Shown: in pieces, positions 1-64,000 of the stretch | How the letters are laid out: each line of letters begins with the position of its first letter | Numbering within the stretch: the stretch's first letter is position 1 | NCBI GenBank assembly: GCA_025808555.1 | Contig: CP075526.1 | Location: forward strand, 2,036,712 to 2,100,711 | Reading direction: 5' to 3' | From: Anaerolineales bacterium | GTDB taxonomy: Bacteria; Chloroflexota; Anaerolineae; Anaerolineales; UBA11579 | DNA: 64,000 nt | Translations under genes and position numbers: made by a program | The notes under the pieces: generated by a model | What the model saw: the letters and a program-made list of their open reading frames with translations, nothing else | Told to the model about the DNA's origin: nothing | Database searches by the model: none

Positions 1-1
1 C

Positions 2-118
2 GGCAAGCGTGCCCGCCATGTGAAGATCTACAGTGTTGAAGACGTAACCCTGCCTGGCGTGCTCTCCTTGTTGCGCGAGGCGATCGAGATCACGCCCCGG
101 CCAGACAGCGAAGAGTAA
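2..118 (+). CDS. C-terminal fragment of an unrecognised protein (5' end outside window)
   Basis: An open frame runs from the left edge to a TAA and encodes the last 38 residues of a protein; it starts before the window. The tail contains a helical stretch (LPGVLSLLREAIEI) and ends in an acidic PRPDSEE. No family is recognisable from so little. A strong terminator begins right at the stop codon, which supports this being the real end of a gene. Function unknown. Confidence 0.55.
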   Translation, partial: GKRARHVKIYSVEDVTLPGVLSLLREAIEITPRPDSEE

Positions 119-146
119 AAAAGGCTGCGCACTGCGCAGCCTTTTT
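118..146. terminator. Bidirectional intrinsic terminator
   Basis: A 13-bp perfect stem (118-130 with 134-146), 3-base loop ACT, has an A-run on one side and a T-run on the other. It lies between a plus-strand gene end and a minus-strand gene end, so it can serve both. Confidence 0.85.
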
Positions 147-150
147 GGTT

Positions 151-741
151 TCAGGGCACGATGATGACCACCGAGAGGTGGCCAAATCCTTCGCCCAGCG
201 GCGTGGCCAGCGTCCACCAGCCGGTGTATTCGCCTGACGCCGTTGGTGCACGCAGGAGGATGGAGATGTTCCCGCTGTCGCCTGCCAGGATCGTCCTTTG
301 AATTTGGGATGTGCGGGCGCCATCCATGCGGTCGCCATGGCTGAACAGCAGTTGGTATGCCGGGCTCCAGTTGCAGGTGCCGGCATTCTCCACGTTCCAG
401 GTCTTGGTAAAAGTTGCGCCGCCAGCAATGATCTCGCCGTCAGGCACAGTCACATCTTCTCTGAAGACCATGATGTTGCAAGGATCCATGGTGGCCGCCC
501 CGGTTGCAGACAGGGTCATGGTCACCTGTACTTCAGCCGTAGGCTCAGTGGTGGCGGTTGGCTCAGGCGTCTCGGTTGGCGTGGGGCTTGGGTTCTGCTC
601 CGCCGCCACGGTCAGTTGGGCCGCGAAGGTGGAGACGGCGTGCACTTGAGCTGCTGCCAGCGTGGCATCGAGCTCAGCCTGGCTGGGGCCGCACGCCACC
701 AGCAGCATTGGTAGGAGAGTCAGTAACAAAGTTCGCTTCAT
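151..741 (-). CDS. Secreted lipoprotein with NBR1-Ig-like domain
   Basis: A 196-residue predicted lipoprotein. A signal peptide is followed by a lipobox (LLVAC, Cys17), then an alpha-helical segment, a low-complexity Pro/Thr/Glu linker (about residues 50-75) and a C-terminal beta-rich domain (about 85-196). That domain has the KTWNVENAGTCNW and GEYTGWWTLATP signatures of the Ig-like domain first described next to BRCA1 (N_BRCA1_IG), common in Chloroflexota surface proteins. It is probably anchored on the outer face of the membrane, with the linker presenting the Ig domain; ligand unknown. The next minus-strand gene upstream is a paralogue with the same architecture, so the two are a tandem duplication. 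Confidence 0.85.
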   Translation of the reverse strand: MKRTLLLTLLPMLLVACGPSQAELDATLAAAQVHAVSTFAAQLTVAAEQNPSPTPTETPEPTATTEPTAEVQVTMTLSATGAATMDPCNIMVFREDVTVPDGEIIAGGATFTKTWNVENAGTCNWSPAYQLLFSHGDRMDGARTSQIQRTILAGDSGNISILLRAPTASGEYTGWWTLATPLGEGFGHLSVVIIVP

Positions 742-771
742 GAGTTTATTCTATTCATGGCTGGAACAAGA

Positions 772-812
772 ACACCAGGAACAGGCACGGATTTCGTGCC
801 TGTTCCTGGTGT
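772..812. repeat. Perfect 18-bp inverted repeat between the two lipoprotein genes
   Basis: Arms 772-789 and 795-812 are exact reverse complements around the 5-base loop GATTT. There is no T-run on either strand, so it is not a standard intrinsic terminator. It lies just after the stop of the upstream lipoprotein gene (minus strand) and before the start of the second; it may act as an RNA 3'-end stabiliser or processing site. Confidence 0.7.
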
Positions 813-828
813 ATAGAGTCGCAAAAGT

Positions 829-1440
829 TTAGGGGACGTTGATCTCAACGTACAAATATCCAAAGGCCGTACCTGCCGCATTGGCGATAGCCCAGTAGCC
901 AACATGCTCTCCGGCAGTGGCCGGGGCTACCAACTCAACCGAGATGTTGGCGGTGCCACCCACCGGCACGGCAGCGAGCAGCGCATTGCTGCTGGGGCCG
1001 CCCATCTGTTCGCCGCTGCTAAAGATAAGCTGGAAACCGGTTGTCCACTCACACGTGCCGGAGTTGCGCACTGACCAGGTCTTGGTGAAGGACGTGCCGG
1101 CGGCAACTTCTTCGCCGTCAGGGATCGTCACATCAGAGACAAAGGTCATCGCCTCACAGCCTGAAGGGACTCCGCCGCCAGTTCCTGTGCCACCCGTGCC
1201 AGTGCCCACTGTGGGGGTAAGCTGCAGGGTTGCGGTGGGCATCAATGTAGCCGTGGCCATCAGCGTGGGAGTGGCCGAGGGGTTGGCCAGAGCATATTCA
1301 GTCAGTTGTATGTAGGCGGTTGAAACGGCATTGGTCTCGGCTGCTACTACCGTTAGCTGGATGTCAGCTTCTGAGATGCCGCAGGCTGCCAGCGCCAGCG
1401 ATAGCACAAGCAGGGGGAGAAGTATGTGTCGTTTCATCAT
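829..1440 (-). CDS. Secreted lipoprotein with NBR1-Ig-like domain (paralogue)
   Basis: 203 residues: signal peptide with lipobox (LALAAC, Cys20), helical segment, a Thr/Pro then Gly/Thr-rich linker (about residues 54-92, with GTGTGGTGTGGG), and a C-terminal NBR1-Ig-like domain with KTWSVRNSGTCEW and GEHVGYWAI. It parallels the neighbouring lipoprotein along its whole length (ISEADIQLTVVAAETNAVST against PSQAELDATLAAAQVHAVST), which shows tandem duplication. The second Met (start 1437) is equally possible. Probably cell-surface; ligand unknown. Confidence 0.85.
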   Translation of the reverse strand: MMKRHILLPLLVLSLALAACGISEADIQLTVVAAETNAVSTAYIQLTEYALANPSATPTLMATATLMPTATLQLTPTVGTGTGGTGTGGGVPSGCEAMTFVSDVTIPDGEEVAAGTSFTKTWSVRNSGTCEWTTGFQLIFSSGEQMGGPSSNALLAAVPVGGTANISVELVAPATAGEHVGYWAIANAAGTAFGYLYVEINVP

Positions 1441-1491
1441 TGTTAAATTTTATCCAGCCTGCTGCCGGCAAAACCGCTACTCATCTTGCCC

Positions 1492-2745
1492 TTAGGAAGC
1501 TTGCGAAGCGGTTAGATCGGCTCTTGCGCGCTCCACAGCTTTGTTATTGACTAGGCGATACATCAACAAAGTTGCCACCAGAATAAGCACGCCGCCCACC
1601 CAATAGGGTGTGCCAAGCTCATAGCGGCGCGCCAGCACGCCGCCCGCCAGGCTGCCCAAGGGGGCTGCACCAATGACAAGGAAGCGATATACGCTGGTAA
1701 CACGACCCAGCAGATCATCGGGGATCAGTGTTTGGCGCAGCGCCAGGATCAGCGTCACGCTCATTGTCACTGAGAAGGAGTTGATCGCCAGCATGGCGGC
1801 TGCGACTGGTGTGCTGAAGGTGAACCCGAGCACCAGGAAGGCAATGCCTGTGAGGGTAATGCCAAGGATGATGACGCGGCCGGTGCCCAGCCGCACGCCT
1901 ATCCGGTCTGCTGTGATGGCGCCTACCAGCCCGCCGATGGCGCCAACGGAGAGCAGCAAGCCATAACCAGTGGCGCTCAGCCCCAGGCGGTCTTGCGCAT
2001 AGAGCACCAACAACGAATAACCCGCAGTGAAGACTAAATTCTGCAGTGTGACCAGGAAAGCCAGGGCGCGCAAGACGCGGTTGTTCAAGAACCAGCGAAA
2101 GCCTTCCCAGATCTCAGCCAGCAAGCGGCTTGCCGCACCCGGCTGGCGGCGGGCATGATATTCACCGGGCAATCCGCCCATCAACGTCGCCGAGCCCATG
2201 TACGCCACGCCGCTGATCAAAAAAGCCAGCGGCGGAAACAACGTGAAGATAAAGCTGCCCGCCGGCGGGCCAACCAGATCATTGGCAACGGTTGTGGTGG
2301 CGAACAGGCGGCCATTGGCCTTCTCCAGCTGTGGCTGGCTCACCACGCGCGGTAGGATGGCGAACGATGCATTGTCCACGAACGGCTCCACCGTCCCCAG
2401 CAGGAAGAAGAACACATACATGCCATAGATATTTAGCAAGCCGTAATAGGCGCACAAGCCCAGCGCCAGGATCAGCGCGCCGCGGATGGCATTGCCGATC
2501 GAGATGATGCGCTTGCGGTCCAGGCGGTCAACAAGCGCGCCACTGGGTAGCGAGAACAGCAGCCAGGGCAGGCGTTGCGCCGTTGCCAGGCCAGCGATCA
2601 ACAGCGGGTCACGCGTGATCGAGGCGGCCAGCAGCGGGCCGGCCGCCAGCCACACACCATCCGCCAAATTTGAGGCGAAGGAGGCTTGCCACAGGCGCAT
2701 GAACTTTGCGCCCAGGCCCTGTGCTTGCACTTTCTGATCGGTCAT
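1492..2745 (-). CDS. MFS transporter (EntS/macrolide-efflux-like)
   Basis: 417 residues with about twelve hydrophobic segments. The N-terminus (ASFASNLADGVWLAAGPLLAASITRDP) and the loop after TM2 (PSGALVDRLDRKRI) match the MFS_3 subfamily, which includes enterobactin exporter EntS and macrolide-efflux proteins. It probably exports a small molecule by proton antiport; substrate cannot be told. It is monocistronic on the minus strand, preceded by two hairpins that separate it from the carboxypeptidase gene upstream. The start at 2745 has only a weak ribosome binding site. Confidence 0.85.
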   Translation of the reverse strand: MTDQKVQAQGLGAKFMRLWQASFASNLADGVWLAAGPLLAASITRDPLLIAGLATAQRLPWLLFSLPSGALVDRLDRKRIISIGNAIRGALILALGLCAYYGLLNIYGMYVFFFLLGTVEPFVDNASFAILPRVVSQPQLEKANGRLFATTTVANDLVGPPAGSFIFTLFPPLAFLISGVAYMGSATLMGGLPGEYHARRQPGAASRLLAEIWEGFRWFLNNRVLRALAFLVTLQNLVFTAGYSLLVLYAQDRLGLSATGYGLLLSVGAIGGLVGAITADRIGVRLGTGRVIILGITLTGIAFLVLGFTFSTPVAAAMLAINSFSVTMSVTLILALRQTLIPDDLLGRVTSVYRFLVIGAAPLGSLAGGVLARRYELGTPYWVGGVLILVATLLMYRLVNNKAVERARADLTASQAS

Positions 2746-2768
2746 AGGTCACTTTCACAGACAAAAGG

Positions 2769-2792
2769 CGGCCTGTGCATTTGCACAGGCCG
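2769..2792 (-). terminator. GC-rich hairpin upstream of the MFS gene
   Basis: 10-bp perfect stem (2769-2778 with 2783-2792), loop ATTT, followed on the minus strand by CCTTTTG. It is the second of two hairpins after the carboxypeptidase gene and only 24 bases before the MFS start, so it is either a back-up terminator or a structure in the MFS leader. Confidence 0.55.
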
Positions 2793-2848
2793 AAGGGGTT
2801 ACGTTGTTCAGGCAAGTGTAGCCCATCGCGAAGGAGGCTACACACATG

Positions 2849-2883
2849 AAAGGGCGGCCAGCAGTTTCTGCTGGCCGCCCTTT
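2849..2883 (-). terminator. Terminator after the M32 carboxypeptidase gene
   Basis: A 16-bp perfect stem (2849-2864 with 2868-2883), 3-base loop, A/T-flanked, begins 24 bases past the stop of the minus-strand carboxypeptidase gene. Confidence 0.75.
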
Positions 2884-2906
2884 GCGGAGGAGAGAGCGCA
2901 AAAGAC

Positions 2907-4412
2907 TTAGAGCTTGTACAGCTCGCCGTATTTGGTGCGCAGGTACTTTATGTAAGGAGCAATGCGTAGTGGCCTACCAGTGACGCGCTGGATCAGCTCA
3001 TCCGGCTCATACTTGGAGCCAAACTGGTAGATGTTCTCGCGCAGCCAGGTGTGCAGCGTGGCGAACTCGCCTTTGCTGACCTCGCCCGGGATGCCGGGGT
3101 GCGCTTTGAGTGCCGCGTCGTAGAACAGCGCACTCATGATGTTGCCCAGGGTATAGCCCTGGAACGCGCCGCCGATCAGGCCGCCGTACCAGTGCACATC
3201 CTGCAGCACGCCGTCCACATCGCTGGGGGCTTGGATGCCCAGGTCGTTCTTGTAGCGAGCATGCCAGGCTTCCGGCAGGTCCTTGATCTCCAGCGTGCCT
3301 TCCAGCAGCTGCAGCTCCAGGTCGAAGCGCAGCATGACGTGCAGGTTGTACGTCACCTCGTCCGCATCGGTGCGGATCAGCGAGCGCTCCACCTTATTGA
3401 TGGCGCGGTAGAACTTGTCCAGTCCCACGCCTTTGAGCTGGGTGGGGAAGGCCGCCTTGAGCTTGGGGTAGTAATGCTCCCAGAAGCCTCGGCTGCGGCC
3501 TACGATATTCTCCCACGTGCGCGATTGGCTCTCATGCACTCCGGAGGACGTGCCGCTCGCCAGCGGGGTGGCCTCGTAGGCCATGTTGACGCCCTGCTCA
3601 TACATGGCATGGCCGGCTTCGTGCAGGGTGCTGAATAGCGCGTCGGCCAGATACTTCTTCTGCACGCGCGTGGTGATGCGCACGTCAGTGATCGAGAAGC
3701 TGGTGCAAAAGGGGTGGTGGGTCATGTCCTGGCGGCCGCGGTTGAAGTCATAACCAAAATCCTTGGCCACTTCAATGCCAAAGTCCAGCTGTTTCTTTTC
3801 GGGATAGCTCTTGCGCAGTGGGCTGTCGTCGGCCTCTTTTTGCGAGGTGATGGCTTGAACCAGCGGCACCAGCTCATTGCGCAGCTCGCTGAATACGCTG
3901 CGAATGCTGGATGCCTTCATGCCCGGGTCCGGCCCGTCGATCAACGGGTCGGCGATGTGCTCATAACCGGGAAAGAAGTCAGCATACTCGCGGCTGAGGT
4001 CCAGCGTCACCTTGAGCGCATCCTGTACCGATTTGAAGTCATTGGCCGGGCGGGCTTCTGTCCAGGCCTGGTAGGTCTCGGCGATGTGCAGGTTGGCGCG
4101 TGAGACCCAGTCAGCCGATACTTTGACCTGCTTGTTGTAGTCCTTGCGCGTCTTGCGGATTAGCGCGGCATCGTCCGAATCCGGCCCCTGCTGCGCCGCC
4201 CATGGCTCCAGCTCGTCCAGCAAGTGGCCAATGGCCGGGTCTGTGAACTTGGCTTGGGCAATGCTGCCCAGGGTGGCCATCTGGCGGCCGCGGGCCGATG
4301 CACCGCCGGCGGGCATGTAGGTGGCCTGGTCCCAACCCAGCACCGCGCCGGCGGCGCCCAGGTCAGCAACTTCGGCAAGACGCGTCTTTAGTTCCTTAAG
4401 CTTGTTCTCCAT
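2907..4412 (-). CDS. M32-family metallocarboxypeptidase
   Basis: 501 residues, the usual length for thermostable carboxypeptidase Taq/Pfu (family M32). The zinc motif HEAGH is at residues 264-268, preceded by the family motif DVRITTR (243-249), and HHPF is at 232-235. The enzyme removes C-terminal residues from peptides in the cytosol and needs a divalent metal. A GAGGAG ribosome binding site lies at the end of the upstream TetR gene, 18 bases away, so the two are probably cotranscribed. The link to the regulator is inferred from position only. Confidence 0.93.
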   Translation of the reverse strand: MENKLKELKTRLAEVADLGAAGAVLGWDQATYMPAGGASARGRQMATLGSIAQAKFTDPAIGHLLDELEPWAAQQGPDSDDAALIRKTRKDYNKQVKVSADWVSRANLHIAETYQAWTEARPANDFKSVQDALKVTLDLSREYADFFPGYEHIADPLIDGPDPGMKASSIRSVFSELRNELVPLVQAITSQKEADDSPLRKSYPEKKQLDFGIEVAKDFGYDFNRGRQDMTHHPFCTSFSITDVRITTRVQKKYLADALFSTLHEAGHAMYEQGVNMAYEATPLASGTSSGVHESQSRTWENIVGRSRGFWEHYYPKLKAAFPTQLKGVGLDKFYRAINKVERSLIRTDADEVTYNLHVMLRFDLELQLLEGTLEIKDLPEAWHARYKNDLGIQAPSDVDGVLQDVHWYGGLIGGAFQGYTLGNIMSALFYDAALKAHPGIPGEVSKGEFATLHTWLRENIYQFGSKYEPDELIQRVTGRPLRIAPYIKYLRTKYGELYKL

Positions 4413-4430
4413 GTGTATCTCCTCGATGAA

Positions 4431-5123
4431 TTATGAAGCAAAGTGCATCCCCAGGCGCAGCGGGCCAAGCAGAGCAGCCGGGCCGCGGCCTGCAGATACG
4501 CGTTGTACGCTGGGCTTGATCGCCGCGCTTTCAAGGTAAGGGCTCAAATTGGTAGTGATGAGCGGCAGCACCTGGCGCACGAACTGTGCCACCGCCTGGC
4601 GCTCGTCCTGCTGGCTCCACTGGAAGGCCGCCCCGTATACGGCCCAGGCGGCCACCATGGCGGTTTGCTCGGCGCTGGGTCCCTGTGCTCTGAACTTGGC
4701 CTGCTTTTCAAGACCCAGCAACAAGGCGTCATAGATGTGGGCCTTCAGCTGCTTCTCCACCAGGCTTTGCATCTGGCCGCGCGGGGGCGGGCAGTGGCGC
4801 TGCGTTCCCTCGAGAAAATTGCAAACGAAGCTGAGCAAGTTCATCAGCATGTCTTCGTTGAGGCGCGGGTTGGCGCCCAGCTTGGCCTGCATTTCGGCTT
4901 GGATGCGGCTGCTCATGTCGTATTCCAGCAGAGCATACTTGTCCTGAAAGTGGGCGTAGAAGGTGACGCGGTTCAGCGTGGCCCGCGTGGCGATCTCGCT
5001 GACGGTGATGGCGTCAAAGCTTTTTTCGCCCATCAGCTCGTTCAGGGCGTCCACCAGAAGGCGGCGGGTGCGGATGACGCGCGGGTCATCTGGATTCTTG
5101 GGTTTTTCTTGTGTAATTAACAT
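4431..5123 (-). CDS. TetR/AcrR-family transcriptional regulator
   Basis: 230 residues. The N-terminal helix-turn-helix (about residues 18-65) has the typical TetR pattern ITVSEIATRATLNRVTFYAHF followed by DKYALLEYD. The C-terminal half is the variable ligand-binding region. It is divergent from the DoxX pair (120-base gap) and just upstream of the carboxypeptidase gene, so it probably controls itself and the DoxX genes. The ligand is unknown. The start is supported by AAGAAGG a few bases upstream. Confidence 0.88.
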   Translation of the reverse strand: MLITQEKPKNPDDPRVIRTRRLLVDALNELMGEKSFDAITVSEIATRATLNRVTFYAHFQDKYALLEYDMSSRIQAEMQAKLGANPRLNEDMLMNLLSFVCNFLEGTQRHCPPPRGQMQSLVEKQLKAHIYDALLLGLEKQAKFRAQGPSAEQTAMVAAWAVYGAAFQWSQQDERQAVAQFVRQVLPLITTNLSPYLESAAIKPSVQRVSAGRGPAALLGPLRLGMHFAS

Positions 5124-5243
5124 TTTCCTTCTTTTGTTGTTTAGGTAACAGTCCGTGCTGATTGTTGGTTGACGTAACTGAACATCTTATTATCATCTGT
5201 AGGATACCTTACATTTGTAGTTTAGACAAGGAGAAATTTTAGG
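5124..5243. promoter_or_regulatory. Divergent control region between tetR-like and doxX-like genes
   Basis: 120 bases, clearly more AT-rich than the flanking genes, hold the ribosome binding sites of both divergent genes (AAGGAG for the plus gene). A TTGACG at about 5169-5174 may be a -35 element. This is where a TetR operator would be expected, but I see no clean palindrome. Confidence 0.4.
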
Positions 5244-5657
5244 ATGCAAGCTTTTGTTTCATTGCTGTCCCCCGATTGGGGTTCGCTACTACTGCGCATC
5301 GGGCTGGCGATCGTTTTCTTTGCTCACGGCCTGCCCAAGATCAAGAGCGTAGGCCAGGTCGCCGGCTTCTTCAAGCAGGCGGGGATTCCGCTGGCTGGTC
5401 TTTCGGCCTGGATCGTGACCCTGCTGGAAACAGTTGGCCCCGTACTGGCAGTCATCGGCCTGGGGACCCGCTTTGTCGCGTTGGGCTGGGCCATCAGCAT
5501 GCTCGTCGCCACTGTGGTGGTCAAGATTCGCATGGCCAAGGTCGGCTTCGCCGCGCAGGGCGGCTGGGAACTTGAATTCATTCTCGGCGTAGCAGCCCTG
5601 GCGCTGGTGTTCACTGGCGCCGGCGCCCTCTCGATGGACGCCGGCCTCGGCTGGTAA
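5244..5657 (+). CDS. DoxX-family membrane protein
   Basis: 137 residues with four hydrophobic segments and the DoxX signature near the N-terminus (LRIGLAIVFFAHGLPKIK) followed by GFFKQAGIPLAGL. DoxX proteins are four-helix inner-membrane proteins, linked in some bacteria to redox or thiosulfate metabolism, but the role is usually unknown. A good AAGGAG site supports the start. The second DoxX-like gene follows after 3 bases, and both lie opposite a TetR regulator. Confidence 0.88.
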   Translation: MQAFVSLLSPDWGSLLLRIGLAIVFFAHGLPKIKSVGQVAGFFKQAGIPLAGLSAWIVTLLETVGPVLAVIGLGTRFVALGWAISMLVATVVVKIRMAKVGFAAQGGWELEFILGVAALALVFTGAGALSMDAGLGW

Positions 5658-5660
5658 TCT

Positions 5661-6038
5661 ATGCAAACTGTACTCTGGATCGCACAAGCGCTGCTGGCGG
5701 TTGCCTTTATCGCCGCAGGCTTCTTCCATGCCTTCAAGGCGGAGGAGGCCAAGGGCCGGCCAGAGATGGCCTGGATGCAGGCCATCTCCCCGGGCCTGCG
5801 CAGGTTCATTGGCCTGGCGGAGATGGCGGGAGGACTGGGCGTGATCTTGCCGATGCTCACCGGCATCCTGCCCTGGCTCACACCGCTGGCGGCCGCGCTA
5901 TTGGCAGTGGTCATGGCACTAGCGATCATCTTCCACCTGGCGCGCAAGGAGTTTGCGAACCTGGCGGTCAATACACCGCTGTTGTTGCTGGCCGCGTTTG
6001 TGGCCTGGGGTCGCTGGGAGCTGTTCGGCCTGTTGTAG
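5661..6038 (+). CDS. DoxX-like membrane protein
   Basis: 125 residues, four predicted membrane helices, with the DoxX-like pattern WIAQALLAVAFIAAGFFHAF and ARKEFANLAVNTPLLLLAAF near the C-terminus. It follows the first DoxX gene by 3 bases and precedes a strong terminator, so the two form a two-gene operon. The two proteins may form a hetero-oligomer; this is inference. Confidence 0.85.
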   Translation: MQTVLWIAQALLAVAFIAAGFFHAFKAEEAKGRPEMAWMQAISPGLRRFIGLAEMAGGLGVILPMLTGILPWLTPLAAALLAVVMALAIIFHLARKEFANLAVNTPLLLLAAFVAWGRWELFGLL

Positions 6039-6058
6039 CCTGCGTACATGCCAAAAAT

Positions 6059-6091
6059 AAAAAACGCCCAGCCATTGGCTGGGCGTTTTTT
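6059..6091. terminator. Bidirectional terminator
   Basis: 15-bp stem (6059-6073 with 6077-6091), loop ATT, ending in a T-run on plus and an A-run on the other arm. It serves the DoxX operon (plus) and the membrane-protein gene ending at 6131 (minus). Confidence 0.88.
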
Positions 6092-6130
6092 TGTTGCTGG
6101 TGCTCGCCGGAGCGCCAGGAAACCACGAAA

Positions 6131-6481
6131 CTATACGCGCTTGCTGCCGCGCGGGGTGGCGGTGATCCAGCCCACAATATTGCGAACCACCAGGGCCACG
6201 ATCATCACGCCAAAGAAGGTGGACAAGCTCACCAGTAGGGCGGTTAGCGGCTCACCAACACTGGGCAGCTCAGATAGGGTCTGGCTGAAGAACACCAGAC
6301 CGATCGCCACCAGGAAGAAATGATGCTCCATATCCTCGGTGATGAAGACGTAGCCAGCAAACAGGCCAAGCAGGATCATGATCCACAAGAATGCAGAATG
6401 CAGAGGGGTCACCAGGGCAATAATCACCGCCAACACCAGGCCGGCAATGAACGCCCAACGTGCCATTTCAGAACGATCCAT
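6131..6481 (-). CDS. Small membrane protein, paralogue of the 6769-7170 product
   Basis: 116 residues with about four hydrophobic segments. The part from about residue 45 aligns with the protein encoded at 6769-7170: FFLVAIGLVFFSQTLSELPS against FLLTAFAVYFFSDRLSYVPS, then a final VVRNIVGW / AARSIVSW. No named family recognised. A 45-residue membrane protein gene lies between the two paralogues. Function unknown. Confidence 0.75.
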   Translation of the reverse strand: MDRSEMARWAFIAGLVLAVIIALVTPLHSAFLWIMILLGLFAGYVFITEDMEHHFFLVAIGLVFFSQTLSELPSVGEPLTALLVSLSTFFGVMIVALVVRNIVGWITATPRGSKRV

Positions 6482-6496
6482 CGAGATTTCCTTTCA

Positions 6497-6634
6497 CTAG
6501 AACAAGCGCAAGATGAGCCACACCAGCAAAAGCAGCAGCACCACTTGAACGACGGTGAAGCTGCGTCGCCTGCGGCCAATGGGAATGACTCCCAGCACGA
6601 TCAATATGAGGATGATGATTAGAAGGGTTTCCAT
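6497..6634 (-). CDS. Very short two-helix membrane protein (DUF3309-like)
   Basis: A 45-residue frame: METLLIIILILIVLGVIPIG, then a basic hinge RRRRSF, then a second hydrophobic helix VVQVVLLLLLVWLILRLF. The layout (helix, short polar hinge, helix) resembles the DUF3309 family of tiny membrane proteins. It ends 16 bases before the 116-residue membrane protein gene on the same strand, so the two are probably cotranscribed. The strict hydrophobic pattern in one frame supports real coding. Function unknown. Confidence 0.65.
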   Translation of the reverse strand: METLLIIILILIVLGVIPIGRRRRSFTVVQVVLLLLLVWLILRLF

Positions 6635-6717
6635 CGGTTTCTGCCAGCCCTGGCGTGGGCGTTACAAATAGAACGCCAATGAACCGCTTTGTGTTATCCA
6701 GACAAAGATTAATAGCA

Positions 6718-6746
6718 AAACGCCCAGCCGATCCGGCTGGGCGTTT
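6718..6746 (-). terminator. Terminator after the 133-residue membrane protein gene
   Basis: 13-bp stem (6718-6730 with 6734-6746), loop ATC, followed on minus by TTTT. Its stem core (CGCCCAGCC) is the same as in the terminator at 6059-6091. Confidence 0.8.
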
Positions 6747-6768
6747 GCAATTAGTGCACGAATGCAAA

Positions 6769-7170
6769 TTAGGCGCGGAACCAGCTCACAATGCTGCGGG
6801 CCGCCACGGCCAGCGCAGCCAGGGAGAGGAACACGCCTAGCACGCCAAGGATGGAAGTGAGGTAATTGCCAATGCTCGGCACGTAGCTCAGGCGGTCAGA
6901 GAAGAAGTACACTGCAAAAGCGGTCAGCAGGAAGTTCTTCTCGCCCTCTTTGCTGATGTGCAGGTAACCGCCCACCAGGGCCAGCACGATCAGCAGATAC
7001 ACGATCGGCATCTGGAAGCGCTGCACGGTGAAGCTGGGGAAGGCAAAGAACAGGCCTGCTAGTAGGGAGAGCACGATGCCGCCCAGGAACACGTAGCGGC
7101 CCACAGTAGCGAGATCTACGCTGCTGCCAGCCTTCTTAGCCGTCTTGCGGCTCTTTTTGGTTGTAGCCAT
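6769..7170 (-). CDS. Small membrane protein (paralogue of 6131-6481)
   Basis: 133 residues: a Lys/Arg-rich N-terminus (MATTKKSRKTAKKAG) then four hydrophobic segments. The C-terminal part is paralogous to the 116-residue protein downstream; shared features are FLLTAFAVYFFSDRLSYVPS and a final SIVSW. A GAGGA ribosome binding site precedes the start. The charged N-terminus should sit in the cytosol. Family and role not recognised. Confidence 0.75.
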   Translation of the reverse strand: MATTKKSRKTAKKAGSSVDLATVGRYVFLGGIVLSLLAGLFFAFPSFTVQRFQMPIVYLLIVLALVGGYLHISKEGEKNFLLTAFAVYFFSDRLSYVPSIGNYLTSILGVLGVFLSLAALAVAARSIVSWFRA

Positions 7171-7190
7171 GAATCCTCCTCAGGATTGCA

Positions 7191-7223
7191 AAAGATGGCT
7201 AACTGTAACAGTTAGCCATCTTT
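7191..7223 (-). terminator. Hairpin after the NERD-like gene
   Basis: 15-bp perfect stem (7191-7205 with 7209-7223), loop TAA, 34 bases past the stop of the minus-strand gene at 7257. The trailing TTTTG on minus is short, so it is a probable but not ideal intrinsic terminator. Confidence 0.65.
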
Positions 7224-7256
7224 GTTGCCAGAGAAAATCTTTGCGGAAAACCGCGG

Positions 7257-7949
7257 TTAGCGGGCTTTTTGTTTGGCATTCTCGAACAAAAAGCTCAGCT
7301 GCTTGGCCCGCTGCACGCCAATGCCCGGCCCCTGGGCTGGCTTGATCACAAGCTGCTTGAGCTTCTTGGCCGTCACCGTCGGCAGCGCGGCCGTGCCCAC
7401 TTGCACGTCCGCGGCCGGGTCGAGAAACACCAGCGCGGCGGATACCATCACGGTCTCATCCTTCAGATGCTTCGAAAGCCAGCGGTCCAGGATCTCGGCC
7501 TCGATCGTGGCTTCGCTCACAGGTTTGCCCACGCCTTCCTGCGTCAGGCGCTTGAGGAAGGGCACGTTGCTCACCTTCCAGCGTTTGCGTTGCGGCTCAT
7601 AGGTGATGGTGCCGGTGGTTTGGCGCGGCAGCAGGATCCACAGGCCGCTTGGCCCCACAAGCAAATGCGAGGCCGGGCTGGTGTAGTTGTAGAGCGTGTA
7701 GTTGTTATCCAGCGACTTGAGCGCCTGGGCCAGCTGGCGGTCAGGGCGGCGGTTCCAGCGGTTGAAATACGTGCCGACCTGGGTGAAGATCATGCCGCCC
7801 GTGAGGAACAGCAGGTACAGCCCAAAATCCATCGAACTGTTGAACAGCATATAAACCGAGATCACCAGCAGGAACATACCCAGCAAATTTGCCACCAACG
7901 CCACACGGGCATTGCGCTTATATAGGCTTTCATTAGTGATCAAACGCAT
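7257..7949 (-). CDS. Membrane protein with a NERD-like domain
   Basis: 230 residues. Two membrane helices near the N-terminus (about residues 17-60) precede a soluble part with LLVGPSGLWILLPRQTTGTI, which recalls the nuclease-related (NERD) fold, where a conserved Gly-Pro-Ser/Gly turn is followed by a beta strand. The catalytic Asp/Glu-x-Lys set of active NERD domains is not evident, so nuclease activity is doubtful. The gene overlaps plsX by one base (TGATG), so it is translated from the plsX transcript. Role unknown. Confidence 0.7.
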   Translation of the reverse strand: MRLITNESLYKRNARVALVANLLGMFLLVISVYMLFNSSMDFGLYLLFLTGGMIFTQVGTYFNRWNRRPDRQLAQALKSLDNNYTLYNYTSPASHLLVGPSGLWILLPRQTTGTITYEPQRKRWKVSNVPFLKRLTQEGVGKPVSEATIEAEILDRWLSKHLKDETVMVSAALVFLDPAADVQVGTAALPTVTAKKLKQLVIKPAQGPGIGVQRAKQLSFLFENAKQKAR

Positions 7950-8956
7950 CAGGCACTCTCCGCAGGCAGGGCAGCCAGGCCGCTTTCGATGGCCTGGCCC
8001 AGCGAGCTCAATAGGTTGACTTCAACAGACTGCCGCGCCAGGCGCAGCGCGCTCAGCAGGGCGCGCGAATCAGAGCGGCCATGCGCCACGAACACCAGAC
8101 CGTTCAGGCCCAGCAGCGGCACCGCACCCACTTCGGCCGGGTCCAGGTCTTTGCGCAGGCCGCGGAACGCTGGCCGTGCCAGCAGGCCGCCAATTTTAGT
8201 GATGAACGAAGACATGATCTCTTCGCGCAGGCGTTCGGTGATCAGCTTGGCCACCGCTTCGGCCGATTTCATCAGCACGTTGCCGGTGAATCCGTCGGTG
8301 ACCATCACGTCCGCCTCGCCGCCGAAGAGCTCCTTGCCTTCCATGTTGCCGCGAAAGTTCAGGCCAGCTTTCTCCAGCAGGGGGTAGGTGGCTTTGACCA
8401 GCTCGTTGCCTTTGCCAGCCTCTTCACCGTTGGATAGCAGGCCGATACGCGGGTTCTTGACGCCAAGCATCTTTTCAACATAGACCGAACCGAGCAGCGC
8501 AAATTGCACCAAGTATTCTGGCTTGCATTCGGCATTGGCGCCTACGTCCAGCACGGCACAGCGGCCACCGCTGACCGGGAACAGCGCCGTCAGCGCCGGG
8601 CGTTTGACGCCGCGCAGGCGGCCCAGGCGCGCCAGAGCGATCGCCATCTGGCCGCCAGTGTTGCCGGCGGACACAAAGGCGTGCGCCTTGCCCTCTTTCA
8701 CCAGGTCCATGCCCACGCCCATGCTGTTCTGCATCTTGCGCAGCGAGCCAGGCGAGATGTGGTCGGTCATTTCAAAGACATCCGGGGCATGCACGATCTC
8801 AATGCCGGCTGTGCGGCCAGCCAGGAGTTCGCGAAGGCGCGGCTCGTCGCCTACCAGGTAGAGACCATCGCCGTATTGGCGGGCGTATTCAACCGCAGCC
8901 TCAACTTCGGGGGCAGGGTTGGTATCGCTGCCCATGGCGTCTAAAACAATACGCAT
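7949..8956 (-). CDS. plsX: Phosphate acyltransferase PlsX
   Basis: 335 residues, full length for PlsX, which makes acyl-phosphate from acyl-ACP for phosphatidic acid synthesis. The diagnostic N-terminus MRIVLDAMGSD is followed by DHISPGSLRKMQNSMGVGMD, VSAGNTGG and DVGANAECKPEYLVQFALLG, all PlsX hallmarks. It is a peripheral membrane enzyme acting before PlsY. A GAGGAG site precedes the ATG. Unusually, it is followed by the NERD-like gene rather than fabH/fabD. Confidence 0.96.
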   Translation of the reverse strand: MRIVLDAMGSDTNPAPEVEAAVEYARQYGDGLYLVGDEPRLRELLAGRTAGIEIVHAPDVFEMTDHISPGSLRKMQNSMGVGMDLVKEGKAHAFVSAGNTGGQMAIALARLGRLRGVKRPALTALFPVSGGRCAVLDVGANAECKPEYLVQFALLGSVYVEKMLGVKNPRIGLLSNGEEAGKGNELVKATYPLLEKAGLNFRGNMEGKELFGGEADVMVTDGFTGNVLMKSAEAVAKLITERLREEIMSSFITKIGGLLARPAFRGLRKDLDPAEVGAVPLLGLNGLVFVAHGRSDSRALLSALRLARQSVEVNLLSSLGQAIESGLAALPAESA

Positions 8957-9007
8957 GCATCTCCTCTGAGAATGGGGAAGGGCGAATGCCCGGAATTTTT
9001 GCCCTGC

Positions 9008-9035
9008 TTGACGCGCAGGTTCGGCGCATTATAAT
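9008..9035 (+). promoter_or_regulatory. Promoter of tRNA-Leu
   Basis: TTGACG (9008-9013), 16-base spacer, TATAAT (9030-9035), with the tRNA 5' end ten bases after the -10 box. A near-consensus housekeeping promoter. Confidence 0.8.
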
Positions 9036-9045
9036 ACTGCGTCCC

Positions 9046-9127
9046 GCGCTGGTGCTGGAACTGGTAGACAGGCATGGTTGAGGGCCATGTGCCGCAAGGC
9101 GTGTGGGTTCGATTCCCACCCAGCGCA
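9046..9127 (+). tRNA. tRNA-Leu (anticodon GAG)
   Basis: A complete class II tRNA: acceptor arms GCGCTGG and CCAGCGC pair fully, the T arm is GTGGG-TTCGATT-CCCAC, and a long variable arm (TGCCGCAAGGCGT) marks a type II tRNA. The anticodon loop TTGAGGG is at 9078-9084, with GAG at 9080-9082 reading CUC/CUU leucine codons. The CCA end is not encoded. Confidence 0.93.
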
Positions 9128-9152
9128 CTACGTCTCGCCTAGCGGCGAGAAC

Positions 9153-9278
9153 TTTAGGAGTTTCTACTCGGCTCCGCCGAGCAATGAAACTCCTTTTTGT
9201 TTCCATGCTCGGCTGCTTACGCCGTTTGCTTTTTAGGATTTTCTGCCTGGCTTCGCCGAGCAACGAAACTCCTTTTTG
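9153..9278 (+). repeat. Two 47-bp direct repeats, each able to fold into a terminator-like hairpin
   Basis: Copies at 9153-9199 and 9232-9278 match at 41 of 47 positions with a 79-base period. In copy one AGGAGTTTC (9156-9164) pairs with GAAACTCCT (9186-9194), with an inner CTCGGC/GCCGAG stem, then a T-run: a working terminator shape for the tRNA. Copy two keeps the 3' arm and T-run but its 5' arm is decayed. Confidence 0.75.
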
Positions 9279-9365
9279 CTTTTTACCAAGGCCGGATAGC
9301 GGGTCTTCGTCGCGATCGAGTGGATTATGGATAGAATTGTCATATACACCTGATCGGAGTTCCCC

Positions 9366-9644
9366 ATGTGCCGAAACATTCGTGTCCTCTACAATTTTGA
9401 ACCTCCCACTACTGAAGATGAAGTGCATGCCGCCGCCTTGCAGTTTGTGCGCAAGGTGTCTGGCTACACAAAGCCTTCCAAGGTCAACGAGGCTGCGTTC
9501 GAGCGCGCCGTGCGTGAGGTGGCCAAGGCTACCCACAAGCTGCTCGAGGGGCTGGAGACCAGCGCACCGCCACGTGACCGCGATGTGATCGCCCAGCGCG
9601 CCCGTGAGCGAGCCGCCAAGCGCTACGGATTGGCGGGATCATGA
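9366..9644 (+). CDS. DUF2277 family protein
   Basis: 92 residues starting MCRNIRVLYNFEPP and continuing LQFVRKVSGYTKPSK with an ERAVREVAKAT helix, the pattern of the DUF2277 family. It probably contains no membrane segment. The ribosome binding site CGGAG lies 8 bases upstream. It overlaps the next gene by 4 bases, so the two are translationally coupled. Biochemical role unknown. Confidence 0.88.
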   Translation: MCRNIRVLYNFEPPTTEDEVHAAALQFVRKVSGYTKPSKVNEAAFERAVREVAKATHKLLEGLETSAPPRDRDVIAQRARERAAKRYGLAGS

Positions 9645-10081
9645 AGTACAAGACCACCATTTGGCAGACCGGCAACAACACCGGCATCCCCGTGCCGCCC
9701 GAGGTGCTTGAGGCGCTGGGCGGCGGCAAACGCCCGGCGGTCAAGATCACCATCAATGGCTATAAATACCAGAGCACCGTCGGCGCCATGGACGGGCAGA
9801 GCCTGATCCCGTTCAGCGCCGCTCACCGCGAGGCCAGCGGTCTCAAAGGCGGCGACAAGGTCGAGGTCGCTCTGGTGCTCGACACCGCGCCGCGCACCGT
9901 AGAAGTGCCCAAGGATCTGGCCGCCGCGCTCAAGAAGGCTGGCCTGCAAGCCGCCTATGACGCCAGCGCGCCTTCGGCCAAGAAGGAGTTCGTGCGCCAG
10001 GTGGAGAGCGCCAAAGCCGCCGACACCCGCCAGCGCCGCATTGACAAGATCGTGGCCACCCTGAAGGCCAAGAAGAAATAG
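9641..10081 (+). CDS. DUF1905 / YdeI-OmpD-associated domain protein
   Basis: 146 residues. The N-terminal part (about 1-90) matches DUF1905, a small beta-barrel fold (FSAAHREASGLKGGDKVEVAL). The C-terminal part (about 92-146) matches the YdeI/OmpD-associated helical domain (VPKDLAAALKKAG, KKEFVRQVESAK, RQRRIDKIV). YdeI in E. coli is linked to stress resistance, but no enzyme activity is known. Start overlaps the DUF2277 stop; the next gene follows after one base, giving a three-gene operon. Confidence 0.88.
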   Translation: MKYKTTIWQTGNNTGIPVPPEVLEALGGGKRPAVKITINGYKYQSTVGAMDGQSLIPFSAAHREASGLKGGDKVEVALVLDTAPRTVEVPKDLAAALKKAGLQAAYDASAPSAKKEFVRQVESAKAADTRQRRIDKIVATLKAKKK

Positions 10082-10082
10082 C

Positions 10083-10484
10083 ATGGCGCGCATATTGATG
10101 TTCTTCAGCGCCGGGCTGCTGGGGGCGGCCGGCGTGCTGCTTTCGTTTGCCCCGGAGCTTGGCCTGGCCGCACTGGGCATCAGCCCAAGCCCGGCCACTT
10201 TGCTGCTGGCCCAGGTGGTGGGCGCGCTGTATTTCGCCTTCGCCATGCTGAATTGGATGACCAGAGACAACCCAACCGGAGGCATCTACAACCGCCCGGT
10301 GGTAGTCGCTAACCTGACCCACTTCACGATCGCTGGCCTGGCGATGCTCAAGCTGCTGGGTGGTGATGCCGAGCTTCCCTTTTTGTGGGTGCTGGGCGCG
10401 TTGTATACCGCCATGGCGATCGGCTTTGCCGTCACGCTGTTCACCCATCCATCATTCCCGGCCGCCGGGCAGCCAAAGCCTTGA
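10083..10484 (+). CDS. Four-helix membrane protein of unknown function
   Basis: 133 residues with four hydrophobic segments (about 5-27, 38-58, 74-95, 102-122) and a conserved-looking loop WMTRDNPTGGIYNRPVV between helices 2 and 3. It begins one base after the YdeI-like gene and ends the operon. No named family is recognised with certainty; similar proteins are common hypothetical genes in soil bacteria. Confidence 0.75.
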   Translation: MARILMFFSAGLLGAAGVLLSFAPELGLAALGISPSPATLLLAQVVGALYFAFAMLNWMTRDNPTGGIYNRPVVVANLTHFTIAGLAMLKLLGGDAELPFLWVLGALYTAMAIGFAVTLFTHPSFPAAGQPKP

Positions 10485-10550
10485 TAAGATACGCACATGA
10501 CCATCATGCAGCCATCCATTGGGGCACAGGCATTGTTCAGCTGTGCCTAA
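10485..10550 (+). other. Candidate leaderless 17-codon ORF upstream of nnr, with its -10 box
   Basis: TAAGAT (10485-10490) is followed six bases later by ATG (10497) opening a 17-codon frame (MTIMQPSIGAQALFSCA) that stops at 10550, 28 bases before the nnr start. The -10-to-ATG spacing equals that of other likely leaderless genes in this window. It could be a leader peptide controlling nnr, or chance. Confidence 0.35.
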
Positions 10551-10578
10551 CCTGCTGCTAGGGGAAAAGTCCTTCGAC

Positions 10579-12141
10579 ATGTCCAAGTTAGTTAGTGTTG
10601 CAGAAATGCGCGCCATCGAGCAGGCCGCCGATGAGCTGGGCTTGAGCTATGCGCAAATGCTTGAAAATGCAGGCCGCGAGCTGGCCAACGCGGTCCTTGC
10701 GCATAGCCACAACCGTGAACATACGGCAGTTGCCCTGGTGGGCACCGGCAACAACGGTAGCGACGCTTTGGTTGCGCTGGCTGCTTTGGGCGCCGCGGGT
10801 TGGAAAACGGGCGCGCTGCTGATCGGCAAACGTTTCAGCCATGACGAGTACGTCAAGCGCGCCCGCAAGGCCGGCGCGGTCATCCGCACCCTGGACCACG
10901 ACAATCACGAAAAGCTTGATGAGCATGCCGAGTGGCTGCGCAGCTATGCGGTCGTGCTGGACGGCATTCTGGGCACCGGTGTGCGCGCCCCCGTGCGCGA
11001 GGGGCTTGCGCGCCTGATGGCCGCCATCAAAGCCAACTTTGAGATCATGCAGCCCGCGCCGTACATCGTGGCGGTGGATTGCCCGTCTGGCATGGATTGC
11101 GACACCGGCGAGGTGGCGCTGCAGACCTTGCAAGCCGACCTGACCGTCTGCATGGGCGCCATCAAGGCCGGCATGCTGACGCTGCCCGCTTTTGGCTACC
11201 TGGGCGAACTTGAACTGGCCGATATTGGCATCACCAACCGCATTCGCCAATGGGCGGATATCAAACGCCAGATCATTGATGAAGCGGCCGTGCGCGGCTT
11301 CCTGCCGGCGCGGCCGCTGGGCGCCCATAAGGGCACCTTCGGCAGCCTGCTGGTTGTGGCCGGCTCGCTGCAATACCCCGGTGCGGCCTTGCTGGCTGGG
11401 CGGGCAGCGTACCGAAGCGGGGTCGGGCTGGTGCAGATGGCGGTGTCGAAGCAGGTGCAGCCTTTGCTGGCCGGGCACCTGCCGGAAGCCACCTGGCTGC
11501 CGCTGCCCTCGCAAGATGGCAGCTTTGGCCCCACGGCCACTAAGCCCATCTCCGCCGCGTTGGAGAACATGAGCGCGCTGCTGCTCGGCCCCGGTCTGGG
11601 TCTCACCGAAGGCACGGGCGAATTCGTAGGCAAGCTGCTCAAAGAGACACTGCCGCCGCTGGTTGTAGATGCTGACGGTTTGAAGCTGCTGGCGGCCTAC
11701 AAAGATTGGCACCGCCGCTTTTCGCTGGATGCGGTACTGACCCCGCACCCCGGCGAGATGGCCATCCTCACTGGGCTGACGGTGGCCGAGATCCAGCGCA
11801 ATCGCATTGAGATCGCCGAGCAATATGCCAAGGCCTGGCACCAGGTGGTGGTGCTCAAGGGCGCATTCACCGTGGTGGCCGCGCCGGATGGGCGCAGCGC
11901 CACGCTGCCGCTGGCTACGCCCGCCTTGGCGCGGGCTGGCACTGGCGATGTACTTGCGGGCCTGATCGCCGGCCTGCGCGCCCAGAGCGCTGTCCATGCG
12001 GGCCGCGCGTTCGAGGCGGCCTGCGCGGGGGTGTGGCTGCACGGCCAGGCCGGCCTGCGTGCCGCCGCCCAGCGGGGCACGGCGGCTGTGCTGGCCAGCG
12101 ACCTGCTTGAGCACCTGCCAGTGATGGACGGGCTGGGTTAA
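10579..12141 (+). CDS. nnr: Bifunctional NAD(P)H-hydrate repair enzyme (epimerase + dehydratase)
   Basis: 520 residues from the ATG at 10579 (MSKLVSVAEMRAIEQAADEL), the usual YjeF start; the frame is open further upstream but that part looks non-coding. The N-terminal epimerase domain (about 1-220) has MLENAGRELA, GTGNNGSDALVALAAL and the DGILGTGVRAPVR turn. The C-terminal ADP-dependent dehydratase domain (about 235-520) has HKGTFGSLLVVAGS, VDADGLKLLA, LTPHPGEMAIL and RAGTGDVLAGLIAGLRAQ. It repairs NADHX and NADPHX, hydrated damage forms of the cofactors. Single gene, ending in a tandem repeat. Confidence 0.95.
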   Translation: MSKLVSVAEMRAIEQAADELGLSYAQMLENAGRELANAVLAHSHNREHTAVALVGTGNNGSDALVALAALGAAGWKTGALLIGKRFSHDEYVKRARKAGAVIRTLDHDNHEKLDEHAEWLRSYAVVLDGILGTGVRAPVREGLARLMAAIKANFEIMQPAPYIVAVDCPSGMDCDTGEVALQTLQADLTVCMGAIKAGMLTLPAFGYLGELELADIGITNRIRQWADIKRQIIDEAAVRGFLPARPLGAHKGTFGSLLVVAGSLQYPGAALLAGRAAYRSGVGLVQMAVSKQVQPLLAGHLPEATWLPLPSQDGSFGPTATKPISAALENMSALLLGPGLGLTEGTGEFVGKLLKETLPPLVVDADGLKLLAAYKDWHRRFSLDAVLTPHPGEMAILTGLTVAEIQRNRIEIAEQYAKAWHQVVVLKGAFTVVAAPDGRSATLPLATPALARAGTGDVLAGLIAGLRAQSAVHAGRAFEAACAGVWLHGQAGLRAAAQRGTAAVLASDLLEHLPVMDGLG

Positions 12142-12219
12142 AACTTTTACCCGTAAGGTTAAAACTTTTCCCCGTAAAGTTTGCACTTTTAACTTCCCGA
12201 CGAATTGGTTAAAACTTTT
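12136..12219 (+). repeat. GGTTAAAACTTTT repeats at the end of nnr
   Basis: Three copies of GGTTAAAACTTTT at 12136, 12157 and 12207. The first two belong to a 21-bp tandem unit (20 of 21 bases identical, 12136-12177). The first copy contains the nnr stop codon. No coding in this stretch. Confidence 0.75.
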
Positions 12220-12347
12220 TTGCATCCCATGCTTCGGCGCGCGAATGTAGCAGAGTTTGGGCGCGGAGCTATGGTTTGGGGATGGCTGTCAAGGAAGTGG
12301 ATTGCACCTCAGGGATCTAGAGCTTGCTGTACCAATTTGGCCTAGGC

Positions 12348-12367
12348 GGGCGCAGCATGCTGCGCCC
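12348..12367. repeat. Perfect 20-base palindrome
   Basis: GGGCGCAGCATGCTGCGCCC is self-complementary over all 20 bases. It lies just before the longer palindromic element at 12378-12501 and has no T-run, so it is more like a repeat-family member than a terminator. Confidence 0.65.
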
Positions 12368-12377
12368 CTACATCTTC

Positions 12378-12501
12378 CGTCATTGCGGGGAGTGCGCTAC
12401 GAAGTAGCGCCGACGAAGCAATCGCCAGGCTAGTTAGCAAATCCAAATTGGGGATTGCTTCGTTGCTTGGCGGCTACGCCGCCGCACTCCTCACAATGAC
12501 G
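12378..12501. mobile_element. Modular palindromic element, intergenic copy A
   Basis: 124 bp bounded by CGTCATTGCGGGGAGTGCG and CGCACTCCTCACAATGACG (17 of 19 bases complementary). Inside each end is a small hairpin (GCGCTAC/GTAGCGC; GGCGGC/GCCGCC), then the boxes GAAGCAATC and GATTGCTTC, then a variable centre. It has no coding capacity. Related copies lie at 17645-17767 and, in coding sequence, at 52994-53106. It resembles a MITE or REP-type element. Confidence 0.75.
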
Positions 12502-12513
12502 AAAACGAGAACA

Positions 12514-12542
12514 AAAAAGACCCGGCCTTGCCGGGTCTTTTT
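12514..12542. terminator. Terminator after the YtxH gene
   Basis: 13-bp stem (12514-12526 with 12530-12542), loop CTT, A-run and T-run on the two sides. It ends the minus-strand YtxH gene and could stop plus-strand read-through. Confidence 0.85.
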
Positions 12543-12558
12543 ATTTGCTGCGTTGTGC

Positions 12559-12921
12559 TTAGTTGGCTGCGCTCTTGGGAGACTTCTTGGCGGCCTCGAT
12601 GGCGGCTTCGCCACGTGCCTTCAAGTCCTCTGCCTGGTTGCGCAGGCCAGCCGTGCGCTCCTTGGCGTACTTGGTCACCTCGTCAGCGCGCTCTTTGGCC
12701 ATCTTGGTCAGCTCATCGGCGCGGGCACGGGCGTCAGCCGCGGCCTGCTCCAGGCTTTCGCTGGCCTGGTCGCGCAGCTCAATGCTGCGGTCGCGGATGA
12801 TGCGACGGGTCTCCTCGCCGGAGTGGGGGGCGGTGAGCAGGGCCACAGCCGCACCCACCAGGCCGCCTACCAGCAGGCCGGACAAGAAGCTGCTAAATTC
12901 ACTACCACTTCGATCAGACAT
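12559..12921 (-). CDS. YtxH domain-containing protein
   Basis: 120 residues. A Gly/Ala-rich hydrophobic helix near the N-terminus (SFLSGLLVGGLVGAAVALLTAP, about 11-32) is followed by HSGEETRR, the YtxH hallmark, and then a long charged heptad-like helix rich in Ala, Glu, Arg and Lys to the C-terminus. Such proteins are membrane-anchored coiled coils linked to general stress in Firmicutes; the molecular role is unknown. AAAGGAG supports the start. It lies 19 bases after the next membrane protein gene and may be cotranscribed with it. Confidence 0.88.
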   Translation of the reverse strand: MSDRSGSEFSSFLSGLLVGGLVGAAVALLTAPHSGEETRRIIRDRSIELRDQASESLEQAAADARARADELTKMAKERADEVTKYAKERTAGLRNQAEDLKARGEAAIEAAKKSPKSAAN

Positions 12922-12940
12922 AATTAATCTCCTTTAGATA

Positions 12941-13369
12941 TCACTTGCGGCGGCCAAAGTTCAACATATCCAATGCCCGGCGGGCTGCCGCCAAACCCGC
13001 ATTAACCTTAACGACAGGCTCCACCAAATTGTCGCTCAGGAAACGAGCGGTTCCGCGCAGCGTGTTGGCTGCCTCGCTGGCGGAGTCAATGATGGGACGG
13101 ACCTCGTTTTGCAGCAGGTTGAGCAGCTGCGCCAGCTGGAACAGCAGGATCACCAGCGCCAGGCCAATGATCATGAACTCAAATGCCACAAGAATGATGA
13201 CGATGTCTCGAATGGTCTCGGTGGGGGCGCCAGGTTGCAGCAGGAAGTAGACCGCCGCAGCCAGGGCACCGATAAATAACACTGCCAGCACCCCTAAGCC
13301 AATAAGCAATCCCTTGGACGGGCCGGCAGCCTCCCCAGTGTAGCTTTCAGTCGAGAATTCGTCTGTCAT
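12941..13369 (-). CDS. Two-helix membrane protein with C-terminal amphipathic helices
   Basis: 142 residues from ATG 13369 (MTDEFSTES), chosen because GTAGGA and a TATAAT box (13388-13393) lie just upstream and because the longer frame before it is non-coding. Two membrane helices (about 20-44 and 54-80) are followed by a helical tail with LLNLLQNEVRPIIDSASEAA and ARFLSDNLVEPVVKV, typical of small proteins next to YtxH genes (DUF948-like). It may work with the YtxH protein as an envelope stress pair. Confidence 0.75.
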   Translation of the reverse strand: MTDEFSTESYTGEAAGPSKGLLIGLGVLAVLFIGALAAAVYFLLQPGAPTETIRDIVIILVAFEFMIIGLALVILLFQLAQLLNLLQNEVRPIIDSASEAANTLRGTARFLSDNLVEPVVKVNAGLAAARRALDMLNFGRRK

Positions 13370-13387
13370 TTGTCCTACCCAAAGGCG

Positions 13388-13393
13388 ATTATA
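13388..13393 (-). promoter_or_regulatory. -10 box of the 142-residue membrane protein gene
   Basis: TATAAT on the minus strand, 18 bases before the ATG, leaving room for a short leader with GTAGGA. Confidence 0.5.
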
Positions 13394-13454
13394 CCGCCCA
13401 GGCGTTAGCGTTTTATTTGATTTGTTTAACGCTGCGTGAGTGTTGTGTGGGGTG

Positions 13455-14738
13455 TTAGGGTTGGCTTTGCCACTCAGTGACGCTGTCTTGCACTTGCTGC
13501 GTGTTTGGCTGATTGCCAACCACGCTGCGCGTGCCGGTCTGCACCTCAGGCTGGGTGCAGGCCGCGTCTCGGCAGTAACGATATTCGAGCGGCTCGGCAA
13601 AGTTGGTGGGGCTGTACAGCACGTAGGCATGGCGGCCGCCGCCCAGGTTCCACATCGGCAGCGCCGTGGCCCAGTCCAGCAGCTTGAACTGCAGATAGAC
13701 CGGGCTGCCATCATCCGGCGCGGTCAGGTCGAACCAGATCGGGCCGCTGCCGCCGCCGGCGCTCCATTCTTGCAAATTGTCACGTACGGTTAGCTGGGTA
13801 GTGCCGGCGGGAATGATGAGCTGGCGCAGCACAAAATTACCGTCGGTGTAATGCTCAGCATTCCACAAGCCATCGCCCAGGGTGTACTTGTAGCGCAGGT
13901 CGGTGCCGGTGGGCAGCTCCAGCGTCAGGGAATAGCCGCCATCATGGGCGCTCAACACTGGCTGGCCGGCCATGGCGCCCAGGTTGCCCAGCAGGTACAC
14001 CGGCACGCCGCTGGGGTTGCTGGCATGCGGGAGCACGATAAAGGTCACTTGGGCCATCTCGGCTGCCTGCAGCTGGATGCTGGCCGGCGTTTGCGAGTTG
14101 GCTGCCACCAGGGCGCCTTGCTGGAAGCTTTGGTGCCGCCCAGTCGGGTCGGTCACCACGATGTTGTGCAGGCCCTGGGTCAGCCCGTCGAAGAAAAAGT
14201 TACCCTCCGCATCCGTGACGGCTTGCAGGCCAGACGCGCGCAGGAGGATGCCCGCCAGCGGCTCGCCGCTGGTGGCAGTCACCTGGCCCGCCACCTGGCC
14301 GGTGGTTAGCTGGCTGGGCTGGTCGGCCCAGGCGGCGATGAGGTCATGCACCACATGCCCGGCGCCGGTCACCAGGAAGGTGCGATACAGCAGCGGCTGG
14401 CCACTGGCGCTCACTTCGTCAACGCTGCCGCTTACGCTGAGGCGGGTAAAGCGATAGGTCAACAAGGTGCCGGGGGGCACCGAGAGCGTGGCGGCGAAAC
14501 TGCCCGTGCCGCTGGGCTGCATATTGATGGTCTCGCTGTTGAAACTGATGCCGGTCACCGTATCCACAATGTTCAGCTGTACTGGCTCGCCGGTGGGCGA
14601 GCCTTGCGGCGTGAGCACGTTGAGCACCACTTGCACCGAGGCGGGCAGCTTGAACTCGGTGGCGGGCGCGGTCTGAGGCTGGCCGGCGCAGCCGACCAGC
14701 AGCAGGAAGCACAAAGCGAGTAGCAGGGTTCGTTTCAT
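13455..14738 (-). CDS. Multidomain lipoprotein with carboxypeptidase-regulatory-like and CBM20-like domains
   Basis: 427 residues. Start 14738 is set by a clear signal peptide with lipobox (LLLVGC, Cys17) and by its one-base overlap (TAATG) with tatC. After a beta-rich region (about 25-140) comes a carboxypeptidase-regulatory-like domain (GQVAGQVTATSGEPLAGILL to GLHNIVVTDP, about 145-205), then a segment like starch-binding/glycogen-branching CBM modules (VYLLGNLGAM ... LRYKYTLGDGLWNAE, about 230-320). Predicted surface protein; sugar binding is an inference. It may depend on the neighbouring Tat genes only by position, since its signal peptide lacks a twin-arginine motif. Confidence 0.78.
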   Translation of the reverse strand: MKRTLLLALCFLLLVGCAGQPQTAPATEFKLPASVQVVLNVLTPQGSPTGEPVQLNIVDTVTGISFNSETINMQPSGTGSFAATLSVPPGTLLTYRFTRLSVSGSVDEVSASGQPLLYRTFLVTGAGHVVHDLIAAWADQPSQLTTGQVAGQVTATSGEPLAGILLRASGLQAVTDAEGNFFFDGLTQGLHNIVVTDPTGRHQSFQQGALVAANSQTPASIQLQAAEMAQVTFIVLPHASNPSGVPVYLLGNLGAMAGQPVLSAHDGGYSLTLELPTGTDLRYKYTLGDGLWNAEHYTDGNFVLRQLIIPAGTTQLTVRDNLQEWSAGGGSGPIWFDLTAPDDGSPVYLQFKLLDWATALPMWNLGGGRHAYVLYSPTNFAEPLEYRYCRDAACTQPEVQTGTRSVVGNQPNTQQVQDSVTEWQSQP

Positions 14739-15589
14739 TATTTGGCCAGGCGGCGCGCCCGCTGGCGTTGGGCCAGCGAGGCCGTGCCGACGCTTATAAA
14801 GTATAGAGCAACAAGGGGTGCCCACACCAGCAGCATATTGATCGGGTCTACCGTGGGGGTAATGGCCGCCGCCAGCACGGCCAGTACCACCACGGCGATG
14901 CGCCAGTTGGCGCTCAGCCAGCGGGCGGGCAGCAGGCCCATCGCGGCCAGCACGAACGACAACAGCGGGAACTCGAAGGCGATCCCGATCCAGAACATGA
15001 GCCCGGTGGCAAAGGCCACATAAGAGGCCGGGCGCACCTGGGTGGGAATATCCATGAAATTCACAAGAAAGGTAACGGCGGGCGGCAGCAAAACGTAATA
15101 GGTGAATATCAGGCCGGCGGCGAAGAGCACCAACACCAGCGGGATGGCAAACAGGCCAATCAGGCGCGAACGGCGGGTAAGCCCGGGCGCAATGAACTGC
15201 AACAGCTCGAAGGCGATATAGGGAAGACTGATCGCGAAGGCGGTGAAGAAGGTCACCCGCATCACTACGCCTACCGGCTCGGTGACATCCACGGCTTCGA
15301 GAGCGGCGATGCCCCCGATCGGCGCAGCCAGCCAATCCAGGATGACCGGCGCAAACTGGAAGGTGACGAAGGATGCGAGGACAAGCACCAGCACCGAGCG
15401 CATCAGGTGGCCGCGCAGCGCGGCCAGGTGGGCCAGCACATCGCCGGGGTTGGCGATGGCCTTTTGCACCGTCTCGCCCAGCGGGGTGTCCTGCGGATCA
15501 GGCGCAAAGAAGGGCTGCAGCGGGCGGAACAGCCAGCGCAGCGGGGCGGTGAGGATGCGCCACACGCGCCCAAAGAAGCGGCGTATCAC
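14738..15589 (-). CDS. tatC: Sec-independent translocase subunit TatC
   Basis: 283 residues, six membrane helices. The family pattern is clear: HLAALRGHLMRSVLVLVLASF at the first helix, SLPYIAFELLQFIAPGLTRRSR in the first cytosolic/periplasmic loops, FEFPLLSFVLAAMGLL, and ITPTVDPINMLLVWAPLVALY at the end. TatC recognises twin-arginine signal peptides. An N-terminal extension of about 50 residues with a basic, aromatic start precedes the core. It overlaps the upstream tatA/B gene by 4 bases. Confidence 0.95.
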   Translation of the reverse strand: MIRRFFGRVWRILTAPLRWLFRPLQPFFAPDPQDTPLGETVQKAIANPGDVLAHLAALRGHLMRSVLVLVLASFVTFQFAPVILDWLAAPIGGIAALEAVDVTEPVGVVMRVTFFTAFAISLPYIAFELLQFIAPGLTRRSRLIGLFAIPLVLVLFAAGLIFTYYVLLPPAVTFLVNFMDIPTQVRPASYVAFATGLMFWIGIAFEFPLLSFVLAAMGLLPARWLSANWRIAVVVLAVLAAAITPTVDPINMLLVWAPLVALYFISVGTASLAQRQRARRLAK

Positions 15590-15975
15590 GCGTCCTCGCG
15601 TGGTTTGGTTTCGGATTCGAGCGGCGGGGGCGCTTTGGGCGCATCCGCAGCGGGCTTATCAGGCGTACGGGTCCAGGCCACGAACTGGCGGTCCAGCTCT
15701 TGGATCTTCTCGCGCTGCTCTTTGAGCTCGGCGCCGATCTCGCGGCTCAGCAGCTCCAGCTCGTCCACGCCGGCCTGGCGCGCCAGGGTCTGCGGCAGCT
15801 CGCGCAGCTGGCGGGTGGCGTCGGTCATCGTCTTCCACGCGCCCGATTCGCGCAGCTTGCGCATCGAGCGGCCCAGCGTGCTGCCCACCTTTACAAGATC
15901 TTGCGGGCCAAGCACGACGAACAGAATGATGATGATGAAGATCAGTTCAGTGGGACTGATGCCAAGGAATTGCAT
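15586..15975 (-). CDS. Tat translocase subunit TatA/TatB
   Basis: 129 residues. The N-terminal helix (MQFLGISPTELIFIIIILFVVLGPQDL) with the hinge GP is typical of TatA/TatB. The amphipathic helix VKVGSTLGRSMRKLRESG and a long charged C-terminal tail (to residue 129, with Pro-rich end) favour TatB over the short TatA. It forms the translocon with TatC encoded next. Overlap with tatC shows translational coupling. Confidence 0.9.
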   Translation of the reverse strand: MQFLGISPTELIFIIIILFVVLGPQDLVKVGSTLGRSMRKLRESGAWKTMTDATRQLRELPQTLARQAGVDELELLSREIGAELKEQREKIQELDRQFVAWTRTPDKPAADAPKAPPPLESETKPREDA

Positions 15976-15990
15976 ACAGACAATAATGCC

Positions 15991-16431
15991 TTAATTCTGA
16001 TTGACTTGCCCCAGCGCCTGCTTGATCTCATCGCTGCGCTCGGCCAGGCTGCCCAGCACGCCGTTGACGAAGCGCGGCGAGCTGTCGGAGCCGTAACGCT
16101 TGGCCAGCTCGACGGCTTCGTTGATGGCCACCTTGACCGGAGTTTCGCCGCTGACGGCGAACTCCCAGGTGGCCATGCGGATCAGGTTGCGGTCAATGAC
16201 CGAGATCTGGTCGATCGGCCATTCGGGGGCATGTTCGGCAATGTAGACGTCAAGCTCTTTGCGGATGGGCAGCACGCCCAGCACCAGGCGGCGGGCAAAG
16301 CTCTCCAGCTCTTCGTCCAGCCCATAGTCGGCGGCGCGTGCTTCGAATACAGTGCCCTGGGGGTGGGCGGTGAGGTCCAGTTCGTACAGCGCTTGTAGGG
16401 CCAGGCTGCGTGCCCGAGTGCGCGGTTTCAT
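15991..16431 (-). CDS. nusB: Transcription antitermination factor NusB
   Basis: 146 residues, normal length. The N-terminal RNA-binding helix (RTRARSLALQALYELDL) and the C-terminal motif PVKVAINEAVELAKRYGSDSSPRFVNGVLGSL are diagnostic. NusB binds boxA RNA with S10 and supports rRNA antitermination. It follows the Asp23 gene by 2 bases in the fabG-tatC operon. Confidence 0.95.
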   Translation of the reverse strand: MKPRTRARSLALQALYELDLTAHPQGTVFEARAADYGLDEELESFARRLVLGVLPIRKELDVYIAEHAPEWPIDQISVIDRNLIRMATWEFAVSGETPVKVAINEAVELAKRYGSDSSPRFVNGVLGSLAERSDEIKQALGQVNQN

Positions 16432-16433
16432 CG

Positions 16434-16769
16434 CTAGGCTTCGGGGAAGTAAATGTCTTCGATGTGGACGTTGATGCTGCCAGGCTGCATGCCAACCATC
16501 TCAGCAATGGCGCGGTGCACCTGGTCCTGCACATCGCGGGCCACCTGGCGCAGGTTGGTGTCCTTTTCCAGCACCAGGTGCAGCTCCAGGTCCACCTCGT
16601 TGCCGGTGATGGTGGCCAGCACGCCCTCAGTCCCGTGCTCATCTTTGCCGCGGCGCGGCGTCTTGGCCATGGCGTACACGCCCGGCACCTGCAGGGCGGT
16701 CAGGCGTGCGATGGAGAGCAGCACTTCAGGGGCAACGGTGGTGAGGCCGGGCGGGCGCAGTTCGCTCAT
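16434..16769 (-). CDS. Asp23/Gls24 family envelope-stress protein
   Basis: 111 residues with the Asp23/Gls24 (YloU) pattern: TVAPEVLLSIARLTALQVPGVYAM, then an acidic strand NEVDLELHLVLEKDTNLRQVARDVQDQVHRAIAEMVG and a final VNVHIEDIYFPE. In Firmicutes, asp23-like genes lie next to nusB, as here. Their role concerns the cell envelope but the activity is unknown. Two bases separate it from both neighbours, so it is inside the operon. Confidence 0.9.
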   Translation of the reverse strand: MSELRPPGLTTVAPEVLLSIARLTALQVPGVYAMAKTPRRGKDEHGTEGVLATITGNEVDLELHLVLEKDTNLRQVARDVQDQVHRAIAEMVGMQPGSINVHIEDIYFPEA

Positions 16770-16771
16770 GC

Positions 16772-17533
16772 TTAGGCCATCGCCATGCCGCCATCCACGG
16801 CCAGGGTCTGGCCGGTGATGTAGCTGGCTTCATCGGAGGCGAGGAAGGCGACCGCGGTGGCGATGTCTTGGGTATCGCCCTTGCGGCCGAGGGGGATCAT
16901 GTTCAGCAGGGCAGTGCGAGCCTCTTCTGGCACGCCGGCCCAGATCTCGGTTTCCACGTAGCCGGCGGCTACCGCGTTTACCGTGATGTTACGGGAGGCG
17001 ACTTCGCGGGCCAGGGCTTTGGTGAAGCCGATCTGGCCGGCTTTCGAGGCCGAATAGTTGGTCTGGCCGGCATTGCCGATCTGGCCGGAAATAGAGGAGA
17101 TGTTGATGATGCGCCCAGTGCGGGCCTTCATCATGTAGCGCACCGCGGCCTTGGAGCAGTTGAAAGTGCCCTTGAGGTTGGTGTCCATCACCGCGTCCCA
17201 CGATTCTTCGCTCATCATCATGATCAGCATGTCACGGGTGATGCCGGCGTTATTGACCAGAATGTCGATCTTGCCATACTTCTCGACGGCGGCTTTGATG
17301 AGGTTGTTGGCATCTTCTACTTTGGCTACGTCGCCGGGGAAGGCTGCCGCGCTGCCGCCGGCCTTGACGACTTCCATCACTACATCCTGGGCCGCTTTGC
17401 CGTTGCTGTTGTAGTTGACCACCACCGAGGCGCCGCGGGCGGCCAGCTCAATGGCGATGGCGCGGCCAATGCCGCGTGAGCCGCCGGTGACAACGGCGAC
17501 CTTATCTTTGAGGGGGGTGGGGTTGACTGGCAT
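16772..17533 (-). CDS. fabG: 3-oxoacyl-ACP reductase FabG
   Basis: 253 residues, classical short-chain dehydrogenase: the NAD(P)-binding TGGSRGIGRAIAIELAARG (about 16-34), NNAGITRD, the catalytic SSISGQIGNAGQTNYSASK (Ser, Tyr and Lys present) and NAVAAGYVETE. GITRD, together with PLGRKGDTQDIATAVAFLAS and ITGQTLAVDGGM, is typical of FabG in fatty-acid synthesis. First gene of the operon; AGAGGAG and a TATAAT box upstream. Confidence 0.92.
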   Translation of the reverse strand: MPVNPTPLKDKVAVVTGGSRGIGRAIAIELAARGASVVVNYNSNGKAAQDVVMEVVKAGGSAAAFPGDVAKVEDANNLIKAAVEKYGKIDILVNNAGITRDMLIMMMSEESWDAVMDTNLKGTFNCSKAAVRYMMKARTGRIINISSISGQIGNAGQTNYSASKAGQIGFTKALAREVASRNITVNAVAAGYVETEIWAGVPEEARTALLNMIPLGRKGDTQDIATAVAFLASDEASYITGQTLAVDGGMAMA

Positions 17534-17559
17534 GGGGATGCGGCTCCTCTAGAAACAGG

Positions 17560-17565
17560 ATTATA
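17560..17565 (-). promoter_or_regulatory. -10 box of the fabG-tatC operon
   Basis: TATAAT on the minus strand, 26 bases upstream of the fabG ATG, with AGAGGAG between them. No clear -35 at standard distance. Confidence 0.5.
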
Positions 17566-17644
17566 CACAAGCCGTTTGGGCTCACTTGCTTGACAAGATA
17601 CTCGTCTGGCGCTCGCTTCGACTAAAGCATGGCATATTCCGACT

Positions 17645-17767
17645 CGTCATTGCGAAAGAGGCCGCATGCCAATGCGGCCGACTGAAGCAATCTGGTTTTT
17701 TGCGCCTATTCTTAACCCCAGTTTGCCACGCTCACAGAGCGCTTGCGCTCTGTAGCTCGCAATGACG
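17645..17767. mobile_element. Modular palindromic element, intergenic copy B
   Basis: 123 bp bounded by CGTCATTGCGA and the complementary TCGCAATGACG. Internal hairpins GGCCGCAT/ATGCGGCC and CAGAGCGC/GCGCTCTG differ from those of copy A, but the GAAGCAATC box next to the left hairpin is shared. It sits between the divergent fabG and rel genes and has no coding capacity. Confidence 0.75.
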
Positions 17768-17875
17768 TAGGGAGGCCAGATATCTTTTCAGTTGCACGGG
17801 GTACCCCCACACTAAAACGAACAACATCTCTGCCAAACTGTCTGCAGGTGGACTTTGCGCAGCAGCGCCAGCATA

Positions 17876-17903
17876 TTGCTTTCGGCAGTCGGGTGGTTAT
17901 ACT
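17876..17903 (+). promoter_or_regulatory. Promoter of rel
   Basis: TTGCTT (17876-17881), 16-base spacer, TATACT (17898-17903). The ATG is 12 bases after the -10 box, so the leader would be only about five bases and no ribosome binding site fits. Confidence 0.55.
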
Positions 17904-17915
17904 GAGTGACACGGT

Positions 17916-20123
17916 ATGGAGATCAACTCGTTAGTCGAACAATTGCCCAGCCGCTACACTCCCGTTGAGCATGAACTCATCCAGCGGGCGTATCGCTTTG
18001 CGGCGCGCGCCCACGAGGGCCAAAAGCGCGCCTCCGGCGAGCCCTACATCAATCATTGCATCGCCGTCGCCACGATCCTGGCCGAGCTGGAAGTGCCGGC
18101 TGTGCTGGTGGCCGCCGGCCTGCTGCACGACACCGTAGAAGATACTGACGTAACCCTCAAAGACCTCGAAAAAGAATTTGGCGAAGAAGTGGCCAAGCTG
18201 GTGGCGGGGGTCACCAAGCTAAGCCAGCTGCCGCGGGTCTCGCGCATCACCGGCGGCCCGAATAAGGGCAAGCGCAACGGACGCGCCGCAGAGAGCGAAG
18301 AAGCGCCGGAGGAGGACCGCAGCCGCGGTGCCGACATGGCCTCGGAAACGCTGCGCAAGACCTTCCTGGCCATGGGCGAGGATGTGCGCGTGGTGCTGAT
18401 CAAGCTAGCCGACCGCCTGCACAACATGCGCACCCTCGGCTACCTGCCCGAGGAAAAACGCCAGCGCATCGCCAGGCAGACTTTGGACATCTTTGCCCCG
18501 CTGGCCAACCGCCTCGGTATTTGGCAGCTCAAGTGGGAGCTGGAAGACCTGGCGTTCCGCCATTCTGAGCCCAGCACCTACAAACAGATCGCCGCCAATA
18601 TTGCTGAACGCCGCTCGGAGCGCGAGAAGACCCTGCATGACATCGAGAAGCGGCTCAAGAGCATGTTGCTGCAAGAGGGTATCCAGGCTGAGGTTTCCGG
18701 CCGCCCCAAGCATATTTACTCCATATACAACAAGATGCGCCGCAAAGGCGTGCCCTTTGAGGCGCTGACCGATGTGCGCGCCGCCCGCATCATTGTCAAT
18801 GATGTGGCCACCTGTTATCAGGCATTGGGCATCATTCATTCCAAGTTTCGCCCAGTCCCGGGCGAATTTGACGACTACATCGCCGCTCCCAAGGACAACT
18901 TCTACCAATCCCTGCATACTGCGGTCATTTATGAAGACGGCCGCCCCCTCGAGATCCAGATCCGCACCATTCAGATGCATGAGAACGCCGAACTGGGCAT
19001 TGCCGCCCACTGGCGTTACAAAGAGGGCACGCCCCAGGATAAGGACTACGAGCGCCGTGTGGTCTGGCTGCGCTCGTTGATGGACTGGATGCACGAGGTG
19101 GACGACGCCGGCCAGTTCGTCGACACCATGAAGACGGATGTCTTCAGCGATCGTGTGTACGCCTTCACGCCGCGCGGCGACATCATTGATATGCCCAGCG
19201 GCGCCACGCCGCTGGACTTTGCCTACCATGTGCACACAGACGTGGGCCACCGCTGCCGCGGGGCCAAGGTGAACGGCAAGCTGGTGGCGCTGGACAGCAC
19301 CCTGCGTACGGGCGACCAGGTCGAGATCCTCACCACCAAGCGCGGCGGCCCCAGCCGTGACTGGCTGAACCCCAATTTGCGCCTGCTCAACACCGAGCGG
19401 GCGCGTTCCAAGGTGCGCCACTGGTTCAAGCGTCAGGACCGCGAGCTCAACATCAGCGTGGGGCGCGGCCAACTGGAGCGCGAGCTGCGCCGCCTGAGCC
19501 TGGCAGAGCTGGACATCGACCGCCTGGTAAAAGAGGCTGGTTATAAAGAAGCCGATGACCTGTACGAGGCGCTGGGCACGGGCGACCTTTCCGTCGGGCG
19601 GCTGATCGCCAAGCTGAATCTGGGCGAGCGCGAGCAGAAAGTAGAGCCGCTGCCGCCTGGGCGGCAGACGCCTTTCACCAGCGGCGACACCGTCACCGTG
19701 CTGGGCCTGCAGGGTCTGCTGACTGCGATGGCCAAATGCTGCAAGCCGGTGCCGGGTGACCCCATTGTGGGCTACATCACCCGTGGCCGCGGCGCCACCA
19801 TCCATCGTAGGGATTGCCCCAACATTTTGCGCGTGCGTGACCGTGAGCGCCTGGTGCAAGTCTCGTGGGGCGCGCCCAAGAGCACCTACCCGGTCGCGGT
19901 GCGCATTCTGGCGTACGACCGTGACGGCCTGATGCGGGATGTCTCAACCCTGATCGCCGACGAAGGCGTGAGCATGAGCCAGGTCAAAGTGGATGTGGAC
20001 CGTAACCAGGCCACGTTCGATCTGGTCTTGAACGTCGACAACATTGCCCAGCTGAGCCGTGTGTTAACCAGGGTGGAAACGTTACCGAATGTGCTGGAGG
20101 CGCGCCGCGTGCGCCCCGGGTGA
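17916..20123 (+). CDS. rel: Bifunctional (p)ppGpp synthetase/hydrolase (Rel)
   Basis: 735 residues, all domains of long Rel/SpoT proteins. The hydrolase HD domain (about 20-190) has HCIAVATILAEL, LLHDTVEDT (His71-Asp72) and LADRLHNMRTL. The synthetase domain (about 220-400) has EIQIRTIQMHENAELGIAAHW. A TGS domain (VYAFTPRGDIIDMPSGATPLDFAYHVHTDVG), a zinc-finger/CC region (AKCCKPVPGDPIVGYITRGRG) and an ACT domain end the protein. An extra charged insertion of about 20 residues (NKGKRNGRAAESEEAPEEDR) sits inside the HD domain. It sets the stringent-response alarmone level. moeA starts at its stop codon. Confidence 0.95.
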   Translation: MEINSLVEQLPSRYTPVEHELIQRAYRFAARAHEGQKRASGEPYINHCIAVATILAELEVPAVLVAAGLLHDTVEDTDVTLKDLEKEFGEEVAKLVAGVTKLSQLPRVSRITGGPNKGKRNGRAAESEEAPEEDRSRGADMASETLRKTFLAMGEDVRVVLIKLADRLHNMRTLGYLPEEKRQRIARQTLDIFAPLANRLGIWQLKWELEDLAFRHSEPSTYKQIAANIAERRSEREKTLHDIEKRLKSMLLQEGIQAEVSGRPKHIYSIYNKMRRKGVPFEALTDVRAARIIVNDVATCYQALGIIHSKFRPVPGEFDDYIAAPKDNFYQSLHTAVIYEDGRPLEIQIRTIQMHENAELGIAAHWRYKEGTPQDKDYERRVVWLRSLMDWMHEVDDAGQFVDTMKTDVFSDRVYAFTPRGDIIDMPSGATPLDFAYHVHTDVGHRCRGAKVNGKLVALDSTLRTGDQVEILTTKRGGPSRDWLNPNLRLLNTERARSKVRHWFKRQDRELNISVGRGQLERELRRLSLAELDIDRLVKEAGYKEADDLYEALGTGDLSVGRLIAKLNLGEREQKVEPLPPGRQTPFTSGDTVTVLGLQGLLTAMAKCCKPVPGDPIVGYITRGRGATIHRRDCPNILRVRDRERLVQVSWGAPKSTYPVAVRILAYDRDGLMRDVSTLIADEGVSMSQVKVDVDRNQATFDLVLNVDNIAQLSRVLTRVETLPNVLEARRVRPG

Positions 20124-21349
20124 TCATGCTCTCCGTGGACGAAGCTCTGCAAAAATTGCTCGACGGCCTGCCGGTGACCGGCACGCAAAGCGTGCCGTTG
20201 GCTGAGGCCAACGGCCGCGTGCTGGCCGAGGACATAGCCGCGCCCTTCGCTTCGCCGCGCTTTGATAACTCCAGCATGGATGGCTTTGCCGTCCGCTCGG
20301 ATGATGTGCAGGGCGCCAGCCGCCAGAAACCCAAGGGTCTATTGGTGGCGGGCGACATCCCGGCTGGCAAATCGGCCAGCACCACGCTGCAGCCCGGGCA
20401 CAGCATGCGCATCATGACCGGCGCGGCGATGCCCGCCGGCGCCGATGCCGTGGTGCCGGTGGAAGACACCGATGCGCACAATCAGGCAGACAATGCGCTG
20501 CCGGCCGTGGTGCAGGTGTATGCGCCGGTGGACACCGGCGCATATGTGCGCCCGGCCGGGCAGGACTTTGCCAACGGCCAGCAGTTGCTGGCCGCTGGCA
20601 CGCGCCTGCGCCCGCAGGAACTGGCGCTGTGCGCCATGCTGGGGCAGGGCGAGCTACAAGTCCACCGCAGGCCGCGCGTGGCCATCTTCTCCTCAGGCGA
20701 TGAGCTGCTGGCGCCGGGCGAGAAATTGCAAGCCGGCAAGATTTATGAAACCAACTCGTTCACGCTGCAGGGTTTGGTGCAGGGCGCCGGCGCCGAGCCG
20801 CTGCTGCTGGGAACCGCCAAGGACACGCTGGCGGATGTCAAAGCCCATCTGGAGCGCGCCGTTGAGGCCGGGGCGGACCTCATCGTCTCTTCGGCCGGCG
20901 TGAGCGTGGGCTCATTTGATTTTGTGCGCGCCGCGGTGGAGAGTGACGGCAGCATCGATGCCTGGAAGGTCAACATGCGCCCGGGTAAGCCGTTCACCTT
21001 TGGCCAATACAAGAACGTTCCGTTCGTCGGGTTGCCCGGCAACCCCGCCTCGGCCTTCGTCGGCTTCGAGGTGTTCCTGCGCGCCGCGCTGCACAAGCTG
21101 GGCGGGGTACGGGGCTGGCAGCGCCAGGCCGTGCGGGCTCGGTTAATGGAAACAGTGGAGTCAGACGGCCGCGAAAGCTACTTGCGCGTCTTAATTCACT
21201 CTCACCCGCGCGAGTGGCAGGTTTATTTGACAGGCCATCAGGGTTCAGGTAATCTTTATTCGCTCGTTCAGGCCCACGCATTGTTGCATGTGCCGGCGGG
21301 CGTAAAGAAAATTCGTGCAAAGTCTCTTGTAGAAGTTTGGCCGCTATAG
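20120..21349 (+). CDS. moeA: Molybdopterin molybdotransferase MoeA
   Basis: About 409 residues. MoeA inserts molybdate into adenylated molybdopterin. Signatures: FDNSSMDGFAV (domain III), IMTGAAMPAGADAVVPVEDT, IFSSGDELL, YETNSF, SSAGVSVGSFDFV, and KPFTFGQYKNVPFVGLPGNPASAFVGFE. The GTG start at 20120 overlaps the rel stop; an ATG at 20126 is the alternative. No molybdoenzyme or other moa/mob gene is in the window. Confidence 0.93.
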   Translation: MIMLSVDEALQKLLDGLPVTGTQSVPLAEANGRVLAEDIAAPFASPRFDNSSMDGFAVRSDDVQGASRQKPKGLLVAGDIPAGKSASTTLQPGHSMRIMTGAAMPAGADAVVPVEDTDAHNQADNALPAVVQVYAPVDTGAYVRPAGQDFANGQQLLAAGTRLRPQELALCAMLGQGELQVHRRPRVAIFSSGDELLAPGEKLQAGKIYETNSFTLQGLVQGAGAEPLLLGTAKDTLADVKAHLERAVEAGADLIVSSAGVSVGSFDFVRAAVESDGSIDAWKVNMRPGKPFTFGQYKNVPFVGLPGNPASAFVGFEVFLRAALHKLGGVRGWQRQAVRARLMETVESDGRESYLRVLIHSHPREWQVYLTGHQGSGNLYSLVQAHALLHVPAGVKKIRAKSLVEVWPL

Positions 21350-21361
21350 TGGAGGCGCCGC

Positions 21362-21781
21362 TTGCTTAGAAAGATCTTGATCGCCCTCAGTATCCTGGGC
21401 TTGTTGGATTCGATCTACCTCACATACGTCAAGCTGGTGGAAGATGGAGTGTGCGCCGTGGGCGGCGGTTGCGCCATCGTCAACACCAGTCCGTACGCCT
21501 CCTTGTGGGGCATTCCCATCGCCGCCATCGGCGGCGGCGCCTACCTGGTGATGCTCATCATCCTGCTGCTGGAAGAGCGCAGCGATTTCTTCGCCATCAA
21601 TGGCAGCCTGATCGTGTTCGGCCTCTCGCTGATTGGCGTGCTGTACTCCGCTTATCTCACCTATCTTGAGCTCTACGTCATTCACGCCATTTGCCCGTTC
21701 TGCGTGATCTCGGCCGTCATCCTGGTTGCCATGCTCATCATCTCGATCATGCGCCTGCGCAACGACATGCAAACTGCCTAG
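21362..21781 (+). CDS. Vitamin K epoxide reductase (VKOR) family protein
   Basis: 139 residues with four membrane helices. The redox set is complete: a loop pair Cys31/Cys37 and the CPFC active site at 111-114 in the last helix. Bacterial VKOR replaces DsbB, reoxidising a DsbA-like thiol oxidase with quinone; here no thioredoxin domain is fused. Translation starts with TTG at 21362, supported by TGGAGG 8 bases upstream; no other start is near. Follows moeA by 12 bases. Confidence 0.9.
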   Translation: MLRKILIALSILGLLDSIYLTYVKLVEDGVCAVGGGCAIVNTSPYASLWGIPIAAIGGGAYLVMLIILLLEERSDFFAINGSLIVFGLSLIGVLYSAYLTYLELYVIHAICPFCVISAVILVAMLIISIMRLRNDMQTA

Positions 21782-21790
21782 AAGGTCGCC

Positions 21791-22057
21791 ATGCCACGAA
21801 TTCGCTGTCATTATGCTGATTGCGTTTTTCTCGACGAAGGCTACTGTGCCGCCGCGGCTGTAGAGCTGGATGCGGAGGAGGGTTGTCTTACCTACGCCGC
21901 CGCCGGCGAAGTCTCGGCGGAGGATGCCTGGGAGGATAACGAGGCCCTCGAAGAGGAGTGGGAAGAGGCCGGCTTCGCCCCCGACGAAGATGACGAGGAC
22001 GAAGACGACGACTCCGAAGAAGAAGAGGAAGACGAAGAAGACCTCGACGACGAATAG
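21791..22057 (+). CDS. Acidic Cys-containing small protein
   Basis: 88 residues in two parts. The first 35 residues carry four cysteines (Cys6, 11, 19 and 32) in RCHYADCVFLDEGYC and EEGCLTY, suggesting a small zinc or disulfide knuckle. The rest is almost all Glu and Asp (about residues 45-88), giving a highly acidic tail. It follows the VKOR gene by 9 bases. Not a family I can name; metal binding is an inference. Confidence 0.7.
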   Translation: MPRIRCHYADCVFLDEGYCAAAAVELDAEEGCLTYAAAGEVSAEDAWEDNEALEEEWEEAGFAPDEDDEDEDDDSEEEEEDEEDLDDE

Positions 22058-22089
22058 ACCCGCCTATTCGCCGTGGGCGCTAGCGCGTA

Positions 22090-22095
22090 TATAAT
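22090..22095 (+). promoter_or_regulatory. -10 box of a leaderless gene
   Basis: TATAAT exactly six bases upstream of the ATG at 22102. Transcription would start at or next to the start codon. No ribosome binding site fits. Confidence 0.65.
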
Positions 22096-22101
22096 GCCCG
22101 C

Positions 22102-23877
22102 ATGAGCGCCAACGCGCTGCCTAACCTCAAGAAAATCGCAGACTTGATCCGCGCCGGCAAGGGCGAGACTGCGCGTGCCCAGCTGGTGGAACTGCTGCGC
22201 ACCCAGCCCGATAATGCCCAGGCATGGTACCTGCTCAGTTTTGTGGTGGATGACCCGCAGCGCAAGCAGTATGCGCTGATGCAGGCCCTCAAAGCCCAGC
22301 CTGACTTCGTGCGCGCCCGAGACCGCTTGCGCACCTTGCGCGGCGAGGCGCCCCCGCCGCCGAAACCCAAGCCCGCCTTCGAGGCCCCTGCGCCGCCCAT
22401 CACGCCGGCGTTTGCGCCGACCAGTGACCTGGAACAGGAGCTGCGCCCTCAGGAGCCTGAGCCACACCCAAAGGGAAAATCACCTCTGCGCGGCATCCTG
22501 ATCGGGTTGCTGCTGCTGGCGCTCTTGGCGCTGGCCTGGTTCTTTGGCGGCGATCTGCTGGGCGGTGGCCAGGGCGCGTTGCCCACCGCCACCAATCAGC
22601 CCTTCCGCACCCTGCCAGCCGTGTGGACGCCCACCGGCGGCGTGCTGCCGACGGAGGCCACCGACACGCCGGAGCCTGGCCCCGTGGCAACTTTGCAGCC
22701 GGAGGCGCAAGCCTTGCTGGACACGATCGGCGAGCAGGCCAGCCAACTGCGCGGCCTGGCGACCACGCGGCCGGTACAGGCGGTATTGGTGCAGGACAGC
22801 TCCGCCCGCGAACAACTCTCGACCTTTATTCCCAGCAACCCGGCCGAGACCCAGCGCAGCGAGCGCGCCTTGCGCGCTTTGGGCTTGCTGTCACAAGCCG
22901 GCTCATTGCAAGACTACGCAATCAATAAGCAACTTGACGGGTATGGCGCGGCCTACAACGCCGCCCAACGCCGCGTGTATCTTGTGGGCAGCCAGCTCAG
23001 CGATGGGCTGGCTTATGCCTATGCGCGCACCTTTGGTTTGGCGCTGGCGGCGGATGCGCATGCAGCGCTGTTCACCGACGCCCAGCGCTGCACCGTGTTC
23101 GATGACGCCTGCCGCGCTGCGCAGGCGATGCTGCAGGGCGATGCGAATTTGACCGGCGAAGAATGGTTGAGCGCACACGGCTCGGCCGCGTTTGACCCGG
23201 CCAGCCTGCCTGCGCCCAACTATGCGCGCCTGCAATCCGGCACCCCATCAGACTTCGCTGTGCTGGATGTGCGCTTCGCCGCCGAAACCGGGCTGGCTTT
23301 TGTGCGCAGCTTGCACACAGAAGGCGGCTGGGAGCAGGTGAATGCGGCGTATACGAACCCGCCCAGCACCACTGAGCAGATCCTGCATCCGGATAAATTT
23401 GCCGCCGATGAAGCTGCGCTGAATGTGCAAGCTGTGGACCTGGCGACTGCACTGGGCGCGGGCTGGGAGCAGCAGGCGAATGGCAGCCTGGGCGAATGGC
23501 TGACGCGCCTGGTGCTGGCCGCCGGCGCGGATAGCGCGGCGCGCATTCCGGAAGAGAGCGCCATCACCGCCGCGGCCGGCTGGGGCGGAGATAGCCTGCA
23601 AGTGTACTGGCGCGCCAGCGATGGCCAGGTGGCGATGGTGCAGCACTGGTTGGCCGATGATGCCGCCAACGGCCAGGAGTTGCATGCCGGCGTGCAGCAG
23701 TATCTCTCGCTGCGCTTTGGCGGCGCGCCGGGCGAGCTGGGCCGCGGGCGCTGCTGGCAGGCCGGCGGCCAGGCCGCCTGCCTGCTTGGCAACGGCGCCG
23801 AAGTGGTATGGCTGCTGCTGCCGGATGAGCCCGAGCTGATCAGCGCGGTGCTGGCCTTGTTCCCGCAGATTCCGTAA
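22102..23877 (+). CDS. Membrane protein with N-terminal TPR-like domain
   Basis: 591 residues. A TPR-like helical part (about 1-75: LIRAGKGETARAQLVELLRTQPDNAQAWYLLSF, ALKAQPDFVRARDRL) is cytosolic. A Pro-rich linker leads to one membrane helix (GILIGLLLLALLALAWFFGG, about 133-155), then a Thr/Pro linker and an outer domain of about 400 residues with no recognisable catalytic motif. Composition (Ala-rich helices, AAGADSAARIPEESAITAAAGWGGD) suggests a helical, perhaps degenerate peptidase-like fold. Likely envelope-associated; role unknown. Confidence 0.75.
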   Translation: MSANALPNLKKIADLIRAGKGETARAQLVELLRTQPDNAQAWYLLSFVVDDPQRKQYALMQALKAQPDFVRARDRLRTLRGEAPPPPKPKPAFEAPAPPITPAFAPTSDLEQELRPQEPEPHPKGKSPLRGILIGLLLLALLALAWFFGGDLLGGGQGALPTATNQPFRTLPAVWTPTGGVLPTEATDTPEPGPVATLQPEAQALLDTIGEQASQLRGLATTRPVQAVLVQDSSAREQLSTFIPSNPAETQRSERALRALGLLSQAGSLQDYAINKQLDGYGAAYNAAQRRVYLVGSQLSDGLAYAYARTFGLALAADAHAALFTDAQRCTVFDDACRAAQAMLQGDANLTGEEWLSAHGSAAFDPASLPAPNYARLQSGTPSDFAVLDVRFAAETGLAFVRSLHTEGGWEQVNAAYTNPPSTTEQILHPDKFAADEAALNVQAVDLATALGAGWEQQANGSLGEWLTRLVLAAGADSAARIPEESAITAAAGWGGDSLQVYWRASDGQVAMVQHWLADDAANGQELHAGVQQYLSLRFGGAPGELGRGRCWQAGGQAACLLGNGAEVVWLLLPDEPELISAVLALFPQIP

Positions 23878-23889
23878 GCGACTGCAGCG

Positions 23890-23918
23890 TTGACATACGA
23901 TTACCCACATAGTAAACT
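23890..23918 (+). promoter_or_regulatory. Promoter of the CAU tRNA
   Basis: TTGACA (23890-23895), 17-base spacer, TAAACT (23913-23918), 18 bases before the tRNA. The -35 is perfect. Confidence 0.8.
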
Positions 23919-23936
23919 CGCCCGCGTTCTTAATTC

Positions 23937-24008
23937 GGCGAGGTAGCTCAGTGGTAGAGCAGGGGACTCATAAGCCCTTGGTCGTGAGTTCGAATCTCAC
24001 CCTCGCCA
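23937..24008 (+). tRNA. tRNA with CAU anticodon (elongator Met or Ile2)
   Basis: Acceptor arms GGCGAGG/CCTCGCC pair fully; D arm GCTC-AGTGGTA-GAGC; T arm GTGAG-TTCGAAT-CTCAC. Anticodon loop CTCATAA with CAT at 23969-23971. It is not an initiator tRNA (first pair is G-C). The arm sequence resembles tRNA-Ile2, where C34 is changed to lysidine, as much as elongator Met; the sequence alone does not settle it. CCA not encoded. Confidence 0.9.
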
Positions 24009-24041
24009 CACGAAACCCCGAGCATGCTCGGGGTTTCGTGT
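24008..24041 (+). terminator. Terminator of the CAU tRNA
   Basis: A 34-base perfect palindrome immediately at the tRNA 3' end, followed by TTTAAAT. Confidence 0.75.
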
Positions 24042-24137
24042 TTAAATCACCATTGCTTGTCTGTTAGGCAGGTTGATGTTGCGCGGACTGTCTGCATAGC
24101 AGTGCCGTGCGGAAGGGCTACATCAATCCCTTGACAG

Positions 24138-24169
24138 AAAAAAGCCCCGAAGCCGTTCGGGGCTTTTTT
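24138..24169 (+). terminator. Terminator directly before an AlkX-like gene
   Basis: 14-bp stem (24138-24151 with 24156-24169), loop GCCG, T-run. No gene lies between the tRNA terminator and this one, so it insulates the next gene, whose own -10 box begins five bases after it. Confidence 0.8.
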
Positions 24170-24173
24170 GTTC

Positions 24174-24179
24174 TAGAAT
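24174..24179 (+). promoter_or_regulatory. -10 box of a leaderless gene
   Basis: TAGAAT six bases before ATG 24186, right after a terminator T-run. Confidence 0.6.
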
Positions 24180-24185
24180 TGGCGC

Positions 24186-25424
24186 ATGCTCACGATCGAT
24201 CAACAGACCGCCCGGCGTTTCATCCTTGGCAAGCAGGGGCTGTGGCCCGGCCGCCGCTGGAAAGGTGCGGCCGGCACCGAGAAGGCCATGCGCGCCATGG
24301 AGTACCTGCAACTGGACCCGCTGCAGATCATTGCCCGCAGCCACGACATCAAGCTGCACGCTCGGGTGCAAGGGTACAAGCCCGGCCTGTGGGAGCAGGT
24401 TGCCTACAAACAGCGCAAGTTCTTTGACTGGGGTGGGTGGCTGGCGGTGCGCCCCATGGATGAGCTGCCGTATTGGCGCGTAGTGATGCGGCGCGAGCGC
24501 GACACGGGTCATGTGAAAACAGCCAAGGAGCATGCCGCCGCTATCCAGGAGATGCGCCAGGTGCTGCGCGAGCGCGGCACGGTGAGCAACCGTGACTTTG
24601 AAATGGCAGCCCGCACGCGCACGAATAGTTACCGCGGGCGCAAGGACAGCGCCGTGGCCTTGTATTACCTCTGGCGGATCGGCGAGGTGATGACCCACCA
24701 CCGCTCGAATTTTGAGCGGGTTTATGCGCTGACCGAGTCTGTTGCGCCAAAAGAACTGATCTATGAAGCCAGTGAAGCGGAGACCGACCGCTTTCTGGTG
24801 CGCAAAGAAATTAGCCATAACGGGCTGACCTGGCTCAAGCGCACAGCAGAAGCGTATTACCGGGGCGTGCCGTTTAACAGGATCGGTAGTTTGCGTGAGC
24901 AATTGCTGACGGAGCTGGAGATCATCGAGGTGCAGGTCGAGGGCTGGAAGCAGCCGCAATGCGCGCTGGCCCGCGACGCCAAGCTGCTGAAGGAGCTGGC
25001 GGCGGGGCGCGTGCCGAAGGCATGGAAGCCGTTGGGCGCCACGACCGAGCAGGAGGTCACCTTTTTCGCACCGCTGGAGCCGGTCAGCGCCCGCGGGCGG
25101 GCCAAGACCCTGTTTGACTTCGAGTACGTGTGGGAAGTCTACAAGCCTGAGAGCAAACGCAAGTATGGCTACTACACGCTGCCAGTGATGTGGGGTGAGC
25201 GGTTGGTGGCGCGCTTTGACAGCAAGCTGGATCGCACCACCAACACGTATGTCATCCTAGGCTTCTGGCTTGAGGACAATCGCCTGGCGAAGAACGAAGC
25301 ATTTGCCGAAGCCCTGGCCGCCGGTTTCGAAAGTTTTGTTGGCTTTCTGGGTGCGGATAAGCTCAATGCCAAGGCAGTCAAGGAGCCAATGCTGCGCAAG
25401 CGGCTGGCGCAGGTCAAGCCTTAA
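24186..25424 (+). CDS. Winged-helix DNA-binding protein, AlkX/YcaQ (HTH_42) family
   Basis: 412 residues, the usual length of YcaQ/AlkZ-type proteins, which are DNA glycosylases removing alkylated bases and, in the AlkX branch, unhooking DNA crosslinks. Near the N-terminus it has YLQLDPLQII: Gln42-Leu-Asp44 matches the catalytic QxD motif of AlkX/YcaQ rather than the QxQ of AlkZ. Further family features are FFDWGGWLAVRPMDELPYW, EVMTHHRSNFERVYAL and YVWEVYKPESKRKYGYYTLPV. So a DNA-repair role is likely. Monocistronic, with a leaderless-type promoter. Confidence 0.88.
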   Translation: MLTIDQQTARRFILGKQGLWPGRRWKGAAGTEKAMRAMEYLQLDPLQIIARSHDIKLHARVQGYKPGLWEQVAYKQRKFFDWGGWLAVRPMDELPYWRVVMRRERDTGHVKTAKEHAAAIQEMRQVLRERGTVSNRDFEMAARTRTNSYRGRKDSAVALYYLWRIGEVMTHHRSNFERVYALTESVAPKELIYEASEAETDRFLVRKEISHNGLTWLKRTAEAYYRGVPFNRIGSLREQLLTELEIIEVQVEGWKQPQCALARDAKLLKELAAGRVPKAWKPLGATTEQEVTFFAPLEPVSARGRAKTLFDFEYVWEVYKPESKRKYGYYTLPVMWGERLVARFDSKLDRTTNTYVILGFWLEDNRLAKNEAFAEALAAGFESFVGFLGADKLNAKAVKEPMLRKRLAQVKP

Positions 25425-25518
25425 TCTGGCCTTTATTCAGATCGGAAACAATTTGGGCCTTTGCGGCGTTAGTAGACATGCGCCTTGTTGCGTACGCGCT
25501 CCCTGGAGTAGCGCCACT

Positions 25519-26112
25519 ATGAAGAAACTTTGCCTCACTTTGTTTGCTCTGCTATTGGTCGCCTGTGCGGCACCGCCGCAGCCGACGAGTATTTCACTGG
25601 AGCCAGCACCGACTGTGGCTGAACCCACAGCGCAGGCCGAGACTGCTCAGCCTGAGACGCCCAGCTTTGAAGCAACCACGTACCAAGACGCAGAAGGACG
25701 CTTTAGCCTGCAGTACCCCGCGAGCTGGAATATCCTGGGCGGCGAGAGCGGGTCACGCGGCGACTATGTGCAAATCGCCTCGTGGGATCCCGGCTCGGCT
25801 GGGCTAACGGAGGTGCCGGAAGGCGAAAGCCTGCTGCAGATCACGGTCTACCAGTGGGATCCGAAAGGTGACCTGGGCGCCCGTCTTGAAATGCGCCGCA
25901 CTGCCTTCAACAACTCTGGAATCATTATTGCTGAGGAAACCGAAGTGACGCCGGATGGCGGCCCAGCCGGCGTACGCATGCGCCTGATCTCCTCTGGCGA
26001 GGAAAGCCTGACTTACTTTTTTGTGCTGGGAGATGAATACCTGGAGATCAGCGGCATGGGTGACCTGCAATTGCTTGACCAGGTCATTCAGACCTTTGAG
26101 TACACCAACTAA
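25519..26112 (+). CDS. Lipoprotein with a PsbP-like/DUF1795-type domain
   Basis: 197 residues from ATG 25519, set by the signal peptide and lipobox (LLLVAC, Cys17); the longer upstream frame is non-coding overlap. A Pro/Thr/Glu-rich linker (about 20-55) precedes a domain with YQDAEGRFSLQYPASWNI and a final LLDQVIQTFEYTN, the general pattern of the PsbP-like fold found in many secreted proteins. Predicted to sit outside the membrane; role unknown. Confidence 0.75.
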   Translation: MKKLCLTLFALLLVACAAPPQPTSISLEPAPTVAEPTAQAETAQPETPSFEATTYQDAEGRFSLQYPASWNILGGESGSRGDYVQIASWDPGSAGLTEVPEGESLLQITVYQWDPKGDLGARLEMRRTAFNNSGIIIAEETEVTPDGGPAGVRMRLISSGEESLTYFFVLGDEYLEISGMGDLQLLDQVIQTFEYTN

Positions 26113-26123
26113 GATGGCAATAG

Positions 26124-26156
26124 ACAAAAAGCCCTGGCATTGCCAGGGCTTTTTGT
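26124..26156 (+). terminator. Terminator between lipoprotein and yaaA
   Basis: Stem core 13 bp (26126-26138 with 26142-26154), loop ATT, T-run; can extend to 26124-26156. The next -10 box begins 4 bases after it. Confidence 0.85.
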
Positions 26157-26160
26157 TTGC

Positions 26161-26166
26161 TAGAAT
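26161..26166 (+). promoter_or_regulatory. -10 box of leaderless yaaA
   Basis: TAGAAT six bases before ATG 26173. A possible -35 (TTGCCA, 26140-26145) lies in the loop and arm of the preceding terminator. Confidence 0.6.
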
Positions 26167-26172
26167 CAGCAC

Positions 26173-26973
26173 ATGCTGATCCTTTTGCATTCATCCAAGG
26201 CCATGCGCTCGGCGCCGGGGCAGGTAGGCAGGCTGGATACACCGCAGCTACTGCCCCAGGCACGTGAGCTTGACAACTATCTCAAGTCGCTGAGCCCGGC
26301 CAAGCTGGCCAGCATGATGAAGCTATCAGCACCGCTAGCGGCCAAGACGCATGCGCTGATAGCGGCTTGGACCGATGCGCCCGGCCAGCAGACCGCGGCC
26401 CTCGACAGCTTTATTGGCGATATCTACAGCGGCATGCAGGCGCCCAGCCTCCGCATGGCGGAGCGCGAGTACGCCCACAAGACACTGCGCATCCTCTCAG
26501 GCTTATACGGCGTGCTGCGCCCGCTGGATGGCATTGCGCCGTACCGGCTGGAGATGGGCTACAAGCTGCCCGGCTTCGCGCACAAAGACATGTACGCGTT
26601 CTGGGGCAGCATGGTGGCGGACACGCTGCCCACCAAGGGTGTCGTCGTTAACCTGGCGGCCAAGGAATATTACGATGTGGTGACGCCGTACATGGATGCG
26701 GAACGCTTCGTCAGCCCCAAGTTCCTGACCATTAATCGCAAAACCGGCGAGCCGGCGTTCGTGACCGTGCATGCCAAGGTGGCGCGCGGTGCGTTCGCCC
26801 ACTGGCTGCTGGTCAACCGCATCAAGGATGCGGCTGACCTGCCGGGCTTCGACGAGATCGGCTACCGCTACGACAAGAAGCGCAGCACGCCGGACACGCC
26901 GGTGTTCGTATGCAAGGATTTTGGCGGCACAGGGCTCAGCATCCGCATGCAGGATAAGGCGGGGCTAAGCTAG
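26173..26973 (+). CDS. yaaA: Peroxide stress protein YaaA (DUF328)
   Basis: 266 residues, normal family length. Signatures: LLHSSKAM at the N-terminus, FIGDIYSGMQAPSL, LRILSGLYGVLRPLDGIAPYRLEMG, VVNLAAKEYYDVV and VHAKVARGAFAHWLL. YaaA binds DNA and lowers free iron during peroxide stress in E. coli. Its last 9 bases overlap the end of the convergent gene. Confidence 0.95.
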   Translation: MLILLHSSKAMRSAPGQVGRLDTPQLLPQARELDNYLKSLSPAKLASMMKLSAPLAAKTHALIAAWTDAPGQQTAALDSFIGDIYSGMQAPSLRMAEREYAHKTLRILSGLYGVLRPLDGIAPYRLEMGYKLPGFAHKDMYAFWGSMVADTLPTKGVVVNLAAKEYYDVVTPYMDAERFVSPKFLTINRKTGEPAFVTVHAKVARGAFAHWLLVNRIKDAADLPGFDEIGYRYDKKRSTPDTPVFVCKDFGGTGLSIRMQDKAGLS

Positions 26974-27330
26974 TTTTACATCCAGCGCCACGGGCAGGGC
27001 GGTGGCGGCCCAGTCATTCAATGGCGCGCCCGTCTCCCAGTGATAGTACTTGGCGGCTAGCAGGCGGCGGGCCAGCAGTTGCTCCTCGGCATCCACCACA
27101 ATGCGTCCGTTGGCCTGGAAGGTTTGCTTGGCGAGGCGCACTTGCACAGCGGGCTGGGCCAGCAGGTTCTTGACCCAGTCGCTGGAGTGCCCGCCCCCGG
27201 AGAGCAGGTACAGCGTGCTGTCATCCAGCCCGAACCAGATCTCGATCTCGTGAGGCTTGCCGCTGATGCGGCCAATGGTGGTGAGGTAGCAGTAATCCAC
27301 GCTGGCAAATGTATTAAATTCACTGGTCAT
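26965..27330 (-). CDS. Deazaflavin-dependent nitroreductase-like protein (pyridoxamine-oxidase fold)
   Basis: 121 residues with the split-barrel pattern of F420-dependent nitroreductase (Ddn/DUF385) proteins: YCYLTTIGRISGKPHEIEIWFGL, LYLLSGGGHSSDWVKNLLAQPAVQV and a helical end. These bind F420 or a flavin and reduce small organic substrates. The tail overlaps yaaA by 9 bases in the opposite direction. GGAG supports the start. Cofactor is inferred from family only. Confidence 0.85.
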   Translation of the reverse strand: MTSEFNTFASVDYCYLTTIGRISGKPHEIEIWFGLDDSTLYLLSGGGHSSDWVKNLLAQPAVQVRLAKQTFQANGRIVVDAEEQLLARRLLAAKYYHWETGAPLNDWAATALPVALDVKLA

Positions 27331-27378
27331 AATTTCACTCCATTAATCCGCAGCTAACGATATTCTTAGTCAAATAGC

Positions 27379-27406
27379 TTGACACAGAATGAGTGCCGGA
27401 TATACT
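27379..27406 (+). promoter_or_regulatory. Strong promoter of the E1 alpha-beta gene
   Basis: TTGACA (27379-27384), 16-base spacer, TATACT (27401-27406). It predicts a leader of about 140 bases before the ATG at 27553, containing the hairpin at 27417-27449. Confidence 0.75.
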
Positions 27407-27416
27407 GTGCATAGAT

Positions 27417-27449
27417 AAACGTCTGGGTGCCCCCCTCACCTAGGCGTTT
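27417..27449 (+). promoter_or_regulatory. Stem-loop in the E1 leader RNA
   Basis: 13 consecutive pairs, two of them G-U (27417-27429 with 27437-27449), around an all-pyrimidine loop CCCCCCT. It lies at the very 5' end of the predicted transcript and has no T-run. Likely an RNA-stability or regulatory element; no known riboswitch recognised. Further down, AGGCCAAGTG occurs twice. Confidence 0.45.
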
Positions 27450-27552
27450 GTCGCTTTAATAGACCAAATGCAGGCCAAGTGCGGCCAAATCGAGGCCAAG
27501 TGGGGCTATGATAAACTAACGCTGTCCACTCAGTTCTGAGGAATTTTCACAC

Positions 27553-29940
27553 ATGGCTCAAAAAGCAAATTCATCTTTTGTGCGGGAAGACGTGCTTGCC
27601 GATTATCGCTTGGCGTATCGTAGCCGTCAGGCCAGCCTGATCGGTCGCCGTGAGGTGCTGAGCGGCAAGGCCAAGTTCGGCATCTTTGGGGACGGCAAAG
27701 AGCTGGCCCAGATCGCCATGGCCAGGGCCTTCCAGCCGGGTGACTTTCGCTCGGGTTATTATCGTGATCAGACCTTTATGCTTGCCATTGGTGAGCACAC
27801 CCTGGATGAATTCTTTGCCCAGCTGTTTGCCAATACGGATCTAAAAGCCGAGCCGGCCACCGGCGGCCGCGCCATGAATGCCCACTTCGCCACGCGCAGC
27901 CTCAACCCGGACGGCACCTGGAAGAACATTGCGGAGCAAAAAAACTCCTCATCAGATATTTCGCCCACCGCTTCGCAGATGCCGCGCCTGGTGGGGCTGG
28001 CGCACGCCTCCAAGTTGTACCGCGAAGTAGAGGAGCTGCATGCCTTCACGCAGTTCTCGCGCAAAGGCAACGAGGTCGCTTTCGGCACGATCGGCAACGC
28101 CAGCAGCGCCGAAGGCATGTTCTGGGAGGCGGTCAACGCCATTGGCGTGCTGCAGGCGCCGGCTGTGCTCTCCATCTGGGATGATGGCTACGGCATCTCG
28201 GTGCCCAATCAGCACCAATTGACTGCGGACCTTTCGCGCCTGCTCTCAGGCTTCCAGCGCAGCCCGGGCGGCACAGACGGCTTTGATGTTTACACCGTGC
28301 CCGGCTGGGATTACGAGGCGCTGGTGGCAGCCTACGCAAAAGCGGCCGCCACTGCCCGCGAGAGCCATACGCCGGCCATTTTGCATATTACTGAAGTGAC
28401 CCAGCCCCAAGGCCATTCGACCTCTGGCAGCCATGAGCGCTACAAGACTGCCGAGCGCCTGCAGTGGGAGCAGGATTTTGACTGCTTGCCGCGCTTCCGC
28501 CAATGGATCGTGGGGCAGGGCTTTGCCAGCGAGATGGAACTCGACGCTTGGGAGCAGCAGGACCGCCAGGATGTAGAGGCCACCCGTGTGCGTGCCTGGG
28601 AGGCGTATACCGCGCCGATTCTGCAGGAGATGCAGACCCTGGCCGATATTCTGGTGGAAGTGGCCGGCGCATCGCCGCACGCGGCTGAGATCAACAAGAT
28701 GACCGCGGCCATGCAGGCGGCCGCCACGCCGCTGCGCCAGGACATGCTGGTGGCCTATCGCAAGGCGATGACTTTGCTCAAGGACGAGGCGCTGCCGGGC
28801 AAACCGTTTCTGGTACGCTGGAAGCAGGAGCAGGACACAATCGCCGAGGAGCGCTATGCCTCGGAGCTTTATACCCACGCGGCCGAACGCGTACCCGAGG
28901 TCAAGCCGGTCTACAGCGAGAGCTCGCCGATGCTGAATGGCTTCGAGATCGTCAACAAGGGCTTTAACGCCATGCTGGCGCGTGACCCGCGGGTGGTGGC
29001 TTTTGGCGAGGATCTCGGCTTGTTGGGTGACGTCAATCAGGGCTTCGCCGGTCTGCAGGAGATCTACGGCCCCTTGCGTGTAGCCGATACCGGCATCCGC
29101 GAGGCGACCATCATGGGTCAGGCCATCGGCCTGGCGCTGCGCGGCCTGCGCCCAATTGCAGAGATCCAATATTTGGACTACTTGCTATACGCGCTGCAGA
29201 TCCTTTCGGACGATGTGGCTACGTTGCACTGGCGCACCAAGGGCGGCCAGAAGGCGCCGCTTATCGTGCGCACCCGCGGCCACCGCCTGGAGGGCATCTG
29301 GCACTCCGGGTCGCTGATGGCGGGCGCGCTGCACTTGCTGCGCGGCATGCTGGTGTTGGTACCGCGCAACATGACCCAGGCGGTGGGCTTCTACAACACG
29401 CTGCTGGCGGCGGACGAGCCGGCCGTAGTGGTGGAAGTGCTCAATGGCTATCGCCTGAAAGAGCGTTTACCGGACAATGTGGGCGAGTTCACCGTGCCAG
29501 TGGGCGTGCCCGAAGTGCTACGCGAAGGCAAGGATGTCACCATCGTTACCTATGGCCCGCTGTGCCGCATCGCCGGCGAAGCCGCCGAAGCACTGGCAGC
29601 GCAGGGCATTGAAGCGGAGATCATTGACGTGCAGTCGCTTATGCCGTTCGATCTGCACGGCCGGATTGTGGAGTCTCTCAAGAAGACCAACCGCGTCCTG
29701 TTCCTCGACGAGGATGTGCCGGGCGGCACTTCAGCTTTCATGATGCAGGAAGTGCTGGAGAAGCAGGGCGGTTACCAGTGGCTCGATTCGGCGCCCAGGA
29801 CGCTGACCGGCAAAGCGCACCGCCCAGCCTATGGCAGCGACGGCAATTACTGGTCCAAGCCCAACACGGAAGACATCTTCTATAGCGTGTATCGCATGAT
29901 GCACGAGGCTCAGCCTCAGCGCTATGCGCTTTTCTTTTAG
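27553..29940 (+). CDS. Fused E1 alpha-beta subunits of a branched-chain/pyruvate-type 2-oxoacid dehydrogenase
   Basis: 795 residues joining both E1 subunits. The alpha part (about 1-330) has FRSGYYRDQTFMLAIG, GRAMNAHFATRSL and the TPP-binding region GTIGNASSAEGMFWEAVNAIG. A helical linker (about 340-455) joins the beta part (from MLNGFEIVNKGFNAMLARDPRVVAFGEDLG, about 457) with REATIMGQAIGLALRGLRPIAEIQYLDYL and VLFLDEDVPGGTSAF. It decarboxylates a 2-oxoacid using TPP and feeds a lipoyl E2. No E2 or E3 gene is in the window. GAGGA lies before the ATG. Substrate unresolved. Confidence 0.92.
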   Translation: MAQKANSSFVREDVLADYRLAYRSRQASLIGRREVLSGKAKFGIFGDGKELAQIAMARAFQPGDFRSGYYRDQTFMLAIGEHTLDEFFAQLFANTDLKAEPATGGRAMNAHFATRSLNPDGTWKNIAEQKNSSSDISPTASQMPRLVGLAHASKLYREVEELHAFTQFSRKGNEVAFGTIGNASSAEGMFWEAVNAIGVLQAPAVLSIWDDGYGISVPNQHQLTADLSRLLSGFQRSPGGTDGFDVYTVPGWDYEALVAAYAKAAATARESHTPAILHITEVTQPQGHSTSGSHERYKTAERLQWEQDFDCLPRFRQWIVGQGFASEMELDAWEQQDRQDVEATRVRAWEAYTAPILQEMQTLADILVEVAGASPHAAEINKMTAAMQAAATPLRQDMLVAYRKAMTLLKDEALPGKPFLVRWKQEQDTIAEERYASELYTHAAERVPEVKPVYSESSPMLNGFEIVNKGFNAMLARDPRVVAFGEDLGLLGDVNQGFAGLQEIYGPLRVADTGIREATIMGQAIGLALRGLRPIAEIQYLDYLLYALQILSDDVATLHWRTKGGQKAPLIVRTRGHRLEGIWHSGSLMAGALHLLRGMLVLVPRNMTQAVGFYNTLLAADEPAVVVEVLNGYRLKERLPDNVGEFTVPVGVPEVLREGKDVTIVTYGPLCRIAGEAAEALAAQGIEAEIIDVQSLMPFDLHGRIVESLKKTNRVLFLDEDVPGGTSAFMMQEVLEKQGGYQWLDSAPRTLTGKAHRPAYGSDGNYWSKPNTEDIFYSVYRMMHEAQPQRYALFF

Positions 29941-32292
29941 TTAATTGTGGGATAGCGACGGCAGGCGCACAAGGAAGCTTGTGCCTTGCCGCGGGGCGCT
30001 TTGCAGGCTGATCTCGCCGCCGTGCAGATCCACGATCTCTTTGACCAAGGCCAAACCCAGCCCTGTACCCCCAAAGCTGCGCGAGCTGCTGCCATCGATC
30101 TGGTAGAAGCGGTCAAACACGCGTTCCTGCTGTTCGAGCGGGATGCCAATGCCCGTATCCGTGATGCGAATGCAAATGTGCTCGCCCTCTTGCGAGGCGT
30201 GCAGCTTCACCTGGCCGGCGGGTGTGAACTTGATGGCATTGTCCACCAGGCTGCTGACCAGCGTGCGCAGCAGCGTCTCTTCGCCGTGCAGAGGCGGCAG
30301 CGCGGGCTCGACGTCCCAGACAAGCTCCAGCTGCTGGGCCAATGCTTTGGCGCGCAGGCCCGGATAGGTGGTGTTGAGCACATCGTTGAGATGCAGCGTG
30401 GTGAAGTCGTTGCGTTGGTCTTTGAGGTTCAGCAGCGAGGTGAGATCTTCCACCATGCGTGTCAGCATCTGGGTGCGGCGGGCAATGATCTCCACCGGCT
30501 CGTGGTAGCTCTCCGGCAGCGGGCCAAGATCGCCGCTGCTGAGGATCTCGATGTAGCCGCTCACGATCGCCAGCGGCGTGCGAAACTCGTGCGATACGTT
30601 CTGCACGAACTCATCACGCAGGCGGGCCAGTTCCTCCTGCTGCTTCAGCGTTTCGGCCAGCTCGTCGGCGCGACGCTCGGTATCCGCCAACAGGCGGATG
30701 CGCTCCAGCGACAGCGACACTTGACCGGCCAACGCTTCCAACAGCTGCAGATCCGTTTGGGTGAAGGCGTGCGGCTTGTGGTTCTCCGTGTCCAGCACGC
30801 CGATGATCTCGCCGTTGATGCGCAAGGGCACGCACATCTCAGAGCGCACGCGCTCGTCCACCATCAAGTAATCTGAATCGCGGGTCACATCACCCACCAT
30901 GACCGGCTTGCCGCTCACCGCCACGCCGCCTGAAATGCCGCGGCCGAGCGGGATGGCGGGGGTGGGGTGGTTGCCAATCTGGTGATAGGCCTTGTGCTCC
31001 AGCACCTTGCGCTCATGATCGATCAGCAGGATGCCAAAATTCTCGGAGAAGAGCGAACGGCCCACCACGCGGGCGGCCTGTTGCAGGAACTCATCTTCGC
31101 TCGAGGCGCCCATGCCGGCAGTGGCGATCGCATGCAGGGCGCGGGTTTCTTCCAAATGACGGCGCGAGAGCTGCAACAAGCGCTTGTTGTAGATGACGGT
31201 GCCCAGCTGGTTGCAAAGGATCTGCAGGGCATTCAGGTCATCGGTGCCCAGCAGCGTGTCTTTGTTGCTGATCACATCCAGCACGCCGTACAGGCGGTTA
31301 CCCTCCATGATGGGTACGGCGATCTCTGAGCGCGGCTCGCCAAGGCTTTCGTGATGCAGGTACAGCGGGTCTTTGCGTACATCCGCAGCCAGGTACGGTT
31401 TGCGCGTGCGCGCTACGTGGGCAATGATGCTCTTGCCGGGTGAAACACTATCCAGGCTGAAGCTGGGCATGGGTGCGCTGATCTGCCCACCCTGGCTGAG
31501 GGCATTGAGCGAAAGCTCGCTGGTGCCCTGGGTCAGCGTGAGAATGGATACATGGTGCAGATTGAAGCGCTCAGCGATGACGTGCGTGACAGCTTTCAGG
31601 AAGTCGTCCACATCTCCGCTGGTGGTGGCCGCCATGCCAATGTCGGCAGCGGCCTGCAGCTGTGCGCTGCGCTGGCTCATCAGGGAGTGGCTGCGCTCGG
31701 CGCTGAGCAGCGAGGTGCGCAGGGCGTGCTCGCCGATGATGGCCATCACGGCCACGAGCACAAAGTTCAGGATGACGATGACCGTTGGGCCCCAATCAGG
31801 CTGCCCGCCGATGGCGGGGTTGGCCACGGCAATATACAGGACCGCAAGCGTGCTGAGTGCAGCCAGGCCCAGGCCGCCGGCCGGCCCCAGCAGCACGCCA
31901 GCCACTAGGATGACAGTGTAGAGCGTGCTGATGCCGGTGCTGGTCACCTCGCCCAGGGCGGTGGCCCAGATGGAGACCACCAGCCATAGGCCCAGAATGT
32001 AGAGAAAGGCAGCCAGGCGCGGCTTGCGTAAATGCAGCAGCGCCAGGCAGGCGGCTTGCAAAGCCACGACCATGAACTCAAAACCGATGTTAAGAAAAGG
32101 CGTCTTCGGCATCACCAGAGTAATGCCGATGTGGACCACAATAATGCTCAGCCCCACCCAGAGCAGGAAGTTGAGCATGCCGGCCTGGCGGTTGATGTTT
32201 GGATCTTCGAAGCGGGGCGGCAGCACGAACTTGGGCCACTGGACGCGTGAAGAGGCAGGTCCCCCCTGACTTGGGCCTAGAGCTTGATCCAT
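29941..32292 (-). CDS. Membrane sensor histidine kinase with two GAF domains
   Basis: 783 residues. About six membrane helices (about 38-190) are followed by two GAF domains (about 210-370 and 385-545), the second with GRGISGGVAVSGKPVMVGDV. Then come a coiled coil, a HisKA domain with the phospho-acceptor box VSHEFRTPLAIVSGYIEIL, and an HATPase_c domain (DNAIKFTP, DTGIGIP, FGGTGLGLALVKEIV). Its stop codon touches that of the convergent E1 gene with no gap. It follows the sigma-54 activator gene by 28 bases and may be part of that operon, giving the module a membrane or small-molecule input. Confidence 0.9.
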   Translation of the reverse strand: MDQALGPSQGGPASSRVQWPKFVLPPRFEDPNINRQAGMLNFLLWVGLSIIVVHIGITLVMPKTPFLNIGFEFMVVALQAACLALLHLRKPRLAAFLYILGLWLVVSIWATALGEVTSTGISTLYTVILVAGVLLGPAGGLGLAALSTLAVLYIAVANPAIGGQPDWGPTVIVILNFVLVAVMAIIGEHALRTSLLSAERSHSLMSQRSAQLQAAADIGMAATTSGDVDDFLKAVTHVIAERFNLHHVSILTLTQGTSELSLNALSQGGQISAPMPSFSLDSVSPGKSIIAHVARTRKPYLAADVRKDPLYLHHESLGEPRSEIAVPIMEGNRLYGVLDVISNKDTLLGTDDLNALQILCNQLGTVIYNKRLLQLSRRHLEETRALHAIATAGMGASSEDEFLQQAARVVGRSLFSENFGILLIDHERKVLEHKAYHQIGNHPTPAIPLGRGISGGVAVSGKPVMVGDVTRDSDYLMVDERVRSEMCVPLRINGEIIGVLDTENHKPHAFTQTDLQLLEALAGQVSLSLERIRLLADTERRADELAETLKQQEELARLRDEFVQNVSHEFRTPLAIVSGYIEILSSGDLGPLPESYHEPVEIIARRTQMLTRMVEDLTSLLNLKDQRNDFTTLHLNDVLNTTYPGLRAKALAQQLELVWDVEPALPPLHGEETLLRTLVSSLVDNAIKFTPAGQVKLHASQEGEHICIRITDTGIGIPLEQQERVFDRFYQIDGSSSRSFGGTGLGLALVKEIVDLHGGEISLQSAPRQGTSFLVRLPSLSHN

Positions 32293-32320
32293 GAATGTAC
32301 CCGCGAAGTTTAGTGTGTTG

Positions 32321-33505
32321 CTATTTCTTCTTACTGGTGGGGACTGGACTTGTCAGCTCAGCGGGCAGGTGAGGCATATCAATGGCGGCCTCATCGCAAA
32401 AGAGCATAGCACGCTCTAAAACGTTGCGCAACTCGCGGATGTTACCCGGCCAGCTGTAGTTCATCAGCACCTGCATTGCCTTGTCGGTCACGTCTTGCAC
32501 GTTCAGGCCCATGCTGGAGTTGAAATGGTTGACGAAGAAGCCCACAAGTTCCGGAATGTCCTGCTTGCGCTCACGCAGGGCCGGCACCTTGAGTTGGAGG
32601 GTATTGAGGCGATACAGCAAGTCTTCGCGGAACTCGCCTTTGGCGATCATCTCCGGCAGATTGCGGTTGGAAGCTGAGACAAGCTGCACATCTACCTTGA
32701 TGAGCACGTTGCCACCCATGCGGCGAAAGGAGCGTTCTTCCAGGGCGCGCAACAACTTGGCTTGCATATCGGGCGCCATGGACGAGATCTCGTCGAGGAA
32801 GAGCACGCCATCATTGGCCTGCTCCATCAGGCCGATCTTCTTCTTGTCGGCGCCGGTGTAGGCGCCAGCTTCGTGCCCGAAGAGTTCGGACTCGATCATG
32901 GTGCTTTGGAAGGCGGCGCAGTTGATCGCCATGAAGGGCTTGTCTCGACGCGGGCCGATCTTGTGGATGTGCTTGGCCACCACTTCTTTGCCCACCCCCG
33001 TTTCACCCTGGATCAGGATCGAGACGCCCGCCTGAGCGCCGCGCTCGGCCTGCTGCAGGAGCGTCTTCATCTCCGGGCTGTTGCCGAGCACAAAATCGCC
33101 GTACTGGGTCTCGCGCAGGTGCAGCAGCTCGCGGCGCATGGCGACGATCTCGCCAGCGCGCTGCACAGATTTCTCCAGCCGTTTGAAATCGACCGGCTTT
33201 TGCAAAAAATCGTGTGCGCCGTTCTTCATGGCGTCAACGGCCATGTTGATGTCGCCGTTGCCGGTGATGACAAGCATCAACGGGCGCAGGGGCATGGAGA
33301 CGGTCTCCTCAAGCAGAGAAGTGCCCAGGCCGTCCGGCAACTGGACATCCATCAGCACGATGTCTGGGCTGTTTTGCTCCAGCAGCTGGCGGCCAGTCTT
33401 GAGATCGGCGGCTTCCAGCACTTCGTAGTCCTTCTTCTTTAGGAAGGCGGATACGTTGTCGCGGGCAGTTTTCTCGTCTTCGATCACCAACACGGTCAGG
33501 GTCAT
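32321..33505 (-). CDS. Sigma-54-dependent response regulator lacking a DNA-binding domain
   Basis: 394 residues. Receiver domain (about 1-120) with Asp53 in IVLMDVQLPDG and the switch Lys in FLQKPV. Then an AAA+ domain (about 140-380): Walker A GETGVGKE, the sigma-54 loop as GAYTGA instead of GAFTGA, Walker B GVLFLDEIS, arginine-finger region FREDLLYRLN and WPGNIRELRNVLERA. The protein stops about 20 residues after the AAA+ domain (ends TSKKK), so the usual Fis-type helix-turn-helix is missing. It should activate sigma-54 from solution, as H. pylori FlgR and chlamydial CtcC do. Cotranscribed with the kinase upstream. Confidence 0.93.
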   Translation of the reverse strand: MTLTVLVIEDEKTARDNVSAFLKKKDYEVLEAADLKTGRQLLEQNSPDIVLMDVQLPDGLGTSLLEETVSMPLRPLMLVITGNGDINMAVDAMKNGAHDFLQKPVDFKRLEKSVQRAGEIVAMRRELLHLRETQYGDFVLGNSPEMKTLLQQAERGAQAGVSILIQGETGVGKEVVAKHIHKIGPRRDKPFMAINCAAFQSTMIESELFGHEAGAYTGADKKKIGLMEQANDGVLFLDEISSMAPDMQAKLLRALEERSFRRMGGNVLIKVDVQLVSASNRNLPEMIAKGEFREDLLYRLNTLQLKVPALRERKQDIPELVGFFVNHFNSSMGLNVQDVTDKAMQVLMNYSWPGNIRELRNVLERAMLFCDEAAIDMPHLPAELTSPVPTSKKK

Positions 33506-33520
33506 AGTGTCGGGCTCCTT

Positions 33521-35428
33521 CTAGTTCTGGGCGATGGGCAAGAGCAGCTTGAACATCGTGCCGCCGGGGAAGCTCTCCAGCGAGATGTCGCCCTTGTGGG
33601 CCATGATGATGCGGCGTGTGATCGAGAGGCCCAGGCCTGTGCCCTCGCCGCCCTTGGTGGTGAAGAAGGCATCAAAGATACGGGCGCGCAGCTCCTCCGG
33701 CACACCGGGGCCATTGTCCGAGATCACCACTTCCACCATGTCATCGCCGGCGCGGCTGACGTTGAGGGCCAGCAGCCCGTTTTCCTGGTTACCCATGGCC
33801 TGCATGGCGTTGGTGAACAAGTTGGTGAAGACCTGTTCCAGCGCGTGGGCATCGCCCATGATAAGCGGTATGTCTTCGCTGATCTGCAAATGGTCTTTGA
33901 TGTTCTTGCGCTGCAGGCGCACGCGCCAGCGGGCCACCTGCTGACGGCAGAACTCGGCGATGTCCATTGGCTCGGGCTGGTGGGCGCGGCCGCGGGCCAC
34001 GCCCAGCATGGAGTGCATATAGCGCGCCAGGCGCTCGCAATCCTCCAGCATGGTACGCAGCTGCTCGTGCCCCGGGTCGTTCTCGGGCAGGCTCATCTGC
34101 ATCAATTGAAGCGAAGTGCTGATGTTGTTGAGCGGGTTTTGCATTTCGTGCGCAAAGATGGCGGCCACATCGCCCAACCAGGCGCGGTCGCTCATTTGCA
34201 GGGTTTGCAGGTGGAAGGCCTCGTGCTCGCTGAGGTCGCTGATGAGGATCGCCAGGCGGGTGATCTTGCCGTCAGGCGCAATGGGCGCCAGGCGCACCAG
34301 CGCCAAAAATTCCTGCCCGTCGCGGCGCAGCAGCTTGCGCTTGCCCAGCTCCATCACTTCGTTGGCCTGCAGGGCCAACTCCAGTTCGGGCAGCAGGGCA
34401 CGGGTGCTGATGAGCACCTCGTGCACCGGGCGCTGTAGCACCTCGGCCTGTGAATAGCCCAACATCGCCTCGGCGGCCATATTGAGCTCGGTCAGGCGCA
34501 GCGCCGTATCGGTGAAGAGCACGCCGTCTTGCATGTGCTCGCGCAAGGCGGTATTGACCCGGTCGCTCTCAGCCAGACGGCTGGCATCCCGCCGCCAGGT
34601 GCTGCTCATCTGGGCGTTCAGCGCCGCAGTGGCGGCGCTGGCGGCCAGGATCTGCAGCAGGGTCAGCAGTTCTTCGCTGGGGCGGGCGTCTTCGCCGGCG
34701 GCGGCCAACAGGCCGGCCTCCGGCTGGGTCAGGTCCAGCGGCGTGCTGGCCAGGTAGCTTAGTTTGCTGGCATGGGCGGAGCGTTGCAGTGTGGATTCAA
34801 TGCTGCGGCCGGGCTGCCAGACCTTGGGCACGCGCAGTGCGCCTTGCTCAGCGGAGTCAAGTTGGGTGGGGAAATCAACGCCGCTGCCGTGCACGGCCTG
34901 CACTTGCATTGCGCCGTCAGGGCCGGGCGTGTAGAGCACCAGGTGGCGGGCGCCAGTCAGCAGCGCGCCGGCCTGCAAAATTTGGCGGTACGCCGAGGCC
35001 AGTTCGGGCTGCTGGGCGGCCAGGCTGAGCAGGTGCAGCGCTTCCCAGCGCTGGCGATTGTCCTCGCCGGCCGGGGCGCTGGCGCCGATCTCGAAGCTGA
35101 GCGCCAGCCACTGGTCTGTGCCGTTAAGCGGGCTGATGGTGACCAGCACCGGCGTGTTCTGGCTGTTACGTTTGATGAGCGCGGTGGCTTGCTTGCCGCG
35201 CTCGTTCAGTTTGAGCTCCGGCAGCAGGGTGCTGACGTTGAGCTCGCTCAGCTCCTTGCGCGTGAAGGCGGTCAGCTCGGTAGCGGCCCCGTTAGAAAAC
35301 AAAATGCGCCCCGAGCGGGCGCTGGCGATCAGGGTGGGGTGCGGCAGTAGATCAAGCAGGGCATGAATTTCTTCGTTGCCCGCGCTGCGGCGTTTGAAGG
35401 GTGAGAGATCGCCAATGGTGAGTGTCAT
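33521..35428 (-). CDS. Soluble PAS-domain histidine kinase (NtrB-like)
   Basis: 635 residues, no membrane segment. PAS domain (about 20-115: LLDLLPHPTLIASARSGRIL), a GAF-like region (about 130-275), a second PAS (about 295-400: MQDGVLFTDTALRLTELN), HisKA with FAHEMQNPLNNISTSLQLM (His427), and HATPase_c (DNGPGVPEELRARIFDAFFT, GTGLGLSITRRII). The HEMQNPL box and overall plan resemble NtrB/ZraS kinases that pair with sigma-54 activators. It is encoded directly after rpoN (stop and start adjacent) and 15 bases before the activator, the likely partner. Confidence 0.92.
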   Translation of the reverse strand: MTLTIGDLSPFKRRSAGNEEIHALLDLLPHPTLIASARSGRILFSNGAATELTAFTRKELSELNVSTLLPELKLNERGKQATALIKRNSQNTPVLVTISPLNGTDQWLALSFEIGASAPAGEDNRQRWEALHLLSLAAQQPELASAYRQILQAGALLTGARHLVLYTPGPDGAMQVQAVHGSGVDFPTQLDSAEQGALRVPKVWQPGRSIESTLQRSAHASKLSYLASTPLDLTQPEAGLLAAAGEDARPSEELLTLLQILAASAATAALNAQMSSTWRRDASRLAESDRVNTALREHMQDGVLFTDTALRLTELNMAAEAMLGYSQAEVLQRPVHEVLISTRALLPELELALQANEVMELGKRKLLRRDGQEFLALVRLAPIAPDGKITRLAILISDLSEHEAFHLQTLQMSDRAWLGDVAAIFAHEMQNPLNNISTSLQLMQMSLPENDPGHEQLRTMLEDCERLARYMHSMLGVARGRAHQPEPMDIAEFCRQQVARWRVRLQRKNIKDHLQISEDIPLIMGDAHALEQVFTNLFTNAMQAMGNQENGLLALNVSRAGDDMVEVVISDNGPGVPEELRARIFDAFFTTKGGEGTGLGLSITRRIIMAHKGDISLESFPGGTMFKLLLPIAQN

Positions 35429-36838
35429 TTAGCCAACCGCCTGCGGTTTGCGCAAATGCGCCGGCAGGATGCCCTCCATTGTGCGATATTTTGCGACGGT
35501 GCGCCGCGCAACTTCGTAGCCTTCTTTTGCCAGTAGCTTGGCCAGCGTGGTGTCGCTCAGCGGCTTGCGCTCGTCTTTCACGATCTTCTTCAAGGCGGTG
35601 CGGATGTGCAGGCTGCGGTCGAAGAACTGCGCCAGCGGCACGATCTTGCCCGAGGGTAGCTCGACCGACTTGCCGGACACGGCCCGCGAGACGGTCGACT
35701 CGTGCACGCCCAGCTCATCAGCGATCGTGGCGCGGGTGAACGGGCGCAAGTGTGCGTCGCCGCCCAGGATGAACTGGCGCTGCACCACGGCCAGCACCTG
35801 CATCAGGCGCACGATGGCTTGGTTGCGCTGGGCCAGGCACTTGATGAGCAAATTGGCCTGCTCGAGATCGATCTTCCATTGGTCAGACTTGTCTTCGGGT
35901 GCCTCTTGCAGCGCCTGCTGAAAGAGCGGGTTCACGCGCAGCACGCCGCGCAGCGGCCAGGTGACTTCCACTACCAGGCGGCCGTCTTCCTGCTGCTTGA
36001 TGATGAGATCGGGGCGCTGGTATACGGCCGGGGCGCCGGTGGTCGGCGTGCGCAGGCTGCCCCAGTGAGCGCGGGCGGGGAACGGGTTCAGGTTGGCGGC
36101 GATGAACTCAGCCACTTGCTGGGCCTTGGCCTTGCTCACACCGAGCAGACTGCCGAGTTCGGCGTATTGCTTCTTGCTCAGAGCGCCCAAGCCTTCGGTG
36201 ATGGCGCGGGCGCACAGGTCGAAGTTGGGGACCTGCTCGCCCAGGACGCGCAGTTGGGTCAGCATGGCTTCGCTGGTGGAGCTTGCGCCGACGCCGATAG
36301 GCTCCGCCATCATGATTATGCGCGCAACTTCTTCCACGTCCGTGACCGGTACGTGGTGGTAACGGGCGACTTCTAGCAGCGGCACAGTCAGCAGGCCGTC
36401 ATCGTCGAGGCTGGTCAGCAGGTGAGCGGCAATCTCTTGTTCTTTGGCGGTCAGCTCGCCGGCGATCTGGCGTAGCACAAAGCCAGCCAGATCTTCCGGC
36501 TGGGCGGCGTTGAAATCTTCGGGCAGCTCTTCGCCGCTGCGGGCGCTGCGGCCAAAGCCATCTTCGGGCGGGGCGATGAAGACCACCGGCTCGTCGCCCT
36601 TGGCGCTGTCAATGGAGACGCACGCGCCGCAGCGGGCGCCGGGGCGCAGCAAGCGGCCGCAGCTTGGGCAGTGGCGGCCTTCGAGCAACTCGAGGGCCGG
36701 GTTGGCGGCGAGGGCCGATTCGATCTTCTGGTTCAATTCTTGCAAGTTAAGCCCAAGCAGGCTCATGGTTTGAGCCAGGTGGGCGGTGGCTTGCGGGCGC
36801 TGGGAAGGGCCCTGGCGCAGAATAGGAGTGAAGGCCAT
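35429..36838 (-). CDS. rpoN: RNA polymerase sigma-54 factor RpoN with inserted zinc ribbon
   Basis: 469 residues. Region I is recognisable (AHLAQTMSLLGLNLQELNQKI). It is followed by an unusual four-cysteine knuckle CPSCGRLL...CGAC (Cys57, 60, 70, 73) of zinc-ribbon type before the core-binding domain. The C-terminal DNA-binding part has the helix-turn-helix IADELGVHESTVSRAVSGKS and the RpoN box ARRTVAKYRT (444-453; canonical last residue is Glu). It directs RNA polymerase to -24/-12 promoters and needs an AAA+ activator, encoded two genes downstream. CAGGAG and a TATAAT box lie upstream. Confidence 0.95.
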   Translation of the reverse strand: MAFTPILRQGPSQRPQATAHLAQTMSLLGLNLQELNQKIESALAANPALELLEGRHCPSCGRLLRPGARCGACVSIDSAKGDEPVVFIAPPEDGFGRSARSGEELPEDFNAAQPEDLAGFVLRQIAGELTAKEQEIAAHLLTSLDDDGLLTVPLLEVARYHHVPVTDVEEVARIIMMAEPIGVGASSTSEAMLTQLRVLGEQVPNFDLCARAITEGLGALSKKQYAELGSLLGVSKAKAQQVAEFIAANLNPFPARAHWGSLRTPTTGAPAVYQRPDLIIKQQEDGRLVVEVTWPLRGVLRVNPLFQQALQEAPEDKSDQWKIDLEQANLLIKCLAQRNQAIVRLMQVLAVVQRQFILGGDAHLRPFTRATIADELGVHESTVSRAVSGKSVELPSGKIVPLAQFFDRSLHIRTALKKIVKDERKPLSDTTLAKLLAKEGYEVARRTVAKYRTMEGILPAHLRKPQAVG

Positions 36839-36858
36839 TTTGTGCTCCTGAGGCGTGG

Positions 36859-36864
36859 ATTATA
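36859..36864 (-). promoter_or_regulatory. -10 box of the rpoN operon
   Basis: TATAAT on minus, 20 bases before the rpoN ATG; a weak TTGCAT lies 17 bases upstream. So the sigma-54 operon itself looks sigma-70-driven. Confidence 0.5.
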
Positions 36865-37114
36865 GGGATACGCCCTGAAAGATGCAAGTTCTATGCCAGG
36901 CGAATTGCGGTCGAGATCCACACGCGTGGGCGTTGCTACTCGGCTAGGTCTTTATCAGTTGGCCGCCAAAAAAGCCAAACGGCGCATCAACCCATCGGTT
37001 GACCGAAGAGTCCATCGCTCGATAACCCAAATTCAATCTTCCTGCCGGTTACTTTTCCCGGCCCGGACGCTATCCTGTTGACAGCCTAAAAGTCAGAAAC
37101 AACAGGAGGTTGTT
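36865..37114. other. Intergenic region between rpoN and the ABC exporter cluster
   Basis: 250 bases with no credible gene. It holds the upstream part of the rpoN promoter, and on plus a possible promoter (TTACTT 37049-37054, TATCCT 37071-37076) before the AGGAGG site of the gene at 37115. Confidence 0.5.
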
Positions 37115-37474
37115 ATGAAGAAGGAAACAATTTGGGAGCACGAACGAAGATTAACGGGGGTGGTTATGGTGCTCATGGGCGCTATCTTCCTCTTGGGGAC
37201 GTCCGGCATCACCATCGCAGGGCGCAGTCCCTGGATGCTGGTGGGCGTGATCCCCATTTACTGGATCGGCGTCTCGGCATACAGGAGCTACAAGGAAGAA
37301 GGTCGTCTCACCCGCCGTGTCCTCAGCATTGCCGTTTACGCCCTGATACCCTTCGCCTACATCGCCGCGCTGGCGCTGGGATACAGCGTCTCACGCCTGT
37401 GGCCTCTGGGCATCATCGTCGTTGGCATTTCATTCCTCTTGTTGGGCGGTAAGCCCTCTAGAAGGAGTGGTTAA
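37115..37474 (+). CDS. Small membrane protein of an ABC/two-component cluster
   Basis: 119 residues with four hydrophobic segments (about 12-33, 37-55, 70-90, 93-112), charged N-terminus KKETIWEHERR and basic C-terminus. A strong AGGAGG supports the start. First gene of a co-directed run with an ABC exporter and sensor pair; its stop overlaps the next start (TAATG). No family recognised. Confidence 0.75.
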   Translation: MKKETIWEHERRLTGVVMVLMGAIFLLGTSGITIAGRSPWMLVGVIPIYWIGVSAYRSYKEEGRLTRRVLSIAVYALIPFAYIAALALGYSVSRLWPLGIIVVGISFLLLGGKPSRRSG

Positions 37475-37698
37475 TGAACAAACAGAAGCACAGTTGCATA
37501 CAAATGCAACTGGAGGAAGCCAAGCTGAAAAGCGGCCGCTACAACGCCGACTTCGCTTTGCAGAGCTCTACTCTGACTGGCCGGGGCAGGGATCTGCTGG
37601 AGAGGTTTCGCAGCACGGCCGTTCGCCTGGGTGGGGACTTCAACACGCCCACAACGAACAGCCTGGGTGTGGCCGGCCTGCGCAATGAGCTGGACTGA
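37474..37698 (+). CDS. Short soluble protein of unknown function
   Basis: 74 residues, overlapping the previous gene by one base and preceded by AAGGAG, so it is likely real. It is polar, with a helical middle (GRGRDLLERFRSTAVRLGG) and no motif I recognise. It precedes the ABC ATPase gene by 56 bases. Confidence 0.6.
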   Translation: MNKQKHSCIQMQLEEAKLKSGRYNADFALQSSTLTGRGRDLLERFRSTAVRLGGDFNTPTTNSLGVAGLRNELD

Positions 37699-37754
37699 GC
37701 TTGCCCCTCAACTTGCCGTAAAAAGCAAATAGAGATGGAGCTTGAAAGGAAAAT

Positions 37755-38669
37755 ATGGTGACAAAAGTTATCGAAGTACGAAATCTACACAAGATTTACG
37801 ACGGAGTTGCGGCGGCGGATGATGTTTCCTTCGACGTGAATGAAGGCGAGATCTTTGGCATCATCGGACCAAATGGGGCCGGCAAGACAACGACGATCGA
37901 GGCAGTCATCGGGCTGCGCAAACCAGATGGAGGAAGCATCTCGGTGCTCGGTCTGGACCCGCAAACCGCAGTACACCAGCTGGGCAACCGCATTGGCACT
38001 CAGCTGCAACAAGCAGCGCTGCCCGACCGGATGAAGGTATGGGAGGCGCTGGACTTGTACGCCTCCTTCTACGAAAAGACGGTCGCCTGGGAACCGTTGC
38101 TACGGCAATGGGGCCTGGCCGAGAAGCGGAACACTCAGTTCGGCGGCCTTTCCGGTGGGCAGAAGCAGCGCCTGTTCATTTCGCTGGCCTTGCTCAACGA
38201 CCCGGAAATCGTCTTCCTGGACGAGTTGACAACAGGGCTGGACCCTCAGGCTCGCCGGGCAACCTGGGACCTGATCCGCTCCATCCGCGAGCAGGGCAAG
38301 ACCGTTGTGTTGATCACCCATTTTATGGATGAGGTTGAAGCGCTGGCAGACCGGGTGGCCGTAATTGACCACGGTCGCATCATCGCCCTGGACACCCCCG
38401 GTAGTCTGATTGCCAGCCTGGACAAGGAGACGAAGGTTATCTTCTCAGTTCCCAACGGTTTTCAAGCGGCGCGGCTGGAAAGCCTGAGCGGCGTCAACGC
38501 GGTGAACCAGCATGACCGGCAGATCACCGTCAGCGGCAGTGGGCCATTGCTGGCCAAGGTGGCCGCCGCGCTGGCCCAAGACAACATCGCCCCGGCAGAC
38601 CTGCGCGTGCAGCAAGCCAATCTGGAGGATGTGTTCCTCGCATTGACCGGGCGAATGATCAGAAACTGA
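37755..38669 (+). CDS. ABC-2 exporter ATP-binding protein
   Basis: 304 residues. Walker A GPNGAGKTT, Q loop, signature LSGGQKQR, Walker B IVFLDELTTGLDP and H-loop ITHFMDEVEALADR are all present. The C-terminal extension (about 220-304) is typical of CcmA/NatA-type exporters for drugs, peptides or lipids. It pairs with the permease encoded 37 bases downstream. Confidence 0.95.
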   Translation: MVTKVIEVRNLHKIYDGVAAADDVSFDVNEGEIFGIIGPNGAGKTTTIEAVIGLRKPDGGSISVLGLDPQTAVHQLGNRIGTQLQQAALPDRMKVWEALDLYASFYEKTVAWEPLLRQWGLAEKRNTQFGGLSGGQKQRLFISLALLNDPEIVFLDELTTGLDPQARRATWDLIRSIREQGKTVVLITHFMDEVEALADRVAVIDHGRIIALDTPGSLIASLDKETKVIFSVPNGFQAARLESLSGVNAVNQHDRQITVSGSGPLLAKVAAALAQDNIAPADLRVQQANLEDVFLALTGRMIRN

Positions 38670-38706
38670 GTGACGGTGATAGCACGCATATTCAAGGAGT
38701 TAGATC

Positions 38707-39444
38707 ATGAAGTCATTTCTCAAGCTCACCTACATAGAGTTGAAACTGCAGCTCCGCGAGCCGGTAGCCGTCTTCTTTACCCTTGCCTTCCCTGTGATGG
38801 TAATGGTTCTGTTCGGCTTCATCTTCGGCAACGAAGCCGAGGAGCTGCTTGGAGGCTACGGCCAGGTAGACCGCTCCGTGCCTGGGTACATCGGCATGGT
38901 TGTTGGCACCATGGGCCTGCTGAGCATTCCTACCAAGCTGGCCAATTATCGCGACCTCGGCATTCTGCGGAGGCTGCGTGCAACGCCCCTAGGCTCCGGC
39001 CCGGTGTTGTGGTCGCAAGTGGCGGCGCAAGTCTTGATGACAGCCGCAGGCATCCTCTTCCTCTTCATCGCCGGCCTGGCGATCTTCGACCTGCGCATCC
39101 CTAGCGGCAATCTGGCCATCGTTCCAGCCATCCTGCTGGGCGCCTTTAGCTTCTTCGCTGTGGGCTTCGTGCTGGCCGGCGTCATGCCATCCGCCAGGAC
39201 GGCACAGGCCGTGGGCATGGCTGTCTTCTACCCCATGCTGTTCCTCTCCGGTGCGGCGATGCCACGCTACATCATGCCTGAGCTGGTGCAGCAGGTCGCC
39301 GGATTCCTGCCGCTGACGCATGTCGTCATCCTGGTCGAAGATCTCTGGTTGAAGGGCGCCTGGAATTTTGTATCCGCGGCGGTGCTCGCAGTAGTCCTCA
39401 TGCTGGGCCTGGTGGTATCTCGTTTTACATTCCGCTGGGAGTGA
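38707..39444 (+). CDS. ABC-2 type permease
   Basis: 245 residues, six membrane helices in the ABC-2 arrangement: TYIELKLQLREPVAVFFTLAFPVMVMVLFGF, then RRLRATPLGSGPVLWSQVAAQVLM and a final VVSRFTFRWE. It forms the channel for the adjacent ATPase. The substrate is unknown; the linked two-component pair suggests an inducible efflux system for an envelope-active or toxic compound. Confidence 0.92.
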   Translation: MKSFLKLTYIELKLQLREPVAVFFTLAFPVMVMVLFGFIFGNEAEELLGGYGQVDRSVPGYIGMVVGTMGLLSIPTKLANYRDLGILRRLRATPLGSGPVLWSQVAAQVLMTAAGILFLFIAGLAIFDLRIPSGNLAIVPAILLGAFSFFAVGFVLAGVMPSARTAQAVGMAVFYPMLFLSGAAMPRYIMPELVQQVAGFLPLTHVVILVEDLWLKGAWNFVSAAVLAVVLMLGLVVSRFTFRWE

Positions 39445-39479
39445 TGGTACATTGGCAATGACTTTCACTGGCATGGACC

Positions 39480-40682
39480 ATGAACATTATGCACGAAGGA
39501 CAGAATGACGTCTGGGTGAAGTGGGGCTGGCTGTGGAAAGCACTTTTCTACGCCGCGGTCATCGTTTCCACCTGGCTGATGCTGCTGGACGATGACCGCA
39601 TGGCCCCGGCCTGGGCGGCGCTCTTGCTGACGGGGCTCTTGTTGCTCTGGCATTGGGGCGGCTTGAAGCTGGCCCACAGGAAGCCGGGCTTTTTGGGCAA
39701 TCCCCGCTTCATCGTTATCATTGGCGTCATCGTTCTCTGGTTCGCGTTGCTCAGAACATCACCTGCCTACTACTTCATGCTCTTCGGTCTGTTTGGTGAG
39801 GTTTTTCGCCATCTACCGCTCCGCTATGGTGTGGTTGCCGTACTGGTTCTGACGGGATTTATTGTTTACGAGCAGCTGGCGAATGCCGGCACGAATTTCT
39901 CGTTGACAAATCGCACCGTCTGGGTGTTCGTCTTTACGGCTCTGGGCGCCATCGTCCTTGGTGTGTGGATTACTGCCATTATTGGGCAGAGTACGCGGCG
40001 CCGGCAGCTGATTGAGCAGCTGGAAGCAACCCGGGCCGAGCTCGCTGCGGCGGAACGTCGCGCCGGGATTCTGGAGGAACGCCAGCGGCTGGCGCGGGAT
40101 ATTCACGATACGCTGGCCCAGGGCTTCACCAGTATCGTTATGAACCTGGAGGCGGCTGACCAGTCGCTGCCGGATGGGTTGGACTCCCTGCAAAAGCATC
40201 TCGACCGGGCGCGTGAGACAGCGCGGGCGAGTCTGGAACAGGCGCGCCGGGTGGTGCATGCTTTGCGGCCACAGCTACTGGTTCAGAGCTCACTACCGGA
40301 TGCCATCGAACGGACGGCCGCCCGATGGCGCGAGGAAACCGGCATCCCTCTGACCACGACCACCACCGGCGAGGCTGTCCCCTTGCATCCTGACATTGAA
40401 GTGACGCTGCTGCGAGCTGCTCAGGAAGCGCTGGCTAACATTCATAAGCATGCCCGGGCCACAGCCGCGCAGCTCACTCTTTCGTACTTCGATGATGCGG
40501 TTGTGCTGGACGTTAAGGACAACGGCGTATCTTTTGCCGGGGCAGCCGCGTCGCCGTTCTCCGGCGGTTTCGGCTTGCAGGCGATGCGCGAAAGGGCCGA
40601 GGGTTGTGGAGGCTCAGTGACCCTGGAAAGCGAACCTGGCGAAGGCACGACGGTTGTCGTTTCCATCCCGATTTATAGTTAA
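39480..40682 (+). CDS. DesK-type membrane histidine kinase
   Basis: 400 residues. Five or six membrane helices (about 20-170), a coiled coil, then a HisKA_3 domain with RQRLARDIHDTLAQGFTSIV (His209) and an HATPase_c domain (VTLLRAAQEALANIHKHARA, GGFGLQAMRERAEGCGG). This subfamily pairs with LuxR-type regulators, as encoded next. An alternative start lies at Met4 (39489). Probably senses membrane or drug stress and controls the ABC exporter upstream. Confidence 0.93.
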   Translation: MNIMHEGQNDVWVKWGWLWKALFYAAVIVSTWLMLLDDDRMAPAWAALLLTGLLLLWHWGGLKLAHRKPGFLGNPRFIVIIGVIVLWFALLRTSPAYYFMLFGLFGEVFRHLPLRYGVVAVLVLTGFIVYEQLANAGTNFSLTNRTVWVFVFTALGAIVLGVWITAIIGQSTRRRQLIEQLEATRAELAAAERRAGILEERQRLARDIHDTLAQGFTSIVMNLEAADQSLPDGLDSLQKHLDRARETARASLEQARRVVHALRPQLLVQSSLPDAIERTAARWREETGIPLTTTTTGEAVPLHPDIEVTLLRAAQEALANIHKHARATAAQLTLSYFDDAVVLDVKDNGVSFAGAAASPFSGGFGLQAMRERAEGCGGSVTLESEPGEGTTVVVSIPIYS

Positions 40683-40721
40683 GGAGACCATAGGCTACTC
40701 CGAGGCAGATTGATGATTGCT

Positions 40722-41354
40722 ATGGACAAGATCCGCATTTTGATTGCAGATGACCACCCGGTTGTCCGAGAGGGTCTGTTCGGGATGCTGGCTGGCCAGC
40801 CCGATTTTGAGGTCATAGGTATGGCGGCGGATGGTGACATGGCGGTTAAGATGCACGCTTCCCTTACCCCAGATGTCACCCTGATGGATCTACGAATGCC
40901 CGGCTTGGATGGCGTGGGGGCCATTAGAGCGATCAAAGCCCAACAGCCGTCATCCCGCATCATCGTCCTGACCACCTACGACACTGACGCTGATATCCTG
41001 CGCGCTATCGAGGCCGGGGCCACCAGCTATTTGTTGAAGGATGCGCCGCGCGAGGAACTGTTCCGCGCCATACGCGCCGCCAGGGGAGATTCCGTTCTGG
41101 CCCCGGCCGTAGCGGCGCGTCTCATGACACGCATGCGTGGCCCGGCGGAAGTGAGCTTGAGCGCCCGCGAGATTGAAGTGTTGCAGTTGGTGGCCAAAGG
41201 AAACAGCAACAAAGAAATCGGCAAGAGCCTACACATCAGTACAGCAACAGTTAAAACGCACTTAATTCATATCTACGGCAAGCTGGGCGTGGATGACCGC
41301 ACCGCGGCCGTGACGACAGCCCTGGAGAGCGGGATTATTAAGCTAGCTAGCTAG
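40722..41354 (+). CDS. NarL/LuxR-family response regulator
   Basis: 210 residues from Met at 40722 (MDKIRILIADDHPVV); an in-frame ATG at 40710 gives four extra residues. Receiver domain with phospho-acceptor Asp56 (VTLMDLRMPG) and Lys in YLLKDA; C-terminal LuxR helix-turn-helix SAREIEVLQLVAKGNSNKEIGKSL, TATVKTHLIHIYGKL. Partner of the DesK-type kinase encoded just before. Confidence 0.94.
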   Translation: MDKIRILIADDHPVVREGLFGMLAGQPDFEVIGMAADGDMAVKMHASLTPDVTLMDLRMPGLDGVGAIRAIKAQQPSSRIIVLTTYDTDADILRAIEAGATSYLLKDAPREELFRAIRAARGDSVLAPAVAARLMTRMRGPAEVSLSAREIEVLQLVAKGNSNKEIGKSLHISTATVKTHLIHIYGKLGVDDRTAAVTTALESGIIKLAS

Positions 41355-41369
41355 GCCGCTCTGCCCTGA

Positions 41370-41375
41370 TAGAAT
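41370..41375 (+). promoter_or_regulatory. -10 box of trmFO
   Basis: TAGAAT nine bases before ATG 41385; leaderless or nearly so. Confidence 0.5.
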
Positions 41376-41384
41376 CAGCGCTCT

Positions 41385-42758
41385 ATGTCCCTGAAACCTG
41401 ACCTCATCGTCGTGGGTGGCGGACTGGCCGGCAGCGAAGCGGCCTGGCAGGCCGCCGAAGCTGGCCTGCGCGTGGCGCTGTACGAGATGCGCCCCAGCAT
41501 GCCCACCGGCGCCCATGTGAGCGAGCACCTGGCCGAGCTGGTGTGCTCCAATTCGCTGGGCTCTGACTTGCCTGACCGCGCCGGCGGCCTGCTGAAGAAC
41601 GAGATCCGCCGCATGGACAGCCTTCTGATGCAGGTGGCCGAGGATACCGCGCTGCCCGCCGGCGGCGCGCTGGCGGTGGACCGGGAGGGCTTCGCCGCCG
41701 AGGTGACCCGCCGTATCGAAGCGCACCCCAACATCACCCTGGTGCGTGAGGAGATGCCCGCTGTGCCTGATGGGCTGGCCATCATCGCCTCCGGCCCGCT
41801 GACCTCGTCGAGCCTGTCGCAATCCATCGCCAAGCTGAGCGGTGAGCAGCACCTGTTCTTCTACGATGCCATCTCGCCCATCGTCAGCCTGGATTCGATT
41901 GACATGACCATCGCCTTCCGTGCCTCGCGTTATGACCGCGGCGAGGAGGAGCAGGGCGATTACATCAACTGCCCGATGACGCGTGAAGAATACGATGCGT
42001 TCCTAGCGGCGCTGCTGGCCGCCGAGCGGATTGAGCTGCGCGAATTCGAGAGCCACTTGCAAACTGACGGCGGTGGCGTGCGCACGGGCGCCCACGAATT
42101 CTTCGAGGGCTGTCTGCCGGTCGAGATCATCGCCGAGCGTGGCGAGCGGGCGCTGGCCTTCGGCCCGATGCGCCCGGTCGGCTTGCGCGACCCACGCACC
42201 GGCAAGCGGCCCTACGCGGTGCTGCAGTTGCGCCAGGATAATCTGGCCGGCACGCTGTACAACCTGGTCGGCTTCCAGACCAACTTGAAATTTCCTGACC
42301 AGAAGCGCGTCTTCCGCATGATCCCTGGTTTGCAAAATGCGGTCTTCGAGCGCTACGGCCAGATGCACCGCAACACATTCATCTCGTCGCCGCGGCTGCT
42401 GGAGCCCACGCTGCAGTTCCGCACGCGGGCCGATCTGTTCTTCGCCGGCCAGATCACCGGCGTGGAAGGCTACGTCGGCAACATCGCCACCGGCCTGCTG
42501 GCCGGGCTGAACGCAGTCCGCCTGCACGCCGGCCAGCCGCTGCTGCAGCTACCGCCTACCACGATGCTGGGCGCGCTGTGCCACTATGTGACCCATGCCG
42601 ATGAGAGAGACTTTCAGCCGATGAAGGCGAATTACGGGATCATGCCGCCACTGGAAATAACCGGCCGCATGGGCCGCCGCGACCGCGCCAAGGCCTATTC
42701 TGAGCGCGCATTACAAGACCTGGATGCGTACCTGGCCGGGCAACTGCAGGCGGCCTGA
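41385..42758 (+). CDS. trmFO: tRNA (uracil-54-C5)-methyltransferase, folate-dependent (TrmFO)
   Basis: 457 residues, full length. FAD-binding [19 protein letters not shown] at the N-terminus and the TrmFO hallmarks [22 protein letters not shown] and ENTLAGLLK-equivalent [34 protein letters not shown] near the end. It makes ribothymidine at position 54 of tRNA using methylenetetrahydrofolate and FADH2. Its stop overlaps the next start by one base. Confidence 0.95.
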
Positions 42759-43678
42759 TGCAAGCGCGCAAGTGGAACCTGAGCGCAAGTGGCCGGCGCA
42801 CGTTGGTGCTGCTGGGGATTGGGCTAGTACTGGTTGGCGTAGCTCTCAGTCTGGCGTTCCCTGGGCGTAATACGCCGGCCGCCTTTGACGGCCAGCGTGC
42901 GTTCGCGCATGCTGCGGCGCAGATGGCCTTCGGCCCGCGCACGCCGGGCAGCGAAGCGCACGAGCAGACCCGCGCCTACATCGCTGACACTTTAGCCGAA
43001 TACGGCTGGCAGGTAGAGCAGCCTGAGGGTGAGCTGCTGGGCCAAAAGGTGTTCAACCTGTTGGCCACGCGGCCGGGAGCTGACGGTGGGCCGTGGATCA
43101 TTCTCGGCGCCCATTACGACAGCCGCTTCTTCGCCGACCATGACCCGGATCCCGAGTTGCAGCTGCAGCCGGTGCCCGGCGCCAACGACGGGGCCTCGGG
43201 CGTGGCCGTGCTGCTGGAGCTGGCCCGCGTGCTGCCGCAGCACGACCCGGCGGCCACGGTGACCCTGGCGTTCTTCGACGCCGAGGACAATGGCGGCATT
43301 GACGGCTGGGATTGGATCATGGGCAGCCGCCTGGCGGCCGACGCGCTCACCGAGCTGCCGGATGCGGTGGTCATTCTCGATATGATCGGCGATGCCGATT
43401 TACAAATTTACCTGGAGCGCAGCTCAGACCCGCGGCTGGCCGCCGAGATCTGGGCCACCGCCGCCGAGCTAGGTTACGCGGACGTGTTCATCAACGAGCC
43501 CAAGTTCACCATTATGGACGACCATACACCCTTCCTGGCGCGTGAGATTCCAGCCGTGGACGTCATCGACTTCGATTACCCGTACTGGCACACCAGCGAA
43601 GATACGCTGGACAAGATCTCCGCACACAGTTTGGGGATCGTGGGGGAGGTTGTGTTGGCCTGGGTGCTGGGGAAGTAG
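42758..43678 (+). CDS. M28-family zinc peptidase / glutaminyl-cyclase-like protein
   Basis: 306 residues. One N-terminal membrane anchor (about 15-35) then an M28 domain: IILGAHYDSR (zinc His and Asp region), PGANDGASGVAVLLELAR (bridging Asp), FFDAEDNG (catalytic Glu, zinc Asp), VVILDMIGDAD and a final YPYWHTSEDTLD (zinc His). The GIDGWDWIMGS segment recalls secreted glutaminyl-peptide cyclotransferases, so cyclase or aminopeptidase activity outside the cell are both possible. Confidence 0.88.
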   Translation: MQARKWNLSASGRRTLVLLGIGLVLVGVALSLAFPGRNTPAAFDGQRAFAHAAAQMAFGPRTPGSEAHEQTRAYIADTLAEYGWQVEQPEGELLGQKVFNLLATRPGADGGPWIILGAHYDSRFFADHDPDPELQLQPVPGANDGASGVAVLLELARVLPQHDPAATVTLAFFDAEDNGGIDGWDWIMGSRLAADALTELPDAVVILDMIGDADLQIYLERSSDPRLAAEIWATAAELGYADVFINEPKFTIMDDHTPFLAREIPAVDVIDFDYPYWHTSEDTLDKISAHSLGIVGEVVLAWVLGK

Positions 43679-43775
43679 CCGAAATGTGTCTGCACAGCTC
43701 GACACTCAAAAAACGAGTAGCATGAGCCATCCAGACACGCTTCACAAAATGCACACCAGGAAGGAATGACGAAAC

Positions 43776-44369
43776 ATGATCGAGGCAGGCTTTGTCGCTG
43801 AAAACCCCCAGGCGGGTGTTCGTGCCGTGGTGCTTAAAGCACACAAAGAAACTCAGGGAAATGGGTTTCAAATCGAATATTTCTACCGCCCTCATTCGGG
43901 GCAGGATTTGCCTGCCCATTTTCATACATGGTGGGAAGAGAAGTTCGAGATCCTGGCCGGCTCCTGTACGTATGTGCTTGAGGGCAAAGAGTATTCTGCC
44001 AAGGCCGGCGATACGGTTACTTTACCTGCCAGGAAATCGCATATCCATCCCTGGAACACAGGGGATGAAGAATTGCATATGATCCAGACCGATACATTTG
44101 AACATTCCAGCCCAGAAGCAGTCATTGACACGCTTAACACTATCGCCACACAGTATGGGTTGGTGCGCGATGGCAAGGTTGGTTCAGATGGCCAACCTAC
44201 TCCATTGCAGTTAGCCGTGTCCATGCAGACCTTGCTCAAGCATGGCGGTTACCTGGCTGGGCTGCCACCGCTCGTGCAGACGGTGCTGTTTGGCCTGCTC
44301 GGTCGCATTGGCCACGCGCTTGGCTACCGCGCAAGCTATGCAGAATATCTTGTTTCTGCCAAAAGCTAA
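43776..44369 (+). CDS. Cupin-domain protein
   Basis: 197 residues. A single cupin barrel (about 25-110) with the metal-type motif DLPAHFHTWWEEKFEILAGS and second motif AGDTVTLPARKSHIHPWNTG, followed by a helical C-terminal part (about 130-197) with Gly/Leu-rich hydrophobic stretches. Binding of a small molecule or metal is likely; function unknown. Own ribosome binding site GGAAGGA; ends at a hairpin. Confidence 0.82.
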   Translation: MIEAGFVAENPQAGVRAVVLKAHKETQGNGFQIEYFYRPHSGQDLPAHFHTWWEEKFEILAGSCTYVLEGKEYSAKAGDTVTLPARKSHIHPWNTGDEELHMIQTDTFEHSSPEAVIDTLNTIATQYGLVRDGKVGSDGQPTPLQLAVSMQTLLKHGGYLAGLPPLVQTVLFGLLGRIGHALGYRASYAEYLVSAKS

Positions 44370-44395
44370 GTTGCGCTGGTCTAACGTACGCTGAT

Positions 44396-44424
44396 AAGGC
44401 AAAGAGTGTTTAAACTCTTGCCTT
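44396..44424 (+). terminator. Hairpin after the cupin gene
   Basis: 11 pairs with one bulged A (44396-44407 with 44414-44424), loop GTTTAA. No long T-run, so only a probable terminator. Confidence 0.5.
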
Positions 44425-44484
44425 GTCCAGTGCTGTATCTGCAGCTATCTAACTGGCTCTTGCTTTCAGGTAAACTTCCCCCTT

Positions 44485-45657
44485 ATGGAACTACAGCCCG
44501 CACATCGCATTGCAGCACTTAAACCATACTTTTTTGCAGACTTGGCTAAGCGCATTGCCGCCCTGCGTGCTAAAGGCACTGACGTGGTGCGTCTGGATAT
44601 TGGCAGCCCTGATTTGCCGCCGCCCGGCTTCATCCTCGAAGGTATGTTCGAGGCGGCCCAGCGCGCCGACACCCACGGCTACACCCTGGGCATGACCCAG
44701 AAGTTCCGCAAGGCCGTGGCCGAATACTACAAGGCCCGCTTCGGCGTGGAGCTCGACCCGGCCACCGAAGCGATCGATCTGCTCGGTTCCAAAGAGGGTC
44801 TGTTCATCCTCAGCCAGGCCGTGCTCAACCCGGGCGATGTGGCCCTGGTGCCAGATCCCAGCTACGCCGTGTACGCCAAGAGCACCGAGATCGCCGGCGG
44901 CCAGGTGCACCTGATGCCACTGCTCGAGGAGAACGCCTTCCTGCCAGACTTGGACGCCGTGCCCGCCGATGTACTTCGCCGCGCCAAGATCCTGTGGCTC
45001 AACTATCCCAATAATCCCACCGGGGCGATTGCCGACCTGGCCTTCTTTGAAAAAGTGATCGCCTTCGCGCGCAAGCACAATATTCTCGTTGCGCACGACA
45101 ACCCGTATTGCGATGTGGGTTTCAACGGCTACCACGCCCCCAGCATTCTGCAGGTGCCGGGCGCCAAAGAGGTCGCGGTCGAGTTCAACTCGCTGTCCAA
45201 GACCTATAACATGGCTGGCTGGCGTGTGGGCATGGCCGTCGGCCATCCGCAGGCCCTCAAATACATCGAGACCTACAAGAGCCAGCAGGATTCGGCCATC
45301 TTTGCCCCACTGATGGCGGCCGGCGAGCTGGCCATGCTGGGCGACCAGACCTGGCTCAACGAGCGCAACCGCATCTATCAGGAGCGGCGTGACGCCGTGG
45401 TGGACGGGTTGCACCGCGCCGGTGTGCGCGTGGCGCCGCCGCAGGCGGCGCTGTACGTGTGGGCGCCGGTGCCCAATGGCGAGGGCAGCATGGAGTTTTG
45501 CGCCGCCATGCTCAACGAGTGCGGCGTCAGCACCACGCCCGGCGTGGTCTTCGGCCAGCACGGCGAAGGCTACTTCCGCGTCTCGCTGGTGACCGATGTG
45601 GCCCGCCTGCGCGAGGGCGCCCAGCGCATCGCCGACTGGCTGCAGGCACGGAGATAG
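44485..45657 (+). CDS. Class I/II aminotransferase, LL-diaminopimelate aminotransferase-like
   Basis: 390 residues, PLP fold type I. Motifs: RLDIGSPDLPPP, YTLGMTQKFRKAVAEYY, LLGSKEGLFILSQAVLNPGDVALVPDPSYAVY, LNYPNNPTGA, and the PLP lysine in FNSLSKTYNMAGWRVGMAVG. The KEGL and SLSKTYNMAGWR segments favour the DapL-like branch, which makes LL-diaminopimelate from tetrahydrodipicolinate with glutamate, but related enzymes act on other substrates. hflX begins at the base after its stop. Confidence 0.88.
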   Translation: MELQPAHRIAALKPYFFADLAKRIAALRAKGTDVVRLDIGSPDLPPPGFILEGMFEAAQRADTHGYTLGMTQKFRKAVAEYYKARFGVELDPATEAIDLLGSKEGLFILSQAVLNPGDVALVPDPSYAVYAKSTEIAGGQVHLMPLLEENAFLPDLDAVPADVLRRAKILWLNYPNNPTGAIADLAFFEKVIAFARKHNILVAHDNPYCDVGFNGYHAPSILQVPGAKEVAVEFNSLSKTYNMAGWRVGMAVGHPQALKYIETYKSQQDSAIFAPLMAAGELAMLGDQTWLNERNRIYQERRDAVVDGLHRAGVRVAPPQAALYVWAPVPNGEGSMEFCAAMLNECGVSTTPGVVFGQHGEGYFRVSLVTDVARLREGAQRIADWLQARR

Positions 45658-47016
45658 ATGGCAAAAGGCAAACTGCACAACACCGAGCGCATGCCTGAAC
45701 GCGCCGTTTTGGTGGGCGTGCAGCTAGCCACTGAGCCTGGCTTGCTGCCGCTGGAGGATTCGCTCGACGAGCTGGCCCTGCTGGCGGATACCGCCGGCCT
45801 GGAAGTGGTGACCCAGACCTACCAGCGTATCGATAGACCCAATGCCAAGACCTTCATCGGAAAAGGCAAGGTGCAGGAGATCAAGGCGCTGGCCGAAGAG
45901 CTCGACGCGCAGGTCATCCTCTTCGACGACGAGTTGCAGCCGCGCCACCAGCGCGAGCTCGAAGAAGAATTCGGCGATAAGCGCCGCGTGATCGACCGCA
46001 CTGCCCTCATCCTCGATATCTTTGCCCAGCACGCCAGCACGCATGAAGGCGCGTTGCAAGTGGAACTCGCGCAGTACGAGTACCGCCTGCCGCGCCTGAC
46101 CCGCGCCTGGACCCACCTTGCGCGCCAATCCGGCGGCGGCGGTGGCCGCAGTGGCGGGGTGGGCGGCGTAGGTCTGCGCGGCCCCGGCGAAACCCAGCTG
46201 GAATCTGACCGCCGTGAGATCGGCAAGCGCATCTCGCGCTTGCGCAGTGACTTGGAGAAGGTGCGCGCCCACCGCGGCCGTTACCGCGCCCAGCGCAAGC
46301 GAGCGCGTATTCCCATTATTGCCCTGGTCGGCTACACCAACGCCGGCAAATCCACCCTGCTGAATGCGCTGACGGATGCGCAGGTCTACGTGGCCGATAA
46401 GCTCTTCGCAACGCTGGATCCCACGACGCGCAAAGTGCGTCTGCCAGGCGGCCGCGAAGCGCTCTTCACCGATACGGTGGGCTTTATTCAAAAATTGCCG
46501 CATGGCCTGGTCAAGGCATTTCAGGCCACGCTGGAAGAAGTCAAAGAGGCGGACCTTCTGCTGCACGTCATGGATGTCACCCATCCCAACGTGCATGAAC
46601 ATGCCGAGGCCGTGATGCAAACGCTGGACGAGATCGAGGCGCGCCACGTCCCCATGCTGACGGTGCTCAACAAGATTGATCGGCTCGAAGACCCGGCCGC
46701 GGCGCAAGGGGCACTGGCCGAGTTCGATGATGCTGTCGCTGTCTCCGCGCTCACCAAGCAAGGCCTTGATGAGCTGCTGGCTGCGGTCAGTAGCAAGTTG
46801 TACGAGACACTGGCTCCCATCGAGGTGCTATTGCCGTATGAGCAAGGCGCGCTGATCGCTCTTTTCCACGAGCAGGGCCAGGTGGACGTGGTCGAACATA
46901 CCCGCACAGGCGTAAAGCTCAGCGGGCGTCTGCCTGGGCGCCTGCTGGCGCGCTACAGCGAATTTGCCAAGGGCCGCAAAGCTTCGGCCACTGCTTCACA
47001 GAAGGGGGCGGAGTAA
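45658..47016 (+). CDS. hflX: Ribosome-associated GTPase HflX
   Basis: 452 residues. N-terminal HflX domain (FDDELQPRHQRELEEEF, VIDRTALILDIFAQHASTHEGALQVELAQY, GLRGPGETQLESDRREI) and Ras-like G domain with GYTNAGKSTLLNAL, DTVGFIQKLPH and NKID. HflX splits stalled ribosomes under heat stress. Direct junction with the aminotransferase and one-base overlap with the next gene show cotranscription. Confidence 0.95.
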   Translation: MAKGKLHNTERMPERAVLVGVQLATEPGLLPLEDSLDELALLADTAGLEVVTQTYQRIDRPNAKTFIGKGKVQEIKALAEELDAQVILFDDELQPRHQRELEEEFGDKRRVIDRTALILDIFAQHASTHEGALQVELAQYEYRLPRLTRAWTHLARQSGGGGGRSGGVGGVGLRGPGETQLESDRREIGKRISRLRSDLEKVRAHRGRYRAQRKRARIPIIALVGYTNAGKSTLLNALTDAQVYVADKLFATLDPTTRKVRLPGGREALFTDTVGFIQKLPHGLVKAFQATLEEVKEADLLLHVMDVTHPNVHEHAEAVMQTLDEIEARHVPMLTVLNKIDRLEDPAAAQGALAEFDDAVAVSALTKQGLDELLAAVSSKLYETLAPIEVLLPYEQGALIALFHEQGQVDVVEHTRTGVKLSGRLPGRLLARYSEFAKGRKASATASQKGAE

Positions 47017-49949
47017 TGGCCCACGAAATGTTGAAGGATTTTGCAGCCGAAGTGAGCAAGCGCACCGTCAGCGAGTTGCGCTTGGACGCGACCAATCGCC
47101 GTCTATATAGCACCGACGCCTCGATCTACCAGATCGAGCCGCTTGGCGTGGCGCTGCCGCGCCACGAAGAAGACCTGGAAGCCATCGTAGAACTGGCCGC
47201 GCAATATAACCTGCCGATCCTGCCGCGCGGCTCAGGCACCAGTTTGGCTGGCCAGACCATTGGCCCTGCCATCATCCTGGATTTCACGCGCTATCTCAAC
47301 CAGGTACTAGAGATCGACCCGCAACAGCGCACCGCCTGGGTACAACCCGGCATGGTGCTCAACGCTTTCAACAAAGTGGCCGCCGCGCATGGCCTGATGT
47401 TCGGGCCTGACCCGGCCTCGTCTGACCGTGCCACATTGGGCGGCATGGCAGGCAACAACTCCACCGGCGCGCACTCCATCAGCTACGGCATGACCTCCGA
47501 CAATATCATCGCCGCCGACGTGCTGCTGGCGGACGGCTCACGAGCACGCCTCGAAGAAATGGCGCTGCATGAAGCGATGCAGCATGCCGAGAACGACACA
47601 CTGGAAGGCAGCCTGTACCGCCAGGCGCTCAGCATCCGTGAGCAGCATGGCGAGCGTATCCAGCAGAGCTGGCCGCGCACCTGGCGCCGCGCTTCGGGGT
47701 ACAGCCTCAACTACCTGCTTCCCTGGTCGCCCAGCCGCCCGCCCATGTGGGCGCGGGCTGGCGCCGGCGACGCCTATCCTCCCATCGCCCAGGGGCACAT
47801 CAACCTGGCGCCCGCCATCGTCGGCTCCGAGGGCACGCTGGTAGTGCTCAAACGCATGCTGGTGCGCCTGGTGCCCAAGCCCAGGCGTACGGTGCTGGGC
47901 GTGCTCTCATACCCCAGCATCGCCGAAGCCTGTGATGCTGCGCCGGACTTGCTCAAACTGGAGCCCTCTGCAATTGAGCTTATTCCGCGGGCCATGATCA
48001 ACCTGGCGCGCAGCGTGCCGGCCTATGCCAACCGCCTCGGCTTCGTCAAAGGCGACCCGGCCGCTATCCTCATCATCGAATTTGCCGGTGACAGCGAAGA
48101 CGAACTGCAAAAGCGGCTGGCCACCCTCGGCCCCGGCGCGGTGCATGCCATCACTCAGGCTGAGCAGGACAACGTGTGGGGCGTGCGCAAGGTAGGCCTC
48201 GGCCTGCTGATGTCGCGCCCGGGCGATGCCAAGCCGCTGCCCTTTATCGAAGATGTGGCCGTGCCGGTCGAGAATCTGGGCCAGTTCGTGCGCGCCTTCA
48301 TGCGCATCCTCGAAGGCTACGGTACCGGCGGCGATTTTTACGCCCATGCCTCGGCCGGCTGCCTGCATGTGCGCCCCCTGATCAACCTCAAGACGCTCAA
48401 GGGTATCGAGCAGATGCGCGGCATCACGCAGGACGTGATGGCTGCCGCCAAACAGTACAACGGCTCGATGAGCGGCGAGCATGGCGATGGCCTCTCGCAT
48501 GGCGAATGGCTCGAAGAAACCTTCGGTCCGGAGATCAACAATGCCTTCCGCGAGCTCAAGCGCGCTGCCGACCCGCAGGCGCGCCTGAACCCGGGCAAGA
48601 TCCTCGAGCCGCAGCCCATGCACCTGAACTTGCGCTATGGTGCGGAATACAAGTCTGACCCTTGGCTACCCATCCTCGATTTCTCGAGCCAGGGCGGCCT
48701 GGGCGGCGCCATTGAGATGTGCAACGGCGCTGGCGTATGCCGCAAAGACGGCGGCGTGATGTGCCCCTCGTTCCAGGCCACGCGTGAAGAAGAGCACAGC
48801 ACTCGCGGCCGCGGCAACCTACTGCGCGCCATGATCTCCACCGGCATGCCGGGGCAGGGCGCACCGGCCGCCAATGCGCAGAAGGCGGCCCACGCCGCGC
48901 TCGACCTGTGCCTGGAGTGCAAGGGCTGCAAAGCCGAATGCCCCTCAGGCGTGGACATGGCCAAGATCAAGTACGACTTCCTGAACGACTATTACAAGAC
49001 CCACCGCCGCCCGCTGCGCGATTATTTATTTGGCTACATCGGCGTGCTGGGTAAGCTGGGCCGCGCCGTGGCGCCGATCAGCAACCTGATGTTGCAAAGC
49101 GGCATCGGCAAAGCACTGGGCGAGAAGCTGTTCGGCCTGTCGGCCAAGCGTGGCCTGCCTAAGTTTGTGCCGGCACGTGCAACGCAAGCTGTTGCTCCGC
49201 ACGAGGCGGATGTATTCCTCCTGCCCGACCCGTTCATCGAATTCTTCTACCCTGAGATCGCCCAAGACGCCATCCGCGTGCTGGCCGCGGCCGGGTTGAA
49301 GGCCGCCGTGCTGCCTTTCAACGGCGCAGGCCGCACGCTGATCTCCAAAGGCCTGCTGTCGCAGGCCAAAGAGCATGCCCGCCGGGTCGTGCAAACCATC
49401 GAAACGTGGGACCCGGAGCGCCGCATCCCTGTCGTGGGCATCGAGCCTTCCGAGATCTACACTTTCAAGGACGAATATCTGGACTTATTGCCCGGCGAGG
49501 ATGGAGTGAGCGCGCTGGCCCGGCGCAGCTTCATGTTGGACGAGTTCCTGCTGCGCCAGGGGTTGGATGGCTTGCGGGCCGCGCTGTCCGCGCCGGCCTC
49601 GCGCTCGGTGCTGATGCACGGGCACTGCTACCAGAAGGCCCAGGCGCCCGCCGACGATGGCGTGCCGGCCGGCGCTGCCGCTACCGCTGCCTTACTGACC
49701 CAGCTTGGCTTCGAGGTGGAGCAGGTTAACTCCGGCTGCTGCGGCATGGCCGGCTCGTTCGGTTACGAGGCTGAGCACTATGAACTCTCAATGCAAATTG
49801 GCGAGCTGGCCGTGTTCCCCGCCGTGCGTAAGGCTGCCCAAGGTCAGCATGTGGTCGCCGCGGGCGTGTCGTGCCGTTCGCAGATCGCCAGCGGCACCGG
49901 CCGCGAGGCGCTGCATCCCGTTTCGCTAATTGCTGCACAGCTAAAGTAA
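47016..49949 (+). CDS. FAD-linked oxidase fused to a 4Fe-4S/CCG dehydrogenase (GlcD-GlpC/LutA-type)
   Basis: 977 residues in three parts. An FAD-binding domain with PRGSGTSLAGQT and a C-terminal substrate cap with HASAGCLHVRPL and MSGEHGDGLSHGEWL (about 1-545). A ferredoxin-like segment with CNGAGVCRKDGGVMCPSF and CLECKGCKAECPSGVDM (about 555-655), giving two clusters. A CCG region (about 720-977) with GHCYQKA and SGCCGMAGSFGYE. Such fusions oxidise D-lactate, glycolate or D-2-hydroxyglutarate and pass electrons to the quinone pool. Substrate cannot be told. Confidence 0.92.
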   Translation: MAHEMLKDFAAEVSKRTVSELRLDATNRRLYSTDASIYQIEPLGVALPRHEEDLEAIVELAAQYNLPILPRGSGTSLAGQTIGPAIILDFTRYLNQVLEIDPQQRTAWVQPGMVLNAFNKVAAAHGLMFGPDPASSDRATLGGMAGNNSTGAHSISYGMTSDNIIAADVLLADGSRARLEEMALHEAMQHAENDTLEGSLYRQALSIREQHGERIQQSWPRTWRRASGYSLNYLLPWSPSRPPMWARAGAGDAYPPIAQGHINLAPAIVGSEGTLVVLKRMLVRLVPKPRRTVLGVLSYPSIAEACDAAPDLLKLEPSAIELIPRAMINLARSVPAYANRLGFVKGDPAAILIIEFAGDSEDELQKRLATLGPGAVHAITQAEQDNVWGVRKVGLGLLMSRPGDAKPLPFIEDVAVPVENLGQFVRAFMRILEGYGTGGDFYAHASAGCLHVRPLINLKTLKGIEQMRGITQDVMAAAKQYNGSMSGEHGDGLSHGEWLEETFGPEINNAFRELKRAADPQARLNPGKILEPQPMHLNLRYGAEYKSDPWLPILDFSSQGGLGGAIEMCNGAGVCRKDGGVMCPSFQATREEEHSTRGRGNLLRAMISTGMPGQGAPAANAQKAAHAALDLCLECKGCKAECPSGVDMAKIKYDFLNDYYKTHRRPLRDYLFGYIGVLGKLGRAVAPISNLMLQSGIGKALGEKLFGLSAKRGLPKFVPARATQAVAPHEADVFLLPDPFIEFFYPEIAQDAIRVLAAAGLKAAVLPFNGAGRTLISKGLLSQAKEHARRVVQTIETWDPERRIPVVGIEPSEIYTFKDEYLDLLPGEDGVSALARRSFMLDEFLLRQGLDGLRAALSAPASRSVLMHGHCYQKAQAPADDGVPAGAAATAALLTQLGFEVEQVNSGCCGMAGSFGYEAEHYELSMQIGELAVFPAVRKAAQGQHVVAAGVSCRSQIASGTGREALHPVSLIAAQLK

Positions 49950-50149
49950 TCCGCAGATCAGATACAAAGGCGATGAACGCGGATGAATAAATTTAATCCC
50001 GTGTTTATTGGCTTCCGCAATCTGTGTTCATCTTGCGGTTTGTCTCTCCCTTAGAGACACATTAACCCTACTTCTCACAGAGCCAACGCCATAACGACCC
50101 TTTTTTGCGCCCGTTCGCCAGAGTAGAACTCATCTTAAGGAGGTTCATC
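49950..50149. other. Intergenic region with a degenerate inverted repeat
   Basis: 200 bases, no gene. GATGAACGCGGATGAA and the later TGTTCATCTTGCGG are partly complementary ends of a scrambled repeat around an AT-rich centre. The last 20 bases contain the AAGGAGG site of the next gene. Confidence 0.4.
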
Positions 50150-50431
50150 ATGTTGAGTAAGAAACTAATCGCGCTCACACTAGTTTTCGTGATTCTGGGT
50201 GGCGCATTGCTGACGGCGTGTGCCGGCGGCGCAAGCATTGACGTCAACGTGGACCCGGAAACCGGTCAAGGCACAATCGACGTCATTGGCACAGGTGAGG
50301 GGGATGGTGGCCAATCCGGCGCCGGCGGTCTGGGCACCGACAACGCCATCATGATCGCCGTGATCGTTGCGTTGCTGCTGGCGATTATCGCCTTGGTGGT
50401 TGCGCTTGTCGGCCGCCGGCCAAACCAGTAG
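50150..50431 (+). CDS. Small lipoprotein with an additional C-terminal membrane helix
   Basis: 93 residues from ATG 50150, supported by AAGGAGG 9 bases upstream. Signal peptide with lipobox (LLTAC), a Gly/Asp-rich spacer of about 40 residues (CAGGASIDVNVD, DGGQSGAGG), then a strong C-terminal helix (IMIAVIVALLLAIIALVVALVG) and a basic end. So both ends would sit in or on the membrane, an odd topology for a lipoprotein. Function unknown. Confidence 0.7.
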   Translation: MLSKKLIALTLVFVILGGALLTACAGGASIDVNVDPETGQGTIDVIGTGEGDGGQSGAGGLGTDNAIMIAVIVALLLAIIALVVALVGRRPNQ

Positions 50432-50436
50432 CCGAC

Positions 50437-51156
50437 CTACGGCAGCAAACTGGCTGCCTCAGCATCCAGCAACCAAGTCAACCCGCCCGAGTGCGGGTTG
50501 ACTGCTTTTGCGGGCAGGGGGCGCCCGTTGGTTTCAAAGATTTCCTGCACGATCGAAGCTTTGCCCGCGCCAGATACGATGAAGACCACTTGGCGGGCGG
50601 CGTTGATGAGCGGCAGAGTGAAGGTGAGCCGCCAGCTTTCCAGGCTCGCAACGTAGTTCTCGGTCACCGGCACTTCACCGGTGCGCAGCGCCGCGCTGCC
50701 CGGGAAGAGCGAGGCCGTGTGGCCATCGTTGCCCAGGCCAAGCAGGATCAGATCGAACGCCGGAAAGCCCGGCGTGGCGAAATGCGCCCGCAGCTGCTCG
50801 CGATACTCCTCGGCGGCATCACTTGGCGTAAGTTCGCCATGCAAGCGATGAACGTTGGCTGCCGGAATGCTGATTTGGTCCAACAGCGCCGCCTTGGCCG
50901 CGCCGTAGTTGCTGTCGGCATGCTCGGGGGGCACACAGCGCTCATCACCCCAAAATATATGTACCTTGGCCCAATCGATCCCTTCGCGGTGGGGCGGTGC
51001 GGCCAGCGCCGCGTACACACTGAGCGGCGTAGTGCCGCCGGAAAGCGCAATGTCGAAGTGGCCGCGTGCCGCGATGGCGGCAGCCGCCTGCTTGGCGATC
51101 AGCGCCGCGGCCGCCGCGGCCAATTCGCCCCCGTTTGCATATACCTTGCGTTGCAC
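50437..51156 (-). CDS. pgl: 6-phosphogluconolactonase
   Basis: 239 residues, DevB/Pgl-type, with the family pattern FDIALSGGTTPLSVYAAL, VHIFWGDERCVPPEHADSNYGAAK and FDLILLGLGNDGHTASLFPGS. It hydrolyses 6-phosphogluconolactone in the oxidative pentose-phosphate pathway. Last gene of the pgi-rpiA-pgl operon, 2 bases after rpiA. No zwf or gnd is in the window. Confidence 0.93.
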   Translation of the reverse strand: MQRKVYANGGELAAAAAALIAKQAAAAIAARGHFDIALSGGTTPLSVYAALAAPPHREGIDWAKVHIFWGDERCVPPEHADSNYGAAKAALLDQISIPAANVHRLHGELTPSDAAEEYREQLRAHFATPGFPAFDLILLGLGNDGHTASLFPGSAALRTGEVPVTENYVASLESWRLTFTLPLINAARQVVFIVSGAGKASIVQEIFETNGRPLPAKAVNPHSGGLTWLLDAEAASLLP

Positions 51157-51158
51157 AA

Positions 51159-51845
51159 TTACCCCCTGGTCAGCTGGCGTACCCCTTCGGGGCCAGCCAC
51201 AAACATATCCGTCGCCAGACCGATAAACAGGCCGTGTTCCACAATGCCAGCGCGTGCTTCCAGTTGGCGCGCCAGCGCGTCAGGGTCAGCGATCGGACCA
51301 AAAGCACAATCCAGCAAATAATTGCCCTGGTCGCTCAGCACGGGCATGCCGTTGTGCTCGCGCACGCGTGGCGTGCTGCCCAGGCTGGCGATGAAATCGA
51401 ACGAGTGCTGCCATGCAAATGGCAGCACTTCCACCGGCAGGTCAAAGCGCGTGCCGAGCGCGGCGGAGAGCTTGCCCTCATCCACCATGATGACTTCGCG
51501 CTGGCTGGCCTGCGCCACGATCTTTTCGCGCAGCAGCGCACCGCCGCCGCCTTTGATCAGATTGAGCTGCGGGTCTACTTCGTCAGCCCCGTCCAAGGTC
51601 AAATCGATCTGACGATGCTGGTTGATGTCTTCCAGAGGGATACCCAAACGGGTCGCTTCAGCCTGGGTGTGCTTGGAGCAGGGGATGCCGGTGATATCGG
51701 TGAGCTCGCCGGCATGTAAGCGAGCGGCCAGCGCATCCAGCGCGTATTTGACGGTGCTGCCGTGCCCTAGCCCCACCACCATGCCGTTTTGCACCAGCTG
51801 CACCGCGGCCTCGGCGGCCGCCTGCTTGAATTGTTCGGTGTTCAT
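51159..51845 (-). CDS. rpiA: Ribose-5-phosphate isomerase A
   Basis: 228 residues. Motifs GLGHGSTVKYALDAL, LDGADEVDPQLNLIKGGGGALLREKIVA and LPVEVLPF are diagnostic of RpiA. It interconverts ribose-5-phosphate and ribulose-5-phosphate. Overlaps pgi by 4 bases (ATGA), so the two are translationally coupled. Confidence 0.95.
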   Translation of the reverse strand: MNTEQFKQAAAEAAVQLVQNGMVVGLGHGSTVKYALDALAARLHAGELTDITGIPCSKHTQAEATRLGIPLEDINQHRQIDLTLDGADEVDPQLNLIKGGGGALLREKIVAQASQREVIMVDEGKLSAALGTRFDLPVEVLPFAWQHSFDFIASLGSTPRVREHNGMPVLSDQGNYLLDCAFGPIADPDALARQLEARAGIVEHGLFIGLATDMFVAGPEGVRQLTRG

Positions 51846-53575
51846 GCCAGCAGCTCTCGCAATACGGCTTGCAGCTCGGCCGCCAGGTCGCCGTTGACGG
51901 CGAAGCTGGTCACACGGCGGCCGGCGGCGCGCAAGGCGGCTGCATCGCCCAGGGCTTGGGCCGCCTTCAGTACGCCGAAGCTCAGTGCGCTGGCGGAGTC
52001 GCCTGCCGCGTCGGGGATGAGCAGGTCGTCCGCCGGGGGTTGGGTGACAAATTGAATGAAGATGCCGCGCCCTGCGTCGCCTTTGTGCAATTGCCCGGTG
52101 GAGTGCAGGAAGCGCGGCCCATAGCCCAGCGTGCTGGCCACATGCTGCGTGTGCAGTATATAGCTGCGCAATTCTTGCAGCGCCGCCGTTAGCTGCGGGC
52201 TGGGCGCAGCATAAGCTTGCAGGGCCACATAATCGCCCGCCGCGGCCTGGCCTAGCGTGCTCCGTAGTGCGTCGGGGGTGAGTTGGCGTTGTTCACCGGC
52301 GGGCAGCGAGCCCGTGCGCGTGTACTCGTCCACAAAGGCGCGGCCCTGCACTTTCGCAGATTCCACGTCGGGTTGGTCGAATGGTTGGATATCGAGCACA
52401 TGCCCCGTTACCGCAGTGGCGAACTCCCACACGAAGTACTGCGCGCCCAGCGCATACTCACCATCCCAGCTGACTTCAATCACCGGATGGCCTGCGGCGC
52501 GAGCAGTCTCAAGCACGCTGGCTGCAGCGCCATCTTGCGGGCCTAGCGCAATGAACACTCGGTCTTCACCATAATCGCCCAGATTACCCAGTGGCTCAGC
52601 TACCACCGGCAAAATACCTTGGCCGTGTTTGCCGGTGCTCTCGGCGATCAGCTGCTCGGCCCAATCTCCAAAGCCTTGCAAGTGTTCGGGCGTAATATAG
52701 GTCATCTTGTCGCGGCCCGCTTGCGCCAGCACGCCCAGCGCCACGCCCAACTGGACTCCGGGGTTGTGCTCCGCGGGTTGATGGCAACTGGTTGCCGCAG
52801 CCACGGCGGCCGCCAGCAATTGGCCCAGATCTATGCCCAGCAGGGCGGTGGGCACCAGCCCGAAGTGCGAGAGGGCCGAGTAACGCCCGCCGATGTTGGG
52901 GTCAGCCAGGAAGATGCTGCGGAACTGGTGCTGTTCGGCCAATGCGGCCAGGCTGCTACCGGGGTCTGTGATAGCAATGAAGTGTCGGCCGACTGTCTCT
53001 GCGAGCCCGCCTTGGGCGGGTGAAGCAGTCTCCAAGCCTGCTTGCAACTCCGACTCGGGGATTGCTTCGTCTGCGCTATTTGCGTAGCGCATTCCTCGCA
53101 ATGACGCGGTGACTTGGTTGTAAAAATACTTGAACAACGAAAGCGTTTCCACCGTCCCGCCGGACTTGGTCGAGACGATGTACAGCGTTCGCGCCGGGTC
53201 GTACTGCTCGGCGTACTGGCGGATGTAGTCCGGGTCGGTGCTGTCCACCACGCCCAACTGCATCCCGCCAGCCGCCGCCAGCAGCCGGCTGTACACCTCA
53301 GGGGCCAGGCTGCTGCCGCCCATGCCCAATAGTAGTGCGTGCGTATAGCCTTCTGCCTGCAGCTGGCGCGCGTACAGGGTCAGAGCCGCCGCTTCCGGTT
53401 GTATGCGCTCGGCAATGTCTAGCCAGCCGAGCCGGTTACTGATCTCGGTGGGTTGCGGGTTCCACACGGTGTGGTCTTTGCTCCATACGCGCTCCACCAA
53501 CTGGCTGTTGGCTGCAGTTTGCAAGGCGGCCTGGTAGGCTGGCTCATATGCTGCGAGGTGAAATTTGATCTCCAT
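51842..53575 (-). CDS. pgi: Glucose-6-phosphate isomerase with an in-frame palindromic-element insertion
   Basis: 577 residues from ATG 53575 (MEIKFHLAAY); the frame is open 13 codons further but without support. SIS-fold PGI: GMGGSSLAPEV, STKSGGTVETLSLFKYFYNQV, GRHFIAITDPGSSLAALAEQ, DPNIGGRYSALSHFGL. This form is related to the PGI half of transaldolase-PGI fusions, but here no transaldolase domain is attached. Residues about 157-194, between FYNQVTA and GRHFIAITDP, have no place in the family and are encoded by a palindromic element (52994-53106). The frame is kept and no stop is introduced. Heads the pgi-rpiA-pgl operon. Confidence 0.9.
   Translation of the reverse strand: MEIKFHLAAYEPAYQAALQTAANSQLVERVWSKDHTVWNPQPTEISNRLGWLDIAERIQPEAAALTLYARQLQAEGYTHALLLGMGGSSLAPEVYSRLLAAAGGMQLGVVDSTDPDYIRQYAEQYDPARTLYIVSTKSGGTVETLSLFKYFYNQVTASLRGMRYANSADEAIPESELQAGLETASPAQGGLAETVGRHFIAITDPGSSLAALAEQHQFRSIFLADPNIGGRYSALSHFGLVPTALLGIDLGQLLAAAVAAATSCHQPAEHNPGVQLGVALGVLAQAGRDKMTYITPEHLQGFGDWAEQLIAESTGKHGQGILPVVAEPLGNLGDYGEDRVFIALGPQDGAAASVLETARAAGHPVIEVSWDGEYALGAQYFVWEFATAVTGHVLDIQPFDQPDVESAKVQGRAFVDEYTRTGSLPAGEQRQLTPDALRSTLGQAAAGDYVALQAYAAPSPQLTAALQELRSYILHTQHVASTLGYGPRFLHSTGQLHKGDAGRGIFIQFVTQPPADDLLIPDAAGDSASALSFGVLKAAQALGDAAALRAAGRRVTSFAVNGDLAAELQAVLRELLA
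52994..53106 (-). mobile_element. Modular palindromic element, copy C, inside pgi
   Basis: On the minus strand it starts CGTCATTGCGAGGAATGCG, then hairpin GCGCTA/TAGCGC and the box GACGAAGCAATC, matching copy A (12378) closely over about 45 bases. The far end has the inverse box GACTGCTTC, hairpin CCCGCC/GGCGGG and a decayed terminal repeat (9 of 12 bases complementary to the first end). About 113 bp; read in frame in pgi as residues about 157-194. Confidence 0.75.
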
Positions 53576-53675
53576 TATTGGCCAGAGTAAACCACAAAGC
53601 ACGGCAATCCACAAAGATTGTTAGCTATAAATAGCAGACATCAGGTATGCTTTGCGCCCGCTGGAGGCAGCAAGC

Positions 53676-54383
53676 ATGGCTAACGAACGCACATATCCTT
53701 TACTTCCTTGCAGAGAGCTTGATGAATCGATTGCATTCTATGAAGTGCTGGGCTTCAAAAGAACATACCGTCAGTTGCGGCCGAACCCAGCTGCGGTGGT
53801 GCAATACGAGGATATTCACTTTCACCTATTTGGCATAGATGGCTTCAATCCTGCCGATTCGTATGGCAGCGTCATCATTGTTGTGCCTGACCCAGATGCC
53901 CTGTATGCGGAGTTTGCCGCAGCGTTGCGGGTGGCCTACGGCAAGCTGCCCGTCGCCGGTTTCCCGCGCATTCTGCGCCCGCGCAAGAAGTTTGGTACCG
54001 TTACAGGATTTACTGTGGTGGACCCTGGCGGAAATTGGTTGCGCATTTACCGGCTGAATGCCACACAGGAAGACGAAGAGACGCTTGAAGGTCTGGAGCA
54101 TTTTGTTTCGGTGGCGGCGCGCCTGGGTGATGCGCGTGGCAGTGAGGCAGATGCGCTGCGAACCCTCGATAACGCCCTGGCGCGCTTCCCAGATGCGCCT
54201 GCGCTGGAGCTTGTGCGTGCATACCTCTATCGCGCCGAACTGGCTGTGCGTACGAACAACGCTCTGCTGGCGGAGGCTTCGTTAGCGTCGGTGGATGAGC
54301 TTGAACTCACGACGCAAGAGCAGGCCGAGGTGTTGGATGAACTCACCCATGTTACGAACCTGGTCAATGAGCTCAAACAATAA
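53676..54383 (+). CDS. Glyoxalase/bleomycin-resistance (VOC) family protein
   Basis: 235 residues from ATG 53676 (MANERTYPLLPCRELDESIAFYEVLGF), chosen because TGGAGG lies just upstream; the frame is open 8 codons earlier. The VOC domain (about 1-120) ends FGTVTGFTVVDPGGNWLRIYR. The C-terminal part (about 130-235) is helical with TPR-like character (LDNALARFPDAPALELVRAYLYRAEL). Metal-dependent enzyme or binding protein; substrate unknown. Confidence 0.85.
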   Translation: MANERTYPLLPCRELDESIAFYEVLGFKRTYRQLRPNPAAVVQYEDIHFHLFGIDGFNPADSYGSVIIVVPDPDALYAEFAAALRVAYGKLPVAGFPRILRPRKKFGTVTGFTVVDPGGNWLRIYRLNATQEDEETLEGLEHFVSVAARLGDARGSEADALRTLDNALARFPDAPALELVRAYLYRAELAVRTNNALLAEASLASVDELELTTQEQAEVLDELTHVTNLVNELKQ

Positions 54384-54390
54384 GTAATTG

Positions 54391-56415
54391 TTAGGTCTGT
54401 AACTGCTGGGCCAGCTCATCGGCGCTATTCACCGGAAGCTGGCAGGCGAAGTTGCGGCACACATACGCGGTAGCCTTGCCATCCTTGAGCGGCCGCTCGG
54501 CGAGCAAGGGTGGGCTGCCCGCTGGCGGCGGGTAGGGCGAGACCGCGGCTACGTCGAACGGCCGCCAGCTGCTCCACAGCGTATGTAGCAGCGCATCCGC
54601 TGCCTCACCAACCACGGCTATTTCGCGGCCGCCAGCCAAAAGCCAGCTACCTGCGCATAGCCACTGGGCGAAAGCAGTGGGGTAGCGTAGCGCGGCCGTA
54701 CTGATCCCAGCCAGCATGGTCGAGGCCGTTTCATGCCAGGCGGCTTTACCTGTATAGGCGTGCAGTTGCAGCAGCGCCAGCGCCGCCAAGGCGCCGCCGC
54801 TGGGGGTGGCATTGTCTTGCATGTCCTTGGGCCGGGTCAGCAGCGTTTCGTGGTCATCGCGCGTGTCAAAGAATCCGCCGGCGGGGTCAGCAAAATGCTG
54901 GGTCAGCTCGCCCGCCAGCTTTTCGGCGGCGGCGTACCAGCGCACATCGCCGTCGCTTTGGTATAGCGCCAGCAGGCCCAGCGTCAGCGCGGCATAGTCT
55001 TCCAGGTAGCCGTTGTGAGCGGCCTGCCCGGCTCGCCACGAGCGCAGCAGGCGGCTGCCATCGTGCAGTTCACGCAGTAAGAAGTCTGCATTGGTTTGAG
55101 CAACCTGCAAATAATCCGGGCGGTTAAGATAGCGGGCCGCCTCGGCGAAGGCGATCAGCATCAGCCCGTTCCAAGCAGTAAGCACTTTGTCGTCCGTACC
55201 CGGGCGCACACGGTCCGCCCGCACCGTCAGCAGAGTGGCGTGCGCCGCTTCCAGCTGCTGGCGCACGGCGGCCGCGTCGATCCCAAACTGCGTGGCCAGC
55301 GCGGCGTCATCCTTGACGCGTTGCAGCACGTTGTGGCCGTCAAAGTTGCCTGCTTCCGTTACGCCGTAGGCAGCGATGACCAGCTCGGCCAGGTGTTTGT
55401 CCAAGCTGGCTTGGATCTCTGCCAGGCTCCACACATAAAACTTGCCCTCTTCCCCTTCCGAGTCGGCGTCCAGGCTGCTGTAGAAGCCGCCATCGGCATG
55501 GCGCAGTTCGCGGGCTACAAAATCCAGCGTGCGCTCGCACACCTGACGTAGCGCTTCATCCTCGGTGACCAGATAGCCATGCAAGTAGGCGCGCGCCAGC
55601 AGGGCATTGTCATACAGCATCTTCTCGAAGTGGGGCACGCGCCAATAGTCGTCCACGCTGTAGCGAGCAAAGCCGCCGCCCACCACATCGTACATGCCGC
55701 CGAGCGCCATGCTTTGCATGGCGTGGCGCGCCATGTCCAATGCCAGCTGATCGCCCTGGGTGGCACGCGCCAGCAGGAAGTCGATCGTCATCGGCTGCGG
55801 GAACTTGGGTGCCTGGCCCCAGCCGCCGTGTCGCCAGTCATACGCCTGGGCCAGCGCCATCACCGCCTGGCTCAGCGCCTCGGGCTGCAGGCTGTCGCCG
55901 CCGGCGGGCGCAGTACCCTGTGCTTGCAGATGTTGGGTGATTATGCGGCCGTTCTCCAGCACTTTGTCGCGCTCTTCGCTCCACAAACGCTGCACATGCT
56001 GCAGCGCATCCATGAACGAGGGCATGTTGTAGCGCGCCACCGGCGGGAAGTAGGTGCCTCCAAGGAACGGCTGGCCGTCCGGCGTCATGAACACGCTCAT
56101 CGGCCATCCGCCTGAACCAGTCATAGCCACCACCGCGGTCATATAGATGCCGTCAATATCCGGCCGCTCTTCGCGGTCTACCTTGATGTTTATGAAGTGC
56201 TCGTTCATGTACGCAGCGGTGGCTTCGTCTTCGAATGACTCATGCGCCATCACATGGCACCAATGACAGGCCGCGTAGCCAATGCTCAGGAAGATAGGCT
56301 TGTCCTCGGTCTTGGCGCGCGCCAGGGCTTCCGACCCCCAGGGGTGCCAATCCACCGGGTTGTCCTGGTGCTGGAGCAGATAAGGGGAATTGGAATTCGC
56401 CAGGCGGTTCGCCAT
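54391..56415 (-). CDS. DUF255/thioredoxin-like protein (YyaL/SPATA20 family)
   Basis: 674 residues, normal for the family. N-terminal thioredoxin-like part with [14 protein letters not shown], the CxxC motif of [24 protein letters not shown] and [12 protein letters not shown]. The rest is an alpha/alpha barrel like N-acylglucosamine epimerase: [53 protein letters not shown]-like [12 protein letters not shown]. The role is unclear. Last gene of the vanW operon; overlaps the EamA gene by one base. Confidence 0.92.
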
Positions 56416-56840
56416 CAGCGCACCACCGCTAGCAGCGTGCCGCCAGCCACCAGCAGGATGCCAAGCCAGTTCAGCGGGGTGAGGGTTTCGCCCAGCAGCG
56501 TAACGCCGAACAGAGCGACGAAGACCACGCTGAGCTTGTCAATCGAAACCACCTGCGCGGCTTGCCCCGTGCTCAGAGCACGGTAGAAAGCCAGCCACGA
56601 GGCCGCGGTAGCCAGGCCGGAGAGTGCCAGCAGCACAACGTTGCGCGGCGTCCACTCCTGCGCTTGTGCGAACTGACCGGTAGCCCACAGCACCAGCGCC
56701 ATGGCCGGCACTACGATGAGCGTGCGCACGAACGCGCCCACATCCGAGCTGATGCCGCTGATGCCCAGCTTGCCCAGCAGGGTGGTGGCCGCAGCGAACA
56801 GCGCCGAAAGAAAGGCCCAGAAGACCCACGACTGGCCCAT
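56415..56840 (-). CDS. EamA-family membrane protein (half-size DMT transporter)
   Basis: 141 residues from ATG 56840 ([26 protein letters not shown]), one base after the upstream stop. Five hydrophobic helices and the EamA end pattern [28 protein letters not shown]. Single-EamA-domain proteins form dimers; substrate unknown. Embedded in the operon. Confidence 0.88.
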
Positions 56841-56841
56841 A

Positions 56842-57630
56842 CTAGACCGCCTGCTCCAGCGCCTTGGCATCCTCCGCACTCAGTTCGATGGCCTGGGCGC
56901 GGTAGTTCGCCTCGATGTTCTCCGGCTTTGTGGAGCGCGGGATCGGGATCAGACCTTTGCCCAGCAGCCAGGCCAGCGCCACCTGCTGCGGGCTGGCGCC
57001 GTATCTAGGCCCAAGATCACTCAGTAACGCTTGAGCCGCGGGGCTGCCGAGGCTGCGGATGGGGCTGTAGGCTGTGACCGTGACGCCGTTGGCTTTGCAG
57101 AAAGCGACCACGTCATCAGGACGCACTTCCAGGTTGTACTTGATCTGGTTATTGGTGACCTGCACCCCGGTCTTGAGCGAGCGTTCCAGCAGGGCTACAT
57201 CAAAGTTGGAGACGCCCAGTGCGCGCACTTTGCCGCTTTGGCGCACAGCTTCCATCGCCGGTAAAGTCTCCTCCGGTTCGGCTTCTTCGCGCGGCCAGTG
57301 GATCAGCAGCAGGTCAATGTAGTCGGTGCCGAGCTCGTTCAGGAAGCGCTCAACGGCCGGCGCCACCTGGTCTGCCGTCACCGAATGACGCCACAGTTTG
57401 GTGGTGATGAACACCTCATCCCGCGGGATGCCGCTCTCGCGCAGTCCCGCGCCGACCGCGGTGTGGGTTTCGTAAATATCCGCTGTATCAATATGGCGGT
57501 AGCCGGTGCGCAAGGCGTGCAGTACGCTGGCTTGCGCTAATTCCTTCAAGCCAGAGGTGCCGAACCCCAATTGCGGGATTTGAATGTCTTTCGTCAGGGT
57601 GATAGTTTTGTTCATGCTGATTTGGGTCAT
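56842..57630 (-). CDS. Aldo/keto reductase (first of two paralogues)
   Basis: 262 residues (start may be Met6, 57615). TIM-barrel AKR with HIDTADIYETHTAVGAGL (Asp, Tyr), the catalytic Lys in VFITTKLW, His in LLIHWPREE, GVSNF, and NADPH-binding IPRSTKPENIEANYRA. It reduces aldehydes or 2-oxo acids with NADPH. It overlaps the second AKR gene by 4 bases, and the products are clear paralogues. Confidence 0.92.
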   Translation of the reverse strand: MTQISMNKTITLTKDIQIPQLGFGTSGLKELAQASVLHALRTGYRHIDTADIYETHTAVGAGLRESGIPRDEVFITTKLWRHSVTADQVAPAVERFLNELGTDYIDLLLIHWPREEAEPEETLPAMEAVRQSGKVRALGVSNFDVALLERSLKTGVQVTNNQIKYNLEVRPDDVVAFCKANGVTVTAYSPIRSLGSPAAQALLSDLGPRYGASPQQVALAWLLGKGLIPIPRSTKPENIEANYRAQAIELSAEDAKALEQAV

Positions 57631-58394
57631 GCGCTGGCATCCAGCGCGGCCACATCCTCCTTCTTCAGTGTCAGCTGCAACGAGGCGAAATTGCTCTCGA
57701 TATGCTTGGGGTTGTTCGAGCGCGGAATTACGATAAAGCCCTTGGCCATCAACCAGGCCAGGGTTACTTGCTCCGGCGTGCTGTCGTACGCCTCAGCCAG
57801 GCTTGCGACAAGCTTGCGCGTCTTTGCCCCGCCGCCCACTTTGACCGGGCTGTACGCCGTCACCGTGACGCCGTTCGCCAGGCAGAACTCGGCTACATCG
57901 TCGGGGCGCACTTCAAGGTTGTATTCGATCTGGTTGTTGCACACCGGCAGCCCGGTTGCCAGGGCGGCTTGCATGTCCTCGACCTCAACGTTGGAGACGC
58001 CCAGCGTACGCACTTTGCCGGCGGCCCGCGTCTTCTCCATCGCCGCCAGGCTTTCCTCCGCAGGGATGCCGGACAGCCAATGAATGAGTAGCAGGTCAAT
58101 GTAGTCTGTACCGAGCTCCTTCAGGAAGCGGTCCACCGCCGGGCCAACCTTGGCTTCTGCCAGTGTGCCGCCGTACAGCTTGGTCACCAGGAAAATGTCT
58201 TCGCGTGCCAGGCCGCTGTCCTTCATTGCCTGGCCCACTTCCACGTGATTGTGATAGTAGTCGGCTGTGTCCACATGACGGTAACCGGTTTGTAGCGCAT
58301 GCAAGGTCGACTTGTGCGCATCTTTCAGCGCCCAGGTGCCAAAGCCCATTTGCGGGATCTGGATGCCATCCACTAAGGGGAGCATTGTGTTCAT
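57627..58394 (-). CDS. Aldo/keto reductase (second paralogue)
   Basis: 255 residues from ATG 58394 (MNTMLPLVDGIQIPQMGFGT), where family homology begins; the long frame upstream is non-coding. HVDTADYYHNHVEVGQAM, FLVTKLYGG, LLIHWLSGIP, GVSNVEVED and IPRSNNPKHIESNF give the full AKR set. Product of tandem duplication with the next gene. Substrate unknown. Confidence 0.92.
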   Translation of the reverse strand: MNTMLPLVDGIQIPQMGFGTWALKDAHKSTLHALQTGYRHVDTADYYHNHVEVGQAMKDSGLAREDIFLVTKLYGGTLAEAKVGPAVDRFLKELGTDYIDLLLIHWLSGIPAEESLAAMEKTRAAGKVRTLGVSNVEVEDMQAALATGLPVCNNQIEYNLEVRPDDVAEFCLANGVTVTAYSPVKVGGGAKTRKLVASLAEAYDSTPEQVTLAWLMAKGFIVIPRSNNPKHIESNFASLQLTLKKEDVAALDASA

Positions 58395-58447
58395 GCGACT
58401 ATTGTAGCGGGTGTGGGTGCTGGGTATTCGCAGGGAGCCGAGCTGCT

Positions 58448-59029
58448 CTATCCGGGCTTGAAGAAGCTCATGCCAACGCCCATCTTCTGCAGCCCTTCGC
58501 TGGCCCAGTGCTCCAGCAGGGCTGAGTCGCTGTCCAGCAGTGCGAACAGGGCCGGGATGGCGCGCGTGTCGCCGATCAGCGCCAGCGCCCGTGCCGCTTC
58601 CACTCGCGCGCTCTGCGCCTGGCTGTCTTGCAGCGCTGCGGCCAGCGGTTCCACCGCCGCGGCGCCGTGTGCCACCAGCGCGTCGCCAGCCAGGCGCGCC
58701 AGCAAGCTGTCCTGGCTGGCCAGCATGCTTACCAGCGCGGGCACTGCGCCCGCATGTGGGCGCTGGCTCAATGCAAGCGCGGCGCATTGCTGCACGCCGC
58801 CGTCGCTGTCAGCGAGCGCCGCGGTCAGCAGTTCGCCAGCTTCGGGATGCAAAAAACCCGCCAGCGAGCGTACGGCCCACCAGCGGGTTTCGGGGTCAGA
58901 GTGTCGGAGCAGGGCAGTGAGAGCCGCCAGTCCGGCCTCGCCATGGGCGGGCAGCGCCGCTGCAGCGGGCTCGGTGCGGGCCGCATTGCCACTTTGCAGG
59001 TCGGCCAGCAATGCCGCCAGTGTGCTCAC
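58448..59029 (-). CDS. HEAT-repeat protein
   Basis: 193 residues made of about five to six HEAT/PBS-lyase-type helical repeats (LTALLRHSDPETRWWAVRSL, LLTALADSDGGVQQCAALAL, ALQDSQAQSARVEAARALAL, LFALLDSDSALLEHWASEGL). A scaffold or partner-binding protein; no catalytic motif. Lies between the Trm112-like and AKR genes in the operon. Confidence 0.85.
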   Translation of the reverse strand: MSTLAALLADLQSGNAARTEPAAAALPAHGEAGLAALTALLRHSDPETRWWAVRSLAGFLHPEAGELLTAALADSDGGVQQCAALALSQRPHAGAVPALVSMLASQDSLLARLAGDALVAHGAAAVEPLAAALQDSQAQSARVEAARALALIGDTRAIPALFALLDSDSALLEHWASEGLQKMGVGMSFFKPG

Positions 59030-59056
59030 GCCCGCAGTCCGCTCAGTCGCCGAAGC

Positions 59057-59284
59057 CTAGTCGGCCGCGGTCTTGGGGGCGGGCACTTCCAGCTTGTCCT
59101 TGGAGGTGCTGACCCATTTGTCGCCGACTTCGATCAGCATGACCGGAATGTCGTCGATCACTGGGTACTTGCGCCCGCATTCGCCGCACACGAACCAGGC
59201 CTCTTTGTAAAACTCAAGCTCGCCTTTGCCGTTTTGCACGCAATGAGGGCAGCGCAGGATCTCGATCAATTCAGTGCTTACCAT
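59057..59284 (-). CDS. Trm112-family zinc-ribbon protein
   Basis: 75 residues from ATG 59284 with AGGAG just upstream. The pattern ELIEILRCPHC...CGECGRKYPVIDDIPVML matches Trm112/YcaR, small zinc-binding proteins (two CxxC pairs) that activate methyltransferases in eukaryotes. Fourteen bases after murA. Confidence 0.88.
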   Translation of the reverse strand: MVSTELIEILRCPHCVQNGKGELEFYKEAWFVCGECGRKYPVIDDIPVMLIEVGDKWVSTSKDKLEVPAPKTAAD

Positions 59285-59297
59285 AGCTCTCCTAACC

Positions 59298-60596
59298 TTA
59301 TTGTACAGCCTGAATGCGGGCGCCCAGACTGCGCAGGCTGGCTTCCAGGTCTTCGTAACCGCGCGTGATGTGATCAATGCCGTGCACGCGTGATTTGCCT
59401 TTGGCCATGATGGCGGCGATCAGATAAGTAAAGCCTGCCCGCAGGTCAGGCACCACCACCTCAGCCGAGCGCAGTTGGCTTGGACCCTTAATAACGGCGC
59501 TGTGCTTGTAGCTGCTACTCGCAAAACGGCAGCGGTGCCCCAGGCAACTGTCGTACAGGGCGATCTCGGCGCCCATGTCCTGCAGCGCTTTCACATACCC
59601 AAAGCGGTCTTCGAAGACGGTCTCGTGCACAACCGACATGCCTTCGGCCTGCGTGAGCAGCAGCAAGAAGGGCGATTGCCAGTCGGTCATGAAGCCCGGG
59701 TGCACGCTGGTCTCCACGTGAATGGCCTGCAGCGGCCCGTCGTAGTAAAAGCGAATGCCATCGTCTTGCACTTCAAACTTGCCGCCCACGCGGCGCAACG
59801 TGTTGAGGAAGGTCAGCATGTCTTGCTGGCGGGCGTTGCGCACGAACACATCCCCGCGCGTGGCCACCGCCGCCGCGCCCAGCGATGCCGCCACGATCCG
59901 GTCAGGCAGCAGGCTGTGTTTGGCGCCGGTCAGCTTGTTTACGCCTTCCACCACAAAGGTGCGGTCTACCTGATAGTCAATGATGGCGCCCATCTTTTGC
60001 AAGTAGCTCACAAGGTCTACTACTTCAGGTTCGATGGCCGCGTTCTGGATGATTGTGCGGCCGCGCGCCATGCTGGCGGCCATCAGCAGGTTCTCGGTGC
60101 TGGTGACGCTGGGATAGTCCAGCGTGATTTCGGCGCCGTGCAAACCATCCGCCTCGATCACATAGTTGCCGTCTTTCACTTCTACGCGGGCGCCCATGCG
60201 CTGGATGCCCTGCAGGTGAAAACCCACCGGGCGTGGGCCGATCTGGTCGCCGCCCGCCGCGGCCGGGATGACCGCTTTGCCGGTGCGGTGTAGCAGAGGG
60301 CCGAGCAGCATGATCGCCAGGCGGTTGCGGCCTCCTAGTTCCTTGCTGATGATGTTGCTGGTGATCTTGGGAGTGCCGACCTTGAGGCTGTTGCCATCGG
60401 CATTGAACTGTGCACCCACCGCGGCGCACATCTCTTCCGTGATGTCACGGTCGCCAATATTGGGAACATTGCTAAAGTAGCTGGGCTCCTCGCTCAGCAG
60501 CGACGCCACCAGCAGCTTAGTGATGGAGTTTTTGGCTCCACGCACGCTGATCTCGCCGCGCAGTGGTTCGCCGCCGTCAATTGCCCAGGTGTTCAT
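59298..60596 (-). CDS. murA: UDP-N-acetylglucosamine 1-carboxyvinyltransferase, fosfomycin-insensitive type
   Basis: 432 residues, full-length MurA, first committed step of peptidoglycan synthesis (PEP plus UDP-GlcNAc). GAKNSITK carries Lys22 and Asn23. In the active-site loop, AAAGGDQIGPRPVGFHLQG, the residue that aligns with the fosfomycin target Cys115 of E. coli is Asp117, as in M. tuberculosis and Chlamydia; this form is naturally resistant. Overlaps the vanW stop by one base. Confidence 0.94.
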   Translation of the reverse strand: MNTWAIDGGEPLRGEISVRGAKNSITKLLVASLLSEEPSYFSNVPNIGDRDITEEMCAAVGAQFNADGNSLKVGTPKITSNIISKELGGRNRLAIMLLGPLLHRTGKAVIPAAAGGDQIGPRPVGFHLQGIQRMGARVEVKDGNYVIEADGLHGAEITLDYPSVTSTENLLMAASMARGRTIIQNAAIEPEVVDLVSYLQKMGAIIDYQVDRTFVVEGVNKLTGAKHSLLPDRIVAASLGAAAVATRGDVFVRNARQQDMLTFLNTLRRVGGKFEVQDDGIRFYYDGPLQAIHVETSVHPGFMTDWQSPFLLLLTQAEGMSVVHETVFEDRFGYVKALQDMGAEIALYDSCLGHRCRFASSSYKHSAVIKGPSQLRSAEVVVPDLRAGFTYLIAAIMAKGKSRVHGIDHITRGYEDLEASLRSLGARIQAVQ

Positions 60597-62476
60597 TAAT
60601 CTCCAGAGGATGGTGGAGCAGGCGGCATGCCCGGCGTGCCGGGGCCGTACTGGTACACAGCTGCCCAGGGTTGGTATTTTGTCGTGATGACATCTTCGTT
60701 GATTACCTCACCATTGCGGTACACCGTGCGCGTCACGCGCACCGTAGCGCCCTCAGCAGCATAATCCACTTGCTTGATCTGGCCAGTGGCAAAATCAGGG
60801 TTCTCTTCGTACTTATCGTCCAGCGCCGGCACAATATCGCGCGGCCCGGTGGTATTCCACTCTACGCTGCGCCCATCCGAGGTCGAATAGAACTTCCAGG
60901 TGATGGAACGCGCCGCCGGATTCACGTAGGTTTCCATCAGCAGCCAGCTGTCAGTGTCGTTCTGAAACTTGAAGTCAACCACTGGCGCATACACTGTAGC
61001 GTCCAGGCCCACTAAGCGCGGGTCACGCTGTACGGCGGCATTGTACTCGTAGTAGCTCACGCGGTAGGCGTGGGCATAGCGCTCAATGATGGGGAAGCCG
61101 CCAAAGAACGCGGCGCGGAACAGGGTGGTGCTCACCTGGCATACGCCGCCGCCCACGCCCTGGATCGTGCGCCCGCCGAAAATGATCAGCGCTTCGGCGA
61201 AGCCAGAATCGAGACTGATGTCGCCAATGTTGTCCACCATCGAGAACACCGCGCCGGGCGGCACCAGCAGCCCGTGGAAGCGTTCGGCGGCCGTTTGGAT
61301 GTTCTGGATGCGCTCAGGGCTGGAGCCGTAGAAATAGGTGGTCGTTTCCGTCACCAGCTCACGGATGTTCAGGTCGGCCGCTTTGGCGTCGTCCAGCACC
61401 GTGGGCTCAGTATAGGTGTATTGCAGATCGATCTGGTGCGCTCCCTGGGCTAGTTGGGCGTTGATGTGGTCAATGCTGTTTTGCACATGCAGTTGGCGGC
61501 CAATCACGGCCGATTTGTAGATATCCAGTTCGCGCGTCTCGTCGTTGAAAATAAAGCGTGCATTGCGCGGGCTGGCGGCCACATCCGCAGACAGTGGCAG
61601 CAGGATGGCTGCCAGCTTGTCCGCCTGCAGGCCCACCTGATAGTGCGCGCCATCCGCGCCTTCCACGCGCTCAATGCTCAGCATGCCGGCCAGCTGCTCC
61701 GGCTCCAGCGTCCAGGGGCCGGGGTCCTTCTCGTAATCGCCCCCAGGGGCGATCACGAGCGGCTGGCTCAAGATGCCCCGGGCGATCTCGGCCTGCGCGC
61801 TCACATCCAGAATGCGCGGCGGCTGCTCCACCACCGCCAGCGGCACGCGTACATCTTGCATATCCAACAGCGTGGCCGCCAGGAAGGCGCCCGTGCGCTC
61901 GGTATCCAGCGTCAGCCCCACCTGGCCCGGCTGCACCTGCACATCCAGCCCGCTTACGCTCAGTTGTGCTTCTATAGTAGGGCGATTGAACTGGCTCGCC
62001 AAACCCTGCAAGGCCAGTTGAGCCTGGTCGCCATTAAATATGAGGCGCGGCGCCAACTGTGCGCCGCCGCGCAGTGATTGGATCTTCTCTGCAATGTTCT
62101 CCCACGGCAGCCAGCTGCGGCCAAAACCGTAGGCCGCCTGGGCGCTGGACTCTGCGTCCAGCAGTAGGCCTAACTGAGCCGGGCTGTAGCTCCAGCTCTG
62201 TTCGCCATAGGTCAGCGTCACCTGCCCGCTGAGCGGGTAGGTGAGCTGCTGGCTGAGGTAAGCGATCGCCTCGGTGCGGCGCATGCCGCCGATGTCCACG
62301 CCGCCCACGCTCACGCCGGGGTATACGCGGCCCAGGTACATCAACCCGAAGATGGTCGAGAACAGGAAGGCGGCTAGCGCCAGGAGCCCAGCGGCCGCGG
62401 CCAACGCCGCAGCCGCCTGTGCTACGAAGCGGGGCGGGACAGGGCTATACGATTGCGGATAGGCCGTGGTGGACAT
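60596..62476 (-). CDS. VanW/YoaR-type membrane protein with PG4 and G5-like domains
   Basis: 626 residues from ATG 62476 (MSTTAYPQSYSPVPP), set by the -10 box six bases upstream; the frame is open 9 codons further. One membrane helix (about 25-50), putative peptidoglycan-binding (PG_binding_4) repeats (about 60-360: GVSVGGVDIGGMRRTEAIAYL, NAQLAQGAHQIDLQYTYTEP), then the VanW domain (about 375-520: FHGLLVPPGAVFSM, GGRTIQGVGGGVCQVSTTLF) and a G5-like end. First gene of the operon with murA, pointing to cell-wall work outside the membrane. Confidence 0.9.
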   Translation of the reverse strand: MSTTAYPQSYSPVPPRFVAQAAAALAAAAGLLALAAFLFSTIFGLMYLGRVYPGVSVGGVDIGGMRRTEAIAYLSQQLTYPLSGQVTLTYGEQSWSYSPAQLGLLLDAESSAQAAYGFGRSWLPWENIAEKIQSLRGGAQLAPRLIFNGDQAQLALQGLASQFNRPTIEAQLSVSGLDVQVQPGQVGLTLDTERTGAFLAATLLDMQDVRVPLAVVEQPPRILDVSAQAEIARGILSQPLVIAPGGDYEKDPGPWTLEPEQLAGMLSIERVEGADGAHYQVGLQADKLAAILLPLSADVAASPRNARFIFNDETRELDIYKSAVIGRQLHVQNSIDHINAQLAQGAHQIDLQYTYTEPTVLDDAKAADLNIRELVTETTTYFYGSSPERIQNIQTAAERFHGLLVPPGAVFSMVDNIGDISLDSGFAEALIIFGGRTIQGVGGGVCQVSTTLFRAAFFGGFPIIERYAHAYRVSYYEYNAAVQRDPRLVGLDATVYAPVVDFKFQNDTDSWLLMETYVNPAARSITWKFYSTSDGRSVEWNTTGPRDIVPALDDKYEENPDFATGQIKQVDYAAEGATVRVTRTVYRNGEVINEDVITTKYQPWAAVYQYGPGTPGMPPAPPSSGD

Positions 62477-62482
62477 GGGGAA

Positions 62483-62488
62483 ATTGTA
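62483..62488 (-). promoter_or_regulatory. -10 box of leaderless vanW operon
   Basis: TACAAT on minus, exactly six bases before the ATG at 62476; no ribosome binding site fits. Confidence 0.6.
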
Positions 62489-62505
62489 TCGTTTCGCTGC
62501 CAACT

Positions 62506-63213
62506 TTAGCTATTGATACGAACAATTTCCTCAAGAAGTGCATCAAAGGGTTGAGAGAAGTTGACCTGAGTTGCTGTGGGTAACTTCTCCTTCTTTCGGA
62601 TTTGAGTGTGCAAATAGGAATCGGAAAGTTTCCGCGATGCATTTTCAAGGTAAGCCATCAGCTCACGAAACGACCTGGTCCCATAGTTGTTTGCTACTTC
62701 ACTAAATGTTTTGCAGCCAAAAACTGGGGGAACATGGTCCAAGACCGATCTCAGCAACATTCCAGTCGCATAGTAATTTTGACTAACAAAGTTGTGGTCC
62801 AGTTCTTCGCAAAGTCTAATAAGGCGAGCGAAATCAAAGCTATGCGTCGTGAGTCTTCTTATCTCATCGAGTCGTTTCGGATCTATGAACCTGTGAGCGT
62901 TTCTTGACGTGCTTCCATTCTCCAGATCGCTGTATTCTGTTTCCAAATCTTGGATTGACTTGGGATGGAGCCGAAAAGAACCCTGGCCATTAGCTTTGAT
63001 AATACGCCCAGACTGCCGTATTTTTTTGCCCAATCGTGTTCTGTTGGGTTTGGGTAACCCTAACTGTGCATACCAGTCCTCTAAATCAGATAACGAAAAG
63101 GTTTCGATGCCCAAACCCTTCAACGCGTAAAAAGCTGTTCGTTCAGCTCGATCGGGCTCTCCCTGTTCCCATAATTTACTTGCATCTCGGAAATCCTCAA
63201 ATGACATGTTCAT
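62506..63213 (-). CDS. Unrecognised protein with winged-helix-like N-terminus (right-edge cassette, gene 3)
   Basis: 235 residues from ATG 63213 (AAGAGG 7 bases upstream; the frame is open to 63240). N-terminal part (about 1-95) looks like a helix-turn-helix plus wing: LSDLEDWYAQLGLPKPNRTRLGKKIRQS and GQGSFRLHPKSI. The C-terminal part (about 110-235) is all helical with ARLIRLCEELDHNFVSQNYYATGMLLRSVLDHVPPVFG and a conserved-looking RSFRELMAYLENASRKLSDSY. No name or catalytic motif recognised. AT-rich compared with the rest of the window; codes in the same direction as the two genes before it. Confidence 0.75.
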   Translation of the reverse strand: MNMSFEDFRDASKLWEQGEPDRAERTAFYALKGLGIETFSLSDLEDWYAQLGLPKPNRTRLGKKIRQSGRIIKANGQGSFRLHPKSIQDLETEYSDLENGSTSRNAHRFIDPKRLDEIRRLTTHSFDFARLIRLCEELDHNFVSQNYYATGMLLRSVLDHVPPVFGCKTFSEVANNYGTRSFRELMAYLENASRKLSDSYLHTQIRKKEKLPTATQVNFSQPFDALLEEIVRINS

Positions 63214-63223
63214 TTTGTTCCTC

Positions 63224-63700
63224 TTAGGTAAGATTTCCAAATAATTCTCGTATGGTAGGTTTAGGGAAGTATGCTAAACCTCGTCCGTGCTGCTCTCGAG
63301 AGAGATACTTAGGTGTGAGTTTTCGGAGTGCCCGATTGATGTTCTGACGACTAGGTGGGTGTACGCTGAGCTTTAGTCTGATTTCTTCTCCAATCGATTT
63401 GTTCACAGCAAGCGAGCCAGCGGCAACTAGGTGCAGTACTGCCCAAGCTACCCTTTGCTCTTCCGATCCCCTTTCACTAACTGCAAAATCGGGTGGCAGA
63501 TTGCTAAGGACTTGTGAGATCCAATTGCTAACTACTGGCGCAGTTGGACCTTGGGAGACTTGCGCGGAAGTTGACGCAGATTCGGGCTGCCTGGCGGAAA
63601 GTTTATAACCCAGTAGCTCTTGAAACGCAGCAACCCTGTATTCGGAAGGCAGGGCCTTTACTTGTTCTTCTGCCCAGGCTAGCAATTCTTGAATGTTCAT
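63224..63700 (-). CDS. Unrecognised protein with C-terminal winged-helix-like segment (right-edge cassette, gene 2)
   Basis: 158 residues. The N-terminal third is helical (NIQELLAWAEEQVKALPSEY); a polar Ser/Thr/Pro/Gln linker follows (about 37-58); then VAWAVLHLVAAGSLAVNKSIG and a helix-turn-helix-like end IRLKLSVHPPSRQNINRALRKL with a wing HGRGLAYFP. The last part lines up with the other two cassette proteins (P..N.NR...then R....G..Y). The gene begins 2 bases after the upstream stop and ends 10 bases before gene 3. Function unknown. Confidence 0.72.
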   Translation of the reverse strand: MNIQELLAWAEEQVKALPSEYRVAAFQELLGYKLSARQPESASTSAQVSQGPTAPVVSNWISQVLSNLPPDFAVSERGSEEQRVAWAVLHLVAAGSLAVNKSIGEEIRLKLSVHPPSRQNINRALRKLTPKYLSREQHGRGLAYFPKPTIRELFGNLT

Positions 63701-63702
63701 CT

Positions 63703-63999
63703 CTACTCTCTCTCAATCATCGACTTGACTTTGTTAAGGCCTAGGCTTGACAGCGAATACCTGTATGCTTGCCCTTCCGGACTCCGGACAAAATGGCTCA
63801 TCTTCGTGGAAATTGCTCTATTGATATTCGGCGCGTATACGCTGGGGATTCTTAGCTTTTCCTTCAGAATCCTAGCTATTTCTGGCGGAGTCAGCGACCT
63901 TGCGCCTAGTTGCTGTTCGACCATGTACAAAACAATAAGCGAACGCTCTAGCCACGACCCATTATTTATGTACTTATCGAATTCCGAGAAGTCGATGTC
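63703..63999 (-). CDS. Partial unrecognised protein with winged-helix-like C-terminus (right-edge cassette, gene 1)
   Basis: The frame is open to the right edge of the window, so about 98 C-terminal residues are visible and the 5' end is missing; an internal TTG/ATG near 63930 is unlikely to be the true start. The visible part has GSWLERSLIVLYMVEQQLG, LTPPEIARILKEKLRIPS, VYAPNINRAISTKM and GQAYRYSLSSLGL, a helix-turn-helix with a wing. Two bases separate it from gene 2. Function unknown. Confidence 0.7.
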   Translation of the reverse strand, partial: DIDFSEFDKYINNGSWLERSLIVLYMVEQQLGARSLTPPEIARILKEKLRIPSVYAPNINRAISTKMSHFVRSPEGQAYRYSLSSLGLNKVKSMIERE

Positions 64000-64000
64000 T

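Follow-up and report, generated by a model that had tools for sequence, protein, structure and literature searches.

The sigma-54 factor (RpoN) encoded in the window, a stretch of 64,000 nucleotides from an Anaerolineales genome (Chloroflexota), carries a four-cysteine zinc-ribbon motif in the first half of its region II. The ribbon is real, is ancient in Chloroflexota and lies at a mechanistically important joint of the protein. It is described here by its presence, position, conservation, distribution and predicted fold and by the loss of acidic charge that accompanies it, and we infer a function for it. With modest confidence, we favor a reading in which this half of region II is a folded, structural Zn(Cys)4 ribbon that replaces the acidic linker and would serve as a node between regions I and II (RI/RII), limiting how much of the factor is unfolded by its activator. 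The literature searched yielded no account of a zinc site in sigma-54, and the Chloroflexota ribbon is apparently undescribed there. The ribbon defines its lineage by a change in a core transcription factor, in a phylum that is large and has been studied little.

The window copy is the only RpoN of this 2.24-Mb single-contig genome (Table 1). Pfam recognizes the activator-interacting domain Sigma54_AID (PF00309; 28.4 bits against a cut-off of 23.8), Sigma54_CBD (94.5 against 22.9) and Sigma54_DBD (113.5 against 22.8), and the RpoN box is invariant in alignment A1. The protein has cysteines at positions 57, 60, 70, 73, 209 and 334, the first four of which form RHCPSCGRLLRPGARCGACV, directly after NPALELLEG. 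Cys57 is found six residues past the end of the AID; the open reading frame and the Pfam boundaries thus bear out the preliminary description, which had located the four cysteines just behind the activator-interacting region. The motif LPEDF, further downstream, appears by inspection to match the RII-finger (P110/Y112) of E. coli sigma-54, as defined in PMC10786286. Region II extends from P47 to P106 of LPEDF in the window and from P45 to P110 in E. coli, an unchanged length which indicates that the ribbon replaces the linker and is no extension of it. At the beginning of region I (36755-36838, minus strand), most of the order reads TTAHLAQTM where E. coli reads MTPQLQQAI. The equivalent of E. 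coli P17, whose exchange for alanine abolishes activator interaction (PMC9770992), is alanine in most of the window's order, and many RpoNs elsewhere in the phylum retain SP or TP.

Table 1. Features of the rpoN locus, in window coordinates.
Feature	Coordinates	Strand	Basis
rpoN (sigma-54), 469 aa + stop	35429..36838	-	exact ORF
Sigma54_AID (region I, PF00309), residues 8-51	36686..36817	-	Pfam E 1.4e-6, AlphaFold2
Zinc-ribbon module, predicted, residues 49-90: strand 49-52, two Cys knuckles, strand 85-89 (EPVVFI)	36569..36694	-	alignment + AlphaFold2
Cys57 codon (TGC)	36668..36670	-	
Cys60 codon	36659..36661	-	
Cys70 codon	36629..36631	-	
Cys73 codon (TGC)	36620..36622	-	
Remainder of region II, residues 94-113, acidic, low confidence (pLDDT <50), with LPEDF (105-109)	36500..36559	-	AlphaFold2
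Sigma54_CBD, residues 111-303	35930..36508	-	Pfam E 8.9e-27
Sigma54_DBD, residues 324-464, including RpoN box ARRTVAKYR	35447..35869	-	Pfam E 1e-32
PAS histidine kinase, immediately following rpoN	33521..35428	-	
Response-regulator AAA+ activator (bEBP), GAYTGA loop, no C-terminal HTH	32321..33505	-	

The window RpoN shares with canonical sigma-54 factors (E. coli, Klebsiella, Aquifex) the AID, CBD and DBD, the RpoN box, an RII-finger-like LPxxF and a GAFTGA-type activator as partner. The difference lies in the opening of region II, which is disordered, strongly acidic and devoid of CxxC pairs in the canonical factors, whereas a near-neutral to basic Cys4 ribbon is found in the window. The acidic linker that the preliminary description had ascribed to textbook RpoN is indeed apparent in 79 RpoNs of other phyla, where the first 30 residues after NPxLE have a mean net charge of -8.0. 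The net charge of the ribbon is +4 in the window RpoN; it averages +3.3 within the order and +0.45 in the remainder of the phylum, and acidic charge reappears downstream of the ribbon.

AlphaFold2 modeled the full-length protein with a mean pLDDT of 83, placing helices at residues 11-28 and 32-45 of region I and having the two strands listed in Table 1 flank the knuckles. Over residues 41-90, the means of ten-residue blocks range from 70 to 94 and are mostly about 84-90; modeled alone (48 residues, pLDDT 76), the ribbon is predicted to adopt short hairpins and a helix. The positions conserved phylum-wide are the four cysteines (C1 to C4), the proline at C1+1, the glycine at C2+1, the leucine at C2+4 and an acidic residue at C1-4. 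The conserved strand EPIVF, by comparison, typifies the window's order and did not turn up in the other RpoNs of the phylum. The metal held by the four cysteines is very probably zinc.

All Pfam matches to the window ribbon fell below the family cut-offs, the best being DZR_2 (15.8 bits against 27, E 0.012), with Zn_ribbon_3 at 14.3 bits against 27; PF13453, considered for a TFIIB/TFB-type ribbon, matched 6 of 44 members with a best E of 0.027. The ribbon has in common with the double zinc ribbons (DZR, DZR_2, Zn_ribbon_3; bL32-like) a pair of CPxCG knuckles at short spacing, but scores below the cut-offs of these families, for which a sigma-factor context was not found described. In a structural comparison with VIA-align, the best of the 25 top chains were a mitochondrial large-subunit ribosomal chain (Z 2.3) and a C2H2 finger (Z 2.1), matches too weak to be used for assigning a known fold; other ribbons may lie beyond so short a list. 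Searching PDB sequences with the ribbon profile returned a mixture of zinc proteins, RNF4, YfgJ, Nop10 and L32 among them, which points to generic knuckles only.

A zinc ribbon that acts on sigma-54 is known from FlgZ (HP0958; PF02591, DUF164), which prevents the turnover of RpoN in Helicobacter pylori (PMC3372290). By analogy, the Chloroflexota ribbon might shield sigma-54 from proteolysis as a built-in counterpart of FlgZ. This is the least probable of the readings considered here: FlgZ is a separate protein with a ribbon of another family, the genome encodes a separate PF02591 protein of its own, and a position within RpoN beside region I would be unnecessary for such a role. A ribbon of the DUF164/FlgZ type was ruled out, as only 9 residues of the Chloroflexota ribbon match PF02591 (E 0.35) and a full-length match was not obtained.

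Conservation is strongest at the cysteines. A protein search of the window's own genome, genus, family and order detected RpoN in 51 of 61 genomes, and the four cysteines are present in every same-order RpoN that was read. They form invariant columns in 39 RpoNs with 36-88% identity to that of the window; besides them, only T24, M25, P47 and L49 are invariant within the N-terminal 110 residues. The two CxxC knuckles are invariant in alignments A1, A2 and A5. Both TGC and TGT are in use at each of the four sites, and this codon variation shows selection for the amino acid and not recent descent. The preliminary description had placed a four-cysteine metal site after region I and ahead of the core, to be checked by an alignment of Chloroflexota RpoNs and to be given up if the cysteines were missing from close relatives; they are clearly retained there, and such a motif is supported in the segment leading from region I to the core-binding domain.

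The ribbon is also not the trait of a single genus. RpoN matches were obtained in 86 of 251 genomes sampled across the phylum. One phylum member is Herpetosiphon aurantiacus, recognized by a second contig that matches plasmid CP000876 at 100% identity over the 6 kb compared, which identifies the phylum as Chloroflexota. From the RpoN matches, 40 loci were retrieved, two of them in the window's order and the other 38 in the wider phylum; all have two knuckles after NPALE, extra copies of multi-copy genomes included. In two cases (L085 and L089) the second knuckle is CxC (CxxC...CxC), and together with 50 same-order RpoNs, 90 out of 90 match CxxC-x(7-11)-CxxC or CxC. A scan of 400 phylum genomes with profile A4, which comprises the AID and the ribbon (hits counted at E <1e-6), gave 138 RpoN N-termini, 135 of which extend through the ribbon by a hand count of the listed rows. 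The first of the three exceptions is found at a contig end (G263). The second is a proteobacterial-type RpoN, which is probably a contamination (G683, L223). The third is a full-length RpoN without ribbon and represents a genuine loss (G148, L222). The latter genome retains a GAFTGA activator, which means that the ribbon has been dispensable at least once in a system that is not obviously lost.

Several other genomes depart from the common arrangement. Decay of rpoN is seen in family f35 (L222, L224, L225), in which two genomes hold fragments of 127 and 113 residues and the third the ribbon-less full-length protein. A Chloroflexota genome of 1.3 Mb (G222) encodes a divergent sigma-54-like protein of 369 residues with no recognizable AID or ribbon (L227, contig C7); a bEBP with GSFTGA and an HTH-like tail is encoded intact about 2.5 kb away (L229). 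Two near-complete genomes of family f11 in the window's order (G033 and G046) gave neither an RpoN match nor a strong Sigma54_activat match, which is consistent with a joint loss of RpoN and its activator.

Beyond Chloroflexota, a search with a generic RpoN yielded 80 loci, which come from Pseudomonadota, Thermodesulfobacteriota, Myxococcota, Bdellovibrionota, Bacillota, Nitrospirota, Verrucomicrobiota, Planctomycetota, Gemmatimonadota and others; one of these loci, with a missing N-terminus (L108), was dropped. A CxxC in the linker was present in none of the remaining 79, a sample without RpoNs of Armatimonadota or Dormibacterota, phyla close to Chloroflexota. Across 199 Bacillota genomes, essentially none of the AID matches to A4 runs past profile position 60, and in a Planctomycetota sample 57 of 58 end at or before position 56. 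One Planctomycetota locus (L175), matched up to profile position 94, seemed to bear a ribbon and was discarded, having no cysteines there. Stray A4 matches outside the phylum cover the ribbon part only and lie in other reading frames; these appear to be unrelated zinc proteins.

A tree was calculated from the C-terminal 370 residues of 162 RpoNs, thereby excluding the ribbon itself. A single branch with an SH-aLRT of 100 separates the ribbon-bearing from the ribbon-less proteins. As the tree is unrooted, one gain in Chloroflexota would be its simplest interpretation, and loss in the other lineages a less simple one. The best reading is a gain of the ribbon close to the base of the Chloroflexota RpoN lineage, followed by its retention almost without exception. 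Pairs of cysteines arising by chance are ruled out by their invariance together with the single change on the tree.

The position of the ribbon gains its significance from what is known of sigma-54 activation. Bacterial activators draw the N-terminus of sigma-54 into the pore of their hexamer and unfold RI-H1 (PMC9770992). Unlike other AAA+ unfoldases, they unfold their substrate only in part (PMC12054792), and according to the published accounts it is not known what brings this limited unfolding to an end or regulates it (PMC9770992; PMC12054792). Region II, the least conserved part of sigma-54, passes through the active cleft of the polymerase and out through the RNA exit channel; published structures of the open and initially transcribing complexes do not resolve the N-terminal part of region II (PMC10786286). 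In Chloroflexota, the ribbon follows immediately upon region I and precedes the putative RII-finger, in the activator's line of pull. With its metal in a structural role, it could form a rigid node that links region I, threaded and unfolded by the AAA+ activator, to the segment of region II in the polymerase cleft. Such a node might hold the RI/RII junction in place on the holoenzyme and serve as a hard stop: the pull of the activator would unfold region I and go no further.

This anchoring and stopping role, deduced from position, is put forward tentatively, and against a need for the ribbon stands the fact that other bacteria limit unfolding without one. A bolder version, which we consider doubtful, would have a zinc-clamped mechanical stop hard-wire the extent of remodeling, with ribbon and finger also being a convergent bacterial counterpart of the TFIIB ribbon and reader. 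A folded module that is near phylum-wide offers an ordered handle on the very joint that is pulled by the activator, and the end of limited unfolding becomes testable by removing the metal or the four side chains. If the bolder version is true, a metal site sets the extent of remodeling in Chloroflexota, an open question in all sigma-54 systems.

The main rival to the structural node is that the ribbon may dock on RNA polymerase or promoter DNA, near the flap and protrusion or at the upstream fork, and steer the RII-finger into the cleft as in TFIIB. In TFIIB and archaeal TFB, likewise initiation factors, a zinc ribbon precedes the finger that reaches into the active cleft of the polymerase, and the order of ribbon and finger in RpoN parallels that of zinc ribbon and B-reader. 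Knuckle spacing is shorter in the Chloroflexota ribbon than in TFIIB. The same roles have already been described for RII.3 and the TFIIB ribbon and reader (PMC6372665), and in E. coli the N-terminus of region II enters RNA polymerase beside the beta protrusion, the flap and ELH-HTH (PMC10786286). The basic charge of the ribbon in the window's order also agrees with docking, but the charge is about neutral in the rest of the phylum, and the remaining surface positions vary, none being conserved phylum-wide beyond the structural ones. No clear homology is detectable between TFIIB/TFB and the Chloroflexota ribbon, and the rest of the proteins is unrelated; TFIIB chains match the whole RpoN model only at a non-significant E of at least 0.1, and the Chloroflexota ribbon, unlike that of TFIIB/TFB, lies behind an activator-interacting domain. 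Altogether, docking on polymerase or DNA seems rather unlikely, and still lower probabilities fall to sensing and to docking of the activator, the two roles proposed earlier.

The preliminary description had considered that the site could sense redox state or zinc. With such a sensor, sigma-54 activity would change once the four cysteines were oxidized or lost their metal. Four cysteines at a regulatory joint would suit this reading, and redox signaling is reported for the TFIIB-like factor Brf2 (PMC4671959). The ribbon is, however, nearly universal in the phylum, including the RpoN of Herpetosiphon aurantiacus, and two paralogues even have CxxC...CxC. Herpetosiphon aurantiacus is an aerobe, and CPxCG-type knuckles usually hold structural zinc. 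With ligands that almost never vary and only the structural cysteine, proline, glycine and leucine positions conserved, this near phylum-wide module looks like a constitutive structural zinc site. Sensing thus finds no support here and is improbable.

The activator encoded two genes downstream of rpoN is the only true bEBP of the genome, so that the whole sigma-54 system consists of one RpoN and one activator. The protein stops just past the AAA+ lid and has no DNA-binding domain, and HTH-less bEBPs near rpoN also occur in other members of the family. The preliminary description had considered that the ribbon could bind the HTH-less activator; with both encoded in one gene cluster, such docking could make up for the missing DNA-binding domain. 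HTH-less bEBPs are also found in bacteria with ribbon-less RpoN, as exemplified by Helicobacter FlgR and Chlamydia CtcC. Other Chloroflexota have bEBPs with a C-terminal Fis-like HTH (L181, L183, L193) together with the same RpoN ribbon, which implies that the ribbon did not evolve for HTH-less activators. A link between the two was therefore ruled out, and docking of the bEBP in the window's own system is highly improbable.

Two further observations concern the activator and its possible targets. The window bEBP has GAYTGA instead of GAFTGA, the latter being found in a relative from another genus of the same family (G013). In the whole genome (G000), the motif TGGCACNNNNNTTGC, of the -24/-12 type, occurs 10 times (L206-L215), compared with 2 for the reversed control. 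The copy at L206 lies about 90 bases before the start of an open reading frame and is a candidate sigma-54 promoter.

Follow-up and report, generated by a model that had tools for sequence, protein, structure and literature searches.

The 64-kb window (the whole 64,000-nucleotide stretch of DNA analyzed here, bases 2036712 to 2100711 of a 2.24-Mb single-contig Anaerolineales genome, G000) ends in a 2.1-kb minus-strand operon of four genes, A-B-C-D. This operon is probably, with somewhat better than even confidence, a compact, horizontally spread conflict module akin to toxin-antitoxin or abortive-infection systems, in which a pair of winged-helix proteins (A and B) is combined with an exchangeable effector. 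The reading is favored by the recurrence of A and B with exchangeable partners, a fusion between A and one such partner, low GC content, solitary insertions, and defense-type neighbors of D-like and partner genes.

An initial annotation had described three genes of unassignable function at the right edge of the window as a cassette. The three minus-strand open reading frames (ORFs), separated by 2 and 10 bases, were borne out by ORF calls, but the cassette proved to be part of the larger four-gene unit. Reading past the window's right edge (L002, in which a position equals the window position minus 53288) showed that the edge cuts through gene B, that the first in-window gene, of 98 amino acids, is the 3' part of a 170-amino-acid B (63703..64215; L002 10415-10927; in-window part 63703..64000), and that B is preceded by a new gene, A (129 amino acids; L002 10924-11313, window-equivalent 64212-64601), which overlaps it by 4 bp. 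Gene C (158 amino acids; 63224..63700; L002 9936-10412) follows B after 2 bp and encodes a B paralogue with a helical N-terminal segment and a winged-helix-like C terminus. Gene D (235 amino acids; 62506..63213; L002 9218-9925), the proposed effector, follows C after 10 bp. Shine-Dalgarno-like sequences are clear for A and B, and the ATG of D lies behind a weaker AGAGGA.

The surroundings did not match the defense or mobile island that had been proposed; instead, the operon sits by itself between ordinary genes. On one side are a VanW/G5 protein gene and a gene that reads as murA-like, and on the other a thioesterase of the 4HBT type and a methylase resembling RsmD are encoded. Searches of the surroundings turned up no tRNA, no flanking repeat, and no mobility gene. 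Nor did the operon show inverted repeats at its ends or the target duplications of an insertion, and among the neighbors read in L002 no defense gene adjoins it.

Base composition sets the operon apart, as the initial annotation had noticed. At a GC of 0.476 it is the minimum among all 2.1-kb stretches (mean, 0.614; standard deviation, 0.028), the next lowest being 0.566, and its GC of 0.48 compares with 0.62 to 0.65 in the flanks. Gene by gene, GC is 0.44 to 0.50 and GC3 is 0.41 to 0.54, versus 0.62 to 0.63 and 0.77 to 0.81 in the three flanking genes measured. These values fit a recent arrival. Seven of eight related modules are clearly AT-richer than both of their own flanks, and their distribution is patchy, in agreement with the AT-rich, horizontally inherited block proposed earlier. 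Sporadic, horizontal inheritance of the operon is thus supported.

None of the four proteins has an accepted match in Pfam, NCBIfam, or PADLOC, in keeping with the earlier impression that the genes could not be assigned, and none matches the system models of PADLOC 2.0 (2023). The sole library match of note is that of B to PHROG 22442 (E = 3e-4), a family listed with function unknown. Scans of viral contigs with each of the four proteins, and with a haloarchaeal paralogue of A, returned no relatives, nor did a search of phage records with D. A limited look at the literature found no description of the A+B module, which looks undescribed and missed by present detectors.

Gene A encodes a member of a second winged-helix family, distinct from the segment common to B, C, and D, which A does not have. 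Full-length relatives of A are encoded on haloarchaeal plasmids (35% identity, E = 1e-14), and an A profile finds others in seven genomes of the same phylum (G213, G393, G318, G497, G507, G777, and G847). With G000, this makes eight carriers among roughly 900 phylum genomes sampled, an approximate total, as the sets overlapped. All-against-all comparisons connect the A proteins to each other, and several of them score as TrmB, MarR, or IclR-type winged helices.

In six of the seven other carriers (G213, G393, G318, G507, G777, and G847) and in two haloarchaeal plasmids (Halobacterium and Haloarcula), A is followed by a gene for another small protein, whose C terminus is winged-helix-like. These B proteins are mutually related, and the order of A and B is the same as in G000, where an A-family gene is followed by a gene that scores 22.0 bits against a B profile (0 of 2,000 shuffles). 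What follows B varies. For example, in G213 and G847 the next protein has an N-terminal RSRRGSH or RNRRGVGH (an HEPN-like Rx5-6H pattern) and, as judged by reading, a winged-helix-like C terminus. In G393 it is a 260-amino-acid protein whose C-terminal half matches PDC-S05 (E = 1e-10) and whose N terminus resembles the window's B in pairwise comparison (0 of 1,000 shuffles), though not by the B profile. The defense link of this G393 partner consists of the PDC-S05 match and a weak match to a VPA1262 domain; its identity as a PLD nuclease was considered and was not confirmed by Pfam or solved structures. PDC genes are putative defense genes from a guilt-by-embedding approach (PMC12988326). G497 has A without B, followed by a DUF5343 gene matching PDC-M34A (E = 4e-8). 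G507 and G777 have A and B without an effector, and the G318 locus is cut by a contig end.

The two haloarchaeal plasmids encode A, B, a second A-type protein (A'), and an AAA_assoc_C protein. In both (L015 8164-9900 and L026 8145-9887), a HerA-like (DUF87) ATPase gene whose own product's C terminus reads as a winged helix faces this cluster. In Natronomonas pharaonis, a 290-amino-acid protein joins a domain of the G847 partner type (E = 3e-13 to that partner) to an A domain (43.4 bits, versus 5.3 for the best shuffle), a fusion that links A directly to an HEPN-like partner.

A winged-helix-like segment shared by the three in-window genes, as the initial annotation had proposed, was recovered with a profile built from three other loci. 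This profile contained the B proteins of G777, G213, and G847 only, with the window's proteins left out. Window B, C, and D scored 22.0, 9.0, and 7.6 bits, each above all 2,000 of its own shuffles, and they ranked first among about 930 local ORFs. Separation came with G777 and G847, since a B profile built without these two loci did not distinguish B, C, and D from noise. An eight-member B profile still finds B and D and misses C, so for C the evidence of membership comes from the three-member profile and from its being a paralogue of B (0 of 1,000 shuffles). In D, the B-type segment spans about residues 18 to 100. Structure models were of mixed use here. The N terminus of D was predicted in a helix-strand-helix-helix-strand order at a pLDDT of about 60, while the model of C, with a mean pLDDT of 48, was too poor for use. 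By the three-member profile, B, C, and the start of D belong to one winged-helix-like family, a relationship that is real but weak by sequence.

The remainder of D (about residues 106 to 235) is helical, and the initial annotation had pointed to it as a possible effector. Relatives of these C-terminal 130 residues are 47 to 52% identical in candidate-phylum bacteria and Prevotellaceae; others occur in two further genomes of the phylum and on Methylobacter, Sphingobium, and Streptomyces plasmids. Among the relatives, the domain is joined to unrelated N termini. Invariant residues cluster at R155...D159-H160 and K195..D198...H202-T-Q-I-R206-K-K-E, and D159, H160, K195, D198, H202, R206, K207, K208, and E209 are strictly conserved across six distant relatives whose N termini are unrelated. 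Two candidate sites for the catalytic RX4-6H motif of HEPN proteins, R155-x4-H160 and K195...H202, do not vary across the alignment.

The AlphaFold model of this part of D has pLDDT values mostly of about 75 to 90. Foldseek gave no significant match with the D model. In VIA-align, the nine best solved structures were HepT toxins, HEPN, or HEPN-like proteins at Z scores of 8.0 to 8.8, with CCM3 and vinculin-type bundles next at about 7.4 and below; for a helical bundle, a Z score of about 8 is below the level that VIA-align calls safe. No HEPN family model in Pfam, NCBIfam, or PADLOC matched D, and distant HEPN families often escape sequence models. The structure comparison suggests, without proving, the four-helix HEPN fold. 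In conflict systems, HEPN domains have an established role as RNase effectors (PMC3710099).

Genes near D relatives agree with an effector role in three contexts. On the Methylobacter sp. YRD-M1 plasmid (L017 3299-9782), the relative is flanked by a PDC-S19 (DUF3644) gene on one side and by a complete Gabija pair (GajA, E = 2e-230; GajB, E = 2e-234) on the other. In G102 the neighborhood includes a type I methylase and a DpdJ-like helicase, and in G110 it includes HEC-06 and a type IIG enzyme. No known defense gene was found among the neighbors scanned in L005 and L009, and none is annotated alongside the Sphingobium copy. Separately, thirteen actinobacterial plasmids (Streptomyces and Kitasatospora) encode distant relatives of the D C-terminal domain, all annotated as hypothetical, and on one of them (L019) the gene lies near a MobF relaxase and an integrase.

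Expression of the operon appears to start from an unusually good promoter. Just upstream of A, a TTGACA-17-TATAAT sequence (L002 11335-11363, window-equivalent 64623-64651) is a perfect 12/12 match to the sigma-70 consensus, and no 160-nucleotide tile of the 64-kb window scores 12. A promoter of at least 10/12 lies upstream of A in seven of the eight loci (12/12 in G000, G847, and G497; 11/12 in G507 and G318; 10/12 in G213 and G393), the exception being G777 at 8/12. In dinucleotide shuffles, equally good promoters were rare for G000, G847, G497, G507, G318, and G213 (at most 5 of 500) and not rare for G393 (55 of 500) or G777 (244 of 500). A recurrent near-perfect promoter before predicted DNA-binding proteins would suggest strong expression checked by autorepression, as in toxin-antitoxin operons. 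Repeated AT-rich GTTATA/TATAAC elements, which look like candidate operators, lie between promoter and A in G497 (L066, about 5200-5300), where they include ACGGTATACCGT, and in G507 (L067, about 5550-5600).

Comparison with described systems gives partial likenesses. HepT and its HEPN relatives are the best structural matches of the D C-terminal domain, which recalls the MntA-HepT (HEPN-MNT) toxin-antitoxin (PDC-M05). However, no minimal nucleotidyltransferase was found in the operon or among its neighbors, the partners are winged-helix proteins, and D has no Pfam HEPN match. AbiE (AbiEi/AbiEii) is a winged-helix-antitoxin system in which a winged-helix protein and a toxic partner are encoded in a short autoregulated operon. 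By analogy, the same arrangement may apply here, but A, B, C, and D lack any AbiE-type match in PADLOC, and there is no AbiEii-type nucleotidyltransferase. PADLOC's PDC-S05 and PDC-M34 are connected through loci where the partner gene of A matches one of them (PDC-S05 in G393, PDC-M34A in G497). Neither extends to the four proteins of the operon, and the window's effector is of a different family. AbiJ-type proteins have a variable N-terminal domain fused to HEPN (PMC3710099). The D C-terminal domain is likewise found on varied N termini near defense genes, but D has no match to the AbiJ N-terminal domain and begins with a B-type winged helix.

Under the conflict-module reading, A and B, together with C as a duplicate of B, would assemble with the effector by way of D's B-type winged-helix segment. 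This complex would keep the effector inactive and would probably repress the very strong operon promoter. Infection would disturb the complex, through invading DNA or through loss of A or B, and the HEPN-like domain of D, once released, would cut RNA and halt the cell or the phage.

Three other explanations were weighed against this scheme. It is unlikely that A and B are ordinary winged-helix regulators in a small autoregulated operon, with the neighbors as regulated genes and no toxin. The scores of A as a TrmB, MarR, or IclR-type helix-turn-helix in several loci, the occurrence of A and B alone in G507 and G777, and the strong promoters near possible operators are all what such regulators would show. 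Against this, a short operon that lacks a metabolic target has three to four winged-helix genes, and where partners exist they match defense candidates or carry HEPN-like motifs; the fusion of A to an HEPN-like domain, the low GC, and the patchy spread also argue against simple regulation. Somewhat less doubtful, although still improbable, is a D C-terminal domain that acts as a helical scaffold or ligand-binding domain, so that the module would serve in sensing or regulation and not in killing. The structural matches of middling Z score would allow it, as would a candidate for a canonical HEPN motif that comes solely from an alignment. Strict conservation of charged and polar residues across the six distant relatives is more typical of an active or ligand site, and defense-gene neighbors in three contexts weigh toward an effector. 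Both the regulatory and the scaffold explanations keep some force because two loci have A and B without an effector and because the catalytic motif of D is a candidate drawn from that alignment.

The least probable of the three is that the operon is part of a module for the maintenance or replication of a plasmid or virus, such as a HerA-linked cassette, left stranded in the chromosome. Haloarchaeal relatives do reside on plasmids, a HerA-like (DUF87) gene faces the cluster in two of them, and orc1/cdc6 and polB genes are close by in one. However, HerA, replication, and mobility genes occur in none of the eight bacterial loci within the stretch read around A and B, and the scans of viral contigs and phage records gave no relatives.

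A broader proposal, held tentatively and at less than even confidence, is that bacteria and haloarchaea share an undescribed modular immune family in which the A+B core recognizes the nucleic acid of an invader, or some change brought about by a phage, and licenses plug-in effectors, each docked by its own winged helix. If the conflict-module reading is right, an unannotated protein pair marks a defense or toxin-antitoxin module in both bacteria and archaea, and a widespread unnamed domain, that of the D C terminus, gains a testable role. The loci would also offer a built-in comparison, since the same core occurs with an HEPN-like, PDC-S05-type, or DUF5343 effector or with none.

A relaxed scan of the phylum with the A profile gave matches in 115 genomes; all but four of the matches were partial winged-helix matches, mostly inside longer proteins, and these were discarded, as were L022, L024, and L025. 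A match in G028 (L013) was rejected as an A relative since it overlies an oxidoreductase gene and contains a stop. On a plasmid of Halorubrum sp. CBA1229, a stretch of about 7 kb (L016 5105-12206) contains four A-family genes. One of them adjoins a divergent gene whose winged-helix-like product has an RTRANANAH motif at its C terminus and a weak match to PDC-M05B (E = 0.0065).
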